Source of the DNA: Aestuariivirga sp.
GTDB taxonomy: Bacteria; Pseudomonadota; Alphaproteobacteria; Rhizobiales; Aestuariivirgaceae
Direction of reading: 5' to 3'
Assembly: GCF_020252395.1 (NCBI RefSeq)
Contig: NZ_JADCDB010000002.1
Location: forward strand, 124,001-188,000
Length of the DNA: 64,000 nt
Position numbers and translations under genes: made by a program. This document shows, piece after piece, positions 1-64,000 of the stretch. The notes under the pieces are model-generated. The model was not told the origin of the DNA, did not search any database, and saw only the letters and a list, made by a program, of their open reading frames with translations. Numbering within the stretch: the first letter of the stretch is position 1; each line of letters opens with the position of its first letter.

Positions 1-48
1 AAGAAGGTGCCCGGCAGGGCGGATGAGGGCCCTGTCAGGCGGCAGCGG

Positions 49-1626
49 TTACGCCCAGCGCGGATCGCCCGGTTCCATGACGCTCCGCGGCAGCTTGATG
101 TCATGCTTGGCGCGGATCTGCTCGTCGATGTGGCGCGGGATATACTCGGGGTAATAGGTCGAGAGGATCTCGCGCTTGCGGGCTGCCGCCCGCTCGACGA
201 TGTCGGGCTTGCCGGCTTCGTTCCACTCCTTGGGGCTCATGCGGTTGGAGATCTGCGGATAGACATAGTCCTTCTGCATCAGCGCCAGCGTTTGCTCGTT
301 GCCGAGATAGTGGCCCGGGCCTTCGACGCAGACCTGGGAGATGACGTCGAGCGAGAGCGTGTCCTCGTTGACCTCGATGCCGCGGACGTTGCGGTTGATG
401 GAGCCTAGCATGTCATTGTCGATCAGCAAGCTCTCGAGGCAGAAGCCCAGGAGCGAGGCGTGCATGCCGGCGGACTCGTAAAGCATGTTGATGCCGGTCA
501 TCGCCGAGATACCGGCGGTGACGCCCTTCTCGTAGCCTGCCTGCATGTCGGGGAGCTTCGAGTCGCACATGCCCGCGGCGGAGCCGACCGTGAGATTGTA
601 GAAGTGCCCCATCTGGGCGCAGCCCGAGGTGATGAGCGCCTGCTCGCCCGAGCCCCCTGACATCGCACCCGTGCGGAGATCCGACACGAAGGGCCAGGGG
701 CCCCAGATGGCAACGGCGCCGGGCACCACGCAATTGATGTAGACGAGGCCCGCGAGGCATTCCGCCACCGCCTGCACGACGGTGCCGGCAAGCGCTGCCG
801 GAGACGTCGCCCCCGCCTGCGCGGCCGAGAGAAGCAGCACCGGCATGCCGCCGCGCGCAGCGGCTTCAAGGCAGCGGCAGGCGTCCTCGGCAAATTTCAT
901 CGGTGGTACCACGAAGCAGTTGGACTGCGACACGAAGGGGCGCTCGCGCCACTTGTCTTCGCCGCCCGCCAGCACGTGAAGGATCTGCAAGCATTCGTCT
1001 ACATGGGCGGGATCGACCATGGACGTGCCGACATGCTTCTCGGTGCCCGCGAGGCAGGCATACATGGTGTTGATGTCGAGGTCATGGCCGGTAATCATGT
1101 CGCGCGCCGTCACCGGACGCTGGTAGAAGTGGATATGCTCGCAGTTATCCACGATGCGGCCGGCGTCATAGAGATCGACGAGCAACGATTCGCGGTAGCT
1201 GCGGGTCTCGGGTTCGACGATATGAACGGCAGCCCCGGCGGTGCCGAAATAGACGCGGTTGCCCGAGGGCTCCATGTCATGCTTGGGGTCGCGCGCATGG
1301 AGCACGAAATTGCGGGCGCAAGAGGCGAGCGTGTCCTCGACGAGGCTTGCAGGAATGCACAGGCGGCCTTGCGCATTGAGCCAGCAGCCGCGCGCTGTCA
1401 TGGCCTCCACACAGCTGGGGATGGCCTGGGCGAGGCCCACGGTTTCGAGAAGCTTCAGCGCGGTCTTGTGGATGCGCTGCATGTCCTGGTCGGTCAGCGG
1501 CTTATATTGCCCGCCTTCCATGCCGGGGCGCACGGCGGCCTCGGCCATTGGAATGGGGCGCGAGCGTAGCGCGCGGCGGGCTTCACGGCCGCCACGGCGG
1601 CGGGACAGGTCTTCGACAGCACTCAT
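49..1626 (-). CDS. Trimethylamine methyltransferase (MttB) family protein
   Basis: 525-residue member of the MttB superfamily, TIM-barrel enzymes that move a methyl group from a quaternary or tertiary amine to a corrinoid protein. There is no in-frame amber codon, so it belongs to the non-pyrrolysine branch, whose characterised members act on glycine betaine, proline betaine or carnitine-type substrates. Length fits the family (about 480-520), with a basic N-terminal extension. The ATG start at 1626 faces the divergent lysR. A second paralogue lies at 2738. No corrinoid protein (MttC/MtqC type) or corrinoid-to-folate methyltransferase is in the window, so the acceptor must be elsewhere or the chemistry may differ. 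Family assignment is firm; substrate is unknown. Confidence 0.88.
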   Translation of the reverse strand: MSAVEDLSRRRGGREARRALRSRPIPMAEAAVRPGMEGGQYKPLTDQDMQRIHKTALKLLETVGLAQAIPSCVEAMTARGCWLNAQGRLCIPASLVEDTLASCARNFVLHARDPKHDMEPSGNRVYFGTAGAAVHIVEPETRSYRESLLVDLYDAGRIVDNCEHIHFYQRPVTARDMITGHDLDINTMYACLAGTEKHVGTSMVDPAHVDECLQILHVLAGGEDKWRERPFVSQSNCFVVPPMKFAEDACRCLEAAARGGMPVLLLSAAQAGATSPAALAGTVVQAVAECLAGLVYINCVVPGAVAIWGPWPFVSDLRTGAMSGGSGEQALITSGCAQMGHFYNLTVGSAAGMCDSKLPDMQAGYEKGVTAGISAMTGINMLYESAGMHASLLGFCLESLLIDNDMLGSINRNVRGIEVNEDTLSLDVISQVCVEGPGHYLGNEQTLALMQKDYVYPQISNRMSPKEWNEAGKPDIVERAAARKREILSTYYPEYIPRHIDEQIRAKHDIKLPRSVMEPGDPRWA

Positions 1627-1655
1627 GGATGAAACTCCTCAGTATGGCCCTATAT

Positions 1656-1798
1656 CCACTGTTTCGCCGTGGCCATTCAATGGTCTATCTTTTTCTGGCA
1701 GTGGATAATTTTTTTCACCACCAAGAAGCGGGTTTTCCACTGTCCGCCCCTTAACGCCCTGATTTCAGGAGTGTTACAAGAAGCCTCCAGACCAGTGG
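1656..1798. promoter_or_regulatory. Divergent control region with four CCACTG copies
   Basis: The 181-bp gap between the divergent mttB-like gene and lysR contains the hexamer CCACTG at 1656-1661 and 1737-1742, and its complement CAGTGG at 1699-1704 and 1793-1798. The first copy lies within CCAC-N9-GTGG, a LysR-style inverted repeat. Four copies in so short a stretch is far above chance for a hexamer. They are candidate operators for the adjacent LysR protein; no footprint is known. Confidence 0.5.
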
Positions 1799-1807
1799 TG
1801 AGGAAAC

Positions 1808-2734
1808 TTGGCCAGACGTGACCTGCCACCTTTACGTGCCCTGACCGCCTTTGAGGCGGCCGCCCGGCTGGGCAGTTTCCGCCTTGCCGCCGGCGAACTG
1901 GGCATCACCCGCTCCGCCGTCAGTCACCAGGTGAAGTCGCTGGAGCAGCGGCTTGGCGTGCAGCTGTTCCGCCGCGACGCACGCCGGGCCGAACTCACCC
2001 AGGCAGGCCACACCTATTTCCCGCCGGTGCGCGACGCCTTCGACATGGTGGAGGCGCAGACCCGGGCGCTCAAGCCCTCGACGGCGGACAACGAACTGAC
2101 CGTCCAGGTCTATGCCACGGTAGCTCTGAAGTGGCTGATCTCCAGGCTGCATGACTTCGAGAAACGCTACCCGGATATGAAGGTGCGGCTCTCGACATCC
2201 TATTTCGACTGGGACTTCGACGAGAAGAACGTCGACGCCGGCCTGATTCTCGCCCGCAACCGCTCGCCGGATCATTTCTATCGCACGCTGTTCAACTCGC
2301 TGCTGACGCCAATCTGTGCGCCGGAACTCCTCAAGGGCCCGAATGCGCTGAAGACTCCGCAGGATTTGAAGAAGCACAAGCTGCTCTATGTCTATACGGC
2401 GGAGGAGGACTGGCACTTATGGTTGGAGGAAGCTGGCGTCGGAGGCATCAAGCTCTCCGACCGCCTCGCCTTCGACAGCTATATTCTGGCGCAGGAGGCG
2501 GCGATCGAGGGCCGTGGCGTGGCCATGACCATCGGTCCCTTCGCCACGGAAGAGATCAAGATGGGCCGCCTCGTGCAGCCCTTTCCGCTGAAGGTGCAGC
2601 ACCGGCACAACTGGCTCTTCGCCTGCAATGCCGAGCACCGCATGAAGCCCAAGATCAAGCGTTTCGAGGACTGGCTGGTGAAGCAGATCGCCGCCGACCC
2701 CGCCCTCGACGCCTATCGCGAAAAAGGAAAATAA
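1808..2734 (+). CDS. LysR-family (GcvA-type) transcriptional regulator
   Basis: 308 residues with the standard LysR layout: an N-terminal winged helix-turn-helix at about residues 6-65 (LRALTAFEAAARLGSFRLAA, then SAVSHQVKSLEQRLG) and a two-lobed periplasmic-binding-like effector domain over the rest. The N-terminal wording is closest to GcvA-type regulators. The start is TTG at 1808, preceded by GAGG at 1800-1803. It is divergent from one MttB-family gene and only 3 bp upstream of the second, so it probably senses the amine or a product and controls both directions through the CCACTG repeats. The effector is unknown. Confidence 0.9.
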   Translation: MARRDLPPLRALTAFEAAARLGSFRLAAGELGITRSAVSHQVKSLEQRLGVQLFRRDARRAELTQAGHTYFPPVRDAFDMVEAQTRALKPSTADNELTVQVYATVALKWLISRLHDFEKRYPDMKVRLSTSYFDWDFDEKNVDAGLILARNRSPDHFYRTLFNSLLTPICAPELLKGPNALKTPQDLKKHKLLYVYTAEEDWHLWLEEAGVGGIKLSDRLAFDSYILAQEAAIEGRGVAMTIGPFATEEIKMGRLVQPFPLKVQHRHNWLFACNAEHRMKPKIKRFEDWLVKQIAADPALDAYREKGK

Positions 2735-2737
2735 GCC

Positions 2738-4300
2738 GTGACGAATACCGATTCCGACACCACCCGCCGCAGCCGCCGCGAAGGTGGAGGCCGCCGCACC
2801 GCCGGCGGTGGCGGGCGCACCCCCGTGCAGCAGCTGCCGCGCCGCAAGCTGACGCGCCTGTTCCCGGCCATGGAGATCGTCTCGGCCGATGAACTCGAAT
2901 CGATCCACCGCGCCTCGTTGAAGGTGCTCTCCGAGATCGGCATGGACTTCACCCTGCCGCAGGCCCGCGACATGCTGAAAAAGGCCGGCGCCAAGGTCGA
3001 AGGCGAGCGGGTGCGCTTCGACCCGTCTATGATCGAGGAGCTCATCTCCACGGTCCCGTCCGAATTCACATTCCATGCCCGCAACCCGGAGAATGACCAG
3101 CGTATCGGTGGCAACAACATCGCCTTCGGCACGGTGGCAAGCCCGCCCAATGCCTCTGACATGGATGGCGGCCGACGCACCGGCAACTGCCAGGACTACA
3201 GGAACTTCCTGAAGCTCGGGCAGTATTTCAACTGCATCGATTTCCTCTCGGGCTATCCGGTGGAGCCGATCGACATCCATGCCTCGGTGCGCCACCTCGA
3301 AGCGCTGCGCGACATGGTGCTGCTGACCGACAAGCCCTTCCACGCCTATTCGCTGGGAGCAGAGCGCATCCGCGACGGCATCGAGATCGCGCGCATCGGC
3401 CGCGGCATCAGCCACGAACAGCTGGAGCGGGAGCCCTCGCTCTTCACCATCATCAACACCAATTCGCCGCTGAAGCTCGACACGCCGATGCTGAACGGCA
3501 TCATCGAAATGTCGTCAAGGAACCAGATCGTCTGCGTGACGCCCTTCACGCTGGCGGGGGCCATGGCGCCGGTGACGGTTGCGGGCGCGCTGGTGGAGCA
3601 GAATGCCGAGGCGCTGGCTGGCATCGCCTTCACCCAGCTGGTGCGCAAGGGCGCGCCGGTGATCTATGGCGGCTTCACCTCCAACGTCGACATGAAGTCG
3701 GGCGCACCCGCCTTCGGCACGCCCGAATACATGAAGGCCACCATTGTTGGCGGCCAGCTGGCGCGGCGCTACAAGGCGCCGTTCCGCACGTCGAACACCT
3801 GTGCCGCCAACACGGTGGATGCCCAGGCGGCCTATGAGAGCGTATTCTCGCTGTGGGGCCTCACCATGGGCGGTGGCAACCTGATCATGCATGGCGCGGG
3901 CTGGCTGGAAGGCGGCCTCGTCGCCAGCTTCGAGAAATTCGTGCTCGACTGCGACCTGATCCAGATGGTGGGCGAATTCATGCAGCCCCTGGAAACGACG
4001 GAGGATGCGCTGGGTGTGGAGGCGATCCGCGAGGTGGGCCCGGGCGGGCACTTCTTCGGCGCGCAGCACACGCTGCAGCGTTACACCAATGCCTTCTATG
4101 CGCCCATCATCTCCGACTGGCGCAACAACCAGCAATGGCTTGCCGCCGGCAAGCCCGAGGCCTGGCAGAAGGCCAATGCCGTGTGGAAGCAGGCGCTGGC
4201 GGACTATCAGGAGCCCGCCATCGATCCGGCGATCCGCGACGAGATCAACGCCTTCGTCGAGAAGCGCAAGGCGGAAGGCGGGGCGCCGACGGACTTCTGA
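2738..4300 (+). CDS. Trimethylamine methyltransferase (MttB) family protein
   Basis: 520-residue second MttB-superfamily enzyme of the locus, starting at GTG 2738, 3 bp after lysR. The first 45 residues are a low-complexity Arg/Gly-rich tail (RRSRREGGGRRTAGGGGR), which is unusual for a cytosolic barrel enzyme. The barrel follows, with the family GPGGHFFGAQHTLQRY segment near the C terminus. There is no in-frame TAG, so it is a non-pyrrolysine member. Its stop overlaps the start of the psuK-like gene (TGATG, positions 4298-4302), implying translational coupling. Expected role: methyl transfer from a quaternary amine. The link to pseudouridine catabolism downstream is unexplained. Confidence 0.88.
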   Translation: MTNTDSDTTRRSRREGGGRRTAGGGGRTPVQQLPRRKLTRLFPAMEIVSADELESIHRASLKVLSEIGMDFTLPQARDMLKKAGAKVEGERVRFDPSMIEELISTVPSEFTFHARNPENDQRIGGNNIAFGTVASPPNASDMDGGRRTGNCQDYRNFLKLGQYFNCIDFLSGYPVEPIDIHASVRHLEALRDMVLLTDKPFHAYSLGAERIRDGIEIARIGRGISHEQLEREPSLFTIINTNSPLKLDTPMLNGIIEMSSRNQIVCVTPFTLAGAMAPVTVAGALVEQNAEALAGIAFTQLVRKGAPVIYGGFTSNVDMKSGAPAFGTPEYMKATIVGGQLARRYKAPFRTSNTCAANTVDAQAAYESVFSLWGLTMGGGNLIMHGAGWLEGGLVASFEKFVLDCDLIQMVGEFMQPLETTEDALGVEAIREVGPGGHFFGAQHTLQRYTNAFYAPIISDWRNNQQWLAAGKPEAWQKANAVWKQALADYQEPAIDPAIRDEINAFVEKRKAEGGAPTDF

Positions 4301-5211
4301 TGCCGCGCGTCATCGTCATCGGCGGCGCCAACGTGGACATCAAGGGCCGCGCCCGCGGCCCCTATGTAGCGGGCACCTCAAACCCCGGCGAGGTGACGGT
4401 TTCGGCGGGGGGCGTGGGCCGCAACATCGCCGAGAACCTGGCGCGGCTGGGCCTGTCGGTCTCTCTCATGACGGCGCTGGGGGATGATGCCAATGGCCGG
4501 ATGCTGCACCAGGCCTGCGCGGAAGCCGGCGTCGACCTTGCCATGGCGGTGACGGCGGAGGCGCCGACCGGCTCCTACCTCGCCGTGCTTGACGGGACGG
4601 GCGAGCTGGTGAGCGCCATCAACGACATGCGGGCGATGGCGGCGCTGACTCCGGCGCATTTCGAGAGGTGGGCCGGCAGGCTGGCCGAGGCGGACATGCT
4701 GGTCGCCGACTGCAATCTCTCTGTCGACTGCCTGGACTGGCTGTGCCGCTTCGCGCGGGAACGCGGCGTGCGGCTGCTGATCGAGCCCGTCTCGGCGCCC
4801 AAGGCACGGAAGCTGCTTGCCTTCGCGCGCATGACGCCCGTCTTCGCGATTACGCCCAACGCCCAGCAGCTTGCCGCACTCACCGGAGCGGACGACGCCA
4901 TGGGCGTGACCAAGCTTCACGCGCTCGGCTTCGCCAATGTCGTGCTGCACAGGGGCGGGGCGGGCGCGCTCGCATCTGATGGGTCAGCCATCGCAGCGAT
5001 CGATCCCGTCTCCGTCTCCGACATTGCCGATGTGACCGGAGCAGGCGATGCGGCCGTTGCAGGGCTCGTCTGCGGGCTCCTTGATGGAAGACCGCTCGCC
5101 GAGTCGGCACGGCTCGGGCAATGTGCGGCGGCGATTAAGCTGTCGTCAGCGCAGTCGGTGGCATCCAGCCTCAGCCGTGATAGTCTTTTCCGCCTTGCCG
5201 GGATCATCTGA
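4300..5211 (+). CDS. psuK: PfkB-family carbohydrate kinase, probable pseudouridine kinase
   Basis: 303 residues from ATG 4300, which overlaps the stop of the preceding methyltransferase gene. This is a ribokinase-fold sugar kinase: the N-terminal IGGANVDIKGR and AGGVGRNIAENLARLG segments (about residues 6-55) form the substrate pocket, and DVTGAGDAAVAG near residue 245 is the PfkB signature with the catalytic Asp and anion hole. The N terminus resembles E. coli PsuK (YeiC). With PsuG encoded 9 bp downstream, the likely reaction is phosphorylation of pseudouridine to pseudouridine 5'-phosphate. The kinase family is certain; pseudouridine specificity is inferred from the neighbour. Confidence 0.85.
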   Translation: MPRVIVIGGANVDIKGRARGPYVAGTSNPGEVTVSAGGVGRNIAENLARLGLSVSLMTALGDDANGRMLHQACAEAGVDLAMAVTAEAPTGSYLAVLDGTGELVSAINDMRAMAALTPAHFERWAGRLAEADMLVADCNLSVDCLDWLCRFARERGVRLLIEPVSAPKARKLLAFARMTPVFAITPNAQQLAALTGADDAMGVTKLHALGFANVVLHRGGAGALASDGSAIAAIDPVSVSDIADVTGAGDAAVAGLVCGLLDGRPLAESARLGQCAAAIKLSSAQSVASSLSRDSLFRLAGII

Positions 5212-5220
5212 GGAGCCACC

Positions 5221-6141
5221 GTGGCCTACCCGCTGTCCTTCACGCCCGAGGTGCGCCGTGCCCTCGATGAGAAGCGCCCTGTCGTGGCGCTCGAGTCCAC
5301 CATCATCGCCCATGGCATGCCCTATCCGCAGAATGTCGAGACGGCGCGCGCGGTGGAAGATATCGTAAGACAGGGGGGCGCTGTTCCCGCCACTATCGCC
5401 ATCATCGGCGGCGTGCTGAAGGTTGGGCTGACGCCCGCGGAACTCGACCGCTTCGGCCGCGACGGCCGCTCCATCGACAAGGTGTCAGTGCGCGACCTGC
5501 CTTTCATCGTGGCGCAGAATCTGGATGGAGCGACGACGGTCGCCTCCACCATGCGGATCGCGGCGATGGCGGGCATCCACGTGTTTGCGACGGGTGGCAT
5601 CGGCGGGGTTCACCGCGGCGCGGAGAGGACCTTCGACATTTCGGCCGACATGACCGAGTTCGCGGCAAGCGACGTGGCCGTGGTGACGGCAGGGGCCAAG
5701 GCCATTCTTGACCTCGCACTGACGCTCGAAATGCTGGAGACGCTGGGCGTGCCGGTGATCGGGCTTGGAACGGGGGAATTTCCCGCCTTCTATTCGCGCA
5801 ACAGTGGGCATCCCGTTCCCATGACCTGCCAAACACCCGCTGAGATCGCCGGCGTAATGCGCGCCAAATGGGCAATGGGGCTGAGGGGCGGCGTGGTGGT
5901 CGCCAATCCGATTCCGGCGGATGCCGAAATCCCGGCGGAGGAGATTGCCCCGGTTGTCGAGGCGGCGGTGAAGAAGGCGGCGGCGCGAGGCATCATGGGC
6001 AAGGAGACGACTCCCTTCCTGCTCGCCGAGATCGCGGATGTGACGGCGGGGCGCTCACTCGCCGCCAACATCGCGCTCGTCAAACACAATTCCAGGATTG
6101 CGGCGGACATCGCGGTTGCCTTTGCGGAAAGTGCCTCATGA
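5221..6141 (+). CDS. psuG: Pseudouridine-5'-phosphate glycosidase
   Basis: 306 residues starting at GTG 5221, preceded by GAGGAG at about 5211-5215. PsuG cleaves the C-C glycosidic bond of pseudouridine 5'-phosphate into uracil and ribose 5-phosphate. Family segments visible are VVALESTIIAHGMPYPQNV (residues about 20-38), FATGGIGGVHRGAE around residue 122, and the Lys-containing VVTAGAKAILDL near residue 160 that forms the sugar adduct in the E. coli enzyme. Length matches the family (about 310). It is the last gene of lysR-mttB-psuK-psuG and shows no defects. Confidence 0.95.
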   Translation: MAYPLSFTPEVRRALDEKRPVVALESTIIAHGMPYPQNVETARAVEDIVRQGGAVPATIAIIGGVLKVGLTPAELDRFGRDGRSIDKVSVRDLPFIVAQNLDGATTVASTMRIAAMAGIHVFATGGIGGVHRGAERTFDISADMTEFAASDVAVVTAGAKAILDLALTLEMLETLGVPVIGLGTGEFPAFYSRNSGHPVPMTCQTPAEIAGVMRAKWAMGLRGGVVVANPIPADAEIPAEEIAPVVEAAVKKAAARGIMGKETTPFLLAEIADVTAGRSLAANIALVKHNSRIAADIAVAFAESAS

Positions 6142-6332
6142 ATGTCCAGCGCCACGGCCGCCGCGCCGGTGCGCAAGGCCGGTTCCCCCGGCAGCCGGCA
6201 ACACGGCCAATGCGCTGTGGACGAAGTCCTTGACCGAATATCCCCAAACACCGGCCCCAACCGCCAGCGCTGACGCAGATCGATGCCGTCTCGGCCCGCC
6301 GCGTGGTGAAGGGTGAAGATAAAGACAGATTT

Positions 6333-6614
6333 CTAGCGGGAATAGACCAGGCGCAGCCACGGCTTTGCCGGCTCTTCGCTGTCACCGGAACGGTTCATGG
6401 CGATCTCGTAGGACAGGGTTAGGGCATTGGCCTGCTGGTCCTGCGGCAGGGTGACGAGAAAGCCGCTCATGGCGGCTTCAATGGCCTTGGCAAAGTCCCG
6501 GTGCCCGGCCAAAGATGCTTCATCCGCCACCATTGCAGCAAGGCAATACAGGCTGGCGACCGTAGGGGCACCGGTGAGGGAGATAGTCCGCTCGTCACGT
6601 TCAATCCGTCCCAC
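6333..6614 (-). CDS. Small hypothetical protein
   Basis: About 93 residues if started at GTG 6614, which has a GGAGAG just upstream; the frame stays open to TTG 6689. The composition is protein-like, with an acidic, Ala-rich helical middle (TVASLYCLAAMVADEASLAG...) and a basic C terminus ending LRLVYSR. There is no signal peptide, membrane segment or motif that I recognise. It is convergent with psuG and divergent from holC. It could be a lineage-specific gene or a chance open frame. No function is proposed. Confidence 0.4.
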   Translation of the reverse strand: MGRIERDERTISLTGAPTVASLYCLAAMVADEASLAGHRDFAKAIEAAMSGFLVTLPQDQQANALTLSYEIAMNRSGDSEEPAKPWLRLVYSR

Positions 6615-6759
6615 ATCTCTCTCCGCTGCTGCCGAATTGGCGGTGGTGAAGTCGCGACCAAAATCCCCTACCGGACCGTCTGGCTGCAATATGGTAACTT
6701 TGCCAGCATGAATCTGGGTGGTCTTGACCCGGAGGCAGGAGCCTTGCTGAATTGAGCCG

Positions 6760-7218
6760 ATGACGCCGGTTTTCTTTTATCATCTGGAGCGCCAGCCTCT
6801 GGATTCGGTGCTGCCGAAGCTGCTCGCCATGAGCCTCGAGCGGGGCTGGCGGGTGGTCGTTCAGGCCGGAAGCGAAGAGCGCGCGGAAGCGCTCGCCGCC
6901 CAGCTGTGGAGCTTCGAGGACGAGAGCTTCCTGCCCCATGGCACCCGAGCGGATGGATTTCCGGACCTGCAGCCGGTGTGGTTGACGGCCGAGGATGAGA
7001 ACCCGAACAACGCCAATGTCCGCTTCTATGTCGATGGCGCGGCGGTGGGCGACATCGGAGGCCTCACCCGCGCGGTGATTATGTTTGACGGAAATGATTC
7101 CCAGGCGGTGGAAGCCGCGCGCGAACGCTGGAGGCGCTTCAAGGCCGTGGGCCACGAGGTCAGCTACTGGCAGCAGGATGAGCAGGGCCGCTGGCAGAAC
7201 CGCGCCGCTGCCAAGTGA
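6760..7218 (+). CDS. holC: DNA polymerase III chi subunit
   Basis: 152 residues; the N terminus PVFFYHLERQPLDSVLPKLL followed by a helix and AGSEERAEALAAQLWSFEDESFLPHG is the usual HolC pattern. Chi is a small clamp-loader accessory that, through psi, links the clamp loader to SSB at the replication fork. Alphaproteobacterial HolC is about 150 residues, so this is complete. It is often found beside pepA, which is absent here. It ends 3 bp before the convergent ABC-F gene. Confidence 0.9.
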   Translation: MTPVFFYHLERQPLDSVLPKLLAMSLERGWRVVVQAGSEERAEALAAQLWSFEDESFLPHGTRADGFPDLQPVWLTAEDENPNNANVRFYVDGAAVGDIGGLTRAVIMFDGNDSQAVEAARERWRRFKAVGHEVSYWQQDEQGRWQNRAAAK

Positions 7219-7221
7219 GGC

Positions 7222-9072
<1,851 letters not shown>

Positions 9073-9198
9073 GGCGGGCGCCTTGTAGCGGCGGCGCACC
9101 CAAATGTCATGCACCTAAGGCCAGTGCCCTGAAATCCCGTTGACTCTTCTCGTGCTGCACCGCACAAGTTGTGATGGAAATTGAGGAGCGTACATCAG

Positions 9199-11928
9199 GT
9201 GTCGAACGTAGCCTTCGCCAGAGCCGCCAGCACCGGGCCGGTTGACAGCGCCTATCTCGATGAAATCACCATGATGCTGCGCGATCTGTTACGGCAGGTC
9301 ATCCGGGTGCGCGAACCGCGCGTGCTGGCCATCATCGACGAGCCGGCCAATGCCTCGACGCTGGCGCCCGAACTGATCGAGCCCGCGCTGCAGGTGATCG
9401 GCATGTGGCTGCAGCTCCTCAACATCGCGGAAGAAAATGCGGCGATGAGGAACCGCCGCCAGATGGAAACGAGGAGCGGGCCAGACCAGGTGCCGGGCTC
9501 CTTCTCGCATGCCTTCGCCACGGTGGCGGCGGCCAATGTCGCGCCGGAGGCCGTGCAGACCGCGCTCGACACCATCGACGTGCAGCCCACCATCACGGCG
9601 CATCCGACCGAGGCCAAGCGTGTTACCGTTCTCGAAATCCACCGGCGCATCTATCTCAAGCTCTACGAGCTTGAGAGCCCGCGCTGGACGCCGCGCGAGC
9701 GCGTCCACCTGCTGAAGCTGCTGCGGAACGAGATCGACCTCCTCTGGCTCACCGGCGAAATCCGTCTGGAGAAGCCGACGGTCGAGCAGGAGATCCACTG
9801 GGGCCTGCACTTTTTCCGCGAAACGCTGTTCGACCGCACGGTGAGCCTCTGCGACTTGCTGGAGGCAGCCCTCCAGCGCCATTATCCCGAAACGCCGCAC
9901 CGCGTGCGCCCGCCGCTGCGCTATTCCTCCTGGATCGGCGGCGACCGTGACGGCAATCCCTTTGTGACGGTCGATGTCACCCGCTTCGCGCTGAAGGAAA
10001 ACCGCAATGCCATAGTGGCGCGGCTGGAGCAGCGGCTGAACGATCTCGCCCAGCTCGTTTCGCTGTCCAACCAGGAAATCTCTTCGCCGCAGGATTTTCT
10101 CGACCGCGTGCAGATGCAGGTGAACTTGACAGGCGAGCCGGAGGCCATTGGCAGCCGTAATGCGCATGAGCCCTTCCGCCGCTTCTTCACCGCGCTCCGG
10201 GTGCGGCTGGCCAAGACCTTTTCAGAGGGGACAAAGGGCGCCGGCTTCCAGCCCATCGACACCGGCGAACTGATTGCCGAACTTCTCGCCGCGGAGGAAG
10301 CGCTGGCGCAGATGCACTCCGTCTCCCTTGCCTCCACGCTGGTGCGGCCGGTTCGCTGGGAGGTGGAGACCTTCGGCTTCCGCTCGGTGAGCCTTGACAT
10401 CCGCCAGAACACCACGGTCATCAATCGCGTGCTGAAGGAAATCTGGCGCAAGCTGAACCCGCTCGAACCGGGCGAGGGGCCGGAGACCGGCAGTGCCGAA
10501 TGGCAGGCGTGGATCGAGGCGGAACTCGCCAAGCCGCTCGGCTTCCTGCCGCAGTTCCGCGGCGTTTCCGGCGAGGCGCGCGAGCTGCTGGGGCTGCTCG
10601 AACTTATCCGCGGCACCATAGACGGGCCGGATCCGCAGGCCATCGGCGCCTTCATCCTGTCGATGACGCAATCGGCAGCAGATGTGCTGGGTCTTTATCT
10701 CCTCGCCAAGTTCAGCGGACTCTTCGCCGACGAGACAGCGCGCGAGACCTGCCGCATCCGCGTCGTGCCGCTGTTCGAAACCATCGACGACCTGCGCGCC
10801 GCGCCTGAGATTATGACGGAGTTGCTCGCACACCCTGTGGTGAAGACCTCGATTGCGTCACATGGCGGCCGGCAGGAAGTGATGCTGGGCTATTCCGACT
10901 CCAACAAGGACGGCGGCTTTTTCTGCGCCAGCTTCGAACTCTTCGAAGCTCAGCGGCGGCTGATCCGCATCGGCCGCGAGGCGGGTGTCTCCATCAGCTT
11001 CTTCCACGGCCGCGGCGGCTCGGTAAGCCGCGGCGGCGCGCCGACAGGGCGAGCGATTGCCGCGCAGCCGGCGGGCACCATCAACGGCCACATGCGCGTG
11101 ACCGAGCAGGGCGAGGTCGTCTCCTCCAAATTCGCGAATCGCGGCACGGCGCAGCACAATCTCGAAATCCTCGCGGCCTCGGTCTTCGTTCATACGCTGA
11201 AGTCGATCGATGAACCCGAGCTCAAGGTGAATCCGGAGCACCAGAAGGCGGTGGAGTGGATCGCCCAGGCCTCCTTCCGGCACTACCGCAAGCTTGCCGA
11301 GGACAAGGGCCTGCTCGACTATTTCCACCAAGCCTCGCCGGTGGAGGAACTCGCGAACCTGAAGCTGGGCTCGCGCCCCGCCCGGCGCTTCGGCGCCAAG
11401 GGCATCGGCGACCTGCGCGCCATTCCCTGGGTCTTTGCCTGGAGCCAGAACCGGCATTTGCTCACCGGCTGGTATGGCCTTGGCTATGCCTTCGATGATT
11501 TTCTCGTGCCGCGCGGGGCTGACGGCATGCGGCTGCTGCGCGACATGTTCAACCGCTCGCGCGGCTTCCGCCTGGCGGTGGACGAAGTGGAAAAGTCGCT
11601 CTACCTCGCCGACATGAGTGTGGCCGAGCAATATGCCGAGCTGGTCACTGACCGCACCTCGGCGGAGCGCCTCTTCGCGCTGATCCGGCATGAGCATAGC
11701 CGCACGGCCCGCACCATCCTCGAACTCACCGGCGAGACCCGCCTGTGCGAACGCTTCGAGGGGCTGCAGCGCCGCTTCGAGCGTGTGCGGCCCATGGTCG
11801 ACCAGGCGAACCGCTGGCAGGTGCAGCTGCTGAAGCAGACGCGGCGCGGCGCTGGCAGCGAAACGCTGATGATGCCGCTGCTGATGACCATGAACTGCGT
11901 GGCCGCAGGCCTCGGCTGGACGGGCTGA
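9199..11928 (+). CDS. ppc: Phosphoenolpyruvate carboxylase
   Basis: 909 residues from GTG 9199, chosen because GAGGAG lies at 9182-9187; the frame is open from TTG 9181. PEPC makes oxaloacetate from PEP and bicarbonate, an anaplerotic step and a key step in serine-cycle organisms. Catalytic landmarks present: PTITAHPTEAKR (active His), SWIGGDRDGNPFVT, GYSDSNKDGGFF, FHGRGGSVSRGG (glycine-rich loop with catalytic Arg) and the conserved C-terminal Gly (ends GWTG). The length is normal. A truncated Hsp70-like reading frame begins on the opposite strand right after the stop. Confidence 0.96.
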   Translation: MSNVAFARAASTGPVDSAYLDEITMMLRDLLRQVIRVREPRVLAIIDEPANASTLAPELIEPALQVIGMWLQLLNIAEENAAMRNRRQMETRSGPDQVPGSFSHAFATVAAANVAPEAVQTALDTIDVQPTITAHPTEAKRVTVLEIHRRIYLKLYELESPRWTPRERVHLLKLLRNEIDLLWLTGEIRLEKPTVEQEIHWGLHFFRETLFDRTVSLCDLLEAALQRHYPETPHRVRPPLRYSSWIGGDRDGNPFVTVDVTRFALKENRNAIVARLEQRLNDLAQLVSLSNQEISSPQDFLDRVQMQVNLTGEPEAIGSRNAHEPFRRFFTALRVRLAKTFSEGTKGAGFQPIDTGELIAELLAAEEALAQMHSVSLASTLVRPVRWEVETFGFRSVSLDIRQNTTVINRVLKEIWRKLNPLEPGEGPETGSAEWQAWIEAELAKPLGFLPQFRGVSGEARELLGLLELIRGTIDGPDPQAIGAFILSMTQSAADVLGLYLLAKFSGLFADETARETCRIRVVPLFETIDDLRAAPEIMTELLAHPVVKTSIASHGGRQEVMLGYSDSNKDGGFFCASFELFEAQRRLIRIGREAGVSISFFHGRGGSVSRGGAPTGRAIAAQPAGTINGHMRVTEQGEVVSSKFANRGTAQHNLEILAASVFVHTLKSIDEPELKVNPEHQKAVEWIAQASFRHYRKLAEDKGLLDYFHQASPVEELANLKLGSRPARRFGAKGIGDLRAIPWVFAWSQNRHLLTGWYGLGYAFDDFLVPRGADGMRLLRDMFNRSRGFRLAVDEVEKSLYLADMSVAEQYAELVTDRTSAERLFALIRHEHSRTARTILELTGETRLCERFEGLQRRFERVRPMVDQANRWQVQLLKQTRRGAGSETLMMPLLMTMNCVAAGLGWTG

Positions 11929-12037
11929 GCCCGTGCCCCGGACCCTCGCGCCCGAATTCCACCACGCGCGCCTCATTGCCGCCGGGGAAGGCGAGAACGG
12001 TGTTGGTCTTGCCGAAATCGATGCCGATGGCATTCAT
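11929..12037 (-). pseudogene. N-terminal remnant of an Hsp70/YegD-like ATPase
   Basis: Reading leftward from ATG 12037, the first about 33 codons give IGIDFGKTNTVLAFPGG followed by ARVVEFG, the phosphate-1 loop of the actin/Hsp70 ATPase fold (usual form GIDFGTTNS). The match ends where the ppc coding sequence begins, and the frame then runs as a shadow through ppc. The rest of the roughly 400-600 residue protein is absent. The Lys in place of the first Thr of the loop would by itself be atypical. I read this as the stub of a gene deleted when its flank was joined to ppc. Confidence 0.65.
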
Positions 12038-12193
12038 GTCCAGACATTTGGCTGGTGTGGGGGCGGACGGGACATAATCGAATTCATCCGGACTGTCGCT
12101 TGTTAATCTTTCTCAGCTGTCGTGCCCCTTGCCCTGAAGCGCCTTTTCCAGTCTATTCAGGCCTATAGTCCAAGCACAGGGAGCAAACACACC

Positions 12194-13036
12194 ATGGCAA
12201 TCTCGAAACGCGTGCTTCTCGCCGCGGCGGCACTGCTGGCTTTCAGCCTTCCGGCGTCCGCCGCCAACATGATCGGCAATTGCGAGGTGACGGGCGAGAA
12301 GGGGTCTATCCCCATCGCAAGCCCGGCCAAGGCCGGCCAGTTGACCGTCGAAGTGTCTCTGCCGGCCCCCATCTGGTGGAACGGCGATACGCCGGAGGCC
12401 ATCAAGGACGGCATGGAATATTGCATGGCCGCCGAGATTGCCTGGCGCGCCGGCTACGACAAGCTCGAAGTGGTGAATGTCGGCTGGGACGCGCTGATCG
12501 CCGGCCAGACCCATGACTTCGACCTCGCCATGTCGCAAATCTCCATCACCGACGAGCGCAAGAAGATCCATGACTTCTCGGTGCCCTATTTCAGTTCCGA
12601 CATCGGCGTGCTGGTGCGCAAGGATGCGCCGGTTGACGAGAAGTCGATCAAGTCCGCCAAGATCGGCGTGCAGCAGGCGACGACCGGCGCCGCCTTCGTG
12701 CAGGACAAGCTCGGCATCACCGACGTGCAGGTCTATCCGGACCAGGGTGACATGTTCGCGGCCCTTCGCGCCGGCCAGACCGACGTGGCGGTGACCGACA
12801 CCTCGATCGTGCTCGCCGAAGTCGTCGCCAATCCGGACAAGGTGGACGTGATCGGCCAGTATAAGACGGGCGAGTCCTATGGCGCCATCTATCCCAAGGG
12901 CAACGCCAACAACGCCACTCTCGACAAGATCATCCAGTCGATGATCGATGACGGCACCGTCAAGAAGCTCGGCGCCAAGTATCTGGCGGCCGCCTGGGGC
13001 AGGGATCCGGCCACCGTCCCCTACTTCAACCCCTGA
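12194..13036 (+). CDS. Polar amino-acid ABC transporter, periplasmic binding protein
   Basis: 280 residues from ATG 12194. The signal peptide is clear: basic start (MAISKR), a hydrophobic core to about residue 20 and a PASAA cleavage region. The mature part is a cluster-3 type II periplasmic binding protein: GWDALIAGQTHDFDLAMSQISITDERKKIHDFSVPYFSSDIGVLV is the family core. It is unusual in having a small Cys-containing insert (GNCEVTGEKGS) right after the signal. It is the first gene of a binding protein-permease-ATPase operon. An intercistronic stem-loop follows it. Substrate is probably a polar amino acid or opine-like compound; not resolvable from sequence. Confidence 0.88.
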   Translation: MAISKRVLLAAAALLAFSLPASAANMIGNCEVTGEKGSIPIASPAKAGQLTVEVSLPAPIWWNGDTPEAIKDGMEYCMAAEIAWRAGYDKLEVVNVGWDALIAGQTHDFDLAMSQISITDERKKIHDFSVPYFSSDIGVLVRKDAPVDEKSIKSAKIGVQQATTGAAFVQDKLGITDVQVYPDQGDMFAALRAGQTDVAVTDTSIVLAEVVANPDKVDVIGQYKTGESYGAIYPKGNANNATLDKIIQSMIDDGTVKKLGAKYLAAAWGRDPATVPYFNP

Positions 13037-13042
13037 GGCCGC

Positions 13043-13071
13043 TGCCCCCGCTGCTGATGGCGGCGGGGGCA
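13043..13071 (+). promoter_or_regulatory. Intercistronic stem-loop after binding-protein gene
   Basis: A perfect 9-bp inverted repeat, TGCCCCCGC (13043-13051) and GCGGGGGCA (13063-13071), with an 11-nt loop, directly after the binding-protein stop and 13 bp before the permease start. No U-tract follows. Such hairpins commonly protect the upstream mRNA and lower downstream expression, giving excess binding protein over membrane components. Confidence 0.55.
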
Positions 13072-13084
13072 TTCCTGCCCCCAC

Positions 13085-14239
13085 GTGAAAAAGCACGCTC
13101 CTCCCCCGCTGCCGCAGCGCGCCGATGGTCTGGCGCTCGCAGCATTGCTCTTCGCGGCGCTCAGCACGCTCGCAGCCTATAGCGCCACCAGCCTCATCCG
13201 CGCCTCGCTCGAATTCCTCGGTGTGATGAACGGCATCTGGCAGGCGATTTTCTGGATCGCCATTGCCGCCACGGCGCTGCTGTTCATCCCCGCACTCCGC
13301 GCCTACACGGAGTCGCGCAAGGCCGCCGCGGCGCTTGCCGCCGGTGACGTCGTCGAAGCCCGCATCCAGATCGCCTCCTCGCGCGAGAATGGCTGGCTCA
13401 CCTTCGGCTGGGGCGCCTTTGCGCTGATTGCGCTCGGCTTCTCCGTCTTCGTGATGATGAATGACGTGGCGGTGGGCAAGACCTTCTTCTACCTGCCGCT
13501 GATGCAACAGAAATGGTGGCTGGTGACGAAGCAGTTCTTCCTCACCAACATCTTTATCTTCGTGGTGGCGGAAGTGCTCGTGCTGGTGTGGGGCCTGGTC
13601 GTGGCGCTGGCGCGGCTGATGCCGGGCAAGGCCGGCCAGCCGATCAGGGCGCTCGCCATCCTCTATTGCGACATCTTCCGCGGGCTCCCGGCCGTGGTGA
13701 CGCTCTACTTGATCGGTTTCGGCATCCCCACCTCGGGCCTTCCGGAGATGATCGTGCCGCATATCGTCGGCTGGTTCGTCGATCTCTCCTCCCTGTCGGT
13801 GGCCGAGCAGCGTTCGCTGACCCGCATTCCCGTCATCTGGTGGTGCATCCTGGCGCTGACGCTGACCTATGGCGCCTATGTCGCCGAGGTCTACCGGGCC
13901 GGCATCGAGTCGATCCACTGGAGCCAGATTTCCGCCGCGCGCTCGCTCGGCCTCTCCTACATGCAGACCATGCGTTACGTGGTCGTGCCACAGGCGGTGC
14001 GCCGCATCATAGCACCCCTGCTCAACGACTTCATCGGGCTGCAGAAGGATACGGCGCTGGTGCAGGTGGTGGGCGTCATCGACGCCTTCAACCAGTCGCG
14101 CATCATCGCGGCCAATGCCTTCAACCTGTCGGCCGTCACGGTGGTGGCCATTCTCTTCGTCATCATCACCATTCCGCAGGCCCGCTTCGTCGACAAGATG
14201 ATCGAGCGCGACAATGCCCGCATGCGGGCGGGGGGCTGA
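13085..14239 (+). CDS. Amino-acid ABC transporter permease with long N-terminal extension
   Basis: 384 residues from GTG 13085. The C-terminal part is a HisM/GlnP-type permease with the EAA loop (AEVYRAGIESIHWSQISAARSLGLS, near residue 265) that docks the ATPase. Typical single-domain members have about 220 residues. Here about 150 extra N-terminal residues carry three further hydrophobic segments (about 17-38, 48-72 and 112-135) and a short amphipathic stretch, giving roughly eight membrane spans. It is the only permease gene, so it would have to function as a homodimer. Linked to the binding protein upstream and the ATPase 3 bp downstream. Confidence 0.88.
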   Translation: MKKHAPPPLPQRADGLALAALLFAALSTLAAYSATSLIRASLEFLGVMNGIWQAIFWIAIAATALLFIPALRAYTESRKAAAALAAGDVVEARIQIASSRENGWLTFGWGAFALIALGFSVFVMMNDVAVGKTFFYLPLMQQKWWLVTKQFFLTNIFIFVVAEVLVLVWGLVVALARLMPGKAGQPIRALAILYCDIFRGLPAVVTLYLIGFGIPTSGLPEMIVPHIVGWFVDLSSLSVAEQRSLTRIPVIWWCILALTLTYGAYVAEVYRAGIESIHWSQISAARSLGLSYMQTMRYVVVPQAVRRIIAPLLNDFIGLQKDTALVQVVGVIDAFNQSRIIAANAFNLSAVTVVAILFVIITIPQARFVDKMIERDNARMRAGG

Positions 14240-14242
14240 AGC

Positions 14243-14986
14243 ATGTCCTTCCTCGAGATCGTGAACGTCGAGAAGGAATTCGGCCCGGTAAAGGTGCTGC
14301 GCGGGGTGAACCTGTCGGTGGACGAGCATCAGGTCGTCTGCCTCATCGGCGCCTCGGGCTGCGGCAAGTCCACGCTGCTCCGCTGCATCAACGGGCTTGA
14401 GAAAATCCAGGGCGGCGAGATCCGGCTGATGAACGACCGGGTGTCCGGCCCCGGCGTCGACGTGAACCTGCTGCGGCGGAACGTGGGCATCGTATTCCAG
14501 AGCTTCAACCTCTTCCCGCACATGAGTGTCATCGAGAACGTGACGCTGGCGCCGCTGAAGGTGCTGAAGACTGACAGGGCGGAGGCCGAGGCCAAGGCCA
14601 TGGCGCTGCTGAAGCGCATCGGGCTTGAAGCCAAGGCCAACGAATATCCCGACCGGCTGTCGGGCGGCCAGCAGCAGCGCGTCGCCATTGTGCGCGCACT
14701 CGCCATGGAACCCAAGGTGATGCTGCTGGACGAGATCACTTCGGCACTCGACCCCGAACTTGTTTCGGAAGTGCTCAACATCGTGCGCGATCTCGCGGCC
14801 CAGGGCATGACCATGCTGCTCGCGACGCACGAGATGGGCTTTGCCCGCGAGGTCGCCTCCAAGGTCTGTTTCCTGTTCGAGGGCGTGGTGCATGAGGAGG
14901 GGCCGCCCGCCCAGATCTTCGGCGGCCCGAAGCAGGAGCGCACCCGCGCCTTCCTCAAGCGCATCATCGAGGCGGGGCGGCTTTAG
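14243..14986 (+). CDS. Amino-acid ABC transporter ATP-binding protein (GlnQ/HisP type)
   Basis: 247 residues. Walker A GASGCGKST (about residues 36-44), Q-loop VFQSFNLFPHMSV, signature LSGGQQQRVAI, Walker B VMLLDEITSALDPE and the switch His in LLATHEMGFAREVA are all present. This is the energising subunit of the polar amino-acid importer encoded by the two genes upstream. The Walker B block reads DEITSALDPE rather than the commoner DEPTSALDPE, a substitution seen in some members. It ends before a 100-bp gap to ndk. Confidence 0.93.
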   Translation: MSFLEIVNVEKEFGPVKVLRGVNLSVDEHQVVCLIGASGCGKSTLLRCINGLEKIQGGEIRLMNDRVSGPGVDVNLLRRNVGIVFQSFNLFPHMSVIENVTLAPLKVLKTDRAEAEAKAMALLKRIGLEAKANEYPDRLSGGQQQRVAIVRALAMEPKVMLLDEITSALDPELVSEVLNIVRDLAAQGMTMLLATHEMGFAREVASKVCFLFEGVVHEEGPPAQIFGGPKQERTRAFLKRIIEAGRL

Positions 14987-15088
14987 CCCCGGCGGAACTG
15001 GCGGGGGCCGGCGCTTGCATGTGGCCCGCGCCGCCGCTATACGGCGGCCCAATCTCTTCACGCCGCCAAGCACATAACGAGGACTTTC

Positions 15089-15511
15089 ATGGCCATCGAA
15101 CGCACCTTCTCGATCATCAAGCCGGACGCGACGCGGCGCAACCTGACGGGCGCCATCAACGCCAGGATCGAGGGCGCTGGCCTCCGCATCGTCGGCCAGA
15201 AGCGCGTCAAGTGGGGCAAGGCCGACGCCGAGGCCTTCTACGCCGTCCACAAGGAGCGCCCCTTCTTCAACGACCTCGTCAGTTTCATGATCTCGGGCCC
15301 CATCGTCGTGCAGGTGCTGGAGGGCGAGAACGCCGTTGCCAAGTACCGCGAAGTGATGGGCGCCACCAATCCGGCCAATGCGGCGCCGGGCACCATCCGC
15401 AAGGACTTCGCCGAGTCGATCGAGGCCAACTCGGTGCATGGCTCTGACTCCGCCGACAATGCCAGGATCGAGATCGCCCAGGTGTTCAAGCCCGAAGAGA
15501 TCACCGGCTAA
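15089..15511 (+). CDS. ndk: Nucleoside diphosphate kinase
   Basis: 140 residues, full length for the family. It transfers the gamma-phosphate of ATP to NDPs through a phosphohistidine. The start [21 protein letters not shown] and the active-site segment [12 protein letters not shown], with the catalytic His near residue 117, are diagnostic. The start ATG 15089 has AACGAGGA about 10 bp upstream. Probably monocistronic or cotranscribed with the VUT-family gene 12 bp downstream. Confidence 0.97.
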
Positions 15512-15523
15512 GGAACCAGGCCC

Positions 15524-16009
15524 ATGTGGGTTGCCCTCTACGTCATCGCCATCGTCGCCGTGAACTGGATGTTCACGGCGATCGCGCCATGGCAGACGCC
15601 GCTGGGCGACCTCTATCTTGCCAATGTGGTGGTCGGTTTCATTTTCGTGCTGCGCGATTATGCCCAGCGCGAGATCGGCCACTCCATCCTCTTCGCCACG
15701 GCGGCGGCGGGCGTTCTCACCTGGTTCATGGTGGACCCGGCCATTGCGGTGGCCTCCATCACCGCCTTCATCCTGTCGGAAACGGCGGACTGGGGCGTTT
15801 ATTCCTTCCTGCGCAAGCCGCTGTCCCAGCGCATCCTGATCTCCGCGATGATCGCCGTGCCGCTGGATACCCTCGCGTTCCAGTATCTCGCGGGCTACCT
15901 GACGCCCGCCGCCTTCCTCACCGAAATGGCCTCGAAGGGCTTCGGCGTGATCATGGTGTGGTACATCCTCCGCTCGCGCGACCGGAAGCTGCGCATCACC
16001 GCCGCCTGA
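15524..16009 (+). CDS. VUT-family (DUF165) membrane protein, YhhQ-like
   Basis: 161 residues, almost wholly hydrophobic, with about five membrane spans. The segments VLRDYAQREIGHSILFA and ITAFILSETADWGVYSFLRKPLSQR are the conserved cores of the VUT/YhhQ family, whose E. coli member imports the queuosine precursor preQ0 or preQ1. It is shorter than YhhQ (about 220) because the family's N-terminal span is missing, as in many alphaproteobacterial members. The role here, vitamin or precursor uptake, is inferred from family only. Confidence 0.75.
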   Translation: MWVALYVIAIVAVNWMFTAIAPWQTPLGDLYLANVVVGFIFVLRDYAQREIGHSILFATAAAGVLTWFMVDPAIAVASITAFILSETADWGVYSFLRKPLSQRILISAMIAVPLDTLAFQYLAGYLTPAAFLTEMASKGFGVIMVWYILRSRDRKLRITAA

Positions 16010-16561
16010 GCCGCAGAGCGGCGGCCGTCTTCTGTTTCCATCTGCTCCAGCGGAGAATGGGAGTAGCCATTTTGTCCTCTCCCGCTCGCGGGAGAGGAGG
16101 GGGCCCCAACGCAGTTGGGGTAGGTGAGGGGAAGCGATTTCCAACCCTCGTGTTGTGCGGACATGCGCACCCCCGCATCGCAGTGAAGCGCCGGACCGTC
16201 AGCCCAATCCACCGGAGTTCCCGATCCGGCAAGGGCCAGCCCCGGCCCGCTTGCGCGGCCGCGCGGCGTTTGTCGCTAAGGGCAGGCGCTTGCGCAACAG
16301 TCCCCAGGACTGCCCCGGTTTGCCAACGGCGCGGAGGCCGGAATGCCCCCGGGTCCCACCCGTCCAGCCCGGGACGAAGGCTCGCGTAACCCCCCCCACA
16401 GGCGCCGCCGGCCATTCCGCAATATCGGGACGCTGTCGACATCATCCCCTCCTCATGGAATAGCCGCGGGAGGATAGATAGCATAGGGTAGGATAAAAGT
16501 CAAGAGAGTTCCATTTTGGATTGTTTTTTGCTCATTTACGGTCTTTGGAGGTTTCACCCAG
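16010..16561. other. Gene-free stretch with palindromic repeats
   Basis: 550 bp without a credible gene. It contains the inverted-repeat element described at 16075-16131, then GC-rich sequence to about 16470 whose open frames have no start signals and no recognisable protein. From about 16480 composition drops sharply to AT-rich DNA, with a purine/T-rich stretch (GATTGTTTTTTG at about 16519) and GGAGG at 16548-16552, 10 bp upstream of the next gene. The change of composition marks the left edge of the AT-rich cassette. Confidence 0.6.
16075..16131. repeat. Dispersed palindromic repeat, copy B1
   Basis: Two adjacent hairpins: CCTCTCCCGC with GCGGGAGAGG around a 2-nt centre, then CCCCAAC with GTTGGGG, ending in TAGGTGAGGGG. 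A second copy with compensating changes (CCCCGGC/GCCGGGG) lies at 42796-42853, and partial relatives occur near 18725, 24032 and 59745. Paired changes in the stems indicate structure is kept; it behaves like a REP-type element. Confidence 0.65.
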
Positions 16562-17272
16562 ATGCTCGATATCGCCAAGTTCACGTTGAAGCGATTTGCG
16601 TTTGAGCTCCGCTATCCTGAGAATTATCTCATGTGGGACAGGGCTGGGCATCTCTGGTCTGAGGTCGCGTCGGACCTTGGAGAAATCAAGATTGTGACGG
16701 GTCAACCAACCACGACGTCATTTGTCTGTTCGCCAGATACGGAGTTAACAGTCGAACTCACTCGGACATCCTTCATCTATCACGGTGATCAAATTGACGC
16801 GGCCAAAGACAGAGCTAACCGATTTATTCGGCATGTAATGGCTAACCTCGAGATACGTCATTTAACTCGAATTGGTCTGCGGCAATTCTTCGAGCAAACG
16901 TTCGACAGCCAGAAAAAAGCTGATGAAGAATTTTCTCAGTACAATGTAACATCTCTGCGGCCTGGACGATTCTTTGGAATAGAGTCCAACTCGATAGCAA
17001 ATGCGGAGGTCGCAGGGCGCATATCTGATGGCAAAAATGGCGTACTCGCGAGGTTAAAGACGGAGACTCTGAAGTCGCAGATGGACGTCCCAATGGCACT
17101 CAAGGACTATTTTCAAGAGCAGGCTGTTGAGAAACATGTTGTTATTCTGGACGTCGATTATTACTTGGAAGCGCTTACTCCATCAAATGTCTTCGATGCT
17201 CGGGTATGGTTGGATCAAGCATGCCGCGTAGTGAGGCGCGACGTTAGTTCTTTCTTAAGAGGTAATGGCTGA
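16562..17272 (+). CDS. Unknown protein, distantly TIGR04255-like (first gene of AT-rich cassette)
   Basis: 236 residues from ATG 16562 with a good GGAGG Shine-Dalgarno. No signal peptide or membrane span. The N-terminal half alternates beta-like and charged segments. The C-terminal half (VVILDVDYYLEALTPSNVFDARVWLDQACRVVRRDVSSFL, cut here into its sense: an acidic strand then a long helix) resembles the end of the sporadically distributed TIGR04255 family. That resemblance is weak and from memory. Codon use is AT-rich relative to neighbours. Its stop overlaps the next start by 1 bp (TGATG), so the cassette is one operon. Function unknown. Confidence 0.75.
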   Translation: MLDIAKFTLKRFAFELRYPENYLMWDRAGHLWSEVASDLGEIKIVTGQPTTTSFVCSPDTELTVELTRTSFIYHGDQIDAAKDRANRFIRHVMANLEIRHLTRIGLRQFFEQTFDSQKKADEEFSQYNVTSLRPGRFFGIESNSIANAEVAGRISDGKNGVLARLKTETLKSQMDVPMALKDYFQEQAVEKHVVILDVDYYLEALTPSNVFDARVWLDQACRVVRRDVSSFLRGNG

Positions 17273-17865
17273 TGGCACTGCAATCCCCAACGGCTAAACT
17301 CTATTCATTTGATGAGTATAGAAAGACCAGAGTGCCAGAGGACACGTCTTCGGTACGTGCAGGTGCTAAGGTAGTGTGGCAAGAACAAGGAAATTATTCC
17401 GAGTTCAAAAGCCAGCAAGAAGCTTCTGTGCAGGATGTCTATCCTGAGATGAGTAGTGCAGATCCGAAGCTGTACCGCGGCTTGTCTGATCTCGCGATTT
17501 TGAAAGAAAATGTTGAGGACGCATTTCTCCATTTTGATCGTGGTGATGTACTTGCTTCTGACGATTTAATCGGCCGTGTGCTCATGGACCTCCCGCGGAT
17601 TTTTGCGGTTGTCTCTGATTATCCGGCTCTCTCTCAGTTATGCACCTCCATATTCCATGGATTGCGCAGTAAGAGAGGTGCACCACTGCAGCGGATAGAG
17701 TTAGAAGCGTTGAGGAAGGCGTTACTTAAGGCCACGCAAGAGCCGTTTATGAAGCACAGCGATGTTTTAGATATACAGGAATCTCTTGATGATGCGGGAT
17801 TCGAAATTGTTCCAGACCTGATCAGTCCACTTGTGGATAGGGAAGAGGATGAGAGCGTTTATTGA
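17272..17865 (+). CDS. Unknown protein (middle gene of AT-rich cassette)
   Basis: 197 residues from ATG 17272, overlapping the previous stop. No recognised domain, signal peptide or membrane segment. The first 60 residues look unstructured and polar; from about residue 65 there are several amphipathic helices, and the C terminus is acidic (DREEDESVY). 26 of the 60 bases in 17281-17340 are G or C, well below the surrounding chromosome. It overlaps the following PIN-like gene by 17 bp. An acidic-tailed helical protein just before a nuclease-like gene could be its partner or antidote; that is inference only. Confidence 0.72.
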   Translation: MALQSPTAKLYSFDEYRKTRVPEDTSSVRAGAKVVWQEQGNYSEFKSQQEASVQDVYPEMSSADPKLYRGLSDLAILKENVEDAFLHFDRGDVLASDDLIGRVLMDLPRIFAVVSDYPALSQLCTSIFHGLRSKRGAPLQRIELEALRKALLKATQEPFMKHSDVLDIQESLDDAGFEIVPDLISPLVDREEDESVY

Positions 17866-18649
17866 GACAACAATCCTTGTCGACTTACTGCTTAAGCGAA
17901 AGTCACGTCGTAGTGCAGTTAAAGTTGCTCTTTCGAAATTCTCAGAAACGCTCCTGCCCCAGTATGCAATAAAGGAGATGAAAGCTGGCGCATTGTTCGC
18001 CTGCGTATGGTTGCACAATAAACTGGTCACCACTGATTCAATTCCGGACGCGATCCAAGCAGTTCATGCCATGAGTAGAACACCGCGGCGATACTTGGTT
18101 TCAACTGCGCTGGAAGCGTGGGCGGTTGCGGAGGAGAGCATTGCGAGTAAGTCCTACCTCCCAAACCAGGTTGTAACTCCAGCTGCTCGGGAGAAGCTTC
18201 GTCGGCAAGAGATGATCAACTTGATTAGGTCACAGATCATGCTGGGTTGGCGTCGACGTCGTAAGTCGTTCACCAAAGTAGTATCTCCCCTGACTTGCTA
18301 TGTGGAAGACGAATTGATTCTAGTAGGTGAAAGAATTGAAACCGGGAAGATTAAGTGTGCCCACGAGCCATGCTGTCTTAAGGAACAGTTCTTTGACAAG
18401 ATCGAAGACACCAAGACTCTTATGGCGGAGTGCGCAAAGGGTGATCGTGCAGAAGACAAGAAGCGATATTCGGCCCTGAGACATATAGCTCGTACGCCCA
18501 AGCGCGAGATCGACTCGGATATGTGCCGCAGCTTGGGTGATGCAGTATTTGCTTTGCAGTCCCCCGCAGACGCAACGATTGTAACAACCAATATGAAGGA
18601 TATTGCACCGTTGGCTGGTGCTCTGGGTAAGGATGCAACTCGCATTTGA
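17849..18649 (+). CDS. PIN-like domain protein (last gene of AT-rich cassette)
   Basis: 266 residues from ATG 17849, chosen over TTG 17831 because GGAAGAGG lies immediately upstream. The N terminus MRAFIETTILVDLLLKRK has the hydrophobic strand and turn of a PIN nuclease, but with Glu where the first catalytic Asp usually stands. The C-terminal segment SLGDAVFALQ followed by ATIVTTNMKDIAPLAGALG carries the later PIN acids and the typical final strand. A roughly 130-residue basic, helical insert with four Cys/His residues (KCAHEPCC) lies between. It may be an RNase-type effector or a catalytically altered relative. Horizontal origin is suggested by AT content. Confidence 0.7.
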   Translation: MRAFIETTILVDLLLKRKSRRSAVKVALSKFSETLLPQYAIKEMKAGALFACVWLHNKLVTTDSIPDAIQAVHAMSRTPRRYLVSTALEAWAVAEESIASKSYLPNQVVTPAAREKLRRQEMINLIRSQIMLGWRRRRKSFTKVVSPLTCYVEDELILVGERIETGKIKCAHEPCCLKEQFFDKIEDTKTLMAECAKGDRAEDKKRYSALRHIARTPKREIDSDMCRSLGDAVFALQSPADATIVTTNMKDIAPLAGALGKDATRI

Positions 18650-19032
18650 GTAGCGGTGTGTTCTACATTTCACCCCGCCCGGACTTGATCCGGGCGTCCT
18701 TTGTGGTGGGCGCGGAAAAGGGTTCCCCAGTCGAGCTGGGGCAAAGTGAGGAAGGTGTGGTGAGATGTGCTTCTACCGCTGCAGTAGCAGGATAAGGCGG
18801 GGCTCAGGCCTTCACGCTGCGCGGGAGGAAGGCCGGCAAGTTCTGTTCGGTGAAGCCGCCGCGGTCCGGCGCGTCAGAGACTTCGCGCTGGGGGCGGCGG
18901 TCGGGGTGGGGCGGATGAAGGCGAAGAAGGCTCTCGCCTATGTTTAGGCAAAGCTGGGTTCCGGCTTTCGCCGGAATGACGGCGGGTGGGGGTGGGGCCG
19001 ATTTGTTTTGCGCAAACGCGTAGATGTCGCTT
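18650..19032. other. Gene-free stretch with repeat fragments
   Basis: 380 bp with no convincing gene. Visible pieces are: hairpin GCCCGG/CCGGGC at 18677-18695; a diverged B-type repeat half at about 18722-18750 (TTCCCCAGTCGAGCTGGGG); and at about 18958-18980 the widespread intergenic motif that pairs TCCGGC with GCCGGA around TTTC. The minus-strand frame through 18804-18950 has protein-like wording near its end (RGGFTEQNLPAFLPRS), possibly the tail of a lost gene, but I cannot name it. Confidence 0.5.
18677..18695 (+). terminator. Possible terminator of the AT-rich cassette
   Basis: Six-bp GC-only stem GCCCGG (18677-18682) and CCGGGC (18690-18695) with a 7-nt loop, 28 bp after the PIN-like stop. 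It is followed by GTCCTTTG, a weak U-tract. It may also be a fragment of a dispersed repeat. Confidence 0.35.
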
Positions 19033-19131
19033 ATGCGCAGCATCTCCTATTCCGAACTCCGCAAGACCCTCGCCTCCACCCGCGACAGAGTGGTGCAGGA
19101 CCGGGAGCCCGTGATCGTCCCGCTAACCAAC
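19033..19131 (+). pseudogene. Remnant of a Phd/YefM-type antitoxin
   Basis: Starting at ATG 19033, about 33 codons read MRSISYSELRKTLASTRDRV and then DREPVIVPLTN, the typical N terminus of YefM-family antitoxins, the DNA-binding partner of RelE/YoeB toxins. The similarity stops after the PVIV strand, and the rest of the frame runs into the tRNA gene. No toxin gene follows. It is therefore a truncated, probably non-functional relic. Confidence 0.6.
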
Positions 19132-19258
19132 TTCATGGTCAGAGCTTCCCGTTGGGATTCCCGTTTGGCTACCGGTCTCCTGGAGGTCTTCCGCCTTGCT
19201 CATCAAGCGATGAGTAACTCGAAAAAAGGTTCCCTGGGGTTCGAAATGGAAGAGAGGG

Positions 19259-19333
19259 TGGTGGGAGCGACAGGGATCGAACCTGTGACCACTCCGATGT
19301 GAACGGAGTGCTCTACCGCTGAGCTACGCTCCC
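19259..19333 (-). tRNA. tRNA-Val (anticodon CAC)
   Basis: 75 nt including an encoded CCA. On the minus strand the acceptor stem GGGAGCG (19333-19327) pairs with CGCTCCC (19269-19263). The D arm is GCTC AGCGGTA GAGC, the anticodon stem CTCCG/CGGAG encloses TTCACAT with anticodon CAC, and the T arm is ACAGG TTCGATC CCTGT. Discriminator A at 19262, CCA at 19261-19259. Its 3' end faces the AT-rich cassette. Confidence 0.96.
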
Positions 19334-19525
19334 ATGGTTCGGCCGAACCAAGCACCCTCTGCGCTTCGGGCTGCTAAGAACCTGTTTTCTGAAGAGAAAA
19401 CATTGGTAACTTGGCAAGGTGGCCCTGCGACGTGAACAGCGGACTCCATCCACTGATCTGATCGCCCGTGCCTTCGGGTTGAAGGCCGTATAGGCGGAAG
19501 GCTCCGTTCAAGTCAAGGCAAGGGT

Positions 19526-20200
19526 TCAGGCTTCGGCGAAAAGCTCCTCTATGGCGTCATAGGCCTCGTCGAAATGGCCGATCAGCCGGTCCGGGCCGAA
19601 CTCCGCCACGGGCCGCGGGGTATAGCCGAAGGGCACGGCGATCACCGGCACGCCGGCATTGCGGGCGGTGAGAATGTCGGTTTCGCTGTCGCCCACCATG
19701 ATGGCGCGCGGGCTGTCGAGATCGAGGCGGTTCACCGCCTCGAAGAAGGGCTTAGGGTCCGGCTTGGCGATGCCCAGCGTGTCCGGCCCCACCACCGAGC
19801 CGAAGTATTTCGCAAGGTCCAGCGCCGCGAGCAACTGCACCGACAGGCCTTCCAGCTTGTTGGTGCAGACCCCCAGCCCATAGCCTTCGGCCTTCAGCCG
19901 GTCGAGCAGGCCAATGAGTCCGGGGAAGGGGGCGCTGTCCTCAGCAATATTGGCAGCATAGAAATCGACGAAGCGCCGGTAGTCCGGCTCGACGTCATAG
20001 GCGTCCGGCAGCCCGCCCGTGGCGGTGAGCCCGCGGGTGAGCAGGGCGCGGGCGCCATGGCCCACGAAGGCACGGACTTCCTGCATTTCCAACGGGCGGC
20101 GGCCTATCCCGGCCAGCACGAAATTGGTGGCCCGCATCAGGTCCGGCGCGGTGTCCACCAGCGTGCCGTCAAGATCGAAAATCACCGCGCGATCGGGCAC
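19526..20200 (-). CDS. gph: Phosphoglycolate phosphatase (HAD family)
   Basis: 224 residues from GTG 20200. HAD motif I FDLDGTLVDT (nucleophile Asp near residue 9), motif II Thr in GVCTNK, Lys in motif III (IAKPDPKPF) and motif IV MVGDSETDI are all present, with a helical cap of the Gph type. The enzyme removes phosphate from 2-phosphoglycolate, formed by DNA repair and oxygenation reactions. Length matches the family. Divergent from gabD by 80 bp. Confidence 0.88.
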   Translation of the reverse strand: MPDRAVIFDLDGTLVDTAPDLMRATNFVLAGIGRRPLEMQEVRAFVGHGARALLTRGLTATGGLPDAYDVEPDYRRFVDFYAANIAEDSAPFPGLIGLLDRLKAEGYGLGVCTNKLEGLSVQLLAALDLAKYFGSVVGPDTLGIAKPDPKPFFEAVNRLDLDSPRAIMVGDSETDILTARNAGVPVIAVPFGYTPRPVAEFGPDRLIGHFDEAYDAIEELFAEA

Positions 20201-20280
20201 GACTGCCTCCCTAAACTGGCATTTGGTTCCCGGCCAAGCCCCGTGCTAAGAGGCCGCCACCCGAATGACAGGAGATCTCT

Positions 20281-21756
20281 ATGGATATCCGCAAGACCCA
20301 GGCGCTGCGCGACATACTGAAGGACAAGTCCCTCCTCAAGGAGAAATGCTATATCGACGGCAAATGGGTCTCGGGCTCCGCCACCATCGACGTGACGAAC
20401 CCGGTTGACGAGAGCGTGATCGGCGCGGTGCCGAAGCTCGGCGCCGCCGAGGCCCGCCAGGCCATCGAGGCCGCGCAGCGCGCCCAGAAGGACTGGGCGA
20501 GGAAGACCGCCAGGGAGCGCGCCGCGATTCTGCGCAAGTGGTTCATCCTGATGATGGAGAACCAGGAAGACCTGGCCCAGATCATGACGGCCGAGCAGGG
20601 CAAGCCGCTCGCCGAAGCCCGCGGCGAAGTGGCCTATGGCGCCTCCTTCATCGAGTTCTTCGCCGAGGAGGGAAAGCGCATCTATGGCGAGACCATCCCC
20701 TCGCCCTGGCCCGCCGCCCGCATGGTGGTAATCAAGCAGCCGGTCGGCGTCGTCGCCGCCATCACGCCGTGGAACTTCCCCAATGCCATGATCACCCGCA
20801 AGGCAGGCCCCGCTCTCGCTGCCGGCTGCGCGTTCGTCTGCAAGCCCGCCAACGAGACGCCGTTCTCGGCGCTCGCCCTGTGCGAACTGGCCGAGCGCGC
20901 CGGCATACCGGCCGGCGTCTTCTCGGTGCTGACCGGCGTGTCGCGCGAGATCGGCGCGGAGATGACGTCGAACCCGATCGTCCGTGCGCTGACTTTCACC
21001 GGTTCGACGGAAGTCGGCCGTGTGCTTATGGCGCAGTGCGCCCCCACCATCAAGAAGGTGGGCCTGGAGCTGGGCGGCAACGCGCCCTTCATCGTGTTCG
21101 ACGACGCCGACCTCGATGCGGCCGTGCAGGGCGCCATGCTGTCCAAATACCGCAATGCCGGCCAGACCTGCGTCTGCGCCAACCGCATTCTCGTGCAGGA
21201 AAGTGTCTATGATGCCTTCGCCGGCAAGCTCGCCGAGGCGGTGAAGAAGCTCAAGGTGGGCGACGGCACGGAGCAGGGCGTGACGACCGGACCCATGATC
21301 AACAGGGCCGCCATCGCCAAGGTGCAGGAGCACATCGATGACGCCGTGAAGAAGGGCGCCAAGGTCATGCTCGGCGGCAAGCCGCTGGGCGGCAACTTCT
21401 TCGAGCCCACGCTGATCCGCGACGTGACCGCCGACATGGCTGTTGCCCGCGAGGAGACGTTCGGCCCGGTGGCGCCGTTGTTCAGGTTCAAGACCGAGGA
21501 GGAGGCGATCGCCATGGCGAACGCCACCGAGTTCGGCCTGGCCTGCTATTTCTATTCGCGTGACATCGGCCGCGTCTGGCGCGTGGCGGAAGGCCTCGAA
21601 TACGGCATGGTCGGCATCAACGAGGGCATCATCTCGACGGCCGAGGCGCCCTTCGGCGGCGTGAAGGAATCGGGCCTCGGCCGCGAAGGCTCGCACCACG
21701 GCGTTGAGGAATATCTGGAAATGAAATATATGCTGATGGGTGGGCTCAACACGTGA
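20281..21756 (+). CDS. gabD: Succinate-semialdehyde dehydrogenase (NAD(P)+)
   Basis: 491 residues, normal for GabD. Catalytic Cys lies in NAGQTCVCANRI and the general-base Glu in LELGGNAPFIVF. The coenzyme-binding signature FTGSTEVGR and the oxyanion Asn in TPWNFPNAM are present. The adjacent Cys in CVC is typical of GabD redox control. The enzyme oxidises succinate semialdehyde to succinate in GABA and related breakdown. It overlaps rpiA by 4 bp, starting a gabD-rpiA-gor cluster. Confidence 0.93.
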   Translation: MDIRKTQALRDILKDKSLLKEKCYIDGKWVSGSATIDVTNPVDESVIGAVPKLGAAEARQAIEAAQRAQKDWARKTARERAAILRKWFILMMENQEDLAQIMTAEQGKPLAEARGEVAYGASFIEFFAEEGKRIYGETIPSPWPAARMVVIKQPVGVVAAITPWNFPNAMITRKAGPALAAGCAFVCKPANETPFSALALCELAERAGIPAGVFSVLTGVSREIGAEMTSNPIVRALTFTGSTEVGRVLMAQCAPTIKKVGLELGGNAPFIVFDDADLDAAVQGAMLSKYRNAGQTCVCANRILVQESVYDAFAGKLAEAVKKLKVGDGTEQGVTTGPMINRAAIAKVQEHIDDAVKKGAKVMLGGKPLGGNFFEPTLIRDVTADMAVAREETFGPVAPLFRFKTEEEAIAMANATEFGLACYFYSRDIGRVWRVAEGLEYGMVGINEGIISTAEAPFGGVKESGLGREGSHHGVEEYLEMKYMLMGGLNT

Positions 21757-22448
21757 CCGCAGACGAACAGAAGAAAGCCGCGGCCATCGCCGCCCTCGAC
21801 TACGTTAAGCCCGGCAATAAGGTGGGCCTGGGCACCGGCTCCACCGCCAACCACTTCATCGAGGCGCTGGCCCGGAAGTCGCGCGAAGGCCTCGACATCG
21901 AGTGCGTCGCCACCTCGCGGGCCAGCTTTCAGCTGGCCCAGAGCCTCGGCTTGAAGATGACCACGCTGGAGAAGCAGCCGCATCTCGACGTGACGGTGGA
22001 TGGCACGGACGAGTTCGACGCCAACTGGCAACTCATCAAGGGTGGTGGCGGGGCCATGCTGGTCGAAAAGATCGTCGCCACCTCGTCCCGGTACATGGTT
22101 GTGATCGCCGACCGGTCGAAGAAGGTCGATGCGCTGGGCCGCTTCCCGCTGCCCGTCGAGGTCGTGCCCTTCGGCGTCAACGCGACCGCCTGGAAGATCG
22201 ACCGTGCACTGAGGATCTGCGATCTAAAGGGCAAGCAGGTGCTGCGCCTGAAGGATGGCAAGCCCTTCGTCACCGACAGCGGCAACGCCGTCATCGACGT
22301 CACGATCGGCCACATTCCGGAGCCGCGCCGGCTGGACAATCTGCTGAAGTCGATCCCCGGCGTCGTCGATCACGGCCTGTTCATCGACATCTGCGGCATC
22401 ATCCTGATGGGCGCCGATGACGGCGTGCAGACCTTCCGCAAGGCATGA
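21753..22448 (+). CDS. rpiA: Ribose-5-phosphate isomerase A
   Basis: 231 residues from GTG 21753, which overlaps the gabD stop. RpiA interconverts ribose 5-phosphate and ribulose 5-phosphate. Signature segments are GLGTGSTANHFIEAL (phosphate loop), DGTDEFDANWQLIKGGGGAML (catalytic Asp and Glu region) and IVATSS with the following Lys. Length is normal. The stop overlaps the gor start (ATGA), so translation of the three genes is coupled. Confidence 0.96.
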   Translation: MTADEQKKAAAIAALDYVKPGNKVGLGTGSTANHFIEALARKSREGLDIECVATSRASFQLAQSLGLKMTTLEKQPHLDVTVDGTDEFDANWQLIKGGGGAMLVEKIVATSSRYMVVIADRSKKVDALGRFPLPVEVVPFGVNATAWKIDRALRICDLKGKQVLRLKDGKPFVTDSGNAVIDVTIGHIPEPRRLDNLLKSIPGVVDHGLFIDICGIILMGADDGVQTFRKA

Positions 22449-23806
22449 GCGGCTTCGACTACGATCTCGTCGTGATTGGCGCTGGCTCCGGCGGGGTCCG
22501 CGCCGCGCGCATCGCCGCGCGCCATGGCGCGAAGGTTGCGGTGGCGGAGGAATACCGCGTTGGCGGCACCTGCGTGATCCGCGGCTGCGTGCCGAAGAAG
22601 CTCTTCGTCTATGCCTCGAAATTCGCCGAGGAGTTCGAGGATGCGGTGGGCTTCGGCTGGACCTCGAGCAAGGTCACCTTCGACTGGTGGACGCTGGTCG
22701 AGAACAAGAACAGGGAAATCGACCGTCTCAACAAGGCCTATATCCGCAACCTCGAGGGCGCTGGCGCGGAGCTGATCCTCGAGCGCGCCACGGTGGAGCA
22801 CGCCAACACGGTGCGCCTCGCATCCGGCCGCAAGTTGACGGCGCGCTACATCCTGATCGCCACCGGCGCCACCCCCTTCGTGCCGCGCCACCTGCCCGGC
22901 CACGAGCTGGCCATCACCTCGAACGAGGCCTTCAACCTGGAGAGCCTGCCGTCGCGCATCGTCATTGTCGGCGGCGGCTATATCGCGGTCGAATTCGCCG
23001 GCATCTTTTCCGGCCTCGGCGTCGAGACGGTGCTGGTCTATCGCGGCGGGCAGATTCTGCGCGGCTTCGACGACGATCTGCGCAGCCACCTCGCCACCGA
23101 GATGAAGAAAAAGGGCATCGAGCTCCGCACGCAATCCGGCGTCTCGGCCATCGAGCGCTCCGGCGACGGCGTGCGTGTCACGCTGAATGACGGCACGGGC
23201 TTCGGCGCCGGCCAGATCATGTTCGCCACCGGCCGCATTCCGAATGTCATGGACCTGGGGCTCGACAAGGCAGGCGTGGAACTCACGCCCCACTATGCGG
23301 TGAAGGTCGACGATTATTCGCAGACTTCCGTCCCTTCGATCTATGCCGTGGGCGATGTTACCAACCGTGTGAATCTGACACCCGCCGCCATCCGCGAGGG
23401 CCATGCCTTCGCCGACACAGTGTTCGGCGGCAAGGACGTCAAGGTCGACCACAGCCTCATCCCCACCGCGGTATTCTCCCAGCCCGAGATCGGCACGGTG
23501 GGCCTCACCGAGCATCAGGCGCGCGAGCAGTTCCGCGCGGTTGACATCTACAAGACCTCCTTCCGCCCGATGAGGCACACACTCTCGGGCCGTGACGAGC
23601 GCATGCTGATGAAGCTCGTGGTCGACGGCGAGACTGACCGCGTGCTCGGCTGCCACATTTGCGGGCCGGACGCCGGCGAGATGGCGCAGCTCCTGGGCAT
23701 TTCGGTCAGGCTGGGCGCCAGGAAGTCCGACTTCGACGCCACCATGGCCGTGCACCCCACGGCTGCCGAAGAACTGGTGACCCTGCGGGAGAAGTGGACG
23801 GGCTGA
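22445..23806 (+). CDS. gor: Glutathione-disulfide reductase
   Basis: 453 residues. FAD-binding GAGSGGVRAARIAA at the N terminus, the redox-active pair in GGTCVIRGCVPKK (CX4C), an NAD(P)-binding GGGYIAVEFAG, and the C-terminal His-Glu pair in MAVHPTAAEEL. The enzyme reduces glutathione disulfide with NADPH. The Arg expected for NADPH 2'-phosphate recognition is plausibly the one in YRGGQILRGF. Coupled to rpiA by a 4-bp overlap; both feed or use the pentose phosphate route that supplies NADPH. Confidence 0.93.
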   Translation: MSGFDYDLVVIGAGSGGVRAARIAARHGAKVAVAEEYRVGGTCVIRGCVPKKLFVYASKFAEEFEDAVGFGWTSSKVTFDWWTLVENKNREIDRLNKAYIRNLEGAGAELILERATVEHANTVRLASGRKLTARYILIATGATPFVPRHLPGHELAITSNEAFNLESLPSRIVIVGGGYIAVEFAGIFSGLGVETVLVYRGGQILRGFDDDLRSHLATEMKKKGIELRTQSGVSAIERSGDGVRVTLNDGTGFGAGQIMFATGRIPNVMDLGLDKAGVELTPHYAVKVDDYSQTSVPSIYAVGDVTNRVNLTPAAIREGHAFADTVFGGKDVKVDHSLIPTAVFSQPEIGTVGLTEHQAREQFRAVDIYKTSFRPMRHTLSGRDERMLMKLVVDGETDRVLGCHICGPDAGEMAQLLGISVRLGARKSDFDATMAVHPTAAEELVTLREKWTG

Positions 23807-26188
<2,382 letters not shown>

Positions 26189-26191
26189 GTC

Positions 26192-26617
26192 ATGACTATC
26201 GTCCAGTGGCTGCTGTTGCCGGCCTTCGTGCATGTGGCGTGGATTGTGGCGCTTGGGCTGCGCATGGGCCGGGCGCGGATGAAGGCGGTCATGTCCGGCA
26301 AGGTGAAGCTCGCCGACGTCGCGCTCGACTCCTCCCGCTGGCCCGACGACGTGCGCAAGCTTGCCAACAACTATGACAACCAGTTCCAGGTTCCGGTGCT
26401 GTTCTATGCGCTTCTGCCGCTGCTGATCCAGCTGGCGAAGGTGGACTGGCTGACGGTGGCGCTCGCCTGGGTCTTCGCCGCGAGCCGTATCGTCCACAGC
26501 CTCGTCCACACGGGCAGCAATGTGGTGATCCGGCGCGGACAGGCTTTTCTGGTGGGCTACGGCGCCGTCGCCCTCATGTGGGCGTGGTTCGCGCTCCGCC
26601 TTTATGCGATCGGGTAG
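26192..26617 (+). CDS. MAPEG-family membrane protein
   Basis: 141 residues, starting 3 bp after guaB. Four hydrophobic segments fit the MAPEG fold of membrane glutathione transferase-like proteins: about 5-25, 65-85, 88-105 and 118-138. The conserved NYDNQFQVPVLFYAL and ASRIVHSLVHTGSNVVIRR segments are the family's core. The bacterial members' substrate is generally unknown. It lies between guaB and the rsmB-like gene in one tight run. Confidence 0.85.
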   Translation: MTIVQWLLLPAFVHVAWIVALGLRMGRARMKAVMSGKVKLADVALDSSRWPDDVRKLANNYDNQFQVPVLFYALLPLLIQLAKVDWLTVALAWVFAASRIVHSLVHTGSNVVIRRGQAFLVGYGAVALMWAWFALRLYAIG

Positions 26618-26620
26618 CGG

Positions 26621-27952
26621 ATGCGCCTCGCCGGCCGTGTCTCCGCGGCAATCGACGTCCTGACCGAGATCTTCGACCGCCACCGCCCGGCCTCCGAGGC
26701 GCTGAAGGACTGGGGCAAGGCGCACCGCTTCGCAGGCTCCACCGACCGCCACGCCATCGGCACGCTGGTCTATGATGCGCTCAGGCGGCGGAACTCGCTG
26801 TCTTTCCGGATGGGCAGCGCGGCGCCCCGGGCGCTGGCGCTGGCGGCACTGCGGGACGTGTGGGGGCTCTCCACCGATGCCATCGGCTCGATGGCCGAGG
26901 AGCAGCACGGGCCCGGCAAGCTCACGGCGGAGGAGCGGACGGCGCTCGCCCGCGAACTCCCCGCCGATCTCCCCGTGGATGTGGCGGGCGACGTGCCGGA
27001 GTGGCTGGTGCCCTCCTACGAGAAAGCCTTCGGCCCGCGCGCGGCGGAGGAAGGGGCCGCGCTTGCCCAGCGCGCGCCGGTTGACCTGAGAGTCAACGTG
27101 CTGAAGGCGAATCGCGCGCAGGTGCTCGCGGCGCTCGATCGCTTCGGCGCGGTGGCAGGGCCTTGGTCGCCACTCGCCGTGAGGATTGCCGCGCCGGGCC
27201 CCGACACCCGCAACGCCAATGTTGAGGCCGAGCCCGCCCATGGGCTCGGCTGGTTCGAGGTGCAGGATGCGGGCTCGCAGGTGGCGGCACTCCTGTCCGG
27301 CGTTCAGCCCGGCATGACGGTTGCCGACATCTGTGCCGGTGCGGGCGGCAAGACGCTGGCGCTCGCCGCCATGATGAAGAACGAGGGCGAGCTCGTCGCC
27401 CATGATCTCGACCGCTTCCGCCTGCGCCCGATCTTCGAGCGCCTCACGCGCGCGGGTGTTGCCAACTGCGAGGTGATCTCAGCGCATGACAAGGGCAAGC
27501 TCGAGGCGGCGGGCCCCTTCGATACCGTGGTGATCGATGCGCCGTGCTCCGGCTCGGGCTCCTGGCGGCGCAAACCCGACGCCAAATGGCGGCTGACGCC
27601 CAAACAGTTCGCACAAAGAATCAAGGACCAGGCCCAAGTGCTTGAAAAGGGATTCCAATTGGCGAAGCCAGGCGGCACGATCCTCTACATCACGTGCTCG
27701 GTGCTGCCAGAGGAGAACACCGGGCAGATTGCCGCATTCCTCAGTTGTCACAAGGAGATACGAATCGTTCCTTACAAAGAACATTGGGAGCGGATGATTG
27801 GCGGCCCGGTACCGGAGTCAGCCGATGGTGCGGAGGACACGCTGCTCCTCACGCCCGCCCGGCATGACACGGACGGCTTCTTCATGGCAGTGATGAAGAA
27901 GGGATGCGAGGGTATATCGTTTACCGGGCTGGCGCCCCTCACCGTGGAGTAG
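26621..27952 (+). CDS. RsmB/NOP-family RNA 5-methylcytosine methyltransferase
   Basis: 443 residues, 3 bp after the MAPEG gene. The N-terminal NusB-like region is at about 1-140; the Rossmann methyltransferase has SAM motif ADICAGAGGKTLALAA (near residue 235) and the paired cysteines VIDAPCSGSGSWRRKPD and LYITCSVLPEENTGQI used in m5C chemistry. RsmB methylates C967 of 16S rRNA. The family is certain. RsmB itself is likely but the low conservation of the N-terminal domain leaves a paralogue possible. Confidence 0.88.
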   Translation: MRLAGRVSAAIDVLTEIFDRHRPASEALKDWGKAHRFAGSTDRHAIGTLVYDALRRRNSLSFRMGSAAPRALALAALRDVWGLSTDAIGSMAEEQHGPGKLTAEERTALARELPADLPVDVAGDVPEWLVPSYEKAFGPRAAEEGAALAQRAPVDLRVNVLKANRAQVLAALDRFGAVAGPWSPLAVRIAAPGPDTRNANVEAEPAHGLGWFEVQDAGSQVAALLSGVQPGMTVADICAGAGGKTLALAAMMKNEGELVAHDLDRFRLRPIFERLTRAGVANCEVISAHDKGKLEAAGPFDTVVIDAPCSGSGSWRRKPDAKWRLTPKQFAQRIKDQAQVLEKGFQLAKPGGTILYITCSVLPEENTGQIAAFLSCHKEIRIVPYKEHWERMIGGPVPESADGAEDTLLLTPARHDTDGFFMAVMKKGCEGISFTGLAPLTVE

Positions 27953-28106
27953 CTGACGGCCTTGGCGGCCGGGATTTTCCGGCTTGAGCCGGGATGATCG
28001 GGTGGCACGGCTCGCAGGCTGATGGGTGGATCATCGCTCATCCGGTTGATGGTTTCGCTTCGCGGACCTTCGGTCCCAGCGTCATGTGGCGGGCACGCTG
28101 AACGGC

Positions 28107-28412
28107 TCATTCGCCGTTCTGTTCGAGCAGGACGGCGCCATCGTTCGGGAAGATGCCACCCACCTCCGTGCACCTTTTGATTTCGCCGTTGAGGCGCTCG
28201 ATGGGGTTGGTGCTGTGCAGCTTGGCGCGATGCCCTTCCGGGAACGTCATGTTGGCGAGGACGCCGGGCTCGGCCTGCTGAATGACGGCGGTGAGCGCAC
28301 CCACCTCAAGTTCCATAAGCCTCTTGGCGGCAAAACCGATCATCTCGCGCAGCAGACCGGCGTCAGGTGTCTTTTCCGGAAGGCTCCGCAGGTTCATCAT
28401 GCCGCCGGTCAT
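28107..28412 (-). mobile_element. IS256-family transposase relic with internal deletions
   Basis: A 101-codon open frame that is a collage of an IS256-type transposase. The N terminus (MNLRSLPEKTPDAGLLREMI...RLMELEVG) runs directly into ALTAVIQ, normally about residue 90. That runs directly into LANMTFPEGHRAKLHSTNPI and ERLNGEIKR from the C-terminal catalytic region, and then GIFPND joins VLLEQN after a further short gap. The DDE core is gone, so it cannot transpose. All joins keep frame. No terminal inverted repeats were found around it. Confidence 0.75.
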
Positions 28413-28752
28413 CGGCGGTTCTCCATGATGGGGTTAGGTTCGGCAACCAGACCCTGCCCGGAAGCCCCGGTGACCGCCGAAAGCCGTTCGCTCGCGGCAG
28501 GGCCACACCGGTCCAGGCGCGCTTGACTCTTGCGGTCCGCGCGCCCTACCAGCGGGCCAGACCGTCAGGTGAATACCATCTCAGCTCAGCTTTTGAAATA
28601 AGGGGCTATCATCTATGCTGGCCCGTCTCCATAACAGATGGAGAATCCTATACTCACCGGTTTGGGCACGCAGGCTCCAATGAGAAATACCATACTCTAA
28701 ACCATCGACGCGATCCCACCGTAGATCAGCGCAAACTTTCGCGAGTGATGAA
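28413..28752. other. Gene-free flank of IS256 relic
   Basis: 340 bp without a gene. Positions 28508-28589 are repeated, with substitutions, at 31908-31990. From about 28590 the sequence becomes AT-richer and ends as the probable promoter region of the LytTR gene, but I see no clear -35/-10 pair. Confidence 0.5.
28508..28589. repeat. 82-bp repeat, copy 1
   Basis: Aligns nearly gap-free with 31908-31990; both begin CCGGTCC and share GCGCGCCCT and GTCAGGTGAAT blocks. It lies beside the IS256 relic, so it may be a terminal or flanking part of that element. Confidence 0.55.
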
Positions 28753-29775
28753 ATGCACAACCCTCTCAATGATTTCTCGGTCCGCGCCGGAGCATGGTTC
28801 TCAACCTTTTGGACAGCCTCCATGAACGGGGCGGCGCTTCGGGTCATATCGCCACTTCAATACATCATGGGAATGGCGTGTGTGCTCATCGTCGCGCTCG
28901 CACTCTTCGAACCAGCGAGTTCGGCAGGGCTTAACCTGCTACCGAGGACTCTTTTCTGGTCCCTTCACCTCATTCCAGCGACGATGGTCGCTTGGGCGAT
29001 CAGCGGCTGGCTTTTCAACACTCAAGTATCGCGGCGTGTATCTCCTTGGGCATTGATTGTGATCGCCGGAGCTGTCACCGGCCTGTTGCTCGCACCGGTC
29101 TACGCCGCGCTGGAAATTCTCTTCGGCGTCACGGATGCAACTAGCACCGGTTCGCGGCCCCTGCCATTTTCGGCAGAAATCTGGCTGAACGAACTGGGGG
29201 ACGAGTTGCACGATGTGCCCTTGAAATGCGCCGGTCTGTGGCTGTTGATGAATGCATTCGTCGTGTGGGGGTCTGGCGGCATGCGCGATTATGCCATTGG
29301 CGACCCGCCGGACGGAATCCGGACATTTGATCTTCCAACCATAACACCGGTTCGACCGTCATCAATGCCGCACGATCCGCCGCCAGAGGCAATAAGCGAG
29401 CAGGATCGATCAGATTCCACTCCGAAAAGGACTGCATCAAGTAGCGAATCTCCGGGCTTTCTTGCGAGACTTCCCAAACGGCTCGGCCGAGATATTGTTC
29501 TATTGGAGGCCCAGGAGCATTATTTGCGCATTGTAACGAGCCGTGGTGAGCACCTCCTCCTTCAGGGCCTCACACATGCAATCACTGAGCTCGAAAACAA
29601 TGGCTTCGATGGCATTCAGATCCGCCGCTCGGTTTGGGTGGCATGGACGCACATCGAGAATGTCGAGGTACGCACTGGCGTTGTATCGATTGTCGTTTCG
29701 ACAGGCGCCAGCTGGAAGATCAGCCGGCGGAGGGAAAAAGCTTTTCTTGCCGCTTGGCGGCTGCGTCACAGGTGA
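28753..29775 (+). CDS. Membrane-anchored LytTR-family DNA-binding protein
   Basis: 340 residues. Four hydrophobic segments in the N-terminal half (about 32-53, 60-87, 96-124 and 155-174), a polar Pro/Ser-rich linker (about 185-230), then a LytTR domain (GRDIVLLEAQEHYLRIVTSRG, ITELENNGFDGIQIRRSVWV, ending in SWKISRRR) that binds DNA through beta-strands. There is no receiver domain, so it would be a one-component membrane regulator like other alphaproteobacterial members. The input signal and targets are unknown. The convergent outer-membrane protein gene downstream is not obviously linked. Confidence 0.87.
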   Translation: MHNPLNDFSVRAGAWFSTFWTASMNGAALRVISPLQYIMGMACVLIVALALFEPASSAGLNLLPRTLFWSLHLIPATMVAWAISGWLFNTQVSRRVSPWALIVIAGAVTGLLLAPVYAALEILFGVTDATSTGSRPLPFSAEIWLNELGDELHDVPLKCAGLWLLMNAFVVWGSGGMRDYAIGDPPDGIRTFDLPTITPVRPSSMPHDPPPEAISEQDRSDSTPKRTASSSESPGFLARLPKRLGRDIVLLEAQEHYLRIVTSRGEHLLLQGLTHAITELENNGFDGIQIRRSVWVAWTHIENVEVRTGVVSIVVSTGASWKISRRREKAFLAAWRLRHR

Positions 29776-29845
29776 GATCTTGTGTCAATCCGCGTCAATT
29801 ATCACGCGCAATCTGGAAGGACGGGGCGCACCGCTGCTTGTTGCC

Positions 29846-29955
29846 GCATGTTCCGATCAGGTGGAATCACCTGATCGGCAAGAACATGCGCCAGATCAAA
29901 AGCTGGAGCATGATCTTATCGCAAGAGTGGCTGCCACTTTTGCGGATCATGCTCT
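29846..29955 (-). repeat. Two-hairpin dispersed repeat, copy A1
   Basis: Complement of the element at 37042-37153. Read on the minus strand it has a first hairpin starting AGAGCATGATCCGCAAAAG and returning AAGATCATGCTC, then a second closing GCATGTTC/GAACATGC. The second hairpin's stem differs from A2 but with paired changes (GATCAGGTG/CACCTGATC here, GATTAAGCG/CGCTTAATC there), which shows that structure is conserved. Confidence 0.8.
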
Positions 29956-30287
29956 AGCGTCGATATATAAAGCGAAATTCGGCTGGCAGCCAATTACCTG
30001 ACCCCTTCACACTCGTGTGAAACGGCGTATAGACAGATTATCGGCGCCGCCGGTCAAATGCTCCGGGAAAACCGCCGGGTGATGCTCACGGCAGTGCCCA
30101 GAAACGTCCGCGGCCGGTCGGATTCTGGCGCATCTTGCCAACATACCGGCCGTGATGCAGATCCACTGCTCCTGCGCCGTGACCAGATGTCCGATATCCG
30201 CTTGATACTCAGAAGGATCAGGGTTACGGCCAGTTGAATTCGCAATGATATCGGCGGGATGCAACCAGCGTTAACGTCTGCCAGAAA
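29956..30287. other. Gene-free stretch between convergent genes
   Basis: 330 bp. Short frames on both strands have no start signals and no recognisable protein. GTCGATATATAAAGCG at about 29959 is AT-rich but has no clear promoter spacing. I see nothing else here. Confidence 0.5.
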
Positions 30288-30321
30288 CATGAAAGGTCCG
30301 CAAGGTGCCGGACCTTTCATG
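30288..30321 (-). terminator. Hairpin downstream of outer-membrane protein gene
   Basis: A perfect 13-bp inverted repeat, CATGAAAGGTCCG (30288-30300) and CGGACCTTTCATG (30309-30321), with an 8-nt loop, 17 bp past the stop of the minus-strand gene. No long U-tract follows, so it may act as an mRNA-end stabiliser or a Rho-assisted terminator. Confidence 0.65.
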
Positions 30322-30337
30322 AGTAACGCAACGCGCC

Positions 30338-31201
30338 TCAAAAGCGGAGCTTGGCCGACGCGCGGACGACGCTGAACTGATAATCGACGTCCCCCTTGCC
30401 CGTAATGCCAACAAGCTGGTCTTCATCGTCATTTTGGGTCGCGCCGAGGTTGCGGCGCCAGTTGGCCGATCCGAGATCGACATAGAGATACTCGATGCCG
30501 AGGCTCCAGTTGTCGATGCCGTATTCCATGCCCCCGCCAACCGTCCAACCCAAGTTCGTGGCATCCGTCGAGCCGGTGTAGTAGCGGTCGGTCTCGGGAT
30601 CGTCATCCGCCAACTCCGTTGCATCGATCTTGACGGAACCTTCCATCTTTCCGTAGGCAAGTCCGCCTGTTCCATAGAACAGGAAGTTATCGGCAGCGAA
30701 GCCAACTCGCCCACGCAGGGTTGCAAACCAGTCAGCGCCGAACGAGGTGCGGGCAGTAGCGCTTAGGTTTTCATCACCGGCCCCAGGGTCGCCCAGCAGT
30801 TCGCCCAGATCGTTGAGCTGGTTGCTGATGTTGTTGGATCTGTCATTGCCGAAACCAGCATAATTCAGGTCAGCCTCGACACCGAAAACGAGTTTATCGT
30901 GCTGCCAGTTGTAACCGATCAGACCACCACCGGTGAACGCAGTTTCGTCGCTTTTCAAATTGGCCCCGACGTTATCGAGCAGGTTGTTGATTTCGCTTGC
31001 GCTTCCACCACCACTCACATCGGGCCCGGTGTAGTTGAAGTCATGATTGACCTTTGAGTTGTTGAAACCGGCTCCGGCATTGAGGCCGAGGTAGAAGCCC
31101 GACCAATCGTAGGCAGTATCTGACACGTCGGCGGCTCGGGCGGCCACGGTCATGGTTGCCGCTGAAACGATCGCTGTTGCCGCAAAGACAATATTCTTCA
31201 T
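30338..31201 (-). CDS. Outer-membrane beta-barrel protein (Omp25/31-like)
   Basis: 287 residues with a signal peptide (MKNIVFAATAIVSAATMTVAARAAD, cleavage after about residue 23) followed by YDWSGFYLGLNAGAGFNNSK, the usual first strand of alphaproteobacterial Omp25/31 and Rop-type barrels. Alternating beta-strand segments run to a C-terminal aromatic residue (SAKLRF), the signal for outer-membrane insertion. Two loops carry acidic Ser/Asn-rich inserts (about 60-85 and 130-155). Role: surface structure or porin. A strong hairpin follows it and a long non-coding leader precedes it. Confidence 0.88.
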   Translation of the reverse strand: MKNIVFAATAIVSAATMTVAARAADVSDTAYDWSGFYLGLNAGAGFNNSKVNHDFNYTGPDVSGGGSASEINNLLDNVGANLKSDETAFTGGGLIGYNWQHDKLVFGVEADLNYAGFGNDRSNNISNQLNDLGELLGDPGAGDENLSATARTSFGADWFATLRGRVGFAADNFLFYGTGGLAYGKMEGSVKIDATELADDDPETDRYYTGSTDATNLGWTVGGGMEYGIDNWSLGIEYLYVDLGSANWRRNLGATQNDDEDQLVGITGKGDVDYQFSVVRASAKLRF

Positions 31202-32096
31202 AGATGGATCCTTCTTGAGTTTTAGGTGACACGTGCAACGGTCTCATCCCAGCATCTGACGGCGCTTCTTCAGATGCAGAGTTTCCGTAGTGTCACTTTT
31301 GTTGAGACTTCCCCTGGACTGTTTGACGCTTGATCAATTCCGCCCGTCGGCATCAAAGTAAGACGGTGTCCTACCCTTGACCGCAACATGACGGCACTTT
31401 GACCAAGAGAGATATCGTGGGGAGCAGGCCTGAATTCAGCAAGTTCTGTACGGACGGCCCATGCTATTTCACGAGCGGCCGGGCATGTCAGCGATAAAGC
31501 CGCCAACCTTTTGTAAAATCTCAAGTTCTCTGGCGATCAAGAGGGATTCGAAACAGTGTCCCTGTCCATGAACGGGGCGTTGCATTCACGAACGGAAAAG
31601 GCGATGAGGCCAGGCGCGCAGTCCGTTCCGGTGCTCCGCCTGCCGGAGGGTCGTGTAGCTATTCCGCTGCGGCTGTATTCACTCAACCATCATGCCACAC
31701 GTTAAACGTCAGCCGACAACCGCCCCGCAAGCTCTTCAATTTGAACATCTTTCGCTCTGCCACTGAGCCCGCTCGCCCGCCCGATGCTCTACGGCAGGCT
31801 TTGCCATGCGATCTTCTGGTCCGTCGCCATATGTTATTTTCCGCCGAGGTTCAGGGTTGACGCCGCAACTCCATCTTGAGTCCGCTTTTCGAAGCGGCAT
31901 GGCTAGCCCGGTCCGGGCGTACTTCACTCCTGCGGCCGGCGCGCCCTGCTGCTGGGGCCAGACTGTCAGGTGAATGCCATCCCGGCTCACCCTGTTGGGC
32001 GGTCGATGCAATGGCTATGGGCGCGGAGCCTTCAGGCAGCGCGGCGCGCAGGCTGTGGCCGTTTCCCCTCCCCCCGGAATGTTCTAGAAGTCCCTG
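31202..32096. other. Long gene-free region upstream of glnE
   Basis: 895 bp with no supportable gene. The part next to 31201 holds the leader of the outer-membrane protein gene (GGATCC and AAGGATCC just upstream of its start). From about 31730 the minus-strand frame has wording often seen beside insertion sequences (HLTVWPQQQGAP...KYARTG). Positions 31908-31990 repeat 28508-28589. I take the region for decayed mobile DNA; the element is not identified. Confidence 0.5.
31908..31990. repeat. 82-bp repeat, copy 2
   Basis: Second copy of the sequence at 28508-28589, same orientation. Shared blocks include CCGGTCC, GCGCGCCCT, GGGCCAGAC/GGCCAGACT and GTCAGGTGAAT. It lies about 110 bp upstream of glnE. 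Confidence 0.55.
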
Positions 32097-34976
32097 ATGC
32101 ATCTCCGTCCGCCCCAGCCCGCTCCCGACCGCGACGCTGCCGCCCTTTTCCGGGCCGGATTTCCGGCCGCCGCCATTCCGGCGGAGCACGCGGCGCTCGC
32201 CGGGAATATTGCCGGCGCCTCGCCTTATCTGCGGCAGCTGATGCTGCGCGATCCTGTCTTCGCGGGCCGGGTGTTCCGGGAGGATGCGGATGATTTGCTG
32301 GGGTTGCAACTCGCCGGGTTGAACGAGGCCGATGCGACACTCTCCCTGACGGAGGTGATGGCGCGGCTCAGGCAGGTGAAGAAGCGGATGGCGCTGCTCA
32401 TTGCGGTGGCGGACCTTTCCGGGCGCTGGAACATGGAGCAGGTGACGGCGGCGCTCACGGATTTTGCGGATGCGGCTCTCTCCGCCGCGATCTCCTGGCT
32501 GCTGTCGGATTATGCGCGGGCCGGCAAGGTCAGGCTCGCCGATGCCGCGGCGCCTCTCGCCAATTGCGGCTATGTGGCGCTCGCCATGGGCAAGCAGGGC
32601 GCGCGTGAGCTCAACTACTCATCCGACATCGACCTCATCATTCTGTACGACGCGTTGACGCCGCTGCTGGGCGGCCCGCATGAGGCGGCCACCTTCTTCG
32701 TGCGCTTCACCCGCCGGCTCGTGCAGATCATGCAGGACGTGACCGAGGATGGTTACGTCTTCCGCACCGACCTGCGCTTGCGCCCGGACCCGCGGGCGAC
32801 ACAGGTGGCGATCTCCATTGATGCGGCGGAAGTCTATTACCTGAATCAGGGCCAGAACTGGGAGCGCGCCGCCATGATCAAGGCGCGGCCCTGCGCGGGC
32901 GACCTGGCGCTGGGCGATGAATTTCTCGGCCGCCTCAGGCCCTATATCTGGCGCAAGTATCTCGATTTCGCGGCGATCGCCGACGTGCAGTCGATGAAGC
33001 GCCAGATCCATGCGGTCAAGGGCCATGGCGAGGTGAAGGTCAGGGGCCATAACCTCAAGCTTGGCCGCGGCGGCATCCGCGAGATCGAGTTCTTCGTGCA
33101 GACGCAGCAGCTCATCGCCGGGGGCCGCAACCCGAAGCTCCGTGGACGGAGCACCATCGCCATGCTGGAGGCGCTGGCGGACGCGCAGTGGATCACCCAT
33201 GAGGCGGCGGCCGAGCTTGCCTCCGCCTATCGCTTCCTGCGGTCGGTCGAGCACCGCGTGCAGATGGTGAATGACGAGCAGACCCACACTCTGCCCGCGG
33301 AGGACGCCGCCTTCGAGTCCATGGCCCGCTTCTGCGGCTTCGAAAGCGGAGAGAGTTTCGAAACTGAAGCGCGCCGCGTGCTCGAATGCGTGCAGGGTCA
33401 TTATTCCCGCCTGTTCGAATCCGCCGGGGAGCTGGGCACGGCGGGCGGCAGCCTGGTGTTCACCGGCGGCGAGGACGATCCGGAAACCATCGAAACCCTC
33501 TCGCGCATGGGTTACAGGAGCCCCTCGGAAGTCTCCGCCACCATCCGCGGCTGGCATTTCGGGCGCTATGCGGCGACCCGCAGCGCCAAGGCGCGCGAAC
33601 TCCTCACCGAGCTGATGCCGAAACTCCTCACCGCACTTGCAGCCATGGGCGATGCGGACCTCGCATTCCTGGCCTTCGACAAGTTTCTCAGCGGACTGCC
33701 CGCGGGCGTGCAGCTGTTCTCGCTCCTGAAGGCAAACCCGAAGCTGCTCGACCTGCTCGCCACCATCCTCGGCAGCGCGCCGCGGCTGGCGGAGCAGCTG
33801 AGCCGCCGCCCCAAGGTGCTGGACGCCGTGCTGGACCCCGGCTTCTTCACGTCCCTTCCCAGCGAGGCGGAGATGGCCCGGCTCATCGCCGCCGCCATGC
33901 CCGAAGGCCTGGAGACCGGCGAGGTGGCGGACCGCGCCCGCATCGTCGGGAAGGAACAGGCCTTCCGCATCGGCGTGCGCGTGCTGTCGGAAACCGCGGG
34001 TGCGGCGGAAACGGGGCTTGCCTTCTCACAACTCGCAGGCCTGCTGCTCGGCCGCCTGCACCGGGCGGTGACGGAGGATCAAGTCCGCCGCAACGGCCAT
34101 GTGCCGGGTGGGCGCAGTGCGGTGATCGCCATGGGCAAGCTCGGCGGCAATGAGATGACGGCGGGCTCCGACCTCGACCTCATCATCATCTATGATGCCG
34201 CCGAAGGCGCGGAGATGAGCGGGGGAGCAAAGCCCCTCAGCGTCAACCAATACTATGCGCGGCTCAGCCAGCGGCTGATCGCCGCCGTCTCCGCCCCCAC
34301 GGCGGAGGGCGTGCTCTATGAGGTCGACATGCGGCTCCGTCCCTCGGGCAGCAAGGGGCCGGTGGCGGCGAGCCTCGCCAGCTTCGAAAGCTATCACCGC
34401 TCTTCCGCCTGGACCTGGGAGAAGCTGGCGCTCACCCGCGCGCGGCCCGTTTGCGGCGATGCGGGCCTGATGAACGAACTCGCGGCCCGCATCCGCGCCG
34501 CCTTGTGCGAGCCGCGCGATGCCGCGACGGTGAAGGACGACGTCACCGGCATGCGCAAGCTGATGCTCAGGGAGCAGGGCACGGGCGGGTTGTGGGACGT
34601 GAAGCGGGCCAGGGGCGGCCTGGTCGAACTCGAATTCATCGCCCAGACGCTGCAGCTGATCCATGCCCACCGGCACCCGGAGGTGCTCGACACCAATACG
34701 CTGGCCGCACTCGAGAAGCTGCACGGGGCAGGGCTCCTGTCGGAATCAGACCATGCGGCGCTGCGGCGCGCGGGGCTCCTCTACCATCGCCTCACCCAGA
34801 TGCTAAGGCTTTGCCTCGACGGGCCCTATGATCCGGCGAAGGCGCTGCCCGCCCTCAACCTTCTGGTCGCCACTGCGGCGATGACGCCCGGCATCGCCGC
34901 GGCGGAAGCCCATCTGGCCGAGGCCCAGGGCGAGGTGGCGGCGATCTTCGGCCGGCTGGTCGGCCCGGTCTCATGA
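32097..34976 (+). CDS. glnE: Bifunctional glutamine synthetase adenylyltransferase/deadenylase
   Basis: 959 residues. Two nucleotidyltransferase domains: the N-terminal de-adenylylating half has GKQGARELNYSSDIDLIILYD (near residue 165), and the C-terminal adenylylating half has MGKLGGNEMTAGSDLDLIII (near residue 680), each with the paired Asp metal ligands. GlnE/GlnD-type helical regions lie between and after. The enzyme sets glutamine synthetase activity by reversible AMP attachment, responding to PII. Length is normal (about 950-1000). It is monocistronic here, preceded by decayed DNA. A start at ATG 32097 fits the family. Confidence 0.95.
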   Translation: MHLRPPQPAPDRDAAALFRAGFPAAAIPAEHAALAGNIAGASPYLRQLMLRDPVFAGRVFREDADDLLGLQLAGLNEADATLSLTEVMARLRQVKKRMALLIAVADLSGRWNMEQVTAALTDFADAALSAAISWLLSDYARAGKVRLADAAAPLANCGYVALAMGKQGARELNYSSDIDLIILYDALTPLLGGPHEAATFFVRFTRRLVQIMQDVTEDGYVFRTDLRLRPDPRATQVAISIDAAEVYYLNQGQNWERAAMIKARPCAGDLALGDEFLGRLRPYIWRKYLDFAAIADVQSMKRQIHAVKGHGEVKVRGHNLKLGRGGIREIEFFVQTQQLIAGGRNPKLRGRSTIAMLEALADAQWITHEAAAELASAYRFLRSVEHRVQMVNDEQTHTLPAEDAAFESMARFCGFESGESFETEARRVLECVQGHYSRLFESAGELGTAGGSLVFTGGEDDPETIETLSRMGYRSPSEVSATIRGWHFGRYAATRSAKARELLTELMPKLLTALAAMGDADLAFLAFDKFLSGLPAGVQLFSLLKANPKLLDLLATILGSAPRLAEQLSRRPKVLDAVLDPGFFTSLPSEAEMARLIAAAMPEGLETGEVADRARIVGKEQAFRIGVRVLSETAGAAETGLAFSQLAGLLLGRLHRAVTEDQVRRNGHVPGGRSAVIAMGKLGGNEMTAGSDLDLIIIYDAAEGAEMSGGAKPLSVNQYYARLSQRLIAAVSAPTAEGVLYEVDMRLRPSGSKGPVAASLASFESYHRSSAWTWEKLALTRARPVCGDAGLMNELAARIRAALCEPRDAATVKDDVTGMRKLMLREQGTGGLWDVKRARGGLVELEFIAQTLQLIHAHRHPEVLDTNTLAALEKLHGAGLLSESDHAALRRAGLLYHRLTQMLRLCLDGPYDPAKALPALNLLVATAAMTPGIAAAEAHLAEAQGEVAAIFGRLVGPVS

Positions 34977-35076
34977 CCGGAGACTATCCCTGCGGAAGAA
35001 ATCCAGGAAACCCCGCGACGGAATCCCGGTTGCCCCCCGTCTTGCTTTCAGGACAGCCAAGAGGAGGAACCGTCCG

Positions 35077-35532
35077 ATGAGCCGACTGACCCTTGCAATC
35101 GCCCTGTTCAGCGCTTGTGCCGTGGCGCCCGCCACCGCCTTCGCCATGCAGCCCTATCTGCCCAAGAGCCCCAAATCCTTCAGCAAGGCGGATGTGGACG
35201 CCAATGGCAAGGTGACCGCGGCGGAACTCGCCCCGCGCGCCGAAAAGCGCTTCGACCGGCTGGATGCCGACCGCAACGGCGCGGTCTCCACCGCCGAGCT
35301 CAACGACGCGCTCGAGAGGGCGCTGGAGCGCCGCCGCGCCCGCATCCTGGCCGATCTCGACACCGACAAGGACGGAGCCATCACGCGCGCCGAGCTCGAT
35401 GCCTCGGTCGACCGTCTGATCGCGGCGGCGGATGCCGATCATGACGGCGGCGTCACGCTGGGCGAGGCGCAGAACTATCGCCTTGCCAAGCTCCGCAAAC
35501 CCGCTACCCCTGATGGAGCACAGGCCAACTGA
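35077..35532 (+). CDS. Secreted EF-hand calcium-binding protein
   Basis: 151 residues with a signal peptide (MSRLTLAIALFSACAVAPATAFA). Four EF-hand loops of 12 residues are visible: residues about 39-50 (DVDANGKVTAAE), 63-74 (DADRNGAVSTAE), 95-106 (DTDKDGAITRAE) and 119-130 (DADHDGGVTLGE), each with Asp/Asn at positions 1, 3, 5 and Glu at 12. So it should bind calcium in the periplasm. It starts a run with an ECF sigma factor, a small membrane protein and a Spy-like protein, suggesting an envelope-stress unit. Confidence 0.88.
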   Translation: MSRLTLAIALFSACAVAPATAFAMQPYLPKSPKSFSKADVDANGKVTAAELAPRAEKRFDRLDADRNGAVSTAELNDALERALERRRARILADLDTDKDGAITRAELDASVDRLIAAADADHDGGVTLGEAQNYRLAKLRKPATPDGAQAN

Positions 35533-35553
35533 CCGAGCGACCGGACCCATGTT

Positions 35554-36147
35554 TTGACGCCAGAGCCATCGGCCTTCCGCCAGATGTCGGACGCCGGCCT
35601 TCTCAAGGCCGCCGCCGGTGGCTCGCATGCGGCCTTCGCCGAGATTGCCAGCCGCCATTACCAGCCGGTCTACCGGCTGGTGTGGCGGATGACCAATGGC
35701 GCGGCCGATGCCGAGGACATGGCTCAGGAGGCCTTCGTCAAGCTGTGGCAGAATCCGGCCCAGGTGCGCGAGGCCGCGGCGCTGAAGGGCTGGTTGATGC
35801 GCGTGGCGGCCAATGCGGCGATCGACCGCAGCCGCAAGCCGCGCGGCGCGGCGCTGGACGAAGCGCCGGAGGTGGCGGACCCTCAGGCCAGGCCCGATGC
35901 GCCATTGGACCGCGAACAGGCCGCGCGGTTGGTCGATGCCCGCATTGCGGCGCTGCCGGAGCGCCAGCGCCTCGCCCTGTCGCTTGTGTATTTCGAGGGA
36001 CTCTCCAATATCGAGGCCGCAGCCGTGCTTGAGGTGAGCGTCGATGCGCTCGAGTCGCTCCTCGCCCGGGCGCGGCGTGGTTTGAAGGAAAGCCTGTCGG
36101 CCGGGTGGCGCGAGCTGCTCGGCGGCCTGGCTGAAACTGGGCAGTGA
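35554..36147 (+). CDS. ECF-type RNA polymerase sigma factor
   Basis: 197 residues if started at TTG 35554; ATG 35584 is an alternative. Region 2 (YRLVWRMTNGAADAEDMAQEAFVKLWQNP, around residues 45-75) and region 4 (LPERQRLALSLVYFEGLSNI...LEVSVDALESLLARARRGL, around 130-180) are present; there is no region 1 or 3. It lies 21 bp after the EF-hand gene and 9 bp before a small membrane protein that is the likely anti-sigma factor. Target promoters are not evident, and autoregulation is the usual pattern. Confidence 0.9.
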   Translation: MTPEPSAFRQMSDAGLLKAAAGGSHAAFAEIASRHYQPVYRLVWRMTNGAADAEDMAQEAFVKLWQNPAQVREAAALKGWLMRVAANAAIDRSRKPRGAALDEAPEVADPQARPDAPLDREQAARLVDARIAALPERQRLALSLVYFEGLSNIEAAAVLEVSVDALESLLARARRGLKESLSAGWRELLGGLAETGQ

Positions 36148-36156
36148 GAGACGGCA

Positions 36157-36513
36157 ATGGAACAGGACAAAAATCCTTGTGAGGATCGCGAGACGCGCGC
36201 CGTGCTGGCGCACGCATCGGCGCCGCAGCTTGCCCCCGGCGCCATGGACCGGCTGATGGCGAGGATCGCCACCGAGCCGCAGCAGGCTGAGGTCATCCCC
36301 TTCGCGCCGCGCCCGCGCGCCACCTTCTGGCGCTATGCCGCCGCGGCGCCGCTCGCCGCCTCGCTGGCTTTGGGCGTCTGGCTCGGCGCCAATGGCAAGA
36401 TGGATTTCGTCATGCCCAGCGCCGTCACCGGCGGCCTGGCGCTGAACGACGAGGCGCCGGTGGACGATCTGGGCGGCGTGGGCGATGCCTATGCCGAGGA
36501 AGGCCTGACATGA
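36157..36513 (+). CDS. Small membrane protein, probable anti-sigma factor
   Basis: 118 residues: an N-terminal cytosolic region of about 48 residues, one membrane span (about 50-70, FWRYAAAAPLAASLALGVWLG) and an acidic periplasmic tail. The zinc anti-sigma motif HX3CX2C is absent. Its position between an ECF sigma gene and a Spy-like sensor gene, with a 4-bp overlap to the latter, is the reason for the anti-sigma call. Otherwise it is a plain single-span protein. Confidence 0.7.
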   Translation: MEQDKNPCEDRETRAVLAHASAPQLAPGAMDRLMARIATEPQQAEVIPFAPRPRATFWRYAAAAPLAASLALGVWLGANGKMDFVMPSAVTGGLALNDEAPVDDLGGVGDAYAEEGLT

Positions 36514-37031
36514 ACGGCACCACGGTCACACCCGCCACTGCGCCCCGCCGCGTCAACTGGCTGAAGGGGGCGCTGGTCGCCTCTCTCGCCGTCAACCTGC
36601 TGATTGCGGGCGCCGTGGCGGCGCGCTGGTACAAGGGCCCGCCGCCCGAGCGCTATGCCCGTCTCACCCAGGCCCAGCTCATCCCGCGTTTTTTCTTCCG
36701 CGACCTCGACCGGGCGCGCCGCATGGAGCTGATGGCGGTGCTGAAGGCGCAGGATAAGGACATCCGCGATGGCCGGCAGGCGGTCAAGGTGCAGGTGATG
36801 GCGCTCGCCGATGCGCTGGAGACGGAGCCCTATGACGAGGCCCGCGTCAAGTCGGCGGTCGAGGGCTTCACCGCGAAGAGCGAGGCCCTGTTCAACACCG
36901 GCGCCGATGCCGCGCTGGCGGTCATCGGCAAGCTCACGCCGGAGGAGCGCAAGCTCATGGCCCAGCACCTGCGCAACCGCGAGGACCGTGGCCGCAAACC
37001 GCAGAATGACAAGACGCCGGACGGTCCCTGA
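36510..37031 (+). CDS. Periplasmic heavy-metal sensor / Spy-CpxP-like protein
   Basis: 173 residues overlapping the preceding stop (ATGA). A membrane anchor at about 13-33 (WLKGALVASLAVNLLIAGAVAARW) precedes a helical hairpin domain of the heavy-metal-sensor type (RYARLTQAQLIPRFFFRDLD, a long basic helix, then LTPEERKLMAQHLRN). Such proteins are related to CpxP/Spy and CnrX and are paired with sigma/anti-sigma genes to sense metals or misfolded protein in the periplasm. The metal ligands of CnrX (His-rich) are not seen, so the ligand is uncertain. Confidence 0.8.
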   Translation: MNGTTVTPATAPRRVNWLKGALVASLAVNLLIAGAVAARWYKGPPPERYARLTQAQLIPRFFFRDLDRARRMELMAVLKAQDKDIRDGRQAVKVQVMALADALETEPYDEARVKSAVEGFTAKSEALFNTGADAALAVIGKLTPEERKLMAQHLRNREDRGRKPQNDKTPDGP

Positions 37032-37041
37032 CCACGGCCCC

Positions 37042-37153
37042 AGAGCATGATCCGCAAAAGTGGAACCGACTTTTGCGATAAGATCATGCTCAGACTACAG
37101 ATCTGGCGCATGTTCTTATCGATTAAGCGATTCCGCTTAATCGGAACATGCGC
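37042..37153 (+). repeat. Two-hairpin dispersed repeat, copy A2
   Basis: Full-length copy. Hairpin 1: AGAGCATGATCCGCAAAAG... pairing with CTTTTGCGATAAGATCATGCTC region. Hairpin 2: GCATGTTC (about 37108) with GAACATGC (about 37144), enclosing GATTAAGCG and CGCTTAATC. Copies: 29846-29955 (opposite orientation) and 54944-55010 (only the first half). Confidence 0.85.
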
Positions 37154-37200
37154 TAAGAGCGGCGGGCGGTCACATGAAACTGGAATGATTTCCCCCTTGC

Positions 37201-37306
37201 GGGGTGGACAGTGGGGAAGAATTAAGGGTGGGGGTCCCCGGGCTCAGGCCTTCAAGAATTGGACTCGAGAGCCCACCGCCCAACCCTCCCCACTGTACAC
37301 CCACGT
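37201..37306. repeat. Long imperfect inverted repeat
   Basis: Outer arms GGTGGACAGTGGGGA (about 37203-37217) and TCCCCACTGTACACC (about 37287-37301) pair with one mismatch. Inner arms AGGGTGGGGG and CCGCCCAACCCT pair imperfectly. It lies between convergent genes together with repeat A2. No coding sign. Confidence 0.55.
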
Positions 37307-37355
37307 GGAGGAGGGCAACCCTCATGGCTGAGACTGACCGCCTGATGCGCCTGCC

Positions 37356-39734
37356 TCAGGCGACTCTTGCGGCGGTCTGGCGCAGCGGGAAAGTGACGGT
37401 CACTTCCGTGCCCTTGCCCACGGTGGAGCGGATGGTCAGCGTGCCGCCATGCAGTTCCACGAAGGATCTGGAGATGGCGAGGCCCAGGCCCGATCCGCCG
37501 CGCGATTTGGTGAACTGGTTCTCCACCTGCTCGAAGGGCCTGCCCAGTTTTTCGATGTCGCGCGCCGGGATGCCGATGCCGGTGTCGCGGATGGCGATCG
37601 CCATCACGCCGCTGGAGGCAAGCGCCGAGACGGTGATCCTGCCGCCATCGGGCGTGAACTTCACGGCGTTGGAAAGAAGATTGATCAGCACCTGCTTGAA
37701 GGCACGGCGGTCAGCCCACAGCGTGAAGCCCTGCGGCACCTGGCGCTCCACCGTCACGCCGCCCTCGAAGGCGCGCGGCGTGATGATGCGCATGACTTCG
37801 TCGAGAGCGGCGTCGACCTGCAGCGTCTCGCATTCGAGCAGCATCCGCCCCGCCTCGATCTTCGACATGTCGAGAATGTCGTTGATGACGTCGAGCAGGA
37901 ACTGGCCGCTGCGGTGAATGTCGCGCGAATACTCGGCATACTTGTCGGAGCCCATCGGCCCGAACATCTGCGCCAGCATCACCTCTGAGAAGCCGATGAT
38001 GGCGTTGAGCGGCGTCCGCAGCTCGTGGCTCATATTGGCCAGGAACTCCGACTTGGAGCGGTTCGCCGCCTCGGCCCTGGTCTTCTCGCGGGCATATTTG
38101 TCGGCAAGGTCGGCGAGGCGCTGCGCTTGCTGGTCGGCGAGCAGGCGCTCCTTCTGCAGGTCCCGCACCGTCATCATCAGCTCGCGCTCGGACATGCGCA
38201 GCCGCTCTTCCTGCAGCTTCAGCGCCGTGATGTCGGTGCCCACTGAGACGAAGCCGCCGTCCTTGGTGCGCCGCTCGTTGATTTGCAGCCAGCGCCGGTC
38301 GGCAAGCTGCACCTCGAAGCTCCGGCCCTCGCCGCCTTCGCCGCGGATGCCGGTGCGCTTGGTGATGGCGGGCTCCTTGGCGGCGCGCACCACATCCTCG
38401 TATGGCGTGCCGGGAATGCACACTGAAGCGGGCAGCGAATGAAACTGCTGATACTTCGAATTGCACAGCACGAGGCGGTTGTCCGCGTCCCACAGCACGA
38501 AGGCTTCCGAGATGTTCTCGATTGCGTCCTTGAGGCGGAGTTCGGCTTCCTTGTTCAGCTTGTCGGCCAGCTTCTGCTGGGTGATGTCGAAGACGATGCC
38601 CATCAGGTGCGGCTTGCCCTGCGCCTCGCCCGGCGCCAGCGCCACGCGCGCGCGGAGCCACACATAATGGCCGTCCTGGTGGCGCATGCGGAATTCCCGG
38701 TCGAAGGAAGTGATCTCCCCGTCGAGCAGTTGCTCCACCGCCTCTTCCAGCTGCGTATCGCTTTCGGGAATGCGGCTCGCCATTTCGGCGAATGACAGGT
38801 AATCGCCCTTCACCGGCATTCCCAGCATATCGAACATTGAGCGCGACCAGAAGATGATGCCGCGGTTCACGTCCCAGTCCCACATGCCGCACTGGCCGCG
38901 GTCCAGCGCCTTGTCGAGCCGCGCGGTGGCGAGCCCGAGGATCGAGTCGGCCTCCGCCGCCTTCGCCGCCTGCCAGTGGAAGGCCGCTCCCAGCAGCATG
39001 AGAACGAGGAAGGTGACGATGAACAGCCCCGTCACCTGGGTGACGCCCGAGCGCCAGGCCGAGAGCACATCCTGCTGGCGCTGCAGCACCACAAGCGTGC
39101 CCGGATAATCGCCCAGGCCGAAAGTGGACGCGAAGACCTCTTCGCCGGAGGCCAGCGTCAGCGGCGTCATCTCGCCGCTGTCGACCGGCGCCTCCTTCGC
39201 CAAGTTCGGCGGCAGCACCGCGTCGATCGATTTGCCGTCGAGCTGTTCGGATGCCGGAACGCTCGCCGCGATCTGCCCCGTGCTGTCAGTCACCGCGAAG
39301 ACGCGCGCCTCGGCGAGCGCGTCCTCCGGCAGCATTGCGCGCAGGTAATCGCCGCTCAGCACCGGCGGCGTCCGGCCGGCGCCCTGTGCCCCTGCAATGC
39401 CGGCCTTGATGCGCTGCGCGGCGAGCTGTCCGTAGAGGGAGGAAAGCCTGTTCTGCTCGGCCACATGGGTGGTGCGGCTGTTGGTCAGCTGCACCAGCAG
39501 CGAGCTCCCCAGCATGAGGAGAAACAGAACGATCAGCGACGTGATGAGCAACCGCAGATGGCGTTCGCCGATGGTGATGCGGAAACGGCCGGGCCACGGC
39601 GAGGGCAGCTTGAGAACCCTCTCCTTGAAGAACAGTTCGCCAATGTGCGTCTTTCCCAAATTTTTCCCCTGAAACCCGGCCGTTGTGCGGCGGAGAGACT
39701 TTGAAAACACGCACGCCACCACTGATCGAATCAC
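37356..39734 (-). CDS. PAS-domain sensor histidine kinase (PleC/DivJ-like)
   Basis: 792 residues. A basic N terminus, membrane span 1 at about 61-82, a periplasmic domain, span 2 at about 220-242 (FIVTFLVLMLLGAAFHW), then two PAS domains (from GMWDWDVNRGIIFWSRSMF, and from AIENISEAFVLWDADNRLV). HisKA holds the H-box FLANMSHELRTPLNAIIGFS, and HATPase holds NLLSNAVKFTPDGG, DTGIGIP and GGSGLGLAISRSF. The H-box region followed by SRDIHRSGQFLLDVINDILDMSKIEAG is typical of the PleC/DivJ/PdhS group that controls DivK and, indirectly, CtrA. No receiver domain; no partner gene adjacent. The start is uncertain within the first 50 residues. Confidence 0.85.
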   Translation of the reverse strand: MIRSVVACVFSKSLRRTTAGFQGKNLGKTHIGELFFKERVLKLPSPWPGRFRITIGERHLRLLITSLIVLFLLMLGSSLLVQLTNSRTTHVAEQNRLSSLYGQLAAQRIKAGIAGAQGAGRTPPVLSGDYLRAMLPEDALAEARVFAVTDSTGQIAASVPASEQLDGKSIDAVLPPNLAKEAPVDSGEMTPLTLASGEEVFASTFGLGDYPGTLVVLQRQQDVLSAWRSGVTQVTGLFIVTFLVLMLLGAAFHWQAAKAAEADSILGLATARLDKALDRGQCGMWDWDVNRGIIFWSRSMFDMLGMPVKGDYLSFAEMASRIPESDTQLEEAVEQLLDGEITSFDREFRMRHQDGHYVWLRARVALAPGEAQGKPHLMGIVFDITQQKLADKLNKEAELRLKDAIENISEAFVLWDADNRLVLCNSKYQQFHSLPASVCIPGTPYEDVVRAAKEPAITKRTGIRGEGGEGRSFEVQLADRRWLQINERRTKDGGFVSVGTDITALKLQEERLRMSERELMMTVRDLQKERLLADQQAQRLADLADKYAREKTRAEAANRSKSEFLANMSHELRTPLNAIIGFSEVMLAQMFGPMGSDKYAEYSRDIHRSGQFLLDVINDILDMSKIEAGRMLLECETLQVDAALDEVMRIITPRAFEGGVTVERQVPQGFTLWADRRAFKQVLINLLSNAVKFTPDGGRITVSALASSGVMAIAIRDTGIGIPARDIEKLGRPFEQVENQFTKSRGGSGLGLAISRSFVELHGGTLTIRSTVGKGTEVTVTFPLRQTAARVA

Positions 39735-39876
39735 CGGCTATTGATTCGAAAAGGGGGTGATTTGTCCAGTCTCGAAAGCGCTCCTCAGGATGCTGATTTC
39801 CCCAAGTCCCATTCTCCCCAATCGGGAGGAAAATCACCTTGGATTAACGTTGCGTCGCAAGGCTCCGGAGCGGGCT

Positions 39877-42519
39877 TCAGCTGCCCGCCATCTTCGAGAC
39901 GATCTCGAACACGCCGCGCGACAGCAAGGGTGCCGCAAGGATCCGGTCGAGTTCCGCCCGGGCGGCCGATTTTCGACTCGAATTCAACAGGTTGCAGCTG
40001 CGGAAGGCGGTGGCCAGCCGGGAGGCCACTTGCGGGTTAATGGAATCGAGTTTCAGGATCGCGCCGGCAATCACCCGGTAGCCGGAGCCATCCGCGGCGT
40101 TGAAGCCCGCCGGATTGCCGCCTGCGAAGCCCGACAGCAAGGCATAGACCTTGTTGGGCGTCGTCCACCTGAAGTCCGGGTGTTCGGTGAGCCTGGCGAT
40201 ACGCGCGGCCGCATTCGGCCCCTGTGCCTGGGCGTTGAGGAGCAGCCACTTATCGACCAGCAGGTGCTCGTGGCCGTGCCGCGCGTGGAAGCGGTCGAGC
40301 GCTGCCTCGCGCTCCGGGCAATCGATCTGCACCAGAGCGGAGAGCGCGCCCGTCTCCGCACTCATGTTGTGCGCCGGCTCGAACTCCGCCAGCGCCCTGG
40401 CAATGCCTTGGGCGCGGTCGCCCATCACCATCAGCGCCAGTGCGGTCTGCCGCAGCGAGCGCCGCGCGGTGGAGGCGGGGTCCGGGCGATAAGGGCCGGT
40501 CTCGCCGGTGCGTTGCCAGATCGCGCCCAAATCCTCCGCAAGCTGCCGCGCGATGGCCGTGCGCAATCCGTCGCGCGCCGCATGCACCCTGTCGGTGTCG
40601 ACATCCGATCCGATCGCCGCCGCGATCTCGCTCTCGGACGGCAGCACCAGCATCAGCGCCTTGAAGGCATCGTCCACCGCCGGATCGTCGATGATCTTCC
40701 TCAGCGCGCCCGCATAGGCCGTGATGTCAGCCGCCGCCGCTGTGCCGTGATAGGCGTCAAGCGCCAGCTTGCGACCCAGCCTCTGGCCTGCCTCCCAGCG
40801 GTTGAAGCTATCGCCGTCATGCCCCATCAGAAACAGCTCATCCGCCGTGGAAAGACTGGCCTCAAGCATGATGGGCGCGGAGAAGCCACGGTTGAGCGAC
40901 AACACCGGCCGCGCCGTTACATTGCCGAAGCGGAAGGTCTGCCGCGGTTCCGTCATCTCGATCAGCGGCGTGTTGAGCGCGCCCACGCCCGCGAGGTCGA
41001 GCGGCATGTCGGCGCCGTCGGGCCCGATCAGGCCGATCCCCAGCGGAATGTGCAGCGGCTGCTTTTGGTCCTGTCCCGGCGTCGGCTTCACGTGCTGTTC
41101 CAGCGCCAGCGTATATTGCTTCTTCGCTGCATCGTAATGGCCTTCGGCCGTCACGCGCGGCGTGCCCGCCTGCGTGTACCAGGTGACGAACTGCGTGAGG
41201 TCGCGCCCCGAAACCTCCGCCATGCACCGCACGAATTGCTCGACGGTCGCTGCCTCGCCGTCATGACGCGCGAAATAAAGGTCCATCGCCTTGCGGAAGG
41301 CCTGCTCGCCGGTGAGGGTGAGCATCATGCGGCAGATCTCGGCCCCCTTCTCGTAGACGGTGGGCGTGTAGAAATTGTTGATCTCGATATAGGAGCCGGG
41401 CCGCGGCGGGTGGGCCAGGGGGCCATTGTCCTCGGGGAATTGCCGGGCCCGCAGCAGCTTCACGTCGTTGATGCGCTTCATCGCGCGCGAACGCAGGTCG
41501 GAGGTGAATTCCTGGTCGCGGAATACGGTCAGGCCTTCCTTCAGGCACAGCTGAAACCAGTCGCGGCAGGTGATGCGGTTTCCCGTCCAGTTGTGGAAAT
41601 ATTCATGCGCGATAATCGATTCGATGTTGACATAATCGGCATCTGTCGCCGTCTCCGGATTGGCGAGAATGTATTTGTCGTTGAAAACATTGAGCCCCTT
41701 GTTCTCCATCGCCCCCATGTTGAAGTCAGGCACCGCCACGATGTTGAACACCTCGAGGTCATATTCGCGGCCGAAGCGCCGCTCGTCCCAGCGCATCGAC
41801 TCCTTCAGCGACTCCATCGCCCAGGCGCAGCGGTCCTCATTGCCCTTCAGCACATAGATGCCGAGCGCCACCTCGCGGCCGGACATGGTGGTGAACGTGT
41901 CATGCACCGCGCCCAAATCGCCCGCCACCAGCGCGAAGAGATAGGACGGCTTCGGGAAGGGGTCGTCCCACACCGCATAGTGCCGCGTCGTTCCGCCGAT
42001 CGCGCCCGCCTCCCGCGGGTTGCCGTTGGAGAGCAGCACCGGCGCCTGCTCGCGATCCGCCTCGATCCGCACTGTGTAGCGCGCCATCACGTCCGGCCGG
42101 TCGCAAAAATAGGTTATGCGGCGGAAGCCCTCCGCCTCGCACTGGGTACAGAACACACCGCCCGAGACGTAGAGGCCGGAGAGTTCGGTGTTGGCGGCCG
42201 GGTTGCAGGTCGTCACGATCTCCAGCGTGAAGGGGGCTTGCGGAACATTCGGGATGGTCGCCTTTTCCTTCTCCACATGATACTGCCCGGGTTGCAGCGC
42301 CACGCCGTCGAGCACGAGGGACCGCAGCTGGATGCGCTCGCCGTCGAGCACGAGTGCCGCTCCGCCTTCGGCGCTTGCAGGATTGGGCCGCATCGAGAGC
42401 CGCGAGCGCACCTCGGTCTCCCGCGGGTCGAGCCGGACATCGAGGTCCACGCGGTCGATCAGGTATGGCACCGGCTTGTAGTCGCTCAGGTGGATCGGCT
42501 GTGGCGTCTCGGTCGTCAT
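39877..42519 (-). CDS. pepN: Aminopeptidase N (M1 family)
   Basis: 880 residues from ATG 42519 (MTTETPQPIHLSDYKP); the frame is open to 42585, but only the internal start fits the family. Zinc site HEYFHNWTGNR followed by the Glu in LKEGLTVFRDQEF (HEXXH-X18-E) and the exopeptidase motif GAMENKGLNVF are present. It is the PepN type with the long helical C-terminal domain. The enzyme removes N-terminal residues from peptides in the cytosol. No defects seen. Confidence 0.95.
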   Translation of the reverse strand: MTTETPQPIHLSDYKPVPYLIDRVDLDVRLDPRETEVRSRLSMRPNPASAEGGAALVLDGERIQLRSLVLDGVALQPGQYHVEKEKATIPNVPQAPFTLEIVTTCNPAANTELSGLYVSGGVFCTQCEAEGFRRITYFCDRPDVMARYTVRIEADREQAPVLLSNGNPREAGAIGGTTRHYAVWDDPFPKPSYLFALVAGDLGAVHDTFTTMSGREVALGIYVLKGNEDRCAWAMESLKESMRWDERRFGREYDLEVFNIVAVPDFNMGAMENKGLNVFNDKYILANPETATDADYVNIESIIAHEYFHNWTGNRITCRDWFQLCLKEGLTVFRDQEFTSDLRSRAMKRINDVKLLRARQFPEDNGPLAHPPRPGSYIEINNFYTPTVYEKGAEICRMMLTLTGEQAFRKAMDLYFARHDGEAATVEQFVRCMAEVSGRDLTQFVTWYTQAGTPRVTAEGHYDAAKKQYTLALEQHVKPTPGQDQKQPLHIPLGIGLIGPDGADMPLDLAGVGALNTPLIEMTEPRQTFRFGNVTARPVLSLNRGFSAPIMLEASLSTADELFLMGHDGDSFNRWEAGQRLGRKLALDAYHGTAAAADITAYAGALRKIIDDPAVDDAFKALMLVLPSESEIAAAIGSDVDTDRVHAARDGLRTAIARQLAEDLGAIWQRTGETGPYRPDPASTARRSLRQTALALMVMGDRAQGIARALAEFEPAHNMSAETGALSALVQIDCPEREAALDRFHARHGHEHLLVDKWLLLNAQAQGPNAAARIARLTEHPDFRWTTPNKVYALLSGFAGGNPAGFNAADGSGYRVIAGAILKLDSINPQVASRLATAFRSCNLLNSSRKSAARAELDRILAAPLLSRGVFEIVSKMAGS

Positions 42520-42628
42520 GCGGGCAATACCTGTGTGTGCGTTGAGCGCATAGAAGCCATGAGCCGCGTCAATGTCAAAGAGCAAGATCGCCGTCCGTCG
42601 CGGCGGCGCTTCCCAAAGCTCCGCCCCG

Positions 42629-42658
42629 CGCTCCCCGGCGTGGCCACGCCGGGGAGCG
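42629..42658. repeat. 30-bp perfect palindrome
   Basis: CGCTCCCCGGCGTGG followed at once by its exact reverse complement CCACGCCGGGGAGCG. With no loop it could form a cruciform or a bound dyad. It stands 110 bp upstream of the pepN start. Confidence 0.7.
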
Positions 42659-42795
42659 GGAGGGGCAGGGCCGGGGAGGCGGCCTTGCAGAAAAAAGATT
42701 CACAATGTCAATCAGCAGCAGGAACGTAGAAGAATACATGCCTAGCATAGGCAGAAGGGAAAGTCAAGGAAAAAACTCCAAAGCACCCCTTCGCG

Positions 42796-42853
42796 TCCTC
42801 TCACGCATGGCGGGAGTGGAAGGGGCCCCGGCGCAGCCGGGGCAGGTGAGGGG
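42796..42853. repeat. Dispersed palindromic repeat, copy B2
   Basis: Second copy of the element at 16075-16131, in the same orientation. The first hairpin is degenerate (TCCTCTCACGC with GCGGGAGTGGA), while the second is intact with GC pairs (CCCCGGC/GCCGGGG) in place of AT-containing pairs of B1. Both end GGTGAGGGGAAG. Confidence 0.65.
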
Positions 42854-42947
42854 AAGTCAGCGGACGCCTCTCGTTTACTCCCCCTCATCTCCCCGTCGCG
42901 GGCGCAACGGGGGTCTTCTCGCGCTGAAGCGGAAGAAGATGGGGCTC

Positions 42948-44198
42948 TCAGAACCGGTCCACCCGGAACGGGGCCATGTCGATGTTGCTTTTCACGCCCG
43001 TCACCGCCTCGGCGATCAGCCGCCCGGTGGAGGGCCCCCAGGTCAGCCCCATGTGGCCATGCCCGAAGCCGTACCAGACATTGGCCGTGGTCTTGGACGG
43101 CCCGATCACCGGCAGCGAGTCCGGCGTGCCAGGCCTGCGCCCCATCCAGCGCGTCGTCTCGGCATCGGGTTCCCTGAGCCCCGGCAGCACGGTCTTGAAA
43201 TTCGTCCACAGCGCATCGGCCCGGGCATAATTGGGTGCGGCATCGAGCCCGGCGAACTCGTCCGAGCCCGCCAGCCTGAGCCCCATTTCCATCGGCGTCG
43301 CAGCGCCGGGCTTTCCGGCACAAGTCAGCGAGCGCGACAGGCTGACGCCCGAATTCGGCAGCACCATGTGATAGCCGCGCTCCGCCTCCAGCAGCACCTT
43401 CTCGCCCAGCTGCTTCGCCAGCAAATGCGAATAGGCCCCGGCGCAGATCACCAGCCTGTCCACCTTGTGGAGGCCATGATCCTTGAGGCGCAGCGCGCTC
43501 ACGCGGTTCCCCCCGCGATCCAGCGTCACCACCTCGTCCTGCACAACGGTCCCGCCGTTGCGCACCACTTCCGCCGCGATGGACTTCACCGCGCGGCCCG
43601 GATTGGTGAGGAAGTACCAGCCGCCATGGAACACGCCGCAGTAGACGGTCTTGCCCAGCGCTGGCTCCAGCTCGCGCGCCTCGTCGCCCGAGATGCGCTT
43701 CATCTCATAGCCATAGGCCGTCTTGACCTCGCGCTCATTGGCTTCGGACAGATACTGCTTCTCGCTGTCATAGAGCCTGAGCGTGTCCTGCAGCCGGATC
43801 ATGTCCGCCGCGCCGGCCGCCTTGAGCAGAGTCTCGAAGTCGGAGACCACCCGCATGGCCAGGTCGGCGCGCGCCGCGGTGATGGCCTTCACCCGGTCCG
43901 GCAGCGAATTGCGGGCGAGCGAGATGAACCACGGCAGCGCCTTGGGCAGATAGGACCAGCGGATGGTGAGCGGTCCCAGCGGGTCCATCAGCCAGCCGGG
44001 AATCTTCATCAGCATGCGAGGGTGCACGGTGGGCACGATTTCGGCAAAGGCCAGGCCCCCGGCATTGCCGAAGCTCGCCCCTTCGCCCGGCGGCACGCGG
44101 TCGACGATGGTCACCTGGTAGCCCTCGCGCTGCAGGAAGGCCGCGGCCGAAACGCCAACGATGCCGGCGCCGATGATGGTTGCTGAGGGTTGAGTCAC
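42948..44198 (-). CDS. dadA: D-amino-acid dehydrogenase small subunit-like FAD oxidoreductase
   Basis: 416 residues from GTG 44198. FAD-binding IIGAGIVGVSAAAFLQREGY at the N terminus and the DadA-type segments GASFGNAGGLAFAEIVPTVHPRM and, near the C terminus, GFGHGHMGLTWGPSTGRLIAE. DadA enzymes oxidise D-amino acids to 2-oxo acids with electrons passed to the respiratory chain. It is divergent from the HpaB-RidA operon, so a different amine substrate in that pathway is possible. Family is firm, the substrate less so. Confidence 0.87.
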   Translation of the reverse strand: MTQPSATIIGAGIVGVSAAAFLQREGYQVTIVDRVPPGEGASFGNAGGLAFAEIVPTVHPRMLMKIPGWLMDPLGPLTIRWSYLPKALPWFISLARNSLPDRVKAITAARADLAMRVVSDFETLLKAAGAADMIRLQDTLRLYDSEKQYLSEANEREVKTAYGYEMKRISGDEARELEPALGKTVYCGVFHGGWYFLTNPGRAVKSIAAEVVRNGGTVVQDEVVTLDRGGNRVSALRLKDHGLHKVDRLVICAGAYSHLLAKQLGEKVLLEAERGYHMVLPNSGVSLSRSLTCAGKPGAATPMEMGLRLAGSDEFAGLDAAPNYARADALWTNFKTVLPGLREPDAETTRWMGRRPGTPDSLPVIGPSKTTANVWYGFGHGHMGLTWGPSTGRLIAEAVTGVKSNIDMAPFRVDRF

Positions 44199-44401
44199 GT
44201 TTTAAGCGCCCCGAAATGATCCACGCAATGCGCCTCGAAGGCCGAGACCAGCCGTGTCTTGCGCATTTGCCTCAAGGCCGCAAGCGCGATGGCGCCGCGC
44301 CGCCGCAAAATCCTGCCCGGCGGCGTGACGATATTTTTGTTTCCGAAATGCGCCTCCGGTGCCAATCTCCGCGCATCGACATTCACGAAGGACTCTGAGG
44401 C

Positions 44402-45868
44402 ATGATCAGGACTGGCGAACAATATCGGGACTCGCTGCGCGATGGCCGCGAGGTGTGGATGAACGGCGAGCGCATCAAGGACGTGACCCGCCACCCGCAG
44501 TTCAAGCCCTTGGTCGATATCCGCGCCCGCATCTACGACATGCAGCACGAGGCGAAGACTCAAGCGATCATGACCTATGAGGAGAATGGCGAGCGCTTCC
44601 CCATCGGGCTGCGCCTTCCCTTCGAGAAGAAGGACTGGGACGACAAGCGCCGTGCGGTCGACACGGTGATGAACGACATCGGCGGCGTCGTCACCCGCGT
44701 GGGCGACGAGACCATCGGCGAGATGTGGTCGCTCTGGGACGGCAAGGACATTCTGAACGAGATCGACCCGCGCTTCGCCGAGAACATCGAGCGCCACATT
44801 CACTTGTGTATCAAGAACGACCCCTTCCACGTTTCCGCCAACACCGATCCCAAGGGCGACCGCTCCAAGCGCCCGCAGGACCAGGACCCGGACATGCTGG
44901 TGCATGTGGTGAAGGAGACGGATGCCGGCATCGTCATCCGCGGCGCCAAGTATGAAACCGCCGCGGCCTATTCGAACCAGGCCTTCCTGAAGCCCACCAT
45001 CGCCAATTGGGGCGACTCGAAGCTCTCCGAATACGCGCTGGGTTGCATCGTCAGGATGGACGCACCGGGCGTCAAGCACATCTGCCGCACCGGCTTCACC
45101 GGCCGTGCGCCGGAGCGTGACTATCCCCTCTCGAACAAGTTCGACGAGGTCGACACGCTGATGATCCTCGACAATGTGCTGATCCCCTGGGAGGACATCC
45201 TGTTCTACCAGCACACCCGTGCGGCTGCCTTCATCCGCCAGACGCTGCACCGCTATTCCGCCTTCCCTTTCGTGCAGCGGACACTGAGCTATGCCGACCT
45301 GATCATCGGCGCCGCCCTGTGGAACGCCAGGCAGACCGGCCTCGACAAGCAGCAGGCGGTGCAGGAGAAGCTCGCTGAGCTCGCCATCTGGCGCGAGGGC
45401 ATCAACGCCCACCTGACCGCCGCGATCGCCACGGGCGAGCGGAGCCCCAACGGCCTCCTGATGCCCAACCAATCGCTGCTCTTCACCGGCCGCTGCCATG
45501 CGCTCAACAACCTGCCTCGGATGATGCACATCGCGCGCGAACTCTGCGGCGGCCAGATCTGCGTGACGCCGGACTCCGCCGTTTTCGATCACCCCGAAAC
45601 CAAGCACTGGATGGACAAGTACTACACGGTGAACGGCGAGTGGCAGGCCGAGGACCGCCGCAAGCTGCTGGCGCTCGCCCGCGATGCGCTGAACTCGGAC
45701 TATGCCGGCCACCGCCTCACCTTCCAGCTCTTCGCGCAGTCCGCGCCCTTCGCCCAGTCGGCTGCCGTCTACCGCACCTTCGACTGGAACCACGCGCTGA
45801 AATTCGCGCAGAAGGCTGGCGGGCTTTCCGATAACATCTGGGGTGTCACCTGGCAGGCCGCGGAGTAA
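44402..45868 (+). CDS. 4-hydroxyphenylacetate 3-monooxygenase (HpaB) family oxygenase
   Basis: 488 residues, acyl-CoA dehydrogenase-like fold. The start MIRTGEQYRDSLRDGREVWMNGERI is the family N terminus; TGFTGRAPERDYPLSNKFDEVDTLMILDNVLIPWEDI covers the flavin-binding middle. HpaB-type enzymes use FADH2 from a separate reductase to hydroxylate or open aromatic rings; related members act on pyrrole-2-carboxylate and other substrates. No flavin reductase gene is in the window. It leads an operon with RidA (29-bp gap), an HDAC-fold hydrolase and DUF1028. The substrate is unknown; an N-containing ring is my inference. Confidence 0.85.
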   Translation: MIRTGEQYRDSLRDGREVWMNGERIKDVTRHPQFKPLVDIRARIYDMQHEAKTQAIMTYEENGERFPIGLRLPFEKKDWDDKRRAVDTVMNDIGGVVTRVGDETIGEMWSLWDGKDILNEIDPRFAENIERHIHLCIKNDPFHVSANTDPKGDRSKRPQDQDPDMLVHVVKETDAGIVIRGAKYETAAAYSNQAFLKPTIANWGDSKLSEYALGCIVRMDAPGVKHICRTGFTGRAPERDYPLSNKFDEVDTLMILDNVLIPWEDILFYQHTRAAAFIRQTLHRYSAFPFVQRTLSYADLIIGAALWNARQTGLDKQQAVQEKLAELAIWREGINAHLTAAIATGERSPNGLLMPNQSLLFTGRCHALNNLPRMMHIARELCGGQICVTPDSAVFDHPETKHWMDKYYTVNGEWQAEDRRKLLALARDALNSDYAGHRLTFQLFAQSAPFAQSAAVYRTFDWNHALKFAQKAGGLSDNIWGVTWQAAE

Positions 45869-45897
45869 TCTCCAGACCGGAATCACGAGGAACCAAA

Positions 45898-46314
45898 ATG
45901 ACGGCCCACAGGCGCATCCGTCCCTTCAACACCAAGGACACCTATCCGGAACAGAAGCTCGACAACGACCTCTGCCAGGGTGTCGTCGCCCGCGGCGCCA
46001 TGGTCTTCCTCCGCGGCCAGGTGGCCCAGGACCTTGACACGCGCGAGTCCCTCCATGTCGGCGACGCCACGGCGCAGACGGCCAAGACCATGGCCAACAT
46101 CAAGATGCTGATGGAGGAAGCCGGCGGCCACATGGACCACATCTGCCGCATCGTGGTCTACCTGACCGACATCCGCTACCGCCAGGACGTTTATCGCGAG
46201 ATGGGCAAGTGGCTGAAGGGCGTCTTTCCCTGCTCAACCGGCCTCGTCATCACCGCCCTTGCGCGCCCTGAGTGGATCGTCGAGATCGAGGTGACGGCAG
46301 TTATCCCGGATTAA
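45898..46314 (+). CDS. RidA/YjgF-family enamine/imine deaminase
   Basis: 138 residues, full length. The C-terminal GLVITALARPEWIVEIEVTAVI carries the conserved Arg and Glu of the RidA active site. RidA hydrolyses reactive enamines and imines to ketones and ammonia, and RutC-type members serve in ring catabolism. It lies between the HpaB-type oxygenase and the HDAC-fold hydrolase (4-bp gap to the latter), so its likely role is to hydrolyse an enamine or imine formed by that pathway rather than general 2-aminoacrylate removal. Confidence 0.88.
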   Translation: MTAHRRIRPFNTKDTYPEQKLDNDLCQGVVARGAMVFLRGQVAQDLDTRESLHVGDATAQTAKTMANIKMLMEEAGGHMDHICRIVVYLTDIRYRQDVYREMGKWLKGVFPCSTGLVITALARPEWIVEIEVTAVIPD

Positions 46315-46318
46315 TGCG

Positions 46319-47428
46319 ATGAAGGAACGGCGCACCGGGTTCTTCTTCGACGAGAAATGCCTCTGGCATTTCGGCAAGCCCTTCGCGCTGTTCTTTCCCG
46401 TCGGCGGCTGGGTGCAGCCGCCCAATGCCGCGGGGTTCTGCGAGAGCCCTGACAGCAAGCGGCGCCTGAAGAGCCTCATGGACGTTTCGGGCCTCACCAG
46501 CGTGCTGGACGTGCGTTCCGCGCCAATGCTCGCGCGCGAGGACTTGGCTCGCGTCCACCCGGCAACCTATCTCGACCGCTTCGCGGAATTGAGCGCGAAG
46601 GACGGCGGCGACATGGGCTTCGAGTCAACCTTCGGTCCGGGCGGCTATGACATCGCGCGCGTTTCGGCGGGGCTTGCGGCGGAGGCTGTCGAGGCGGTGC
46701 TGAAGGGCGAGTTGCGCAATGCCTATGCGCTGTCACGGCCGCCCGGTCATCATTGTCTGCCGGACAAGGGGCTGGGCTTTTGCCTCCTCGCCAATGGCGC
46801 GCTCGCCATCGAGCGGGCCATCGCGCGGCACAAACTCTCCCGCGTCGCGGTTATCGACTGGGACGTGCACCACGGCAATGGCACCGAGGCGATCTTCTAC
46901 GAGCGCCCCGACGTGCTGACGATCTCGCTCCACCAGGACCGCTGCTTTCCGCTAGACACTGGTTCAGCGCGGGATCGCGGACGGGGCAGGGGCGAGGGTT
47001 ATAACATCAATGTGCCGCTCCTGGCGGGCGGCGGCCACCAGAGCTATGTCGATGCGATGGAGTTGATCGTGCTGCCGGCGCTCGCGCGTTATCGGCCGGA
47101 ACTTATCATCGTGGCCTGCGGCTATGACGCGAGCATCGTCGACCCGCTGGCCCGCATGATGGCCCACAGCCAGACCTATCGTTACCTGATGCAGGCGACG
47201 CTCGATGCGGCGGCAGACCTGTGCAATGGCCGCGTGGTGGCGATGCATGAGGGTGGCTATTCCGAGGCCTATGTGCCGTTCTGCGGCCAGGCGCTGATGG
47301 AGGCGCTCTCGGGCCACCGCACTGACGTCGTCGACCCCAATCTCGAAGCCGCCATCCAGCAGCAGCCGGGCGAGGCCTTCATCCAGCTGCAGCGCCGCCT
47401 GCTCGAGGAGCAGGCGCAAGAGTTATGA
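46319..47428 (+). CDS. Histone-deacetylase-fold amidohydrolase
   Basis: 369 residues. Zinc-site motifs: RPPGHHCLPDKGLGFCLLAN (His pair), IDWDVHHGNGTEAIFY (Asp/His ligands) and ACGYDASIVDPLARM (Asp ligand), with the Tyr position in MHEGGYSEAYV. Bacterial members of this fold include acetylpolyamine and aromatic-amide amidohydrolases. The N-terminal 50 residues carry an aromatic lid (FFFDEKCLWHFGKPF). Placed third in the HpaB-RidA operon, it probably hydrolyses an amide or formamide intermediate. Specificity is unknown. Confidence 0.87.
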   Translation: MKERRTGFFFDEKCLWHFGKPFALFFPVGGWVQPPNAAGFCESPDSKRRLKSLMDVSGLTSVLDVRSAPMLAREDLARVHPATYLDRFAELSAKDGGDMGFESTFGPGGYDIARVSAGLAAEAVEAVLKGELRNAYALSRPPGHHCLPDKGLGFCLLANGALAIERAIARHKLSRVAVIDWDVHHGNGTEAIFYERPDVLTISLHQDRCFPLDTGSARDRGRGRGEGYNINVPLLAGGGHQSYVDAMELIVLPALARYRPELIIVACGYDASIVDPLARMMAHSQTYRYLMQATLDAAADLCNGRVVAMHEGGYSEAYVPFCGQALMEALSGHRTDVVDPNLEAAIQQQPGEAFIQLQRRLLEEQAQEL

Positions 47429-47441
47429 CGGAGTTTCACGC

Positions 47442-48119
47442 ATGACCTTTTCCATCGCCGGCCGCTGCGCCAGGTCGGGCGCCTTCGGTGTGGCCATCGC
47501 CACGTCCTCGATCGCGGTGGGCGCGCGCTGCCCGCATGCCCGCGCCAGGGTGGGCGCGGTGGCGACGCAGAACGTGACGGACCCGAACCTGGGCCCCCTG
47601 CTGCTCGACCTCATGGAGAAGGGACTGAGCGCGGCCGATGCCATCGCCGCGGTGAAGAAGGACCGGCCCTTCATCGACTATCGCCAGCTCACCGCGGTCG
47701 ACAACCAGGGCCGCTCCGCCGCCTGGTCCGGCAGGAACATCCTCGGCACGCATGGTGTCTCCGAGCAGCGCGACTGCGTGGCGGCCGGAAATCTGCTGAA
47801 GCGCGCGAGCCTGCCGCGGACCATGACGGATGCCTTTGCCGCCAATGCCGGCCAGCACCTCGCCGAACGCCTGTTGCGGTCGCTCGAAGCCGGTCTCGAT
47901 TCCGGCGGCGAGGAGGGGCCGGTGCATTCCGCGGCCCTGATCGTCTATCACGAGCAGGACTTCCCGCTGGTCTCTCTGCGCGTCGACTGGGACGGCGAGA
48001 ACCCGATCAGGGTGCTGCGCCGCCTGTGGGAAGACTACAAGCCGCAGATGGGCGCCTATCTCCAGCGCGCCGTGGACCCCACCCAGGCGCCGAGCTACGG
48101 CGTGCCGGGAGATCCGTAG
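47442..48119 (+). CDS. DUF1028 family protein (Ntn-hydrolase-like)
   Basis: 225 residues, 13 bp after the HDAC-fold gene. Start MTFSIAGRCARSGAFGVAIATSSIAVGARCPHARARVGAVATQN is the characteristic DUF1028 N terminus, and the fold is related to Ntn-type hydrolases. Family members recur next to RidA and amidohydrolase genes. Enzyme chemistry is not settled to my knowledge. As the last gene of the operon it may cleave an amide or act on an intermediate of the same pathway. A hairpin follows. Confidence 0.88.
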   Translation: MTFSIAGRCARSGAFGVAIATSSIAVGARCPHARARVGAVATQNVTDPNLGPLLLDLMEKGLSAADAIAAVKKDRPFIDYRQLTAVDNQGRSAAWSGRNILGTHGVSEQRDCVAAGNLLKRASLPRTMTDAFAANAGQHLAERLLRSLEAGLDSGGEEGPVHSAALIVYHEQDFPLVSLRVDWDGENPIRVLRRLWEDYKPQMGAYLQRAVDPTQAPSYGVPGDP

Positions 48120-48134
48120 GCCGCTCCCCTGTAA

Positions 48135-48161
48135 CGTCACCCAGCTTCCGCTGGGGTGACG
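48135..48161 (+). terminator. Stem-loop at end of HpaB operon
   Basis: CGTCACCCAGC (48135-48145) pairs with GCTGGGGTGACG (48150-48161) around TTCC, with one bulged G, 15 bp after the DUF1028 stop. No U-run follows. Either a terminator or a dispersed repeat of the 'gtcaccccagc' type. Confidence 0.5.
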
Positions 48162-48260
48162 GACTGAGAGGGCGACGCGCATGAAGTGATGAAATTCCCG
48201 TGAGGCCCTTCACAACCGCGAATTGTTTTCTCATCTTCCCCCCTGCGACGGGAGAACATC

Positions 48261-48623
48261 ATGGCGAGGACCTATACAGGCGGCTGCCTGTGCGGCCACA
48301 TCCGGTTCGCGGCAGAGGGGCCGCCGCTGAAGCCGCACACCTGCTCCTGCACCATGTGCCAGCGCCACTCCGGCGCGCTGACGCTGCAATGGGTGGAGTT
48401 CCCGGCGGAGAAGGTGACCTGGAGCACGAAGCCTTCCGTCTGGCGTTCGTCGGATTATTCGAGCCGCAGCTTCTGCCCGAAGTGCGGGTCGACGCTGGGC
48501 GCCATCGACGATAAGCCGGTGGTGGCGCTGGTGCTGGGGAGCTTCGACAGCGCCAACCGCAAGGAGCTGGCGCCGGAGTATCATTCCTATGTGGGCAAAC
48601 GGCCGGCGTGGATGAAAGCCTGA
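48261..48623 (+). CDS. GFA-family (CENP-V/Gfa-like) zinc protein
   Basis: 120 residues. Zinc ligands in GGCLCGHIRF, CSCTMCQRHSG and FCPKCGSTLG match the glutathione-dependent formaldehyde-activating enzyme fold. The family name comes from Gfa, which speeds S-hydroxymethylglutathione formation, but most members have no proven function. Start ATG 48261 with GGAG at about 48250. It stands alone between convergent gene groups. Confidence 0.9.
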   Translation: MARTYTGGCLCGHIRFAAEGPPLKPHTCSCTMCQRHSGALTLQWVEFPAEKVTWSTKPSVWRSSDYSSRSFCPKCGSTLGAIDDKPVVALVLGSFDSANRKELAPEYHSYVGKRPAWMKA

Positions 48624-48666
48624 CGGCCACGCGAGCACACAGCGGACTCATGGCGCCCGCGCGCGC

Positions 48667-49818
48667 TCAGGCGCTGAGCTTCTCCACCAGCCGTTCCAGC
48701 ATCCGGTCGCACTGGCCCAACTGCGCTTCGCTCACGTGCTCGTCGGGCTTGTGGGCGGCCGCGATGTTGCCGGGGCCGCAGATCACCGCTGGCGTGCCGA
48801 GCGCCTGCTGGAACAACCCGCCCTCGGTGCCGAAGGTGATCTTGCCCGTCGAGTTGCCGCCGGTGAGGGAATGCACGAACTTCACCGCCTCGCTGTCGAC
48901 GGGCGTGTTCATCGCGGGATAGCTCTGCAGGTCCGCGAACTCGAAGCGGGACTTTTCGAAGACGTTCGCGTAACCCTCGGCGATCTTCTCGGCCGCGGCC
49001 TTGATGCGGGTGACGATGGCGCGCCTGTCGTCCTCCGGCAGGTAGCGGATCTCGAAGTCGAAGGTGCAGCGGTTGGGCACGATGTTCATCACCTCGCCGC
49101 CCTGCATCTTGCCGACATGCAGCGTGGTGTAGGCCACCTCGTAATCGCCGTCGCGCAGACCGGTGTCCGCGATGTCCTTCTGGATGGCGCGAATTGCGCC
49201 GATCAGGTCGCTCGCCATGTAGATGGCGTTGGCGCCGGTGGGGGCGAGGCTCGAATGCGCCTCGAGACCATGCGCGGTGACGCGGAAGCCGAGCTTGCCC
49301 TTGTGCGCGGTGACGGCCTGCATCAGCGTCGGCTCGCCGACGATGCAGAGTCGCGGTTTCACCGGCGCATCCTTCAAGATCTCGAGCAGGCGCCTGACGC
49401 CCACGCAGCCGATCTCCTCGTCATAGGATAAGGCGAGGTTGATCGGCGTGTGCAGCCGGCGCGCCGCGCCGAGCTCGGCGGCGCGCAGGCAGCAGGCGAT
49501 GAAGCCTTTCATGTCCGCCGTGCCGCGGCCGAAATAATTGCCGTTGCGCTTTTCCAGCTTGAAGGGATCGGATGACCAAGCCTGACCCTCGACCGGCACC
49601 ACGTCGGTGTGGCCGGAGAGCACAATGCCCGGCACGTGCTTCGGACCGATGGTGGCCCAGAGATTGGCCTTGCGCCCATCCTCATCGTGGACCAGCAGCG
49701 ATTCAATGCCGAAGCTGCCGAGGAAATCCCGCACATAGGCGATGAGGTCGAGGTTCGAGTCCCGGCTCACGCTCGGGAAGGCGATCAGTTTTTCAAGATG
49801 GTCGAGCGAGGTTTTCAT
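48667..49818 (-). CDS. argE: Acetylornithine deacetylase (M20 family)
   Basis: 383 residues from ATG 49818; a frame open to 49872 adds 18 residues that do not fit the family. Metal and catalytic motifs: SGHTDVVPVEGQAW, GRGTADMKGF (Asp bridging ligand) and YDEEIGCVGVRRLL (catalytic Glu pair), plus a dimerisation domain in the middle. It removes acetate from N-acetylornithine in arginine synthesis. Because of the catabolic neighbours, a related N-acyl amino-acid deacylase is a possible alternative. Confidence 0.82.
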   Translation of the reverse strand: MKTSLDHLEKLIAFPSVSRDSNLDLIAYVRDFLGSFGIESLLVHDEDGRKANLWATIGPKHVPGIVLSGHTDVVPVEGQAWSSDPFKLEKRNGNYFGRGTADMKGFIACCLRAAELGAARRLHTPINLALSYDEEIGCVGVRRLLEILKDAPVKPRLCIVGEPTLMQAVTAHKGKLGFRVTAHGLEAHSSLAPTGANAIYMASDLIGAIRAIQKDIADTGLRDGDYEVAYTTLHVGKMQGGEVMNIVPNRCTFDFEIRYLPEDDRRAIVTRIKAAAEKIAEGYANVFEKSRFEFADLQSYPAMNTPVDSEAVKFVHSLTGGNSTGKITFGTEGGLFQQALGTPAVICGPGNIAAAHKPDEHVSEAQLGQCDRMLERLVEKLSA

Positions 49819-49949
49819 CGGGGTCCATGGTCGCGGATGGAATTGCCGTTCCTGCCCCCAAATTTGACGCATGTCAAAGAAGCGGGGCGGAAGCTGGCTT
49901 ATTGTCGATAACCATGGTGGTGATCGCCACCGTTGGCGGGGTAGGTCTC

Positions 49950-50050
49950 CTGAGAAAGTCAGCTGTCGCTTCGTTCCCCCCCTTTCCTGGAGTCCCCCCG
50001 CCTCCTCCCTTCGCCTGGGTCCTGCGAAAAGCGGGACCCTTTCTTTTTAT
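49950..50050 (+). ncRNA. Candidate small RNA with CCTCCTCCC motif
   Basis: An orphan rho-independent terminator on the plus strand (50017-50050) has no plus-strand gene before it for about 1.4 kb. Upstream is a pyrimidine-rich, CT-rich stretch with CCTCCTCCC at 50001-50009, an anti-Shine-Dalgarno-type motif known from the CcsR ('cuckoo') RNAs of Rhodobacter. The 5' end is not determined; the sequence back to about 49872 is also non-coding. No promoter is assigned. Confidence 0.3.
50017..50050 (+). terminator. Rho-independent terminator
   Basis: Nine-bp stem GGGTCCTGC (50017-50025) with GCGGGACCC (50031-50039), one G-T wobble, loop GAAAA, followed by TTTCTTTTTAT (50040-50050). It points rightward and its U-tract touches the stop codon of the convergent SMP-30 gene. 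Confidence 0.75.
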
Positions 50051-50982
50051 GGGGCCTGCGCGCCCACCCGCGCGGTTTCTATTGCATAGAGCGATGACGT
50101 GGCGGTGATGAACATGCGTGACTTGCCGAAGCCGCCGAAGGTGAGGTTCGCCACCGTCTCCGGCACCAGGATACGGCCGAGGCGCTCACCCTCTTTCGTG
50201 TAGCAATGGATGCCGTCACCGGCCGAGATCCACAGCAGGCCCCCGGTGTCGACGCGCAAGCCATCGGGAACCTTCTCGTTGATGACGGCGATGACGCGGC
50301 TGTCCTGAAGCCGCTTGCCATCCACCACCGTGAAGCCCCTCACATGGCGCGGGCGGCCTTCCTCGAAGCCGAAGCCATGGCCGCGGGCAAACCCCGAGTC
50401 GGCGATGTAGAGTTCGGACTCGTCAGCCGAGAAGGCCAGGCCATTGGGCCGGTCGAAATCATCGGCCACCACGCTCAATTCGCCCGAGGCGGGGTCGAAG
50501 CGGTAGACCTGGTTCTTGCCGATGGCGCTCTCGGCCTGGATGCCCTCATGGTCGGAGATGATGCCGTAGGGCGGATCGGTGAACCAGATGGCGCCGTCCG
50601 ATTTCACGACGACGTCGTTGGGTGAGTTGAAGCGCTTGCCGTTCCAGTGCGTCACTAGCACCTCGTAGCGGCCATCCATGTAAGTGCGGCTCACGCAGCG
50701 GCCGCCATGCTCGCAGGAGATCATGTTGCCCTCGCGGTCCCGCGTGTGGCCGTTGGTGCGCTGCGAGGGCTGGCGGAACACCGAGAGGCCGGAAACGGGC
50801 GACCAGCGCATCATGCGGTTGTTGGGAATGTCGGAGAAGCGCAGCTCGTTCAGCTCCGAGAACCACACTGGGCCTTCCGCCCAGATGAAGCCGGTGGCGA
50901 GCTTGGTGAGTGCCGCGCCCGCCGGGAAGAAGTCGAGGAAGCGGGGCGAATCCGGTGCAAGGCAGGCGGCGTGCGTGCTCAT
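50047..50982 (-). CDS. SMP-30/gluconolactonase family protein
   Basis: 311 residues, six-bladed beta-propeller of the SMP-30/LRE type. Segments FIWAEGPVWFSELNELRFSDIPNNRM (first metal Glu), NSPNDVVVKSDGAIWFTDPPYG and DRPNGLAFSADESELYIADSG (Asn/Asp ligands) are the metal-binding pattern. Such enzymes hydrolyse sugar or aromatic lactones. It lies 4 bp after the enamidase-like gene in the same operon, so its lactone may come from that pathway. Confidence 0.87.
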   Translation of the reverse strand: MSTHAACLAPDSPRFLDFFPAGAALTKLATGFIWAEGPVWFSELNELRFSDIPNNRMMRWSPVSGLSVFRQPSQRTNGHTRDREGNMISCEHGGRCVSRTYMDGRYEVLVTHWNGKRFNSPNDVVVKSDGAIWFTDPPYGIISDHEGIQAESAIGKNQVYRFDPASGELSVVADDFDRPNGLAFSADESELYIADSGFARGHGFGFEEGRPRHVRGFTVVDGKRLQDSRVIAVINEKVPDGLRVDTGGLLWISAGDGIHCYTKEGERLGRILVPETVANLTFGGFGKSRMFITATSSLYAIETARVGAQAP

Positions 50983-50986
50983 GGTG

Positions 50987-52186
50987 TCAACCCTTGATGA
51001 TGGTGGGGATGCGGGTGGCGGGCGGCGTGTTGCGGCTTCTTTGGCACTTCACCTGTCCGTCGATTACCACCATGCCGATGCCGGGCAGGTCGCCGAGCTG
51101 GATGGAATGCAGCAGGTTTTCGCCCGCCGAATGCTGCGCGGTATCCATGAAGACGAAATCAGCCGCGCGGCCCAGCTCGATCAGCCCGCAATCGAGCTTC
51201 CGCATGCGCGCCGTGTTGCCGGTGGCGAGGCAGATCGCCTGCTCGGCGGGAAGCTCGCCCAGCGAGGAGAGCATCGACACCATGCGCGCGATGCCGAGCG
51301 GCTGCACGCCCGAACCCGCCGGCGCATCGGTGCCGAGGATCACGCGGTGCAACTCCTTCATCTCCCTGGCAAGGCGCAGCGTGTAGAGCGCGGCGCGCTC
51401 ATTGCCATTGTGCACGATCTCGAGGCCGCGCTTGCAGCCCTCGCAGATGCAGCGGATTTGGCTGTCGGGCAGAGCCGTGTGCCCGCCATTGATGTGGCCC
51501 ACCACGTCGGTGTCGGCATCGAGCACCACGCCGGCGTCGATGAGGCCCGAGCCGGGGATGGACGGGCCGCCGGTGTGGATGGTGCTCTGGATGCCGTATT
51601 TGCGCGCCCACGCCACCATGCGTTTCGCGGTTGGACCGTCCTTCACGCCGCCAAGGCCCACTTCGCCCAGCAATGTCACACCCGCATCGGCCAAATCCTT
51701 GAAGTCCTGCTCAACCATCTCGGGCTCGATGCAGGGGGCGCCCGCGTGGACCTTCACGCCCGAGGGGCGGAAATTGGCGAATTGCCGCTGGGCGGAAATG
51801 GCGAGCGCCTTGAGGCCGATGACATCGCGCGGGCGGCCCGGCGTGTGCACCTCGCCCGCCGAGATCATGGTGGTGACGCCTCCATTGAGATTGCTATCGA
51901 TCCAGCCGATCTGGTTCTGGCGCGGCGTCCAGTCGCCCGCCACGGGGTGGACGTGGCTGTCGATCAGCCCCGGCGTAAGTGCTGAGCCATTGGCGTCGAT
52001 GATGAGGGTGGCATGCTCCTGGTCCACGTCCCTGGCGCGGCCGACGCCCGTGATGCGGCCATTCTCCGCCACCACCGTGTCGGCATCGAGGATGGGGTTT
52101 TCGAGAGCGCCTGACAGCAGCAGGCCAATGTTGCGGATCACGAGCTTCTGCGGACCCGCGTTCGAGCTCTGGGCGTCATGCGCCAT
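50987..52186 (-). CDS. Amidohydrolase, enamidase-like
   Basis: 399 residues from ATG 52186; the frame is open to 52405 but the upstream part is unlike the family. Metal motif GLIDSHVHPVAGDWTPRQN, GGVTTMISAGEVHTPGRPRD, VHAG..., HTGGPSIPGSG, HINGGHTALP, GTDAPAGSGV, and the C-terminal SRNTPPATR match the pattern I remember for enamidase of Eubacterium barkeri, which opens the ring of 6-oxo-tetrahydronicotinate. So a cyclic enamide or imide hydrolase is likely. Operon with the SMP-30 gene. Confidence 0.82.
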   Translation of the reverse strand: MAHDAQSSNAGPQKLVIRNIGLLLSGALENPILDADTVVAENGRITGVGRARDVDQEHATLIIDANGSALTPGLIDSHVHPVAGDWTPRQNQIGWIDSNLNGGVTTMISAGEVHTPGRPRDVIGLKALAISAQRQFANFRPSGVKVHAGAPCIEPEMVEQDFKDLADAGVTLLGEVGLGGVKDGPTAKRMVAWARKYGIQSTIHTGGPSIPGSGLIDAGVVLDADTDVVGHINGGHTALPDSQIRCICEGCKRGLEIVHNGNERAALYTLRLAREMKELHRVILGTDAPAGSGVQPLGIARMVSMLSSLGELPAEQAICLATGNTARMRKLDCGLIELGRAADFVFMDTAQHSAGENLLHSIQLGDLPGIGMVVIDGQVKCQRSRNTPPATRIPTIIKG

Positions 52187-52277
52187 GATGGCCTCCTGGC
52201 AAACGCGCTGCTTCTGGGGCAGCGTCGGTGGTGGCATACTGCGACAGGACCGGATGGCTGTCGAGGGCAGGGGAAGC

Positions 52278-52826
52278 ATGCGGATCATTCGCAAATCGGA
52301 GTTCATCGAGGGCCGCTGGCGCAATGGCATGGGCGTGTCCTGGGACATTGCCTCCGGGCCTGCGTCTTCGGAGGGCTTCGGCTGGCGCTTCGCCACGGCG
52401 CTCATCGAACGGGATGTGCCCTTTTCGCGCTACCCCGGAGCCGACCGCATCTTCACGCTGTTCGAAGGAGAAGGCGTCGACCTCGATCTCACGCCGGAAG
52501 CGGGCGCTCCGCTGTCGCTCGCCGTTCCACGCCTGTTTGTGCCTTGCCTCTTCGCCAGCGATGTTCCGGCTTTCTGCCGTCTCCGCCAGGGCGCCTGCCG
52601 CGCCCTCAACCTGTTCACCCGGCGGGAGCGATGGTCGGCCGCTGCGGATGTGTTGTCGAGCGGGGCGGAGATCGCGCATCCGGGGCCGATCCTGCTCTTC
52701 GCGCTCAAAGGTGCTGCGGATGTGGATGGCCATGCGCTGGTCGAAGGCGATGCGGCGATCGCGGCGGAGCACGTGACTGCCGATACGGAGGGCTTCCTTT
52801 TTGCCGCACGGCTCTTCGCGCCGTGA
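52278..52826 (+). CDS. HutD/Ves family protein
   Basis: 182 residues from ATG 52278, divergent from the enamidase-like gene. Cupin-like fold with the family start RIIRKSEFIEGRWRNGMGVSWDI and SRYPGADRIFTLFEGEGVDLDL. HutD proteins accompany histidine-utilisation genes and may limit the pathway or bind formylglutamate; no hut genes are in the window. ATG 52254 is an alternative start. It is followed after 57 bp by the OsmC gene. Confidence 0.82.
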   Translation: MRIIRKSEFIEGRWRNGMGVSWDIASGPASSEGFGWRFATALIERDVPFSRYPGADRIFTLFEGEGVDLDLTPEAGAPLSLAVPRLFVPCLFASDVPAFCRLRQGACRALNLFTRRERWSAAADVLSSGAEIAHPGPILLFALKGAADVDGHALVEGDAAIAAEHVTADTEGFLFAARLFAP

Positions 52827-52883
52827 TTGGCCTCGTGGCGGTTTCCCGCTAGAAGTCCTGTCAGAAAGAGCGGAGACAGCACC

Positions 52884-53309
52884 ATGAAAGCGCGTGTTCA
52901 ATGGCTCGACGGCCGGGCCTTCGTCGGGGAATCAGGTTCGGGCCATGCGGTGGTGATGGACGGGGCGCCCGACGCCGGGGGCCGCAACATCGGTGTGCGT
53001 CCCATGGAGATGCTGCTTTTGGGGCTGGGCGGATGCACCGCCTTCGACGTCGTCATGATTCTTGAGCGCATGCGCGAGATAGTGACGGGGCTGGACGTCG
53101 GCCTTGAGGCCGAGCGTGCGGCGGAGGACCCCAAGGTCTTCACCCATGTGAAGATCGTTTACAAGCTGACGGGCCGCGGCCTGAGGCCCGCCAATGTCGA
53201 GCGCGCGATCAATCTGTCGGCCGAGAAATACTGCTCAGCCTCCATCATGTTCGGCAAGACGGCCAGCATCGAGCATGCGTTCGAGATCCACGAGGACGCG
53301 GCGGGCTGA
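52884..53309 (+). CDS. OsmC-family peroxide reductase
   Basis: 141 residues from ATG 52884 (MKARVQWLDGRAFVGESGSGH). The conserved cysteines lie in LLLGLGGCTAFDVV and SAEKYCSASIMF, the Cys pair that reduces organic hydroperoxides in the OsmC/Ohr/YhfA group. The sequence is most like the YhfA subgroup. The enzyme acts as a dimer in the cytosol. The gene is followed by a long non-coding stretch ending in a strong terminator. Confidence 0.9.
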   Translation: MKARVQWLDGRAFVGESGSGHAVVMDGAPDAGGRNIGVRPMEMLLLGLGGCTAFDVVMILERMREIVTGLDVGLEAERAAEDPKVFTHVKIVYKLTGRGLRPANVERAINLSAEKYCSASIMFGKTASIEHAFEIHEDAAG

Positions 53310-53514
53310 AACATCGAAATCATCCGCGAAAGTTGTGCGCCGGAAGTGCGCGCAACCATCACTTTTGCCGCTGGCCCGGGCGGGCCGACCGAGCCGGCTG
53401 CAAATTGAATGCGAGGCTTTCGCAAAACGCATGGCTGCCCTGATGGTCTCTGCGAAAACCATTGAAAACGGGGGATGGCGGTTTTTCCGGCCGGCCGGGC
53501 GACTCCGGGGGCAC
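53310..53514. other. Gene-free stretch downstream of osmC
   Basis: 205 bp between the osmC-type gene and the small-RNA candidate. No protein-like frame is visible. It could be the osmC 3' untranslated region or hold a promoter for the RNA; I see no clear -35/-10. Confidence 0.45.
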
Positions 53515-53634
53515 TGGCCTCGCTTGGCCAAATCAGCCTATCATTCCTCCACTGCCGGGCCGCCGCTTGGCAGCTTCTTTGCAGAAACTTGCCCGCCCCC
53601 GCCGTTTCGGCGCGCCGGCGGGCATTTTTGTTTT
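53515..53634 (+). ncRNA. Candidate structured small RNA
   Basis: Three hairpins in a row: TGGCC/GGCCA (53515-53530), CTGCC/GGCAG (53552-53573) and a terminator stem TGCCCGCC/GGCGGGCA (53590-53624) followed by TTTTTGTTTT. A CT-rich single strand (CATTCCTCC) lies between the first two. It has no reading frame and the preceding gene ends 205 bp earlier. It may be an independent RNA or the 3' end of the osmC mRNA. Confidence 0.35.
53590..53634 (+). terminator. Strong rho-independent terminator
   Basis: TGCCCGCC (53590-53597) pairs with GGCGGGCA (53617-53624); an inner CCG/CGG stem lies in the loop, and the U-tract is TTTTTGTTTT. It is the best-formed terminator in the window on this strand. Confidence 0.85.
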
Positions 53635-53694
53635 CTGGAAGCCGCGGAAATGAACTAATCTCTCCACGGGTTTAATCGGAGAAGGGACGACGAC

Positions 53695-54273
53695 ATGACA
53701 AATACAAACACCCAAAGCCTGGGGCCGGGCGCCATCCTCGCCCATGCCCTCGCCAAGAACTGGTGGATGCTCGCGTTGCGCGGTCTTGCCGCCATCGTTT
53801 TCGGCATCCTGGCTTTTGCCTGGCCGGGCATCACGATCTTGAGCCTCGTCATGCTCTATGGCGCTTATGCGTTCGTGGATGGCGTATTCTCGATTGTCGC
53901 CGCCATTGGCGGCGGCACGCCGACGCCGCGCTGGTGGCTGGCCGTCGTCGGCGTGCTCGGCATTCTCGCCGGCATCATCTCTTTTGCCAACCCCGTGCTG
54001 GTCGGCCTCTACCTGCTGTGGTTCATCGGCGCCTGGGCGATTGTCAGCGGCGTCATGGAAATCATCGGCGCGGTCCGCCTGCGCAAAGAGATCGACAATG
54101 AATGGTGGCTGATCCTGCACGGTGTGCTCTCGGTGCTGTTCGGCATCTTCCTGTTCGCCGAGCCGCTGACCAGCGCGCTCGCCCTGATCTGGGTGATCGG
54201 CGCCTACGCCATCGCCGCGGGCGTGATCATGATCGCGCTGGCCTTCCGCCTCAAGGGCCACGCCAAGGGCTGA
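53695..54273 (+). CDS. HdeD/DUF308 family membrane protein
   Basis: 192 residues with six hydrophobic segments in three similar pairs (about 27-47, 50-70, 83-103, 107-128, 137-158, 163-185), which is the HdeD layout. E. coli HdeD is a membrane protein of the acid-resistance island; most homologues, including those in alphaproteobacteria, are uncharacterised. The start ATG 53695 has GGAGAAGGG at about 53679. Monocistronic. Confidence 0.88.
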   Translation: MTNTNTQSLGPGAILAHALAKNWWMLALRGLAAIVFGILAFAWPGITILSLVMLYGAYAFVDGVFSIVAAIGGGTPTPRWWLAVVGVLGILAGIISFANPVLVGLYLLWFIGAWAIVSGVMEIIGAVRLRKEIDNEWWLILHGVLSVLFGIFLFAEPLTSALALIWVIGAYAIAAGVIMIALAFRLKGHAKG

Positions 54274-54432
54274 TCGCCAGTATCTGCGCAAACGGCAGGG
54301 AGCGGTCCTCTGGGGCCGCTCTTTCATTTGCGGGGTCTGCGCGGCTGACCGCCAGTGCGGAGGCAGCACGCGGACCCGTGGCGCTGGGAGCACATCTGGG
54401 CTAGCTTTGCCGGACACTGCGTGGAGGATATC

Positions 54433-54822
54433 TTGCGCCAGCTTCTTGCCGTTTCCGGACTGATACTCGCCTTGCTCGCGGAGCCTGCCCTGGCGCACCA
54501 GGAAAAACTGGCCGGGGCCGACTGGGTGCTGGCCGGCCAGACCGGTCAGCGCGCGCCTTTCCTGCGCTTCGAGGCCGGCCGGGTGGCGGGGCTCGGCGGC
54601 TGCAACCGGTTCGGCGCCGGGTATGAACTGAAGGGTGGCAGGCTGAGCTTCTCCCCCATCTCCGCGACGCGGATGGCCTGTGCCGGGAGAATGGAGGCGG
54701 AACAGGCGTTCTTCGCCATGCTCGGCAAGGTGAAGGCCATGAAGCTGGATGGCGACACGCTGCAGCTGCTCGATGGCGAGGGCAAGGTGCTGGCGGCATT
54801 CGCCCGCCGGGTTGCGGAGTAG
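54433..54822 (+). CDS. META-domain (HslJ-like) lipoprotein or secreted protein
   Basis: 129 residues from TTG 54433, chosen because GGAGG lies 5 bp upstream; GTG 54421 is also possible. A signal peptide (RQLLAVSGLILALLAEPALAH) leads to a META domain with the usual GGCNRFGAGYELKGGRLSF and SPISATRMACAGRMEAEQAFFAML. The lipobox is not present, so it is probably periplasmic. HslJ-type proteins are heat-induced envelope proteins of uncertain function. Confidence 0.82.
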   Translation: MRQLLAVSGLILALLAEPALAHQEKLAGADWVLAGQTGQRAPFLRFEAGRVAGLGGCNRFGAGYELKGGRLSFSPISATRMACAGRMEAEQAFFAMLGKVKAMKLDGDTLQLLDGEGKVLAAFARRVAE

Positions 54823-54943
54823 GGCGCCTGCAAGGGCAGGGGAAAAGTCCGTCGGAGTTCTGCTCCTAAATATTTGATCTAATCATAGTATATGCCTCAT
54901 GGCGGGCCCGTGCTCGCCGCTGATTGACATTGTGAAAAATTTT

Positions 54944-55010
54944 AGAGCATGATCCGCAAAAGTGGAACCGCTTTTGCGATAAGATCATGCTCAAACTATT
55001 GATTTGGCGC
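54944..55010 (+). repeat. Two-hairpin dispersed repeat, truncated copy A3
   Basis: Carries the first hairpin of the A repeat (AGAGCATGATCCGCAAAAG ... AAGATCATGCTC) and the start of the spacer (TTTGGCGC), then departs from A1 and A2 at about 55010. The second hairpin is missing, so the copy is truncated, just downstream of ilvD. Confidence 0.8.
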
Positions 55011-55066
55011 CGGAGGCGGGCGCCTTCTTGCCCATGGCGTGCCGCAGTGGGACAAGGACCCGTAGC

Positions 55067-56791
55067 TTAGACATCCGCGTAGCACATGGTCTCCGCGCCG
55101 CCGCCGGGGTGGGTGACGGCGCCATTGACGGCGGGGCCGACCTGTTGGGCGTATTTCCAGATGGCGCCGGAATTATAGCCATGGGGATGCGGGGCCCATG
55201 ATTTGCGGCGTGCGGCGAATTCCGCCTCGCTGACGTTGCAGGAGAGGGTGCCTTCGACGGCATCGATGGTGATGATGTCACCGTCCTTGAGCAACCCGAT
55301 CGGGCCGCCGAGCTGCGCCTCGGGGCCGACATGGCCGATGCAGAAGCCGCGCGTGGCGCCGGAGAAACGTCCATCTGTGATGAGCGCCACCTTGTCGCCC
55401 ATGCCCTGGCCATAGAGCGCTGCGGTGGTGGACAGCATTTCGCGCATGCCGGGGCCGCCGCGCGGGCCCTCGTAGCGGATGACCAGCACCTCGCCTTCCT
55501 TGTACTGCTTCTTGGAGACGGCCTCGAAACAGGCTTCCTCGTTGTCGAAGCAGCGGGCGGGGCCGGAGAACTTGAGGTTCTTCATGCCCGCCACCTTCAC
55601 GATGGCGCCTTCGGGGGCGAGGTTGCCTTTGAGGCCCACGACGCCGCCCGTGGCGGTGAAGGGATTGTTGGCAGGGCGGATTACGTCCTGGTCCGGGTTC
55701 CACTTCACGCTCGCCATGTTCTCGGCCATGGTGCGGCCTGTGACCGTCAGGCAGTCGCCATGGAGGAAGCCGTGGTCGAGCAGCGTCTTCATGAGGAGCG
55801 GGATGCCGCCCACCTCGAAGAGGTCCTTCGCCACGTAGCGGCCGCCGGGCTTCAAGTCGGCGATATAGGGTGTGCGCTTGAATATCTCGGCGACGTCGAA
55901 AAGGTCGAACGTGATGCCAGCCTCATGCGCCATGGCGGGAAGATGGAGCGCGGCATTGGTGGAGCCGCCGGAGGCTGCGACGACGGTTGCGGCATTCTCC
56001 AGCGCCTTGCGGGTAACGATGTCGCGCGGGCGGATGTTCTTGGCGATCAGCTCCATCACCTTTTCACCCGCGGTGAAGCAGAAGGTGTCGCGGATCTCGT
56101 AGGGCGCGGGTGCGCCGCAGGAATAGGGCAATGCGAGGCCGATCGCCTCCGCCACGGTGGCCATGGTGTTCGCCGTGAACTGCGCGCCGCATGAGCCGGC
56201 GGAGGGGCAGGCCTTCTGCTCGAGTTCCAGAAGGTCCTCGTCCGACATGGCGCCGACGGAATGCTTGCCCACCGCCTCGAACACGTCCTGCACGGTGACG
56301 GGGCGGCCCTTGAAGGTGCCGGGCAGGATGGAGCCGCCATAGATGAAGACCGAGGGCACGTTGAGGCGAAGCATGGCCATCATCATGCCGGGCAGCGACT
56401 TGTCGCAGCCGGCGAGGCCGACGAGCGCATCATAGCAATGGCCGCGCATGGTGAGCTCGACCGAATCCGCGATCGCCTCGCGCGAAACGAGCGACGCCTT
56501 CATGCCCTGGTGGCCCATGGCGATGCCGTCCGTCACGGTGATGGTGCAGAACTCGCGCGGGGTACCGTGGGCGGCGGAAACGCCCTTCTTCACGGCTTGC
56601 GCCTGGCGCATCAGCGCGATGTTGCAGGGGGCGGCCTCGTTCCAGCAGGAGGCGACGCCGATGAAGGGCTGGGCGATCTGCTCCGGCGTCATGCCCATGG
56701 CGTAATAATAGGACCGGTGCGGCGCACGCGACGGTCCGACGGAGACGTGGCGGCTGGGCAGTTTGGATTTGTCGAAGGTGGGTTTGTCCAA
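55067..56791 (-). CDS. ilvD: Dihydroxy-acid dehydratase
   Basis: 574 residues from ATG 56791. It dehydrates 2,3-dihydroxy acids in valine, leucine and isoleucine synthesis. Fe-S cysteines lie in [26 protein letters not shown] and [16 protein letters not shown], with [14 protein letters not shown] near the C terminus. Length is normal (about 560-615). The IS1595-type transposon is inserted 30 bp upstream of the start codon, so the native promoter may be displaced. Confidence 0.96.
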
Positions 56792-56852
56792 AGGTCGTTC
56801 CTCCCGTAAGCCGCACGATCATAAGGCAAGGGGATTATCCCCTTGACGCAAG

Positions 56853-57473
56853 TTACACGAAAGACTGTTGAAGCGAAAGAATTGGCTTGATCCGGCGCAG
56901 CATGACCGCTGCCCTTACGTCGGCGTTTCCAGCCATTCCGTCTGTGTAATCTTCAAGTCTCAATAGAGACAGCGACTTGCTTTCTGGGTCCAACTCATCA
57001 CTGTCGGATTTCCCGTCATCAAACGTAAGGAACTCCAAATCCTTTACGCCGACTACTTCCTTTACCCATATGGCCGACGCAATATGAATGGCGTCTCCCA
57101 ATGTCATTTGCCGAGCCTTTTCGCCAGCCTGAGAATTTGGCCGACACCATTTCAAATCCCGCAGTCTGGCCACTCTCATCATTGTTGCAAAGTCTGGCGT
57201 AACAACGGTGGCAACAGAACGAATGTAAGCCCCAAGATCATCGACCGATTCAAACTTCCCAGGCACAAAATTTGATGGGCGCAACTCCGCCAGAAGCACT
57301 GAGCTAATCCATATATTGCGCTTCTTGCCAGGGCCGACAGACTCGCGGAGTATCTTGTCTATGTCTTGAGCTTCGTGGCCTGAATCATCGTTGGCGTGCC
57401 GCAAGAGGACGTTGGTATCAAAGAAATGATTTAGGCTTGTGGAAAGCTTAGTCGCCAAGGTCAAATCCACCAT
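56853..57473 (-). CDS. PIN-domain ribonuclease-like protein (transposon cargo)
   Basis: 206 residues. Catalytic-acid pattern of a VapC-like PIN nuclease: FFDTNVLLR (Asp near residue 19), LLAELRP (Glu), MTLGDAIHIASA (Asp) and FLTFDDGKSD (Asp). These are expected to hold a divalent metal and cut RNA. Its start overlaps the end of the upstream partner by 26 bp. It ends 1 bp inside the left inverted repeat, so the reading frame uses the transposon tip for its last codon. It is typical of toxin genes, but no short VapB-like antitoxin is beside it. Confidence 0.8.
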   Translation of the reverse strand: MVDLTLATKLSTSLNHFFDTNVLLRHANDDSGHEAQDIDKILRESVGPGKKRNIWISSVLLAELRPSNFVPGKFESVDDLGAYIRSVATVVTPDFATMMRVARLRDLKWCRPNSQAGEKARQMTLGDAIHIASAIWVKEVVGVKDLEFLTFDDGKSDSDELDPESKSLSLLRLEDYTDGMAGNADVRAAVMLRRIKPILSLQQSFV

Positions 57474-58266
57474 AACTCTTGCCCGTGAGTGAACCCCGAA
57501 TATCTCGGAACTCCGCGGCAGCGGTCACCGTCTCAATGTCTACGACTTCGATTCTCTCGGGTAGTTGGCTATCCCCAGTATAGATCGCCCGCCCCGTAAC
57601 CGAAACTCTCTTATTGCCGTGTTTGTTGATCGCGTCTTCGCCTTTAGATTTGTCGAACACGCATTCAATCTCGATGTTGCTACCATGCAGAACGAGGTGC
57701 CCGATCCATGCCGCTCCTCGGTAATCGATATTACCGAGCCGTCCGTCAAAAGCGCCATATGCGCTGCCAGCGAAGTATTCTGGATTGCTCTTGACTTCGC
57801 CTTTAGTTTCCATGAGGCGTCGGGTTTGTCCTGAGAAGAAGGTATCGAATGGAACCTCCTCACCGTCCCAGAATTGGACAGTGATGGCATATTTGCCATC
57901 GATCTTCTTCCCGATCTCAGCAATCTTCTTCTTCAGATTTGGGTGTTCATCGGCTGCTGCGAACTCGCTGCGATAAACCGACTGGGTCGCCCGCTTGAAT
58001 ATCTCGACAGGCGTAGGACCTGTAAAATGCTGCTGGCATTCAATTAGCCCAAACTCTCCCGATCCCACACGAAGATGAGAGACAAGAAACTCTGTTGCCT
58101 TCTTCTTCCCTCGAAGGTCTTTGTCAGCCGCTTTCAGAGCCGCCAGAACCGTGTTAAACATGTCTTTGAAGACGCTGGCGGAAACAGGCTCCCCATCGCT
58201 ATCCCTAATGGCGGAGGGATGGCGTATGACAATACGAACTTCCTCTGGTTTGATCGGGTTATCCAT
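57448..58266 (-). CDS. Unknown cargo protein paired with PIN gene
   Basis: 272 residues from ATG 58266. N-terminal half helical and charged (DPKLRGKK-type basic stretch about 45-60); the C-terminal half is beta-rich, with segments GAFDGRLGNIDYRGA, ECVFDKSKGEDAINKHG and VSVTGRAIYTGDSQLPERIEV that look like an OB-like or SH3-like barrel. I recall similar C-terminal patterns in proteins encoded beside PIN genes. Overlaps the PIN gene by 26 bp. AT content is above that of the host (29 of 60 bases G or C at 57001-57060). It may be the antitoxin or a nucleic-acid-binding partner. Confidence 0.6.
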   Translation of the reverse strand: MDNPIKPEEVRIVIRHPSAIRDSDGEPVSASVFKDMFNTVLAALKAADKDLRGKKKATEFLVSHLRVGSGEFGLIECQQHFTGPTPVEIFKRATQSVYRSEFAAADEHPNLKKKIAEIGKKIDGKYAITVQFWDGEEVPFDTFFSGQTRRLMETKGEVKSNPEYFAGSAYGAFDGRLGNIDYRGAAWIGHLVLHGSNIEIECVFDKSKGEDAINKHGNKRVSVTGRAIYTGDSQLPERIEVVDIETVTAAAEFRDIRGSLTGKSYGGFDLGD

Positions 58267-58325
58267 TGGGCAACTCTTTCGAAGACTTTAACATGTATCC
58301 CGTAGCCGTAAAGAGAGGGTTATTG

Positions 58326-58529
58326 ATGACGGATTTGACCCTAAAAAGGGCAAGAGAACTGGGAAGATTGGGCGATTTCGCGTCTGAAGCGGAAGCATCT
58401 GGAATTGGACCAATCCATGCCGAAGCGTTCAACGTGGTGGTAAAGCGCGCGGTCACAGCGCCGCAATTACCAGATCAAACATCAGGTTCCCGCGCTCCCG
58501 GTGGTTCGACCGGAAAGAAAACTCGTTGA
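58326..58529 (+). CDS. Small basic protein inside transposon
   Basis: 67 residues from ATG 58326, convergent with and overlapping the transposase 3' end. The first 45 residues look like a real helical protein (RARELGRLGDFASEAEASG); the last 20 are basic and low-complexity, as often seen where coding overlaps the other strand. Comparable small frames occur in other IS1595 elements by my recollection. No function proposed. Confidence 0.35.
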   Translation: MTDLTLKRARELGRLGDFASEAEASGIGPIHAEAFNVVVKRAVTAPQLPDQTSGSRAPGGSTGKKTR

Positions 58530-59346
58530 GGTAGCGCTGCATATGCTTGGATGACACATGGATATGTGTTGACCGCACCGACGCCTTAAACAGTTTCCAG
58601 AAGCTCTCTACGGAATTGACGTGATGGGTGATGCCGGTACGCTCATCGTGGAACGCATACTCTTTCTGCCCATGCTTCACGGTTCCATGCGTGAAGCCTT
58701 CATCGGTGAGTAAGCCATAGCTCATCAGTTCATCGGTTGAGACGATAGAGCCGGGTTCAACATTGGCGGTGACAGCGGCGCGAAGCGTGGGCTTGCGAAC
58801 GTCGGGGATCACCTCAGTCTGCATCCGGCCACCACGTTCCTTCATACCCATGACAATGGTTTTGCCAGCAGCGCCACGGCCACGTTTGCCCTTGCGAGCG
58901 CCGCCCACGTAAGCCTCATCCGCTTCCACATGACCCTTGAGCATCTGGAAGCCATCCGCCTTCGCCATCAGGTCGCGGATTTGCTGGCCGATGCGCCAAG
59001 CGGTTTTGTAGGTCACGCCAAGGGTGCGCTGGAGTTCTTTGCCGCTCACGCCGTGGCGCGTGGCAATGAACAGGTAAATGGCATAGTACCAAGTCTGGAG
59101 CGGTGTGCGGCTGTCTTGAAAGATCGTTCCGGCTTGCGGATAAACGTGGTGGCCGCAATCGGCACCAGCGAACGCCTTGCGGCCTGCAATCCGATGGAAA
59201 GTCGTCTCGACGCCGCAAGATGGGCAGAAGCCCTTGAGCCCGTAGCGCTGTTCCATCAGATGCTCAAGGCAAGCATCGTCATCCGGGAAGCGCTTGAAGA
59301 AGTCGCGGACGGAGAAGTCAGGCTTGGATGAAGGGCTCTTGCTCAT
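58453..59346 (-). CDS. IS1595-family transposase
   Basis: 297 residues. N-terminal zinc ribbon CPSCGVETTFHRIAG...CGHH, then a helix-turn-helix region (YKTAWRIGQQIRDLM), then an ISXO2-type catalytic core: first Asp in HVEADEAYVGGARKG, second Asp in SIVSTDELMSYG, and the Asn/Glu/Lys part in HVNSVESFWKLFKAS. The basic linker KGKRGRGAAGK is typical. It starts 26 bp inside the right inverted repeat. With intact ends and duplication it is likely active or recently so. Confidence 0.9.
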   Translation of the reverse strand: MSKSPSSKPDFSVRDFFKRFPDDDACLEHLMEQRYGLKGFCPSCGVETTFHRIAGRKAFAGADCGHHVYPQAGTIFQDSRTPLQTWYYAIYLFIATRHGVSGKELQRTLGVTYKTAWRIGQQIRDLMAKADGFQMLKGHVEADEAYVGGARKGKRGRGAAGKTIVMGMKERGGRMQTEVIPDVRKPTLRAAVTANVEPGSIVSTDELMSYGLLTDEGFTHGTVKHGQKEYAFHDERTGITHHVNSVESFWKLFKASVRSTHIHVSSKHMQRYLNEFSFRSNHRERGNLMFDLVIAAL

Positions 59347-59403
59347 GCCCTTCTATATCCCACATCATCGTACTTGCGTCAAGGGGATAATCCCCTAAGG
59401 CAA

Positions 59404-59659
59404 AGATCGGCAGCGGCAAGATGGGCGAGGGTGCGGGGGCATTCACACGGATGCCCGGTAAGAGCCGCTTCATTTACCGTCTTGTTCTCGATCGCGTCCA
59501 AGGCCTCCGCGAGGCGGATGACCGCGTTGGGGGCGATCCGGCCCATGCGGGCCGCCTGCTTCAGCGCGCCCGCCAGACAGGCGACCCAGGCGGGGGCCAG
59601 TTGCCCGCGATTTCAGCGCCGCCGGAGTGGTAATTTGGGTGGAGCAGAAGGATGCGCAT
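59404..59659 (-). pseudogene. Relic of bacteriochlorophyll genes bchE and probably bchJ
   Basis: Reading leftward from ATG 59659: [20 protein letters not shown] and then WPP, the near-invariant N terminus of BchE, the anaerobic Mg-protoporphyrin cyclase. One G is missing at about 59600 (CCCCCG-CCTGGG), and after it the shifted frame continues [13 protein letters not shown]. At about codon 43 it then joins GRIAPNAVIRLAEAL, like the start of BchJ. bchE and bchJ are neighbours in that order in purple bacteria, so a deletion between their 5' ends fits. The rest of both genes is gone; the remainder to the transposon boundary is not identified. Confidence 0.65.
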
Positions 59660-59779
59660 GGCCGGTCTCCCCGTATCAGATCTCCGAGAGGCCATACGTC
59701 AGAGCACGCTGACACTTCGACCCGGGTCAAACTTCGGCATGTCACCCTCCCGCTGAAGGAGCGGGAGAGGACGTGAAGA
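59660..59779. other. Short non-coding stretch after bch relic
   Basis: 120 bp with a hairpin CCCTCCCGCT/AGCGGGAGAGG around GAAGG (59745-59768), similar in its stem to the B repeats. It faces the end of the coiled-coil gene and may act as its terminator. Confidence 0.4.
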
Positions 59780-60565
59780 TCACGATGCCTGGCCGAGGTT
59801 TTTCTTGAGCTCGCGGATGCGGTTCGAGAGGGTGATGACGTTGGCGTCCGCCTCGGATTCCGCGATGTTCGCTTCCGCCAGGCGCTGCCGCCACTCGGCA
59901 TCGAGCCTTTCGAGATCGCGCGTCAGGTCCTCCGTCTGGCGTTCGGCTTCGGCCATCCTGTGGGCCAGTTCCAGGTCGTCCGCCGCGATGGGCTGGGGGG
60001 CGTCGAAAACGAAATCCCCAGGCGGCTGCGCTTTAGCGACTTCCGTGAGCCGGCCGATGCGCTGGCGCAGACGGGTTTCGGCATCGGCTACACGCGGCGC
60101 GGCGTGATGTGGCGTTCGGGCGCGGACGGCACGGGCCAGCTCCTCGTCCTTTGCGGCGAGGTCGCGGCGCAGCGCCTCTTCCTGGGCGCGGGCCTCGGTC
60201 AGGGCGCGTTCCAGCTCATGCATGCGGGCGGCGAGGCGGCGGGTCTCTATGCCGCGGTTCTGTTCCAGCGATTCGAGATGGTGAAGGCGATTGCGATGGC
60301 GGCTGACCTCGGCCATCTGCTCGGCCAACTGCAGCTTGGCGGTTTCGAGGCGGGCGCCCAGCCGCTGCGAGAGCATGGCATATTCGGCGCGCAGCCGGTT
60401 ACGCTCGGTCTGCAGCCCGACGAGGGAGGAGGGGACCTGGCGCTGCATGCGCCTGGCGCCGGCCCTGACGGCCGCCGCCCACAGCCCGCGCGCCATGAAC
60501 AAGGCAATCAGCGTCGCCACCGAGAAGCCCAGCACGATCAGCAATATCGTCTCTGTCCGAGACAT
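59780..60565 (-). CDS. Membrane-anchored coiled-coil protein of unknown function
   Basis: 261 residues from ATG 60565 with GGAGG 5 bp upstream (the GTG at 60571 overlaps that site). A single membrane span at about 6-28 (TILLIVLGFSVATLIALFMA) is followed by long coiled coils at about 50-140 and 205-260, rich in Glu, Arg and Ala. Proteins of this type recur near cell-envelope genes in Hyphomicrobiales. No enzymatic motif. It is probably structural or a scaffold. Confidence 0.8.
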   Translation of the reverse strand: MSRTETILLIVLGFSVATLIALFMARGLWAAAVRAGARRMQRQVPSSLVGLQTERNRLRAEYAMLSQRLGARLETAKLQLAEQMAEVSRHRNRLHHLESLEQNRGIETRRLAARMHELERALTEARAQEEALRRDLAAKDEELARAVRARTPHHAAPRVADAETRLRQRIGRLTEVAKAQPPGDFVFDAPQPIAADDLELAHRMAEAERQTEDLTRDLERLDAEWRQRLAEANIAESEADANVITLSNRIRELKKNLGQAS

Positions 60566-60689
60566 CGCCACCTCCGGCAGTCACACTAAAGTAGCCAATC
60601 GCCGGGGCGAATGCCAGCCTGCGGCGAACCCGCGCGCTCTCACTCTGAAATCGTGACGGCAGCATGGCCCGGCGGCAAGCGCCGCTGCG

Positions 60690-61286
60690 TCAGAAGGGGT
60701 TCCAGGTGGGCCGCCCGGAGTACTTCAAATAGCCGACATTGGCGCCGAGCCTCGCGCCCACGCCGGTGCGGATGGGCGCCAGCACGATGTCGCCCTGCTG
60801 CTGGAAGTTGACCCCGAAGCCGCCGATGAAATAGGCCGAACCCTCGACGCCGCCGAAGCGGGTGTAAAGGTCCGAAGGGCTGTACGAGTTGTAGACCAGC
60901 ACCAGGCTGCGCGAACCGTTGCCGCCGAAATCGAAGCCGACCGACGGCCCCTGCCAGTAAATGCGCTGCTTCTCGCCCGTCTTGTAGTAGATGGTGCCCT
61001 CGCCATAACGCAGGCCGCCCACAAATGAGCCGGCCATTTCCTCGCCCACGATATAGGCGGTGGGCTGGCCCTGCTTGTCGAACACCGATTCCACCGCGCG
61101 GGCGAGACCGCGCGAGGCCTTGCCGAAGAACTGGTGGCCGGCGGTGACGATTTCATCGGGGGTGAAGGTTTCGCTTGAGGTCTGTTGTGCCTTGGAGACC
61201 GAGCCCGTGGTCTGGGCCGAGGCGGCAAGCGGGGCAGCGGCCATGAGGCTGAGCGCCAGCGAAATGATCAGGGACTTCTTCAGCAT
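60690..61286 (-). CDS. eipA: DUF1134 envelope integrity protein (EipA-like)
   Basis: 198 residues with a signal peptide (MLKKSLIISLALSLMAAAPLAASAQ). The DUF1134 core includes SRGLARAVESVFDKQGQPTAYIVGEE, SFVGGLRYGEG and VGFDFGGNGSRSLVLVYN. In Brucella abortus the homologue EipA is a periplasmic protein needed for envelope stress resistance, and its gene is controlled by CtrA. Here chpT and ctrA are 1-2 kb away and a CtrA-type half site precedes the gene. Confidence 0.88.
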   Translation of the reverse strand: MLKKSLIISLALSLMAAAPLAASAQTTGSVSKAQQTSSETFTPDEIVTAGHQFFGKASRGLARAVESVFDKQGQPTAYIVGEEMAGSFVGGLRYGEGTIYYKTGEKQRIYWQGPSVGFDFGGNGSRSLVLVYNSYSPSDLYTRFGGVEGSAYFIGGFGVNFQQQGDIVLAPIRTGVGARLGANVGYLKYSGRPTWNPF

Positions 61287-61368
61287 GGGATTCCTCGACG
61301 CAAATGACCGGGGTCATCTGCCACCCGCCCGTGGCGGAGCCGTGGCAGAACCCCTCTGGCCGGGAAGA

Positions 61369-61400
61369 TTAACAGCAGCGGCTTGCGCGTTGGTTAACGC
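61369..61400 (-). promoter_or_regulatory. CtrA-type half site upstream of eipA
   Basis: On the minus strand, TTAACCA (complement of 61392-61398) matches the CtrA half site TTAACCAT for seven bases, 106-112 bp upstream of the eipA start. A second weaker TTAA lies at 61369-61372. The spacing between the two is not the classic TTAA-N7-TTAAC. Supported by the known CtrA control of Brucella eipA; not proven here. Confidence 0.35.
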
Positions 61401-61424
61401 TTCCTCAAATTGCGGATGAGCTTC

Positions 61425-62204
61425 TTACGCGCTGGCGATGAAGCCCGGATTGTCATAGCCGCGCGCGCGCTTGCCATAGGTGAGCGCCGGGCCATCCACG
61501 GTGACCACCTTGCCGCCCGCCGCCAGCAGCACGGCGTGGCCCGCCGCCGTGTCCCACTCCATGGTGCGGCCGAAGCGCGGATAGAGGTCGGCCTCGGCGG
61601 CGGCCACCAGGCAGAACTTGAGCGAGGAGCCGGCCTGGCGCAGCGACTTTACCTTGACCGTTTTCAGCCAGTCCTCGGTGGCCTGGTCACGGTGGGAGCG
61701 GCTCGCCACGACCGTTGCGCCATCGGCCGGAAGTGCCCGCACGGCGAGCGGATGCCAGTGGCCCGCCGCCCCGTTCTCGACCTTGCCGTGCTCCGCCCCC
61801 ACACCCGCCTCGCCCCAGAAGATGCGCTTCAGGGCCGGGGCATAGACAACGCCCGCCACCGGCACGCCATTCTCCACCAGCGCGATGTTGACGGTGAACT
61901 CGCCGTTCCTGGAGATGAATTCCTTGGTGCCGTCCAGCGGATCGACGAGGAAGAACCTCGCCGCAACCTCCGGAATCCTGCCGGCGGACGCCGCTTCCTC
62001 GGAGATCACCGGGATGGAGCCGTCGATCCGCGGCAGGCCGGTGAGGATAATCTTTTCCGCCGCCTCGTCAGCCTCGGTCACCGGCGTCAGGTCGCCCTTT
62101 TCCCTGGCGGAGAAACCGGTGGCGTAAACAGCCATGATCCCTGACCCGGCGCGGATCGACAAATCGATCAGCTGCTGCATGAGGCGGGAGGGGAGGGCGG
62201 TCAT
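61425..62204 (-). CDS. cysQ: 3'(2'),5'-bisphosphate nucleotidase
   Basis: 259 residues from ATG 62204; the frame is open to 62306 and ATG 62243 is another candidate. Inositol monophosphatase fold with metal motifs VTEADEAAEK, FFLVDPLDGTKEFI and RTMEWDTAAGHAVL. CysQ hydrolyses PAP from sulfate assimilation and related pools. Divergent from chpT by 125 bp. Assignment to CysQ rather than another IMPase-family member rests on DPLDGTKEF. Confidence 0.9.
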   Translation of the reverse strand: MTALPSRLMQQLIDLSIRAGSGIMAVYATGFSAREKGDLTPVTEADEAAEKIILTGLPRIDGSIPVISEEAASAGRIPEVAARFFLVDPLDGTKEFISRNGEFTVNIALVENGVPVAGVVYAPALKRIFWGEAGVGAEHGKVENGAAGHWHPLAVRALPADGATVVASRSHRDQATEDWLKTVKVKSLRQAGSSLKFCLVAAAEADLYPRFGRTMEWDTAAGHAVLLAAGGKVVTVDGPALTYGKRARGYDNPGFIASA

Positions 62205-62329
62205 TCGGCAGGGGTGCTCCGGCGCGTCGTCCGGGCGCTTCATGATCGCGAAATGGCGGGCCGTCAATGCGGAAAAATTTAAGGTCAGGTGGTACAACAG
62301 ACTCACGAATCACTGCCCAGGAAACACCC

Positions 62330-62971
62330 ATGTCCGACCTTGCACCCGTGGACGCGAAACTCTCCGACCTCGATCTGGCGGCACTGCTGTGCAGCCGCGT
62401 CTGCCATGACGTGATCTCGCCCGTTGGCGCCATCGCCAACGGTCTCGAACTGATCGACGACCCGGAGATGGACGCGGAGACCAAGGGAACCGCACTTGAC
62501 ATGGTGCGGAGTTCCGCCAAGACGGCGTCCGCCAAGCTCAAGTTCTGCCGCATCGCCTTTGGCGCGGCGGGCTCTGCCGGGGCGGTGGTCGACATGGGCG
62601 AGGCGGGCGAGATCGCCAGGGCCTTCGTCGGTGACGAGAAAGTGAAGCTCGAATGGAACGCCCCGCGCGAGAACCGGCCGAAGCAGCAGGTGAAGCTGGT
62701 GCTGAACATGATGCTGATGGCGATGGCGGGAATCCCGCGCGGCGGGCTCGTCACTGTCACCGTCGAGGGTGACACCCTCACCGCGCGCGCCGCGGGCGAC
62801 CGCGCCAAGGTGCCGGAGCCGGTGGCCGGCGTGCTGGCCGGCACGGTGGAGATGACGGCGCTCGACGCCCGCTTGGTGCAGCCTTACTACGCCCAGCAGC
62901 TGGCGCGCTCGGCTGGCTTCACGCTCAGTATGGACATGGACGGCGCGGACGTCGTGGTGAAGGCGGCCTGA
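62330..62971 (+). CDS. chpT: Histidine phosphotransferase ChpT
   Basis: 213 residues from ATG 62330. ChpT passes phosphate from the hybrid kinase CckA to CtrA and CpdR. The phosphorylated His lies in LLCSRVCHDVISPVGAIANG, followed by LELIDD and a degenerate ATPase-like C-terminal domain (AMAGIPRGGLVTVTVEG). Length is normal (about 210-225). The SMR gene follows after 17 bp, and ctrA lies 0.5 kb downstream, convergent. Confidence 0.9.
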   Translation: MSDLAPVDAKLSDLDLAALLCSRVCHDVISPVGAIANGLELIDDPEMDAETKGTALDMVRSSAKTASAKLKFCRIAFGAAGSAGAVVDMGEAGEIARAFVGDEKVKLEWNAPRENRPKQQVKLVLNMMLMAMAGIPRGGLVTVTVEGDTLTARAAGDRAKVPEPVAGVLAGTVEMTALDARLVQPYYAQQLARSAGFTLSMDMDGADVVVKAA

Positions 62972-62988
62972 GGCCGCCCCCTACGCCG

Positions 62989-63324
62989 ATGTTCAAATCC
63001 TATCTGCTGCTGGCGCTGGCGATCGTCTGCGAGGTGATTGCCACCACCGCGCTGGCGAGGTCCGGCAGCTTCACGCGGCTGGCGCCCAGCATCGTGGTGA
63101 TCGCCGGTTATGGCGCGGCCTTCTGGCTGCTGTCCTTCCCGATCCGCACCATTCCCGTGGGTATCGTCTATGCCGTCTGGTCCGGCATGGGCATCGTGCT
63201 GATCACGCTGGTGTCGTGGCTGTGGTTCCGCCAGGCGCTGGACGCAGCCGCCGTGTTTGGGCTGGCGCTGATCCTTGCGGGCGTGCTGGTGATCAACCTG
63301 TTCTCGAGCTCGGTCAGCCACTGA
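62989..63324 (+). CDS. Small multidrug resistance (EmrE/QacE-type) transporter
   Basis: 111 residues, four membrane spans. The key Glu near residue 15 in LALAIVCEVIATTALARS, the Trp in IVYAVWSGMGIVLITLVSWLWF and the GxG/Pro-containing span IRTIPVGIVYAVW are the drug-exporting subgroup pattern. It works as an antiparallel dimer, swapping protons for cationic drugs. 17 bp after chpT; a link in function to cell cycle control is not expected. Confidence 0.9.
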   Translation: MFKSYLLLALAIVCEVIATTALARSGSFTRLAPSIVVIAGYGAAFWLLSFPIRTIPVGIVYAVWSGMGIVLITLVSWLWFRQALDAAAVFGLALILAGVLVINLFSSSVSH

Positions 63325-63443
63325 CCATCGGACGGGAACCGCCTACCACCGCAGGACCCTTTGGCCCGCAACGGCCCCTCGCGTGCGCCGGCCGTTATTG
63401 CCTCCCCTCATCTCCCCGTTGCGCCAGAAGAGAAGAAAGAAAA

Positions 63444-63466
63444 AAGGCCGCCCGGCGGGCAGCCTT
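63444..63466 (-). terminator. Rho-independent terminator of ctrA
   Basis: On the minus strand, AAGGCTGCCC (63466-63457) pairs with GGGCGGCCTT (63453-63444) with a GCC loop, followed by TTTTTCTTTCTT. It lies about 20 bp past the ctrA stop codon. A clear terminator. Confidence 0.85.
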
Positions 63467-63486
63467 TTGCATCAGGACCGTAATCC

Positions 63487-64000
63487 TTATGCGCTTTCGC
63501 GGATGTCTTCGCCCATCGAGGGAGCGTTCTCGCGCAGCACGTAGCCGCGGCCCCAGACGGTTTCGATGAAGTTCTTGCCGCCCGCCGCGTTGGCGAGCTT
63601 CTTCCTGAGCTTGCAGATGAACACGTCGATAATCTTGAGTTCGGGCTCGTCCATGCCGCCATAGAGGTGGTTGAGGAACATTTCCTTCGTCAGCGTGGTG
63701 CCCTTCCGGAGCGAAAGCAGCTCCAGCATCTGGTATTCCTTGCCGGTGAGGTGGAGGCGGGCGCCGCCCACTTCGACGGTCTTGGTGTCGAGGTTGACGC
63801 ACAGATCGCCCGTCACGATCACCGACTGGGCATGGCCCTTGGAGCGGCGCACCACGGCGTGAATTCGCGCCACCAGCTCGTCCTTGTGGAACGGCTTTGT
63901 CATATAGTCGTCGGCGCCGAAGCCCAGGCCCCGCACCTTGTCCTCGATGCCGGCGAGACCGGAGAGGATGAGGATCGGCGTGTTGACCTTCGCCACGCGC
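63487..64000 (-). CDS. ctrA: Cell cycle response regulator CtrA (partial, 5' end beyond window)
   Basis: The final 170 or so codons of CtrA; the start lies beyond position 64000. Visible are the end of the receiver domain ([41 protein letters not shown] with the invariant Lys) and the OmpR-type winged-helix domain ([54 protein letters not shown]). The phosphorylated Asp is upstream, outside the window. CtrA is the master cell-cycle regulator, phosphorylated through CckA-ChpT. The C-terminal tail IRESA is of the type degraded by ClpXP. chpT is 0.5 kb away. Confidence 0.95.

Follow-up and report, generated by a model that had tools for sequence, protein, structure and literature searches.

Passenger-carrying insertion sequences and paired PIN genes

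Insertion sequences that carry passenger genes ("tIS") are already known, as is evident from the available portions of several papers (PMC7986276, PMC12888890, PMC5704250). Two such elements of the IS1595 family, tISCpe8 and MTnSag1, are called mobilizable in those portions, and tISCpe8 is, by the title of the work, a lincomycin resistance element (PMC5704250). The element described here lies in a window of 64,000 nucleotides (the whole stretch of DNA that was analyzed) from the genome of an Aestuariivirga sp. As far as tISCpe8 and MTnSag1 are portrayed in the portions available, it is like them in combining an IS1595 DDE transposase, inverted repeats and passengers between the ends, and unlike them in that its passengers are a pair of genes encoding a protein termed BP and a PIN-domain protein.

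The PIN partners given by Makarova in 2009 comprise, in the available part of that paper, RHH, AbrB, PHD, COG2442, COG2886, COG2880, COG1753, COG2856, MerR and a few others (PMC2701414). The present pair resembles those predictions in joining a PIN gene to a conserved neighbor; it departs from them in that none of the partners named in that part is called a large OB-fold protein, a distinction of description and not of sequence. Searches of open-licence papers gave no description of the BP-PIN pair. A further likeness is to the SSB and PriB proteins, whose fold is predicted for part of BP, although BP differs from them in that an alpha/beta region precedes its OB domain in the same chain and a nuclease gene accompanies it.

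Pairs of a PIN toxin and a small DNA-binding antitoxin are well known, and the usual VapBC antitoxin is a protein of only ~70–100 aa. The present pair is like VapBC in its layout, the second of two overlapping genes encoding a probable PIN protein in which four acidic residues are conserved. It is unlike VapBC in that the partner has 272 aa, a predicted OB fold and no recognized DNA-binding domain, while the PIN protein has 206 aa and its window copy falls under the Pfam cut-off. The first-pass annotation had set the pair apart from the usual VapBC on two grounds, the size of the partner and the second position of the PIN gene. The former holds, and the large partner with its predicted OB fold is the unusual part of the pair; the latter does not speak against a VapBC-like module, because antitoxin first and toxin second is the usual order. 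Membership in VapBC was nevertheless considered and rejected: with its length, its predicted fold, no Pfam or NCBIfam match over the cut-off and no PADLOC match, BP is not a small DNA-binding antitoxin, and the pair was therefore not filed under VapBC.

Structure of the element and its insertion site

Positions 56822–59403 of the window are a complete IS1595-family transposon. Its 24-bp terminal inverted repeats (left, 56830–56853, + strand; right, 59372–59395, − strand) match at 24 of 24 positions and are flanked by exact direct repeats of TAAGGCAA at 56822–56829 and 59396–59403, for which no strand applies. Eight bp is the typical length of an IS1595 target duplication. When the same scan was run on 20 base-shuffled copies of the 8-kb stretch around the element, the best repeats with an exact 8-bp duplication reached 11–14 of 24, so that the exact ends claimed by the first-pass annotation are borne out.

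An empty site was found in the same-genus genome L048, where the joined flanks align unbroken (576 bp, 90%). In two further relatives, L049 and L050, the joined-flank match crosses the junction (base 530) and extends to base 551 and base 552, respectively, and in the remaining four of the seven relatives compared it stops short of the junction. Since the joined flanks align across the junction in these three genomes, the insertion is directly supported. As a comparison of sequences, the empty site shows past movement only and does not imply present transposition; the full element occurs as a single copy in its own 3.49-Mb genome. A neighboring gene on the − strand (55067–56791, TTG start), which from its sequence we take to be ilvD-like (dihydroxy-acid dehydratase), has its start 30 bp from the point where the duplication begins upstream of it.

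The transposase, of 297 aa (58453–59346, − strand), is an IS1595-family DDE enzyme with a zinc ribbon, as seen by matches to DDE_Tnp_IS1595 (PF12762, 2.3e-40), the zinc ribbon family PF12760 (1.4e-8) and NCBIfam transpos_IS1595 (NF033547, 5.3e-60). BP (272 aa; 57448–58266, − strand) and the PIN-domain protein (206 aa; 56853–57473, − strand) are both encoded inside the element ends, BP first, with frames that overlap by 26 nt, just as an overlapping pair of cargo genes had been proposed; the stop codon of the PIN gene abuts the left inverted repeat. The element thus has the sequence features of an IS1595-family tIS, namely a zinc-ribbon DDE transposase, inverted repeats with an 8-bp duplication and, inside the ends, passengers apparently unrelated to transposition, and together with the empty site these uphold its earlier designation as a complete IS1595-type transposon. 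A promoter and terminator scan gave one promoter-like and one terminator-like site, not above shuffles.

Fold and database searches of the two proteins

In the structure model, BP consists of an N-terminal alpha/beta region (residues ~1–160), a predicted SSB-like OB fold at residues 167–252, in which the five strands of the barrel are present, and a low-confidence tail (250–272). The confidence of the model is middling (pLDDT 71.6, pTM 0.49), and the OB region has 7–20% identity to SSB/PriB proteins among the 50 matches listed. An OB fold is accordingly a prediction for the C-terminal half of BP, and sharing this fold by itself shows no function. Searches with the window BP gave nothing over the Pfam cut-off (best Endonuclea_NS_2, E=0.24) or the NCBIfam cut-off and no match in PHROGs, and the usual antitoxin DNA-binding domains are absent from BP by Pfam. 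When ten BPs were scanned against PHROGs, three families appeared, each matching a single member at E 0.06–0.08. PDB profile searches with eight sequences found nothing, and one with 22 BP sequences found nothing significant, the best being a nitrogenase chain (E=0.35).

The window PIN protein matched Pfam PIN at E=0.002 and 19.2 bits, under the cut-off of 23.6, and had no NCBIfam match over the cut-off; the copies at L022 and L018 are above the Pfam cut-off. Its acidic residues D19, E63, D127 and D152 are kept in all 21 loci checked, a set to which L106, L107 and L108 do not belong. A PDB profile of 20 PIN sequences gave nothing significant (best VapC 7by2, E=0.37). In PADLOC-DB 2.0.0, a library dating from 2023, neither BP nor PIN of the window had a match at E<=1, nor at E<=0.01 did the BP or PIN of L014 or the PINs of L017, L018, L022 and L036.

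BP and PIN as a unit

Relatives of the pair were gathered by searches with BP and with PIN, and one, L036, was recognized in a stretch of the window's own genome. After duplicates were merged (L037 with L012, L040 with L017, L042 with L014), 24 distinct loci were obtained, 12 with an adjoining IS1595 transposase (the window, L005, L011, L012, L017, L023, L034, L036, L044, L045, L046 and L106) and 12 without (L013, L014, L018, L022, L033, L035, L038, L039, L041, L043, L107 and L108). All but L106, L107 and L108 trained the profiles. At each of the 24, BP precedes a PIN gene of the same orientation, although at L033 a contig end interrupts BP. The PIN-side search, with 19 matches in 199 genomes, gave the same picture: BP lies upstream of each of the 11 strongest (E up to 5.2e-8) and is missing beside the eight weaker ones, which resemble generic PINs. 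BP identities between loci fall as low as ~11%, and BP and PIN pairwise identities are closely correlated across 21 loci (Mantel r=0.88, p=1e-4). By these comparisons of sequence, BP and PIN are a real two-gene module whose members diverge together. Such strict pairing across divergent loci offers natural variants with which to map the part of BP that would control PIN.

The window BP alone found no relative in genome contigs, where the A5 alignment found 10; similarly, the BP of L017 alone found none in the viral scan, where the A5 alignment found one. No phage GenBank record matched the window BP. A plasmid search matched one record, from Roseomonas marmotae, and none when the BP of L018 was used.

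The module is rare. Of 297 order genomes, counting the window's own, eight contain it by the BP profile, and the PIN search added two further genomes. At the level of the class, a single-protein search found BP in 3 of 385 genomes, and at the level of the phylum a profile search found it in 2 of 398, the own genome being included in both. One genome holds three divergent copies. Given this rarity, no strong addiction advantage is evident.

Carriers and their cargo

An IS1595 transposase adjoins BP-PIN in half of the loci. Co-occurrence of the pair with other IS1595 elements, whose absence across genomes the first-pass annotation had named as grounds for giving up its idea of the cargo, was thus found. 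The transposases vary in state: at L011 only the last residues precede the contig end, at L017 the frame is broken, at L034 a fragment remains and at L023 the gene is split by another IS. Seven loci have clean ends, with inverted repeats of 20–24 of 24 and exact 8-bp duplications. Besides the window, these are L005 (a Roseomonas marmotae plasmid), L017 (an uncultured alphaproteobacterium), L036 (the second of two IS1595 elements in the window's genome), L044 (a Rhodospirillales MAG), L045 (an uncultured Rhizobiaceae) and L046 (Sphingomonas changbaiensis). Clean ends were not found at L023, L034 and L106, nor at L012/L037, where inverted repeats GGCGATATTATAC are present and the duplication is imperfect. 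The same kind of scan gave inverted-repeat pairs never above 16 of 24 at the transposase-free loci.

IS1595 transposases are not widespread: among 150 order genomes, 48 contain any. Two are present in the window's genome, each adjoining a BP-PIN pair. An exception is G593, the host of L017, with 18 IS1595 matches, a number that makes the adjacency there less telling. Among 30 IS1595 loci from the 150 order genomes, three of them short, BP/PIN lay within ~1.5 kb of the transposase domain only in the window's own, which indicates that BP-PIN is one cargo among several. Outside those 30 are the second transposase of G000 and those of G106, G014 and G117, which nonetheless adjoin a BP-PIN pair.

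Carrier and cargo do not seem always to have kept company. The window transposase has 67–68% identity to those of L044 and L046, compared with 22–26% for BP and 26–27% for PIN, and the pair is codirectional with the transposase in the window but convergent with it in L044 and L046, which agree with each other across all three genes (66, 62 and 60%). The simplest reading of these identities and layouts, which are not a tree, is that at least two separate acquisitions took place within the window-type lineage. Additional evidence comes from the same-genus locus L085, whose ends resemble those of the window element (21 and 20 of 24) and which has a duplication CACGCTCT and the same small frame, but whose cargo is another gene pair (249 and 185 aa), for which PADLOC gave no more than a weak match (PDC-M24B, 0.007). 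Most likely, IS1595 elements have acquired the BP-PIN pair on more than one occasion.

Another way to account for the association would be that BP, with an OB fold and ssDNA as its ligand, acts together with PIN to regulate or aid transposition or its RNA level. The many loci that adjoin a transposase, in codirectional as well as convergent layouts, would suit such a helper, as would a weak correlation of transposase and PIN identities (r=0.37, p=0.027), which argues against full independence of cargo and carrier. On the other hand, BP does not track the transposase (r=0.11, p=0.22, from nine of the 12 loci with a transposase, two of these enzymes being partial), half of all loci have no IS1595 transposase, and the pair turned up at a single one of the 30 fetched IS1595 loci, all of which makes a helper role very improbable.

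Transposase-free loci

The settings of the 12 transposase-free loci are varied. L014/L042, from a Hyphomicrobiales MAG, adjoins Hachiman HamA and HamB together with a gene that has weak SIR2/AbiH matches, and L038, from Acidisphaera, has a DNA methylase and an SNF2 helicase on one side and ShosT on the other. L108 is set among tail and virion genes on an IMG/VR contig, L041 has a phage-type integrase nearby and L043 adjoins a penicillin-binding protein. L022 lies between what are presumably glgB- and glgC-like genes, and L013 close to a presumed leuD-like gene. The PADLOC neighbor scan covered some of the neighbors at L014, L033, L038, L039, L041, L043 and L107. Weak matches to a methylase fragment at L039 (3e-4) and to Cas2 at L107 (2e-5) were not counted as defence, nor was a PDC-M28B match at L043 (7e-9), in a protein that we take to be ParA-like.

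Clear known defence genes (Hachiman; ShosT) accordingly adjoin the pair at 2 of the 12 loci, which is what the proposed search for defence islands returned. That there are only these two, with others in ordinary places, counts against a role in conflict.

It is conceivable that BP and PIN work together in RNA processing or a stress response, play no part in conflict and are carried by chance. The free-standing copies in housekeeping surroundings (L022, L013 and L043) would be at home in such an account. The patchy distribution within the order and the three divergent copies in one genome would not, nor would the links with transposons, with a phage-like contig and, at two loci, with defence genes, and this alternative is considered rather unlikely.

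A candidate conflict module

The best explanation for the window element is a transporter-type IS1595 element ("tIS") with a self-contained two-gene conflict module as its passengers. The pair itself would probably, by a modest measure, be a toxin-antitoxin or abortive-infection module, with the OB protein as regulator or sensor and PIN as the RNase. In such a module, BP would bind the PIN RNase and hold it silent, while its SSB-like OB domain would sense or bind nucleic acid, either ssDNA or RNA. Loss of BP, or its engagement by a trigger (nucleic acid or protein of a phage, for example), would release PIN, which might then cut cellular or phage RNA and stop growth. Growth arrest of this kind would amount to abortive infection, and cells could also come to depend on keeping the module. 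Its rarity, together with the lack of a PADLOC match and of a usual antitoxin DNA-binding domain by Pfam, counts against this conflict-module reading.

A somewhat different arrangement would be a two-component targeted nuclease, in which BP, by its OB fold, would attach to single-stranded nucleic acid that is foreign or damaged and bring in or switch on a PIN nuclease to cut it, PIN being non-toxic alone. The predicted SSB-like fold of BP is consistent with this, as are the constant pairing of the two genes, their joint divergence and some of the defence and phage contexts. However, the overlapping BP-then-PIN order fits an antitoxin-toxin operon equally, there is no known target or guide, and the PIN proteins that two-gene operons of bacteria encode are for the most part toxins of the VapC type. 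A targeted nuclease is therefore held to be unlikely, if still worth bearing in mind.

Returning to the toxin-antitoxin or abortive-infection reading, the pair is a concrete candidate, open to experiment, for a conflict system built around a PIN protein, with a protein of predicted SSB-like OB fold in place of the classic antitoxin. A bolder and more tentative proposal is that BP-PIN is an immune module not described before, with a PIN RNase under the control of an OB-fold sensor of nucleic acid, and that it may have been captured several times by IS1595 transposons serving as ~2.6 kb mobile carriers that swap small conflict modules, much as integrons do with resistance cassettes. If so, a single carrier lineage would be seen here with three different states of its cargo: in the window element, in L044/L046 as its convergent relatives and in L085 as its sister from the same genus. 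The pair and its carriers also suggest that IS1595 elements, which are usually catalogued as simple insertion sequences, can acquire and exchange small toxin-like or defence-like cassettes in Alphaproteobacteria.

Finally, the element contains a small frame of 67 aa (58326–58529, + strand), absent from the first-pass annotation, that is divergent from BP and antisense to the 3′ end of the transposase gene. This frame is conserved, at 53% identity, in two further elements, L044 and L085.

Related elements and their cargo

Two further pairs of the partner protein with a predicted OB fold (BP) and PIN-domain protein occur in the genome that holds the window. The second, a divergent pair at contig C9:20072-21377 (L022:7073-8378), is without a transposase and is flanked by genes that we take to be glgB- and glgC-like. 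The third sits in a complete IS1595 element at contig C12:35593-38187 (L036:3594-6188), with inverted repeats matching at 21 of 24 positions and a duplication of CCGAGGAG; its BP is of another type, and a small frame of 62 aa lies at the 3′ side.

A sister of the window element was found in the same genus (genome G1018, L085:3901-6309). Its ends are similar, and its transposase type and small frame are the same, but its cargo differs, consisting of two genes of 249 and 185 aa. The small frame of the window element (58326-58529, +; 67 aa) is divergent from BP, overlaps the transposase 3′ end in antisense, and shows 53% conservation in L085 and in the Rhodospirillales element L044. It may be one of the backbone genes in this subgroup of IS1595 elements.

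Cargo-looking extra frames also occur in seven IS1595 elements of the same order with defined ends (L057, L062, L066, L070, L076, L078, and L083), including a proteasome-like protein in L070 (Pfam, 1e-5). By eye, the L078 cargo contains a HEPN-like RxxxxH stretch and the L083 cargo resembles it; neither had a Pfam match over the cut-off or PADLOC support.

Insertion site and short repeats

The duplication starts 30 bp upstream of the ilvD-like gene's start (window 56790-56822), and the GGAGG ribosome site before that start is still in place. Since the element's genes are oriented towards the ilvD-like gene, insertion may have altered its expression.

Each inverted repeat opens with the near-palindrome GGGGATTATCCCC (56830-56842 and 59383-59395). 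Separately, a 27-base stretch at window 59747-59773 is a dispersed short repeat, with multiple occurrences in this genome and others of the genus.
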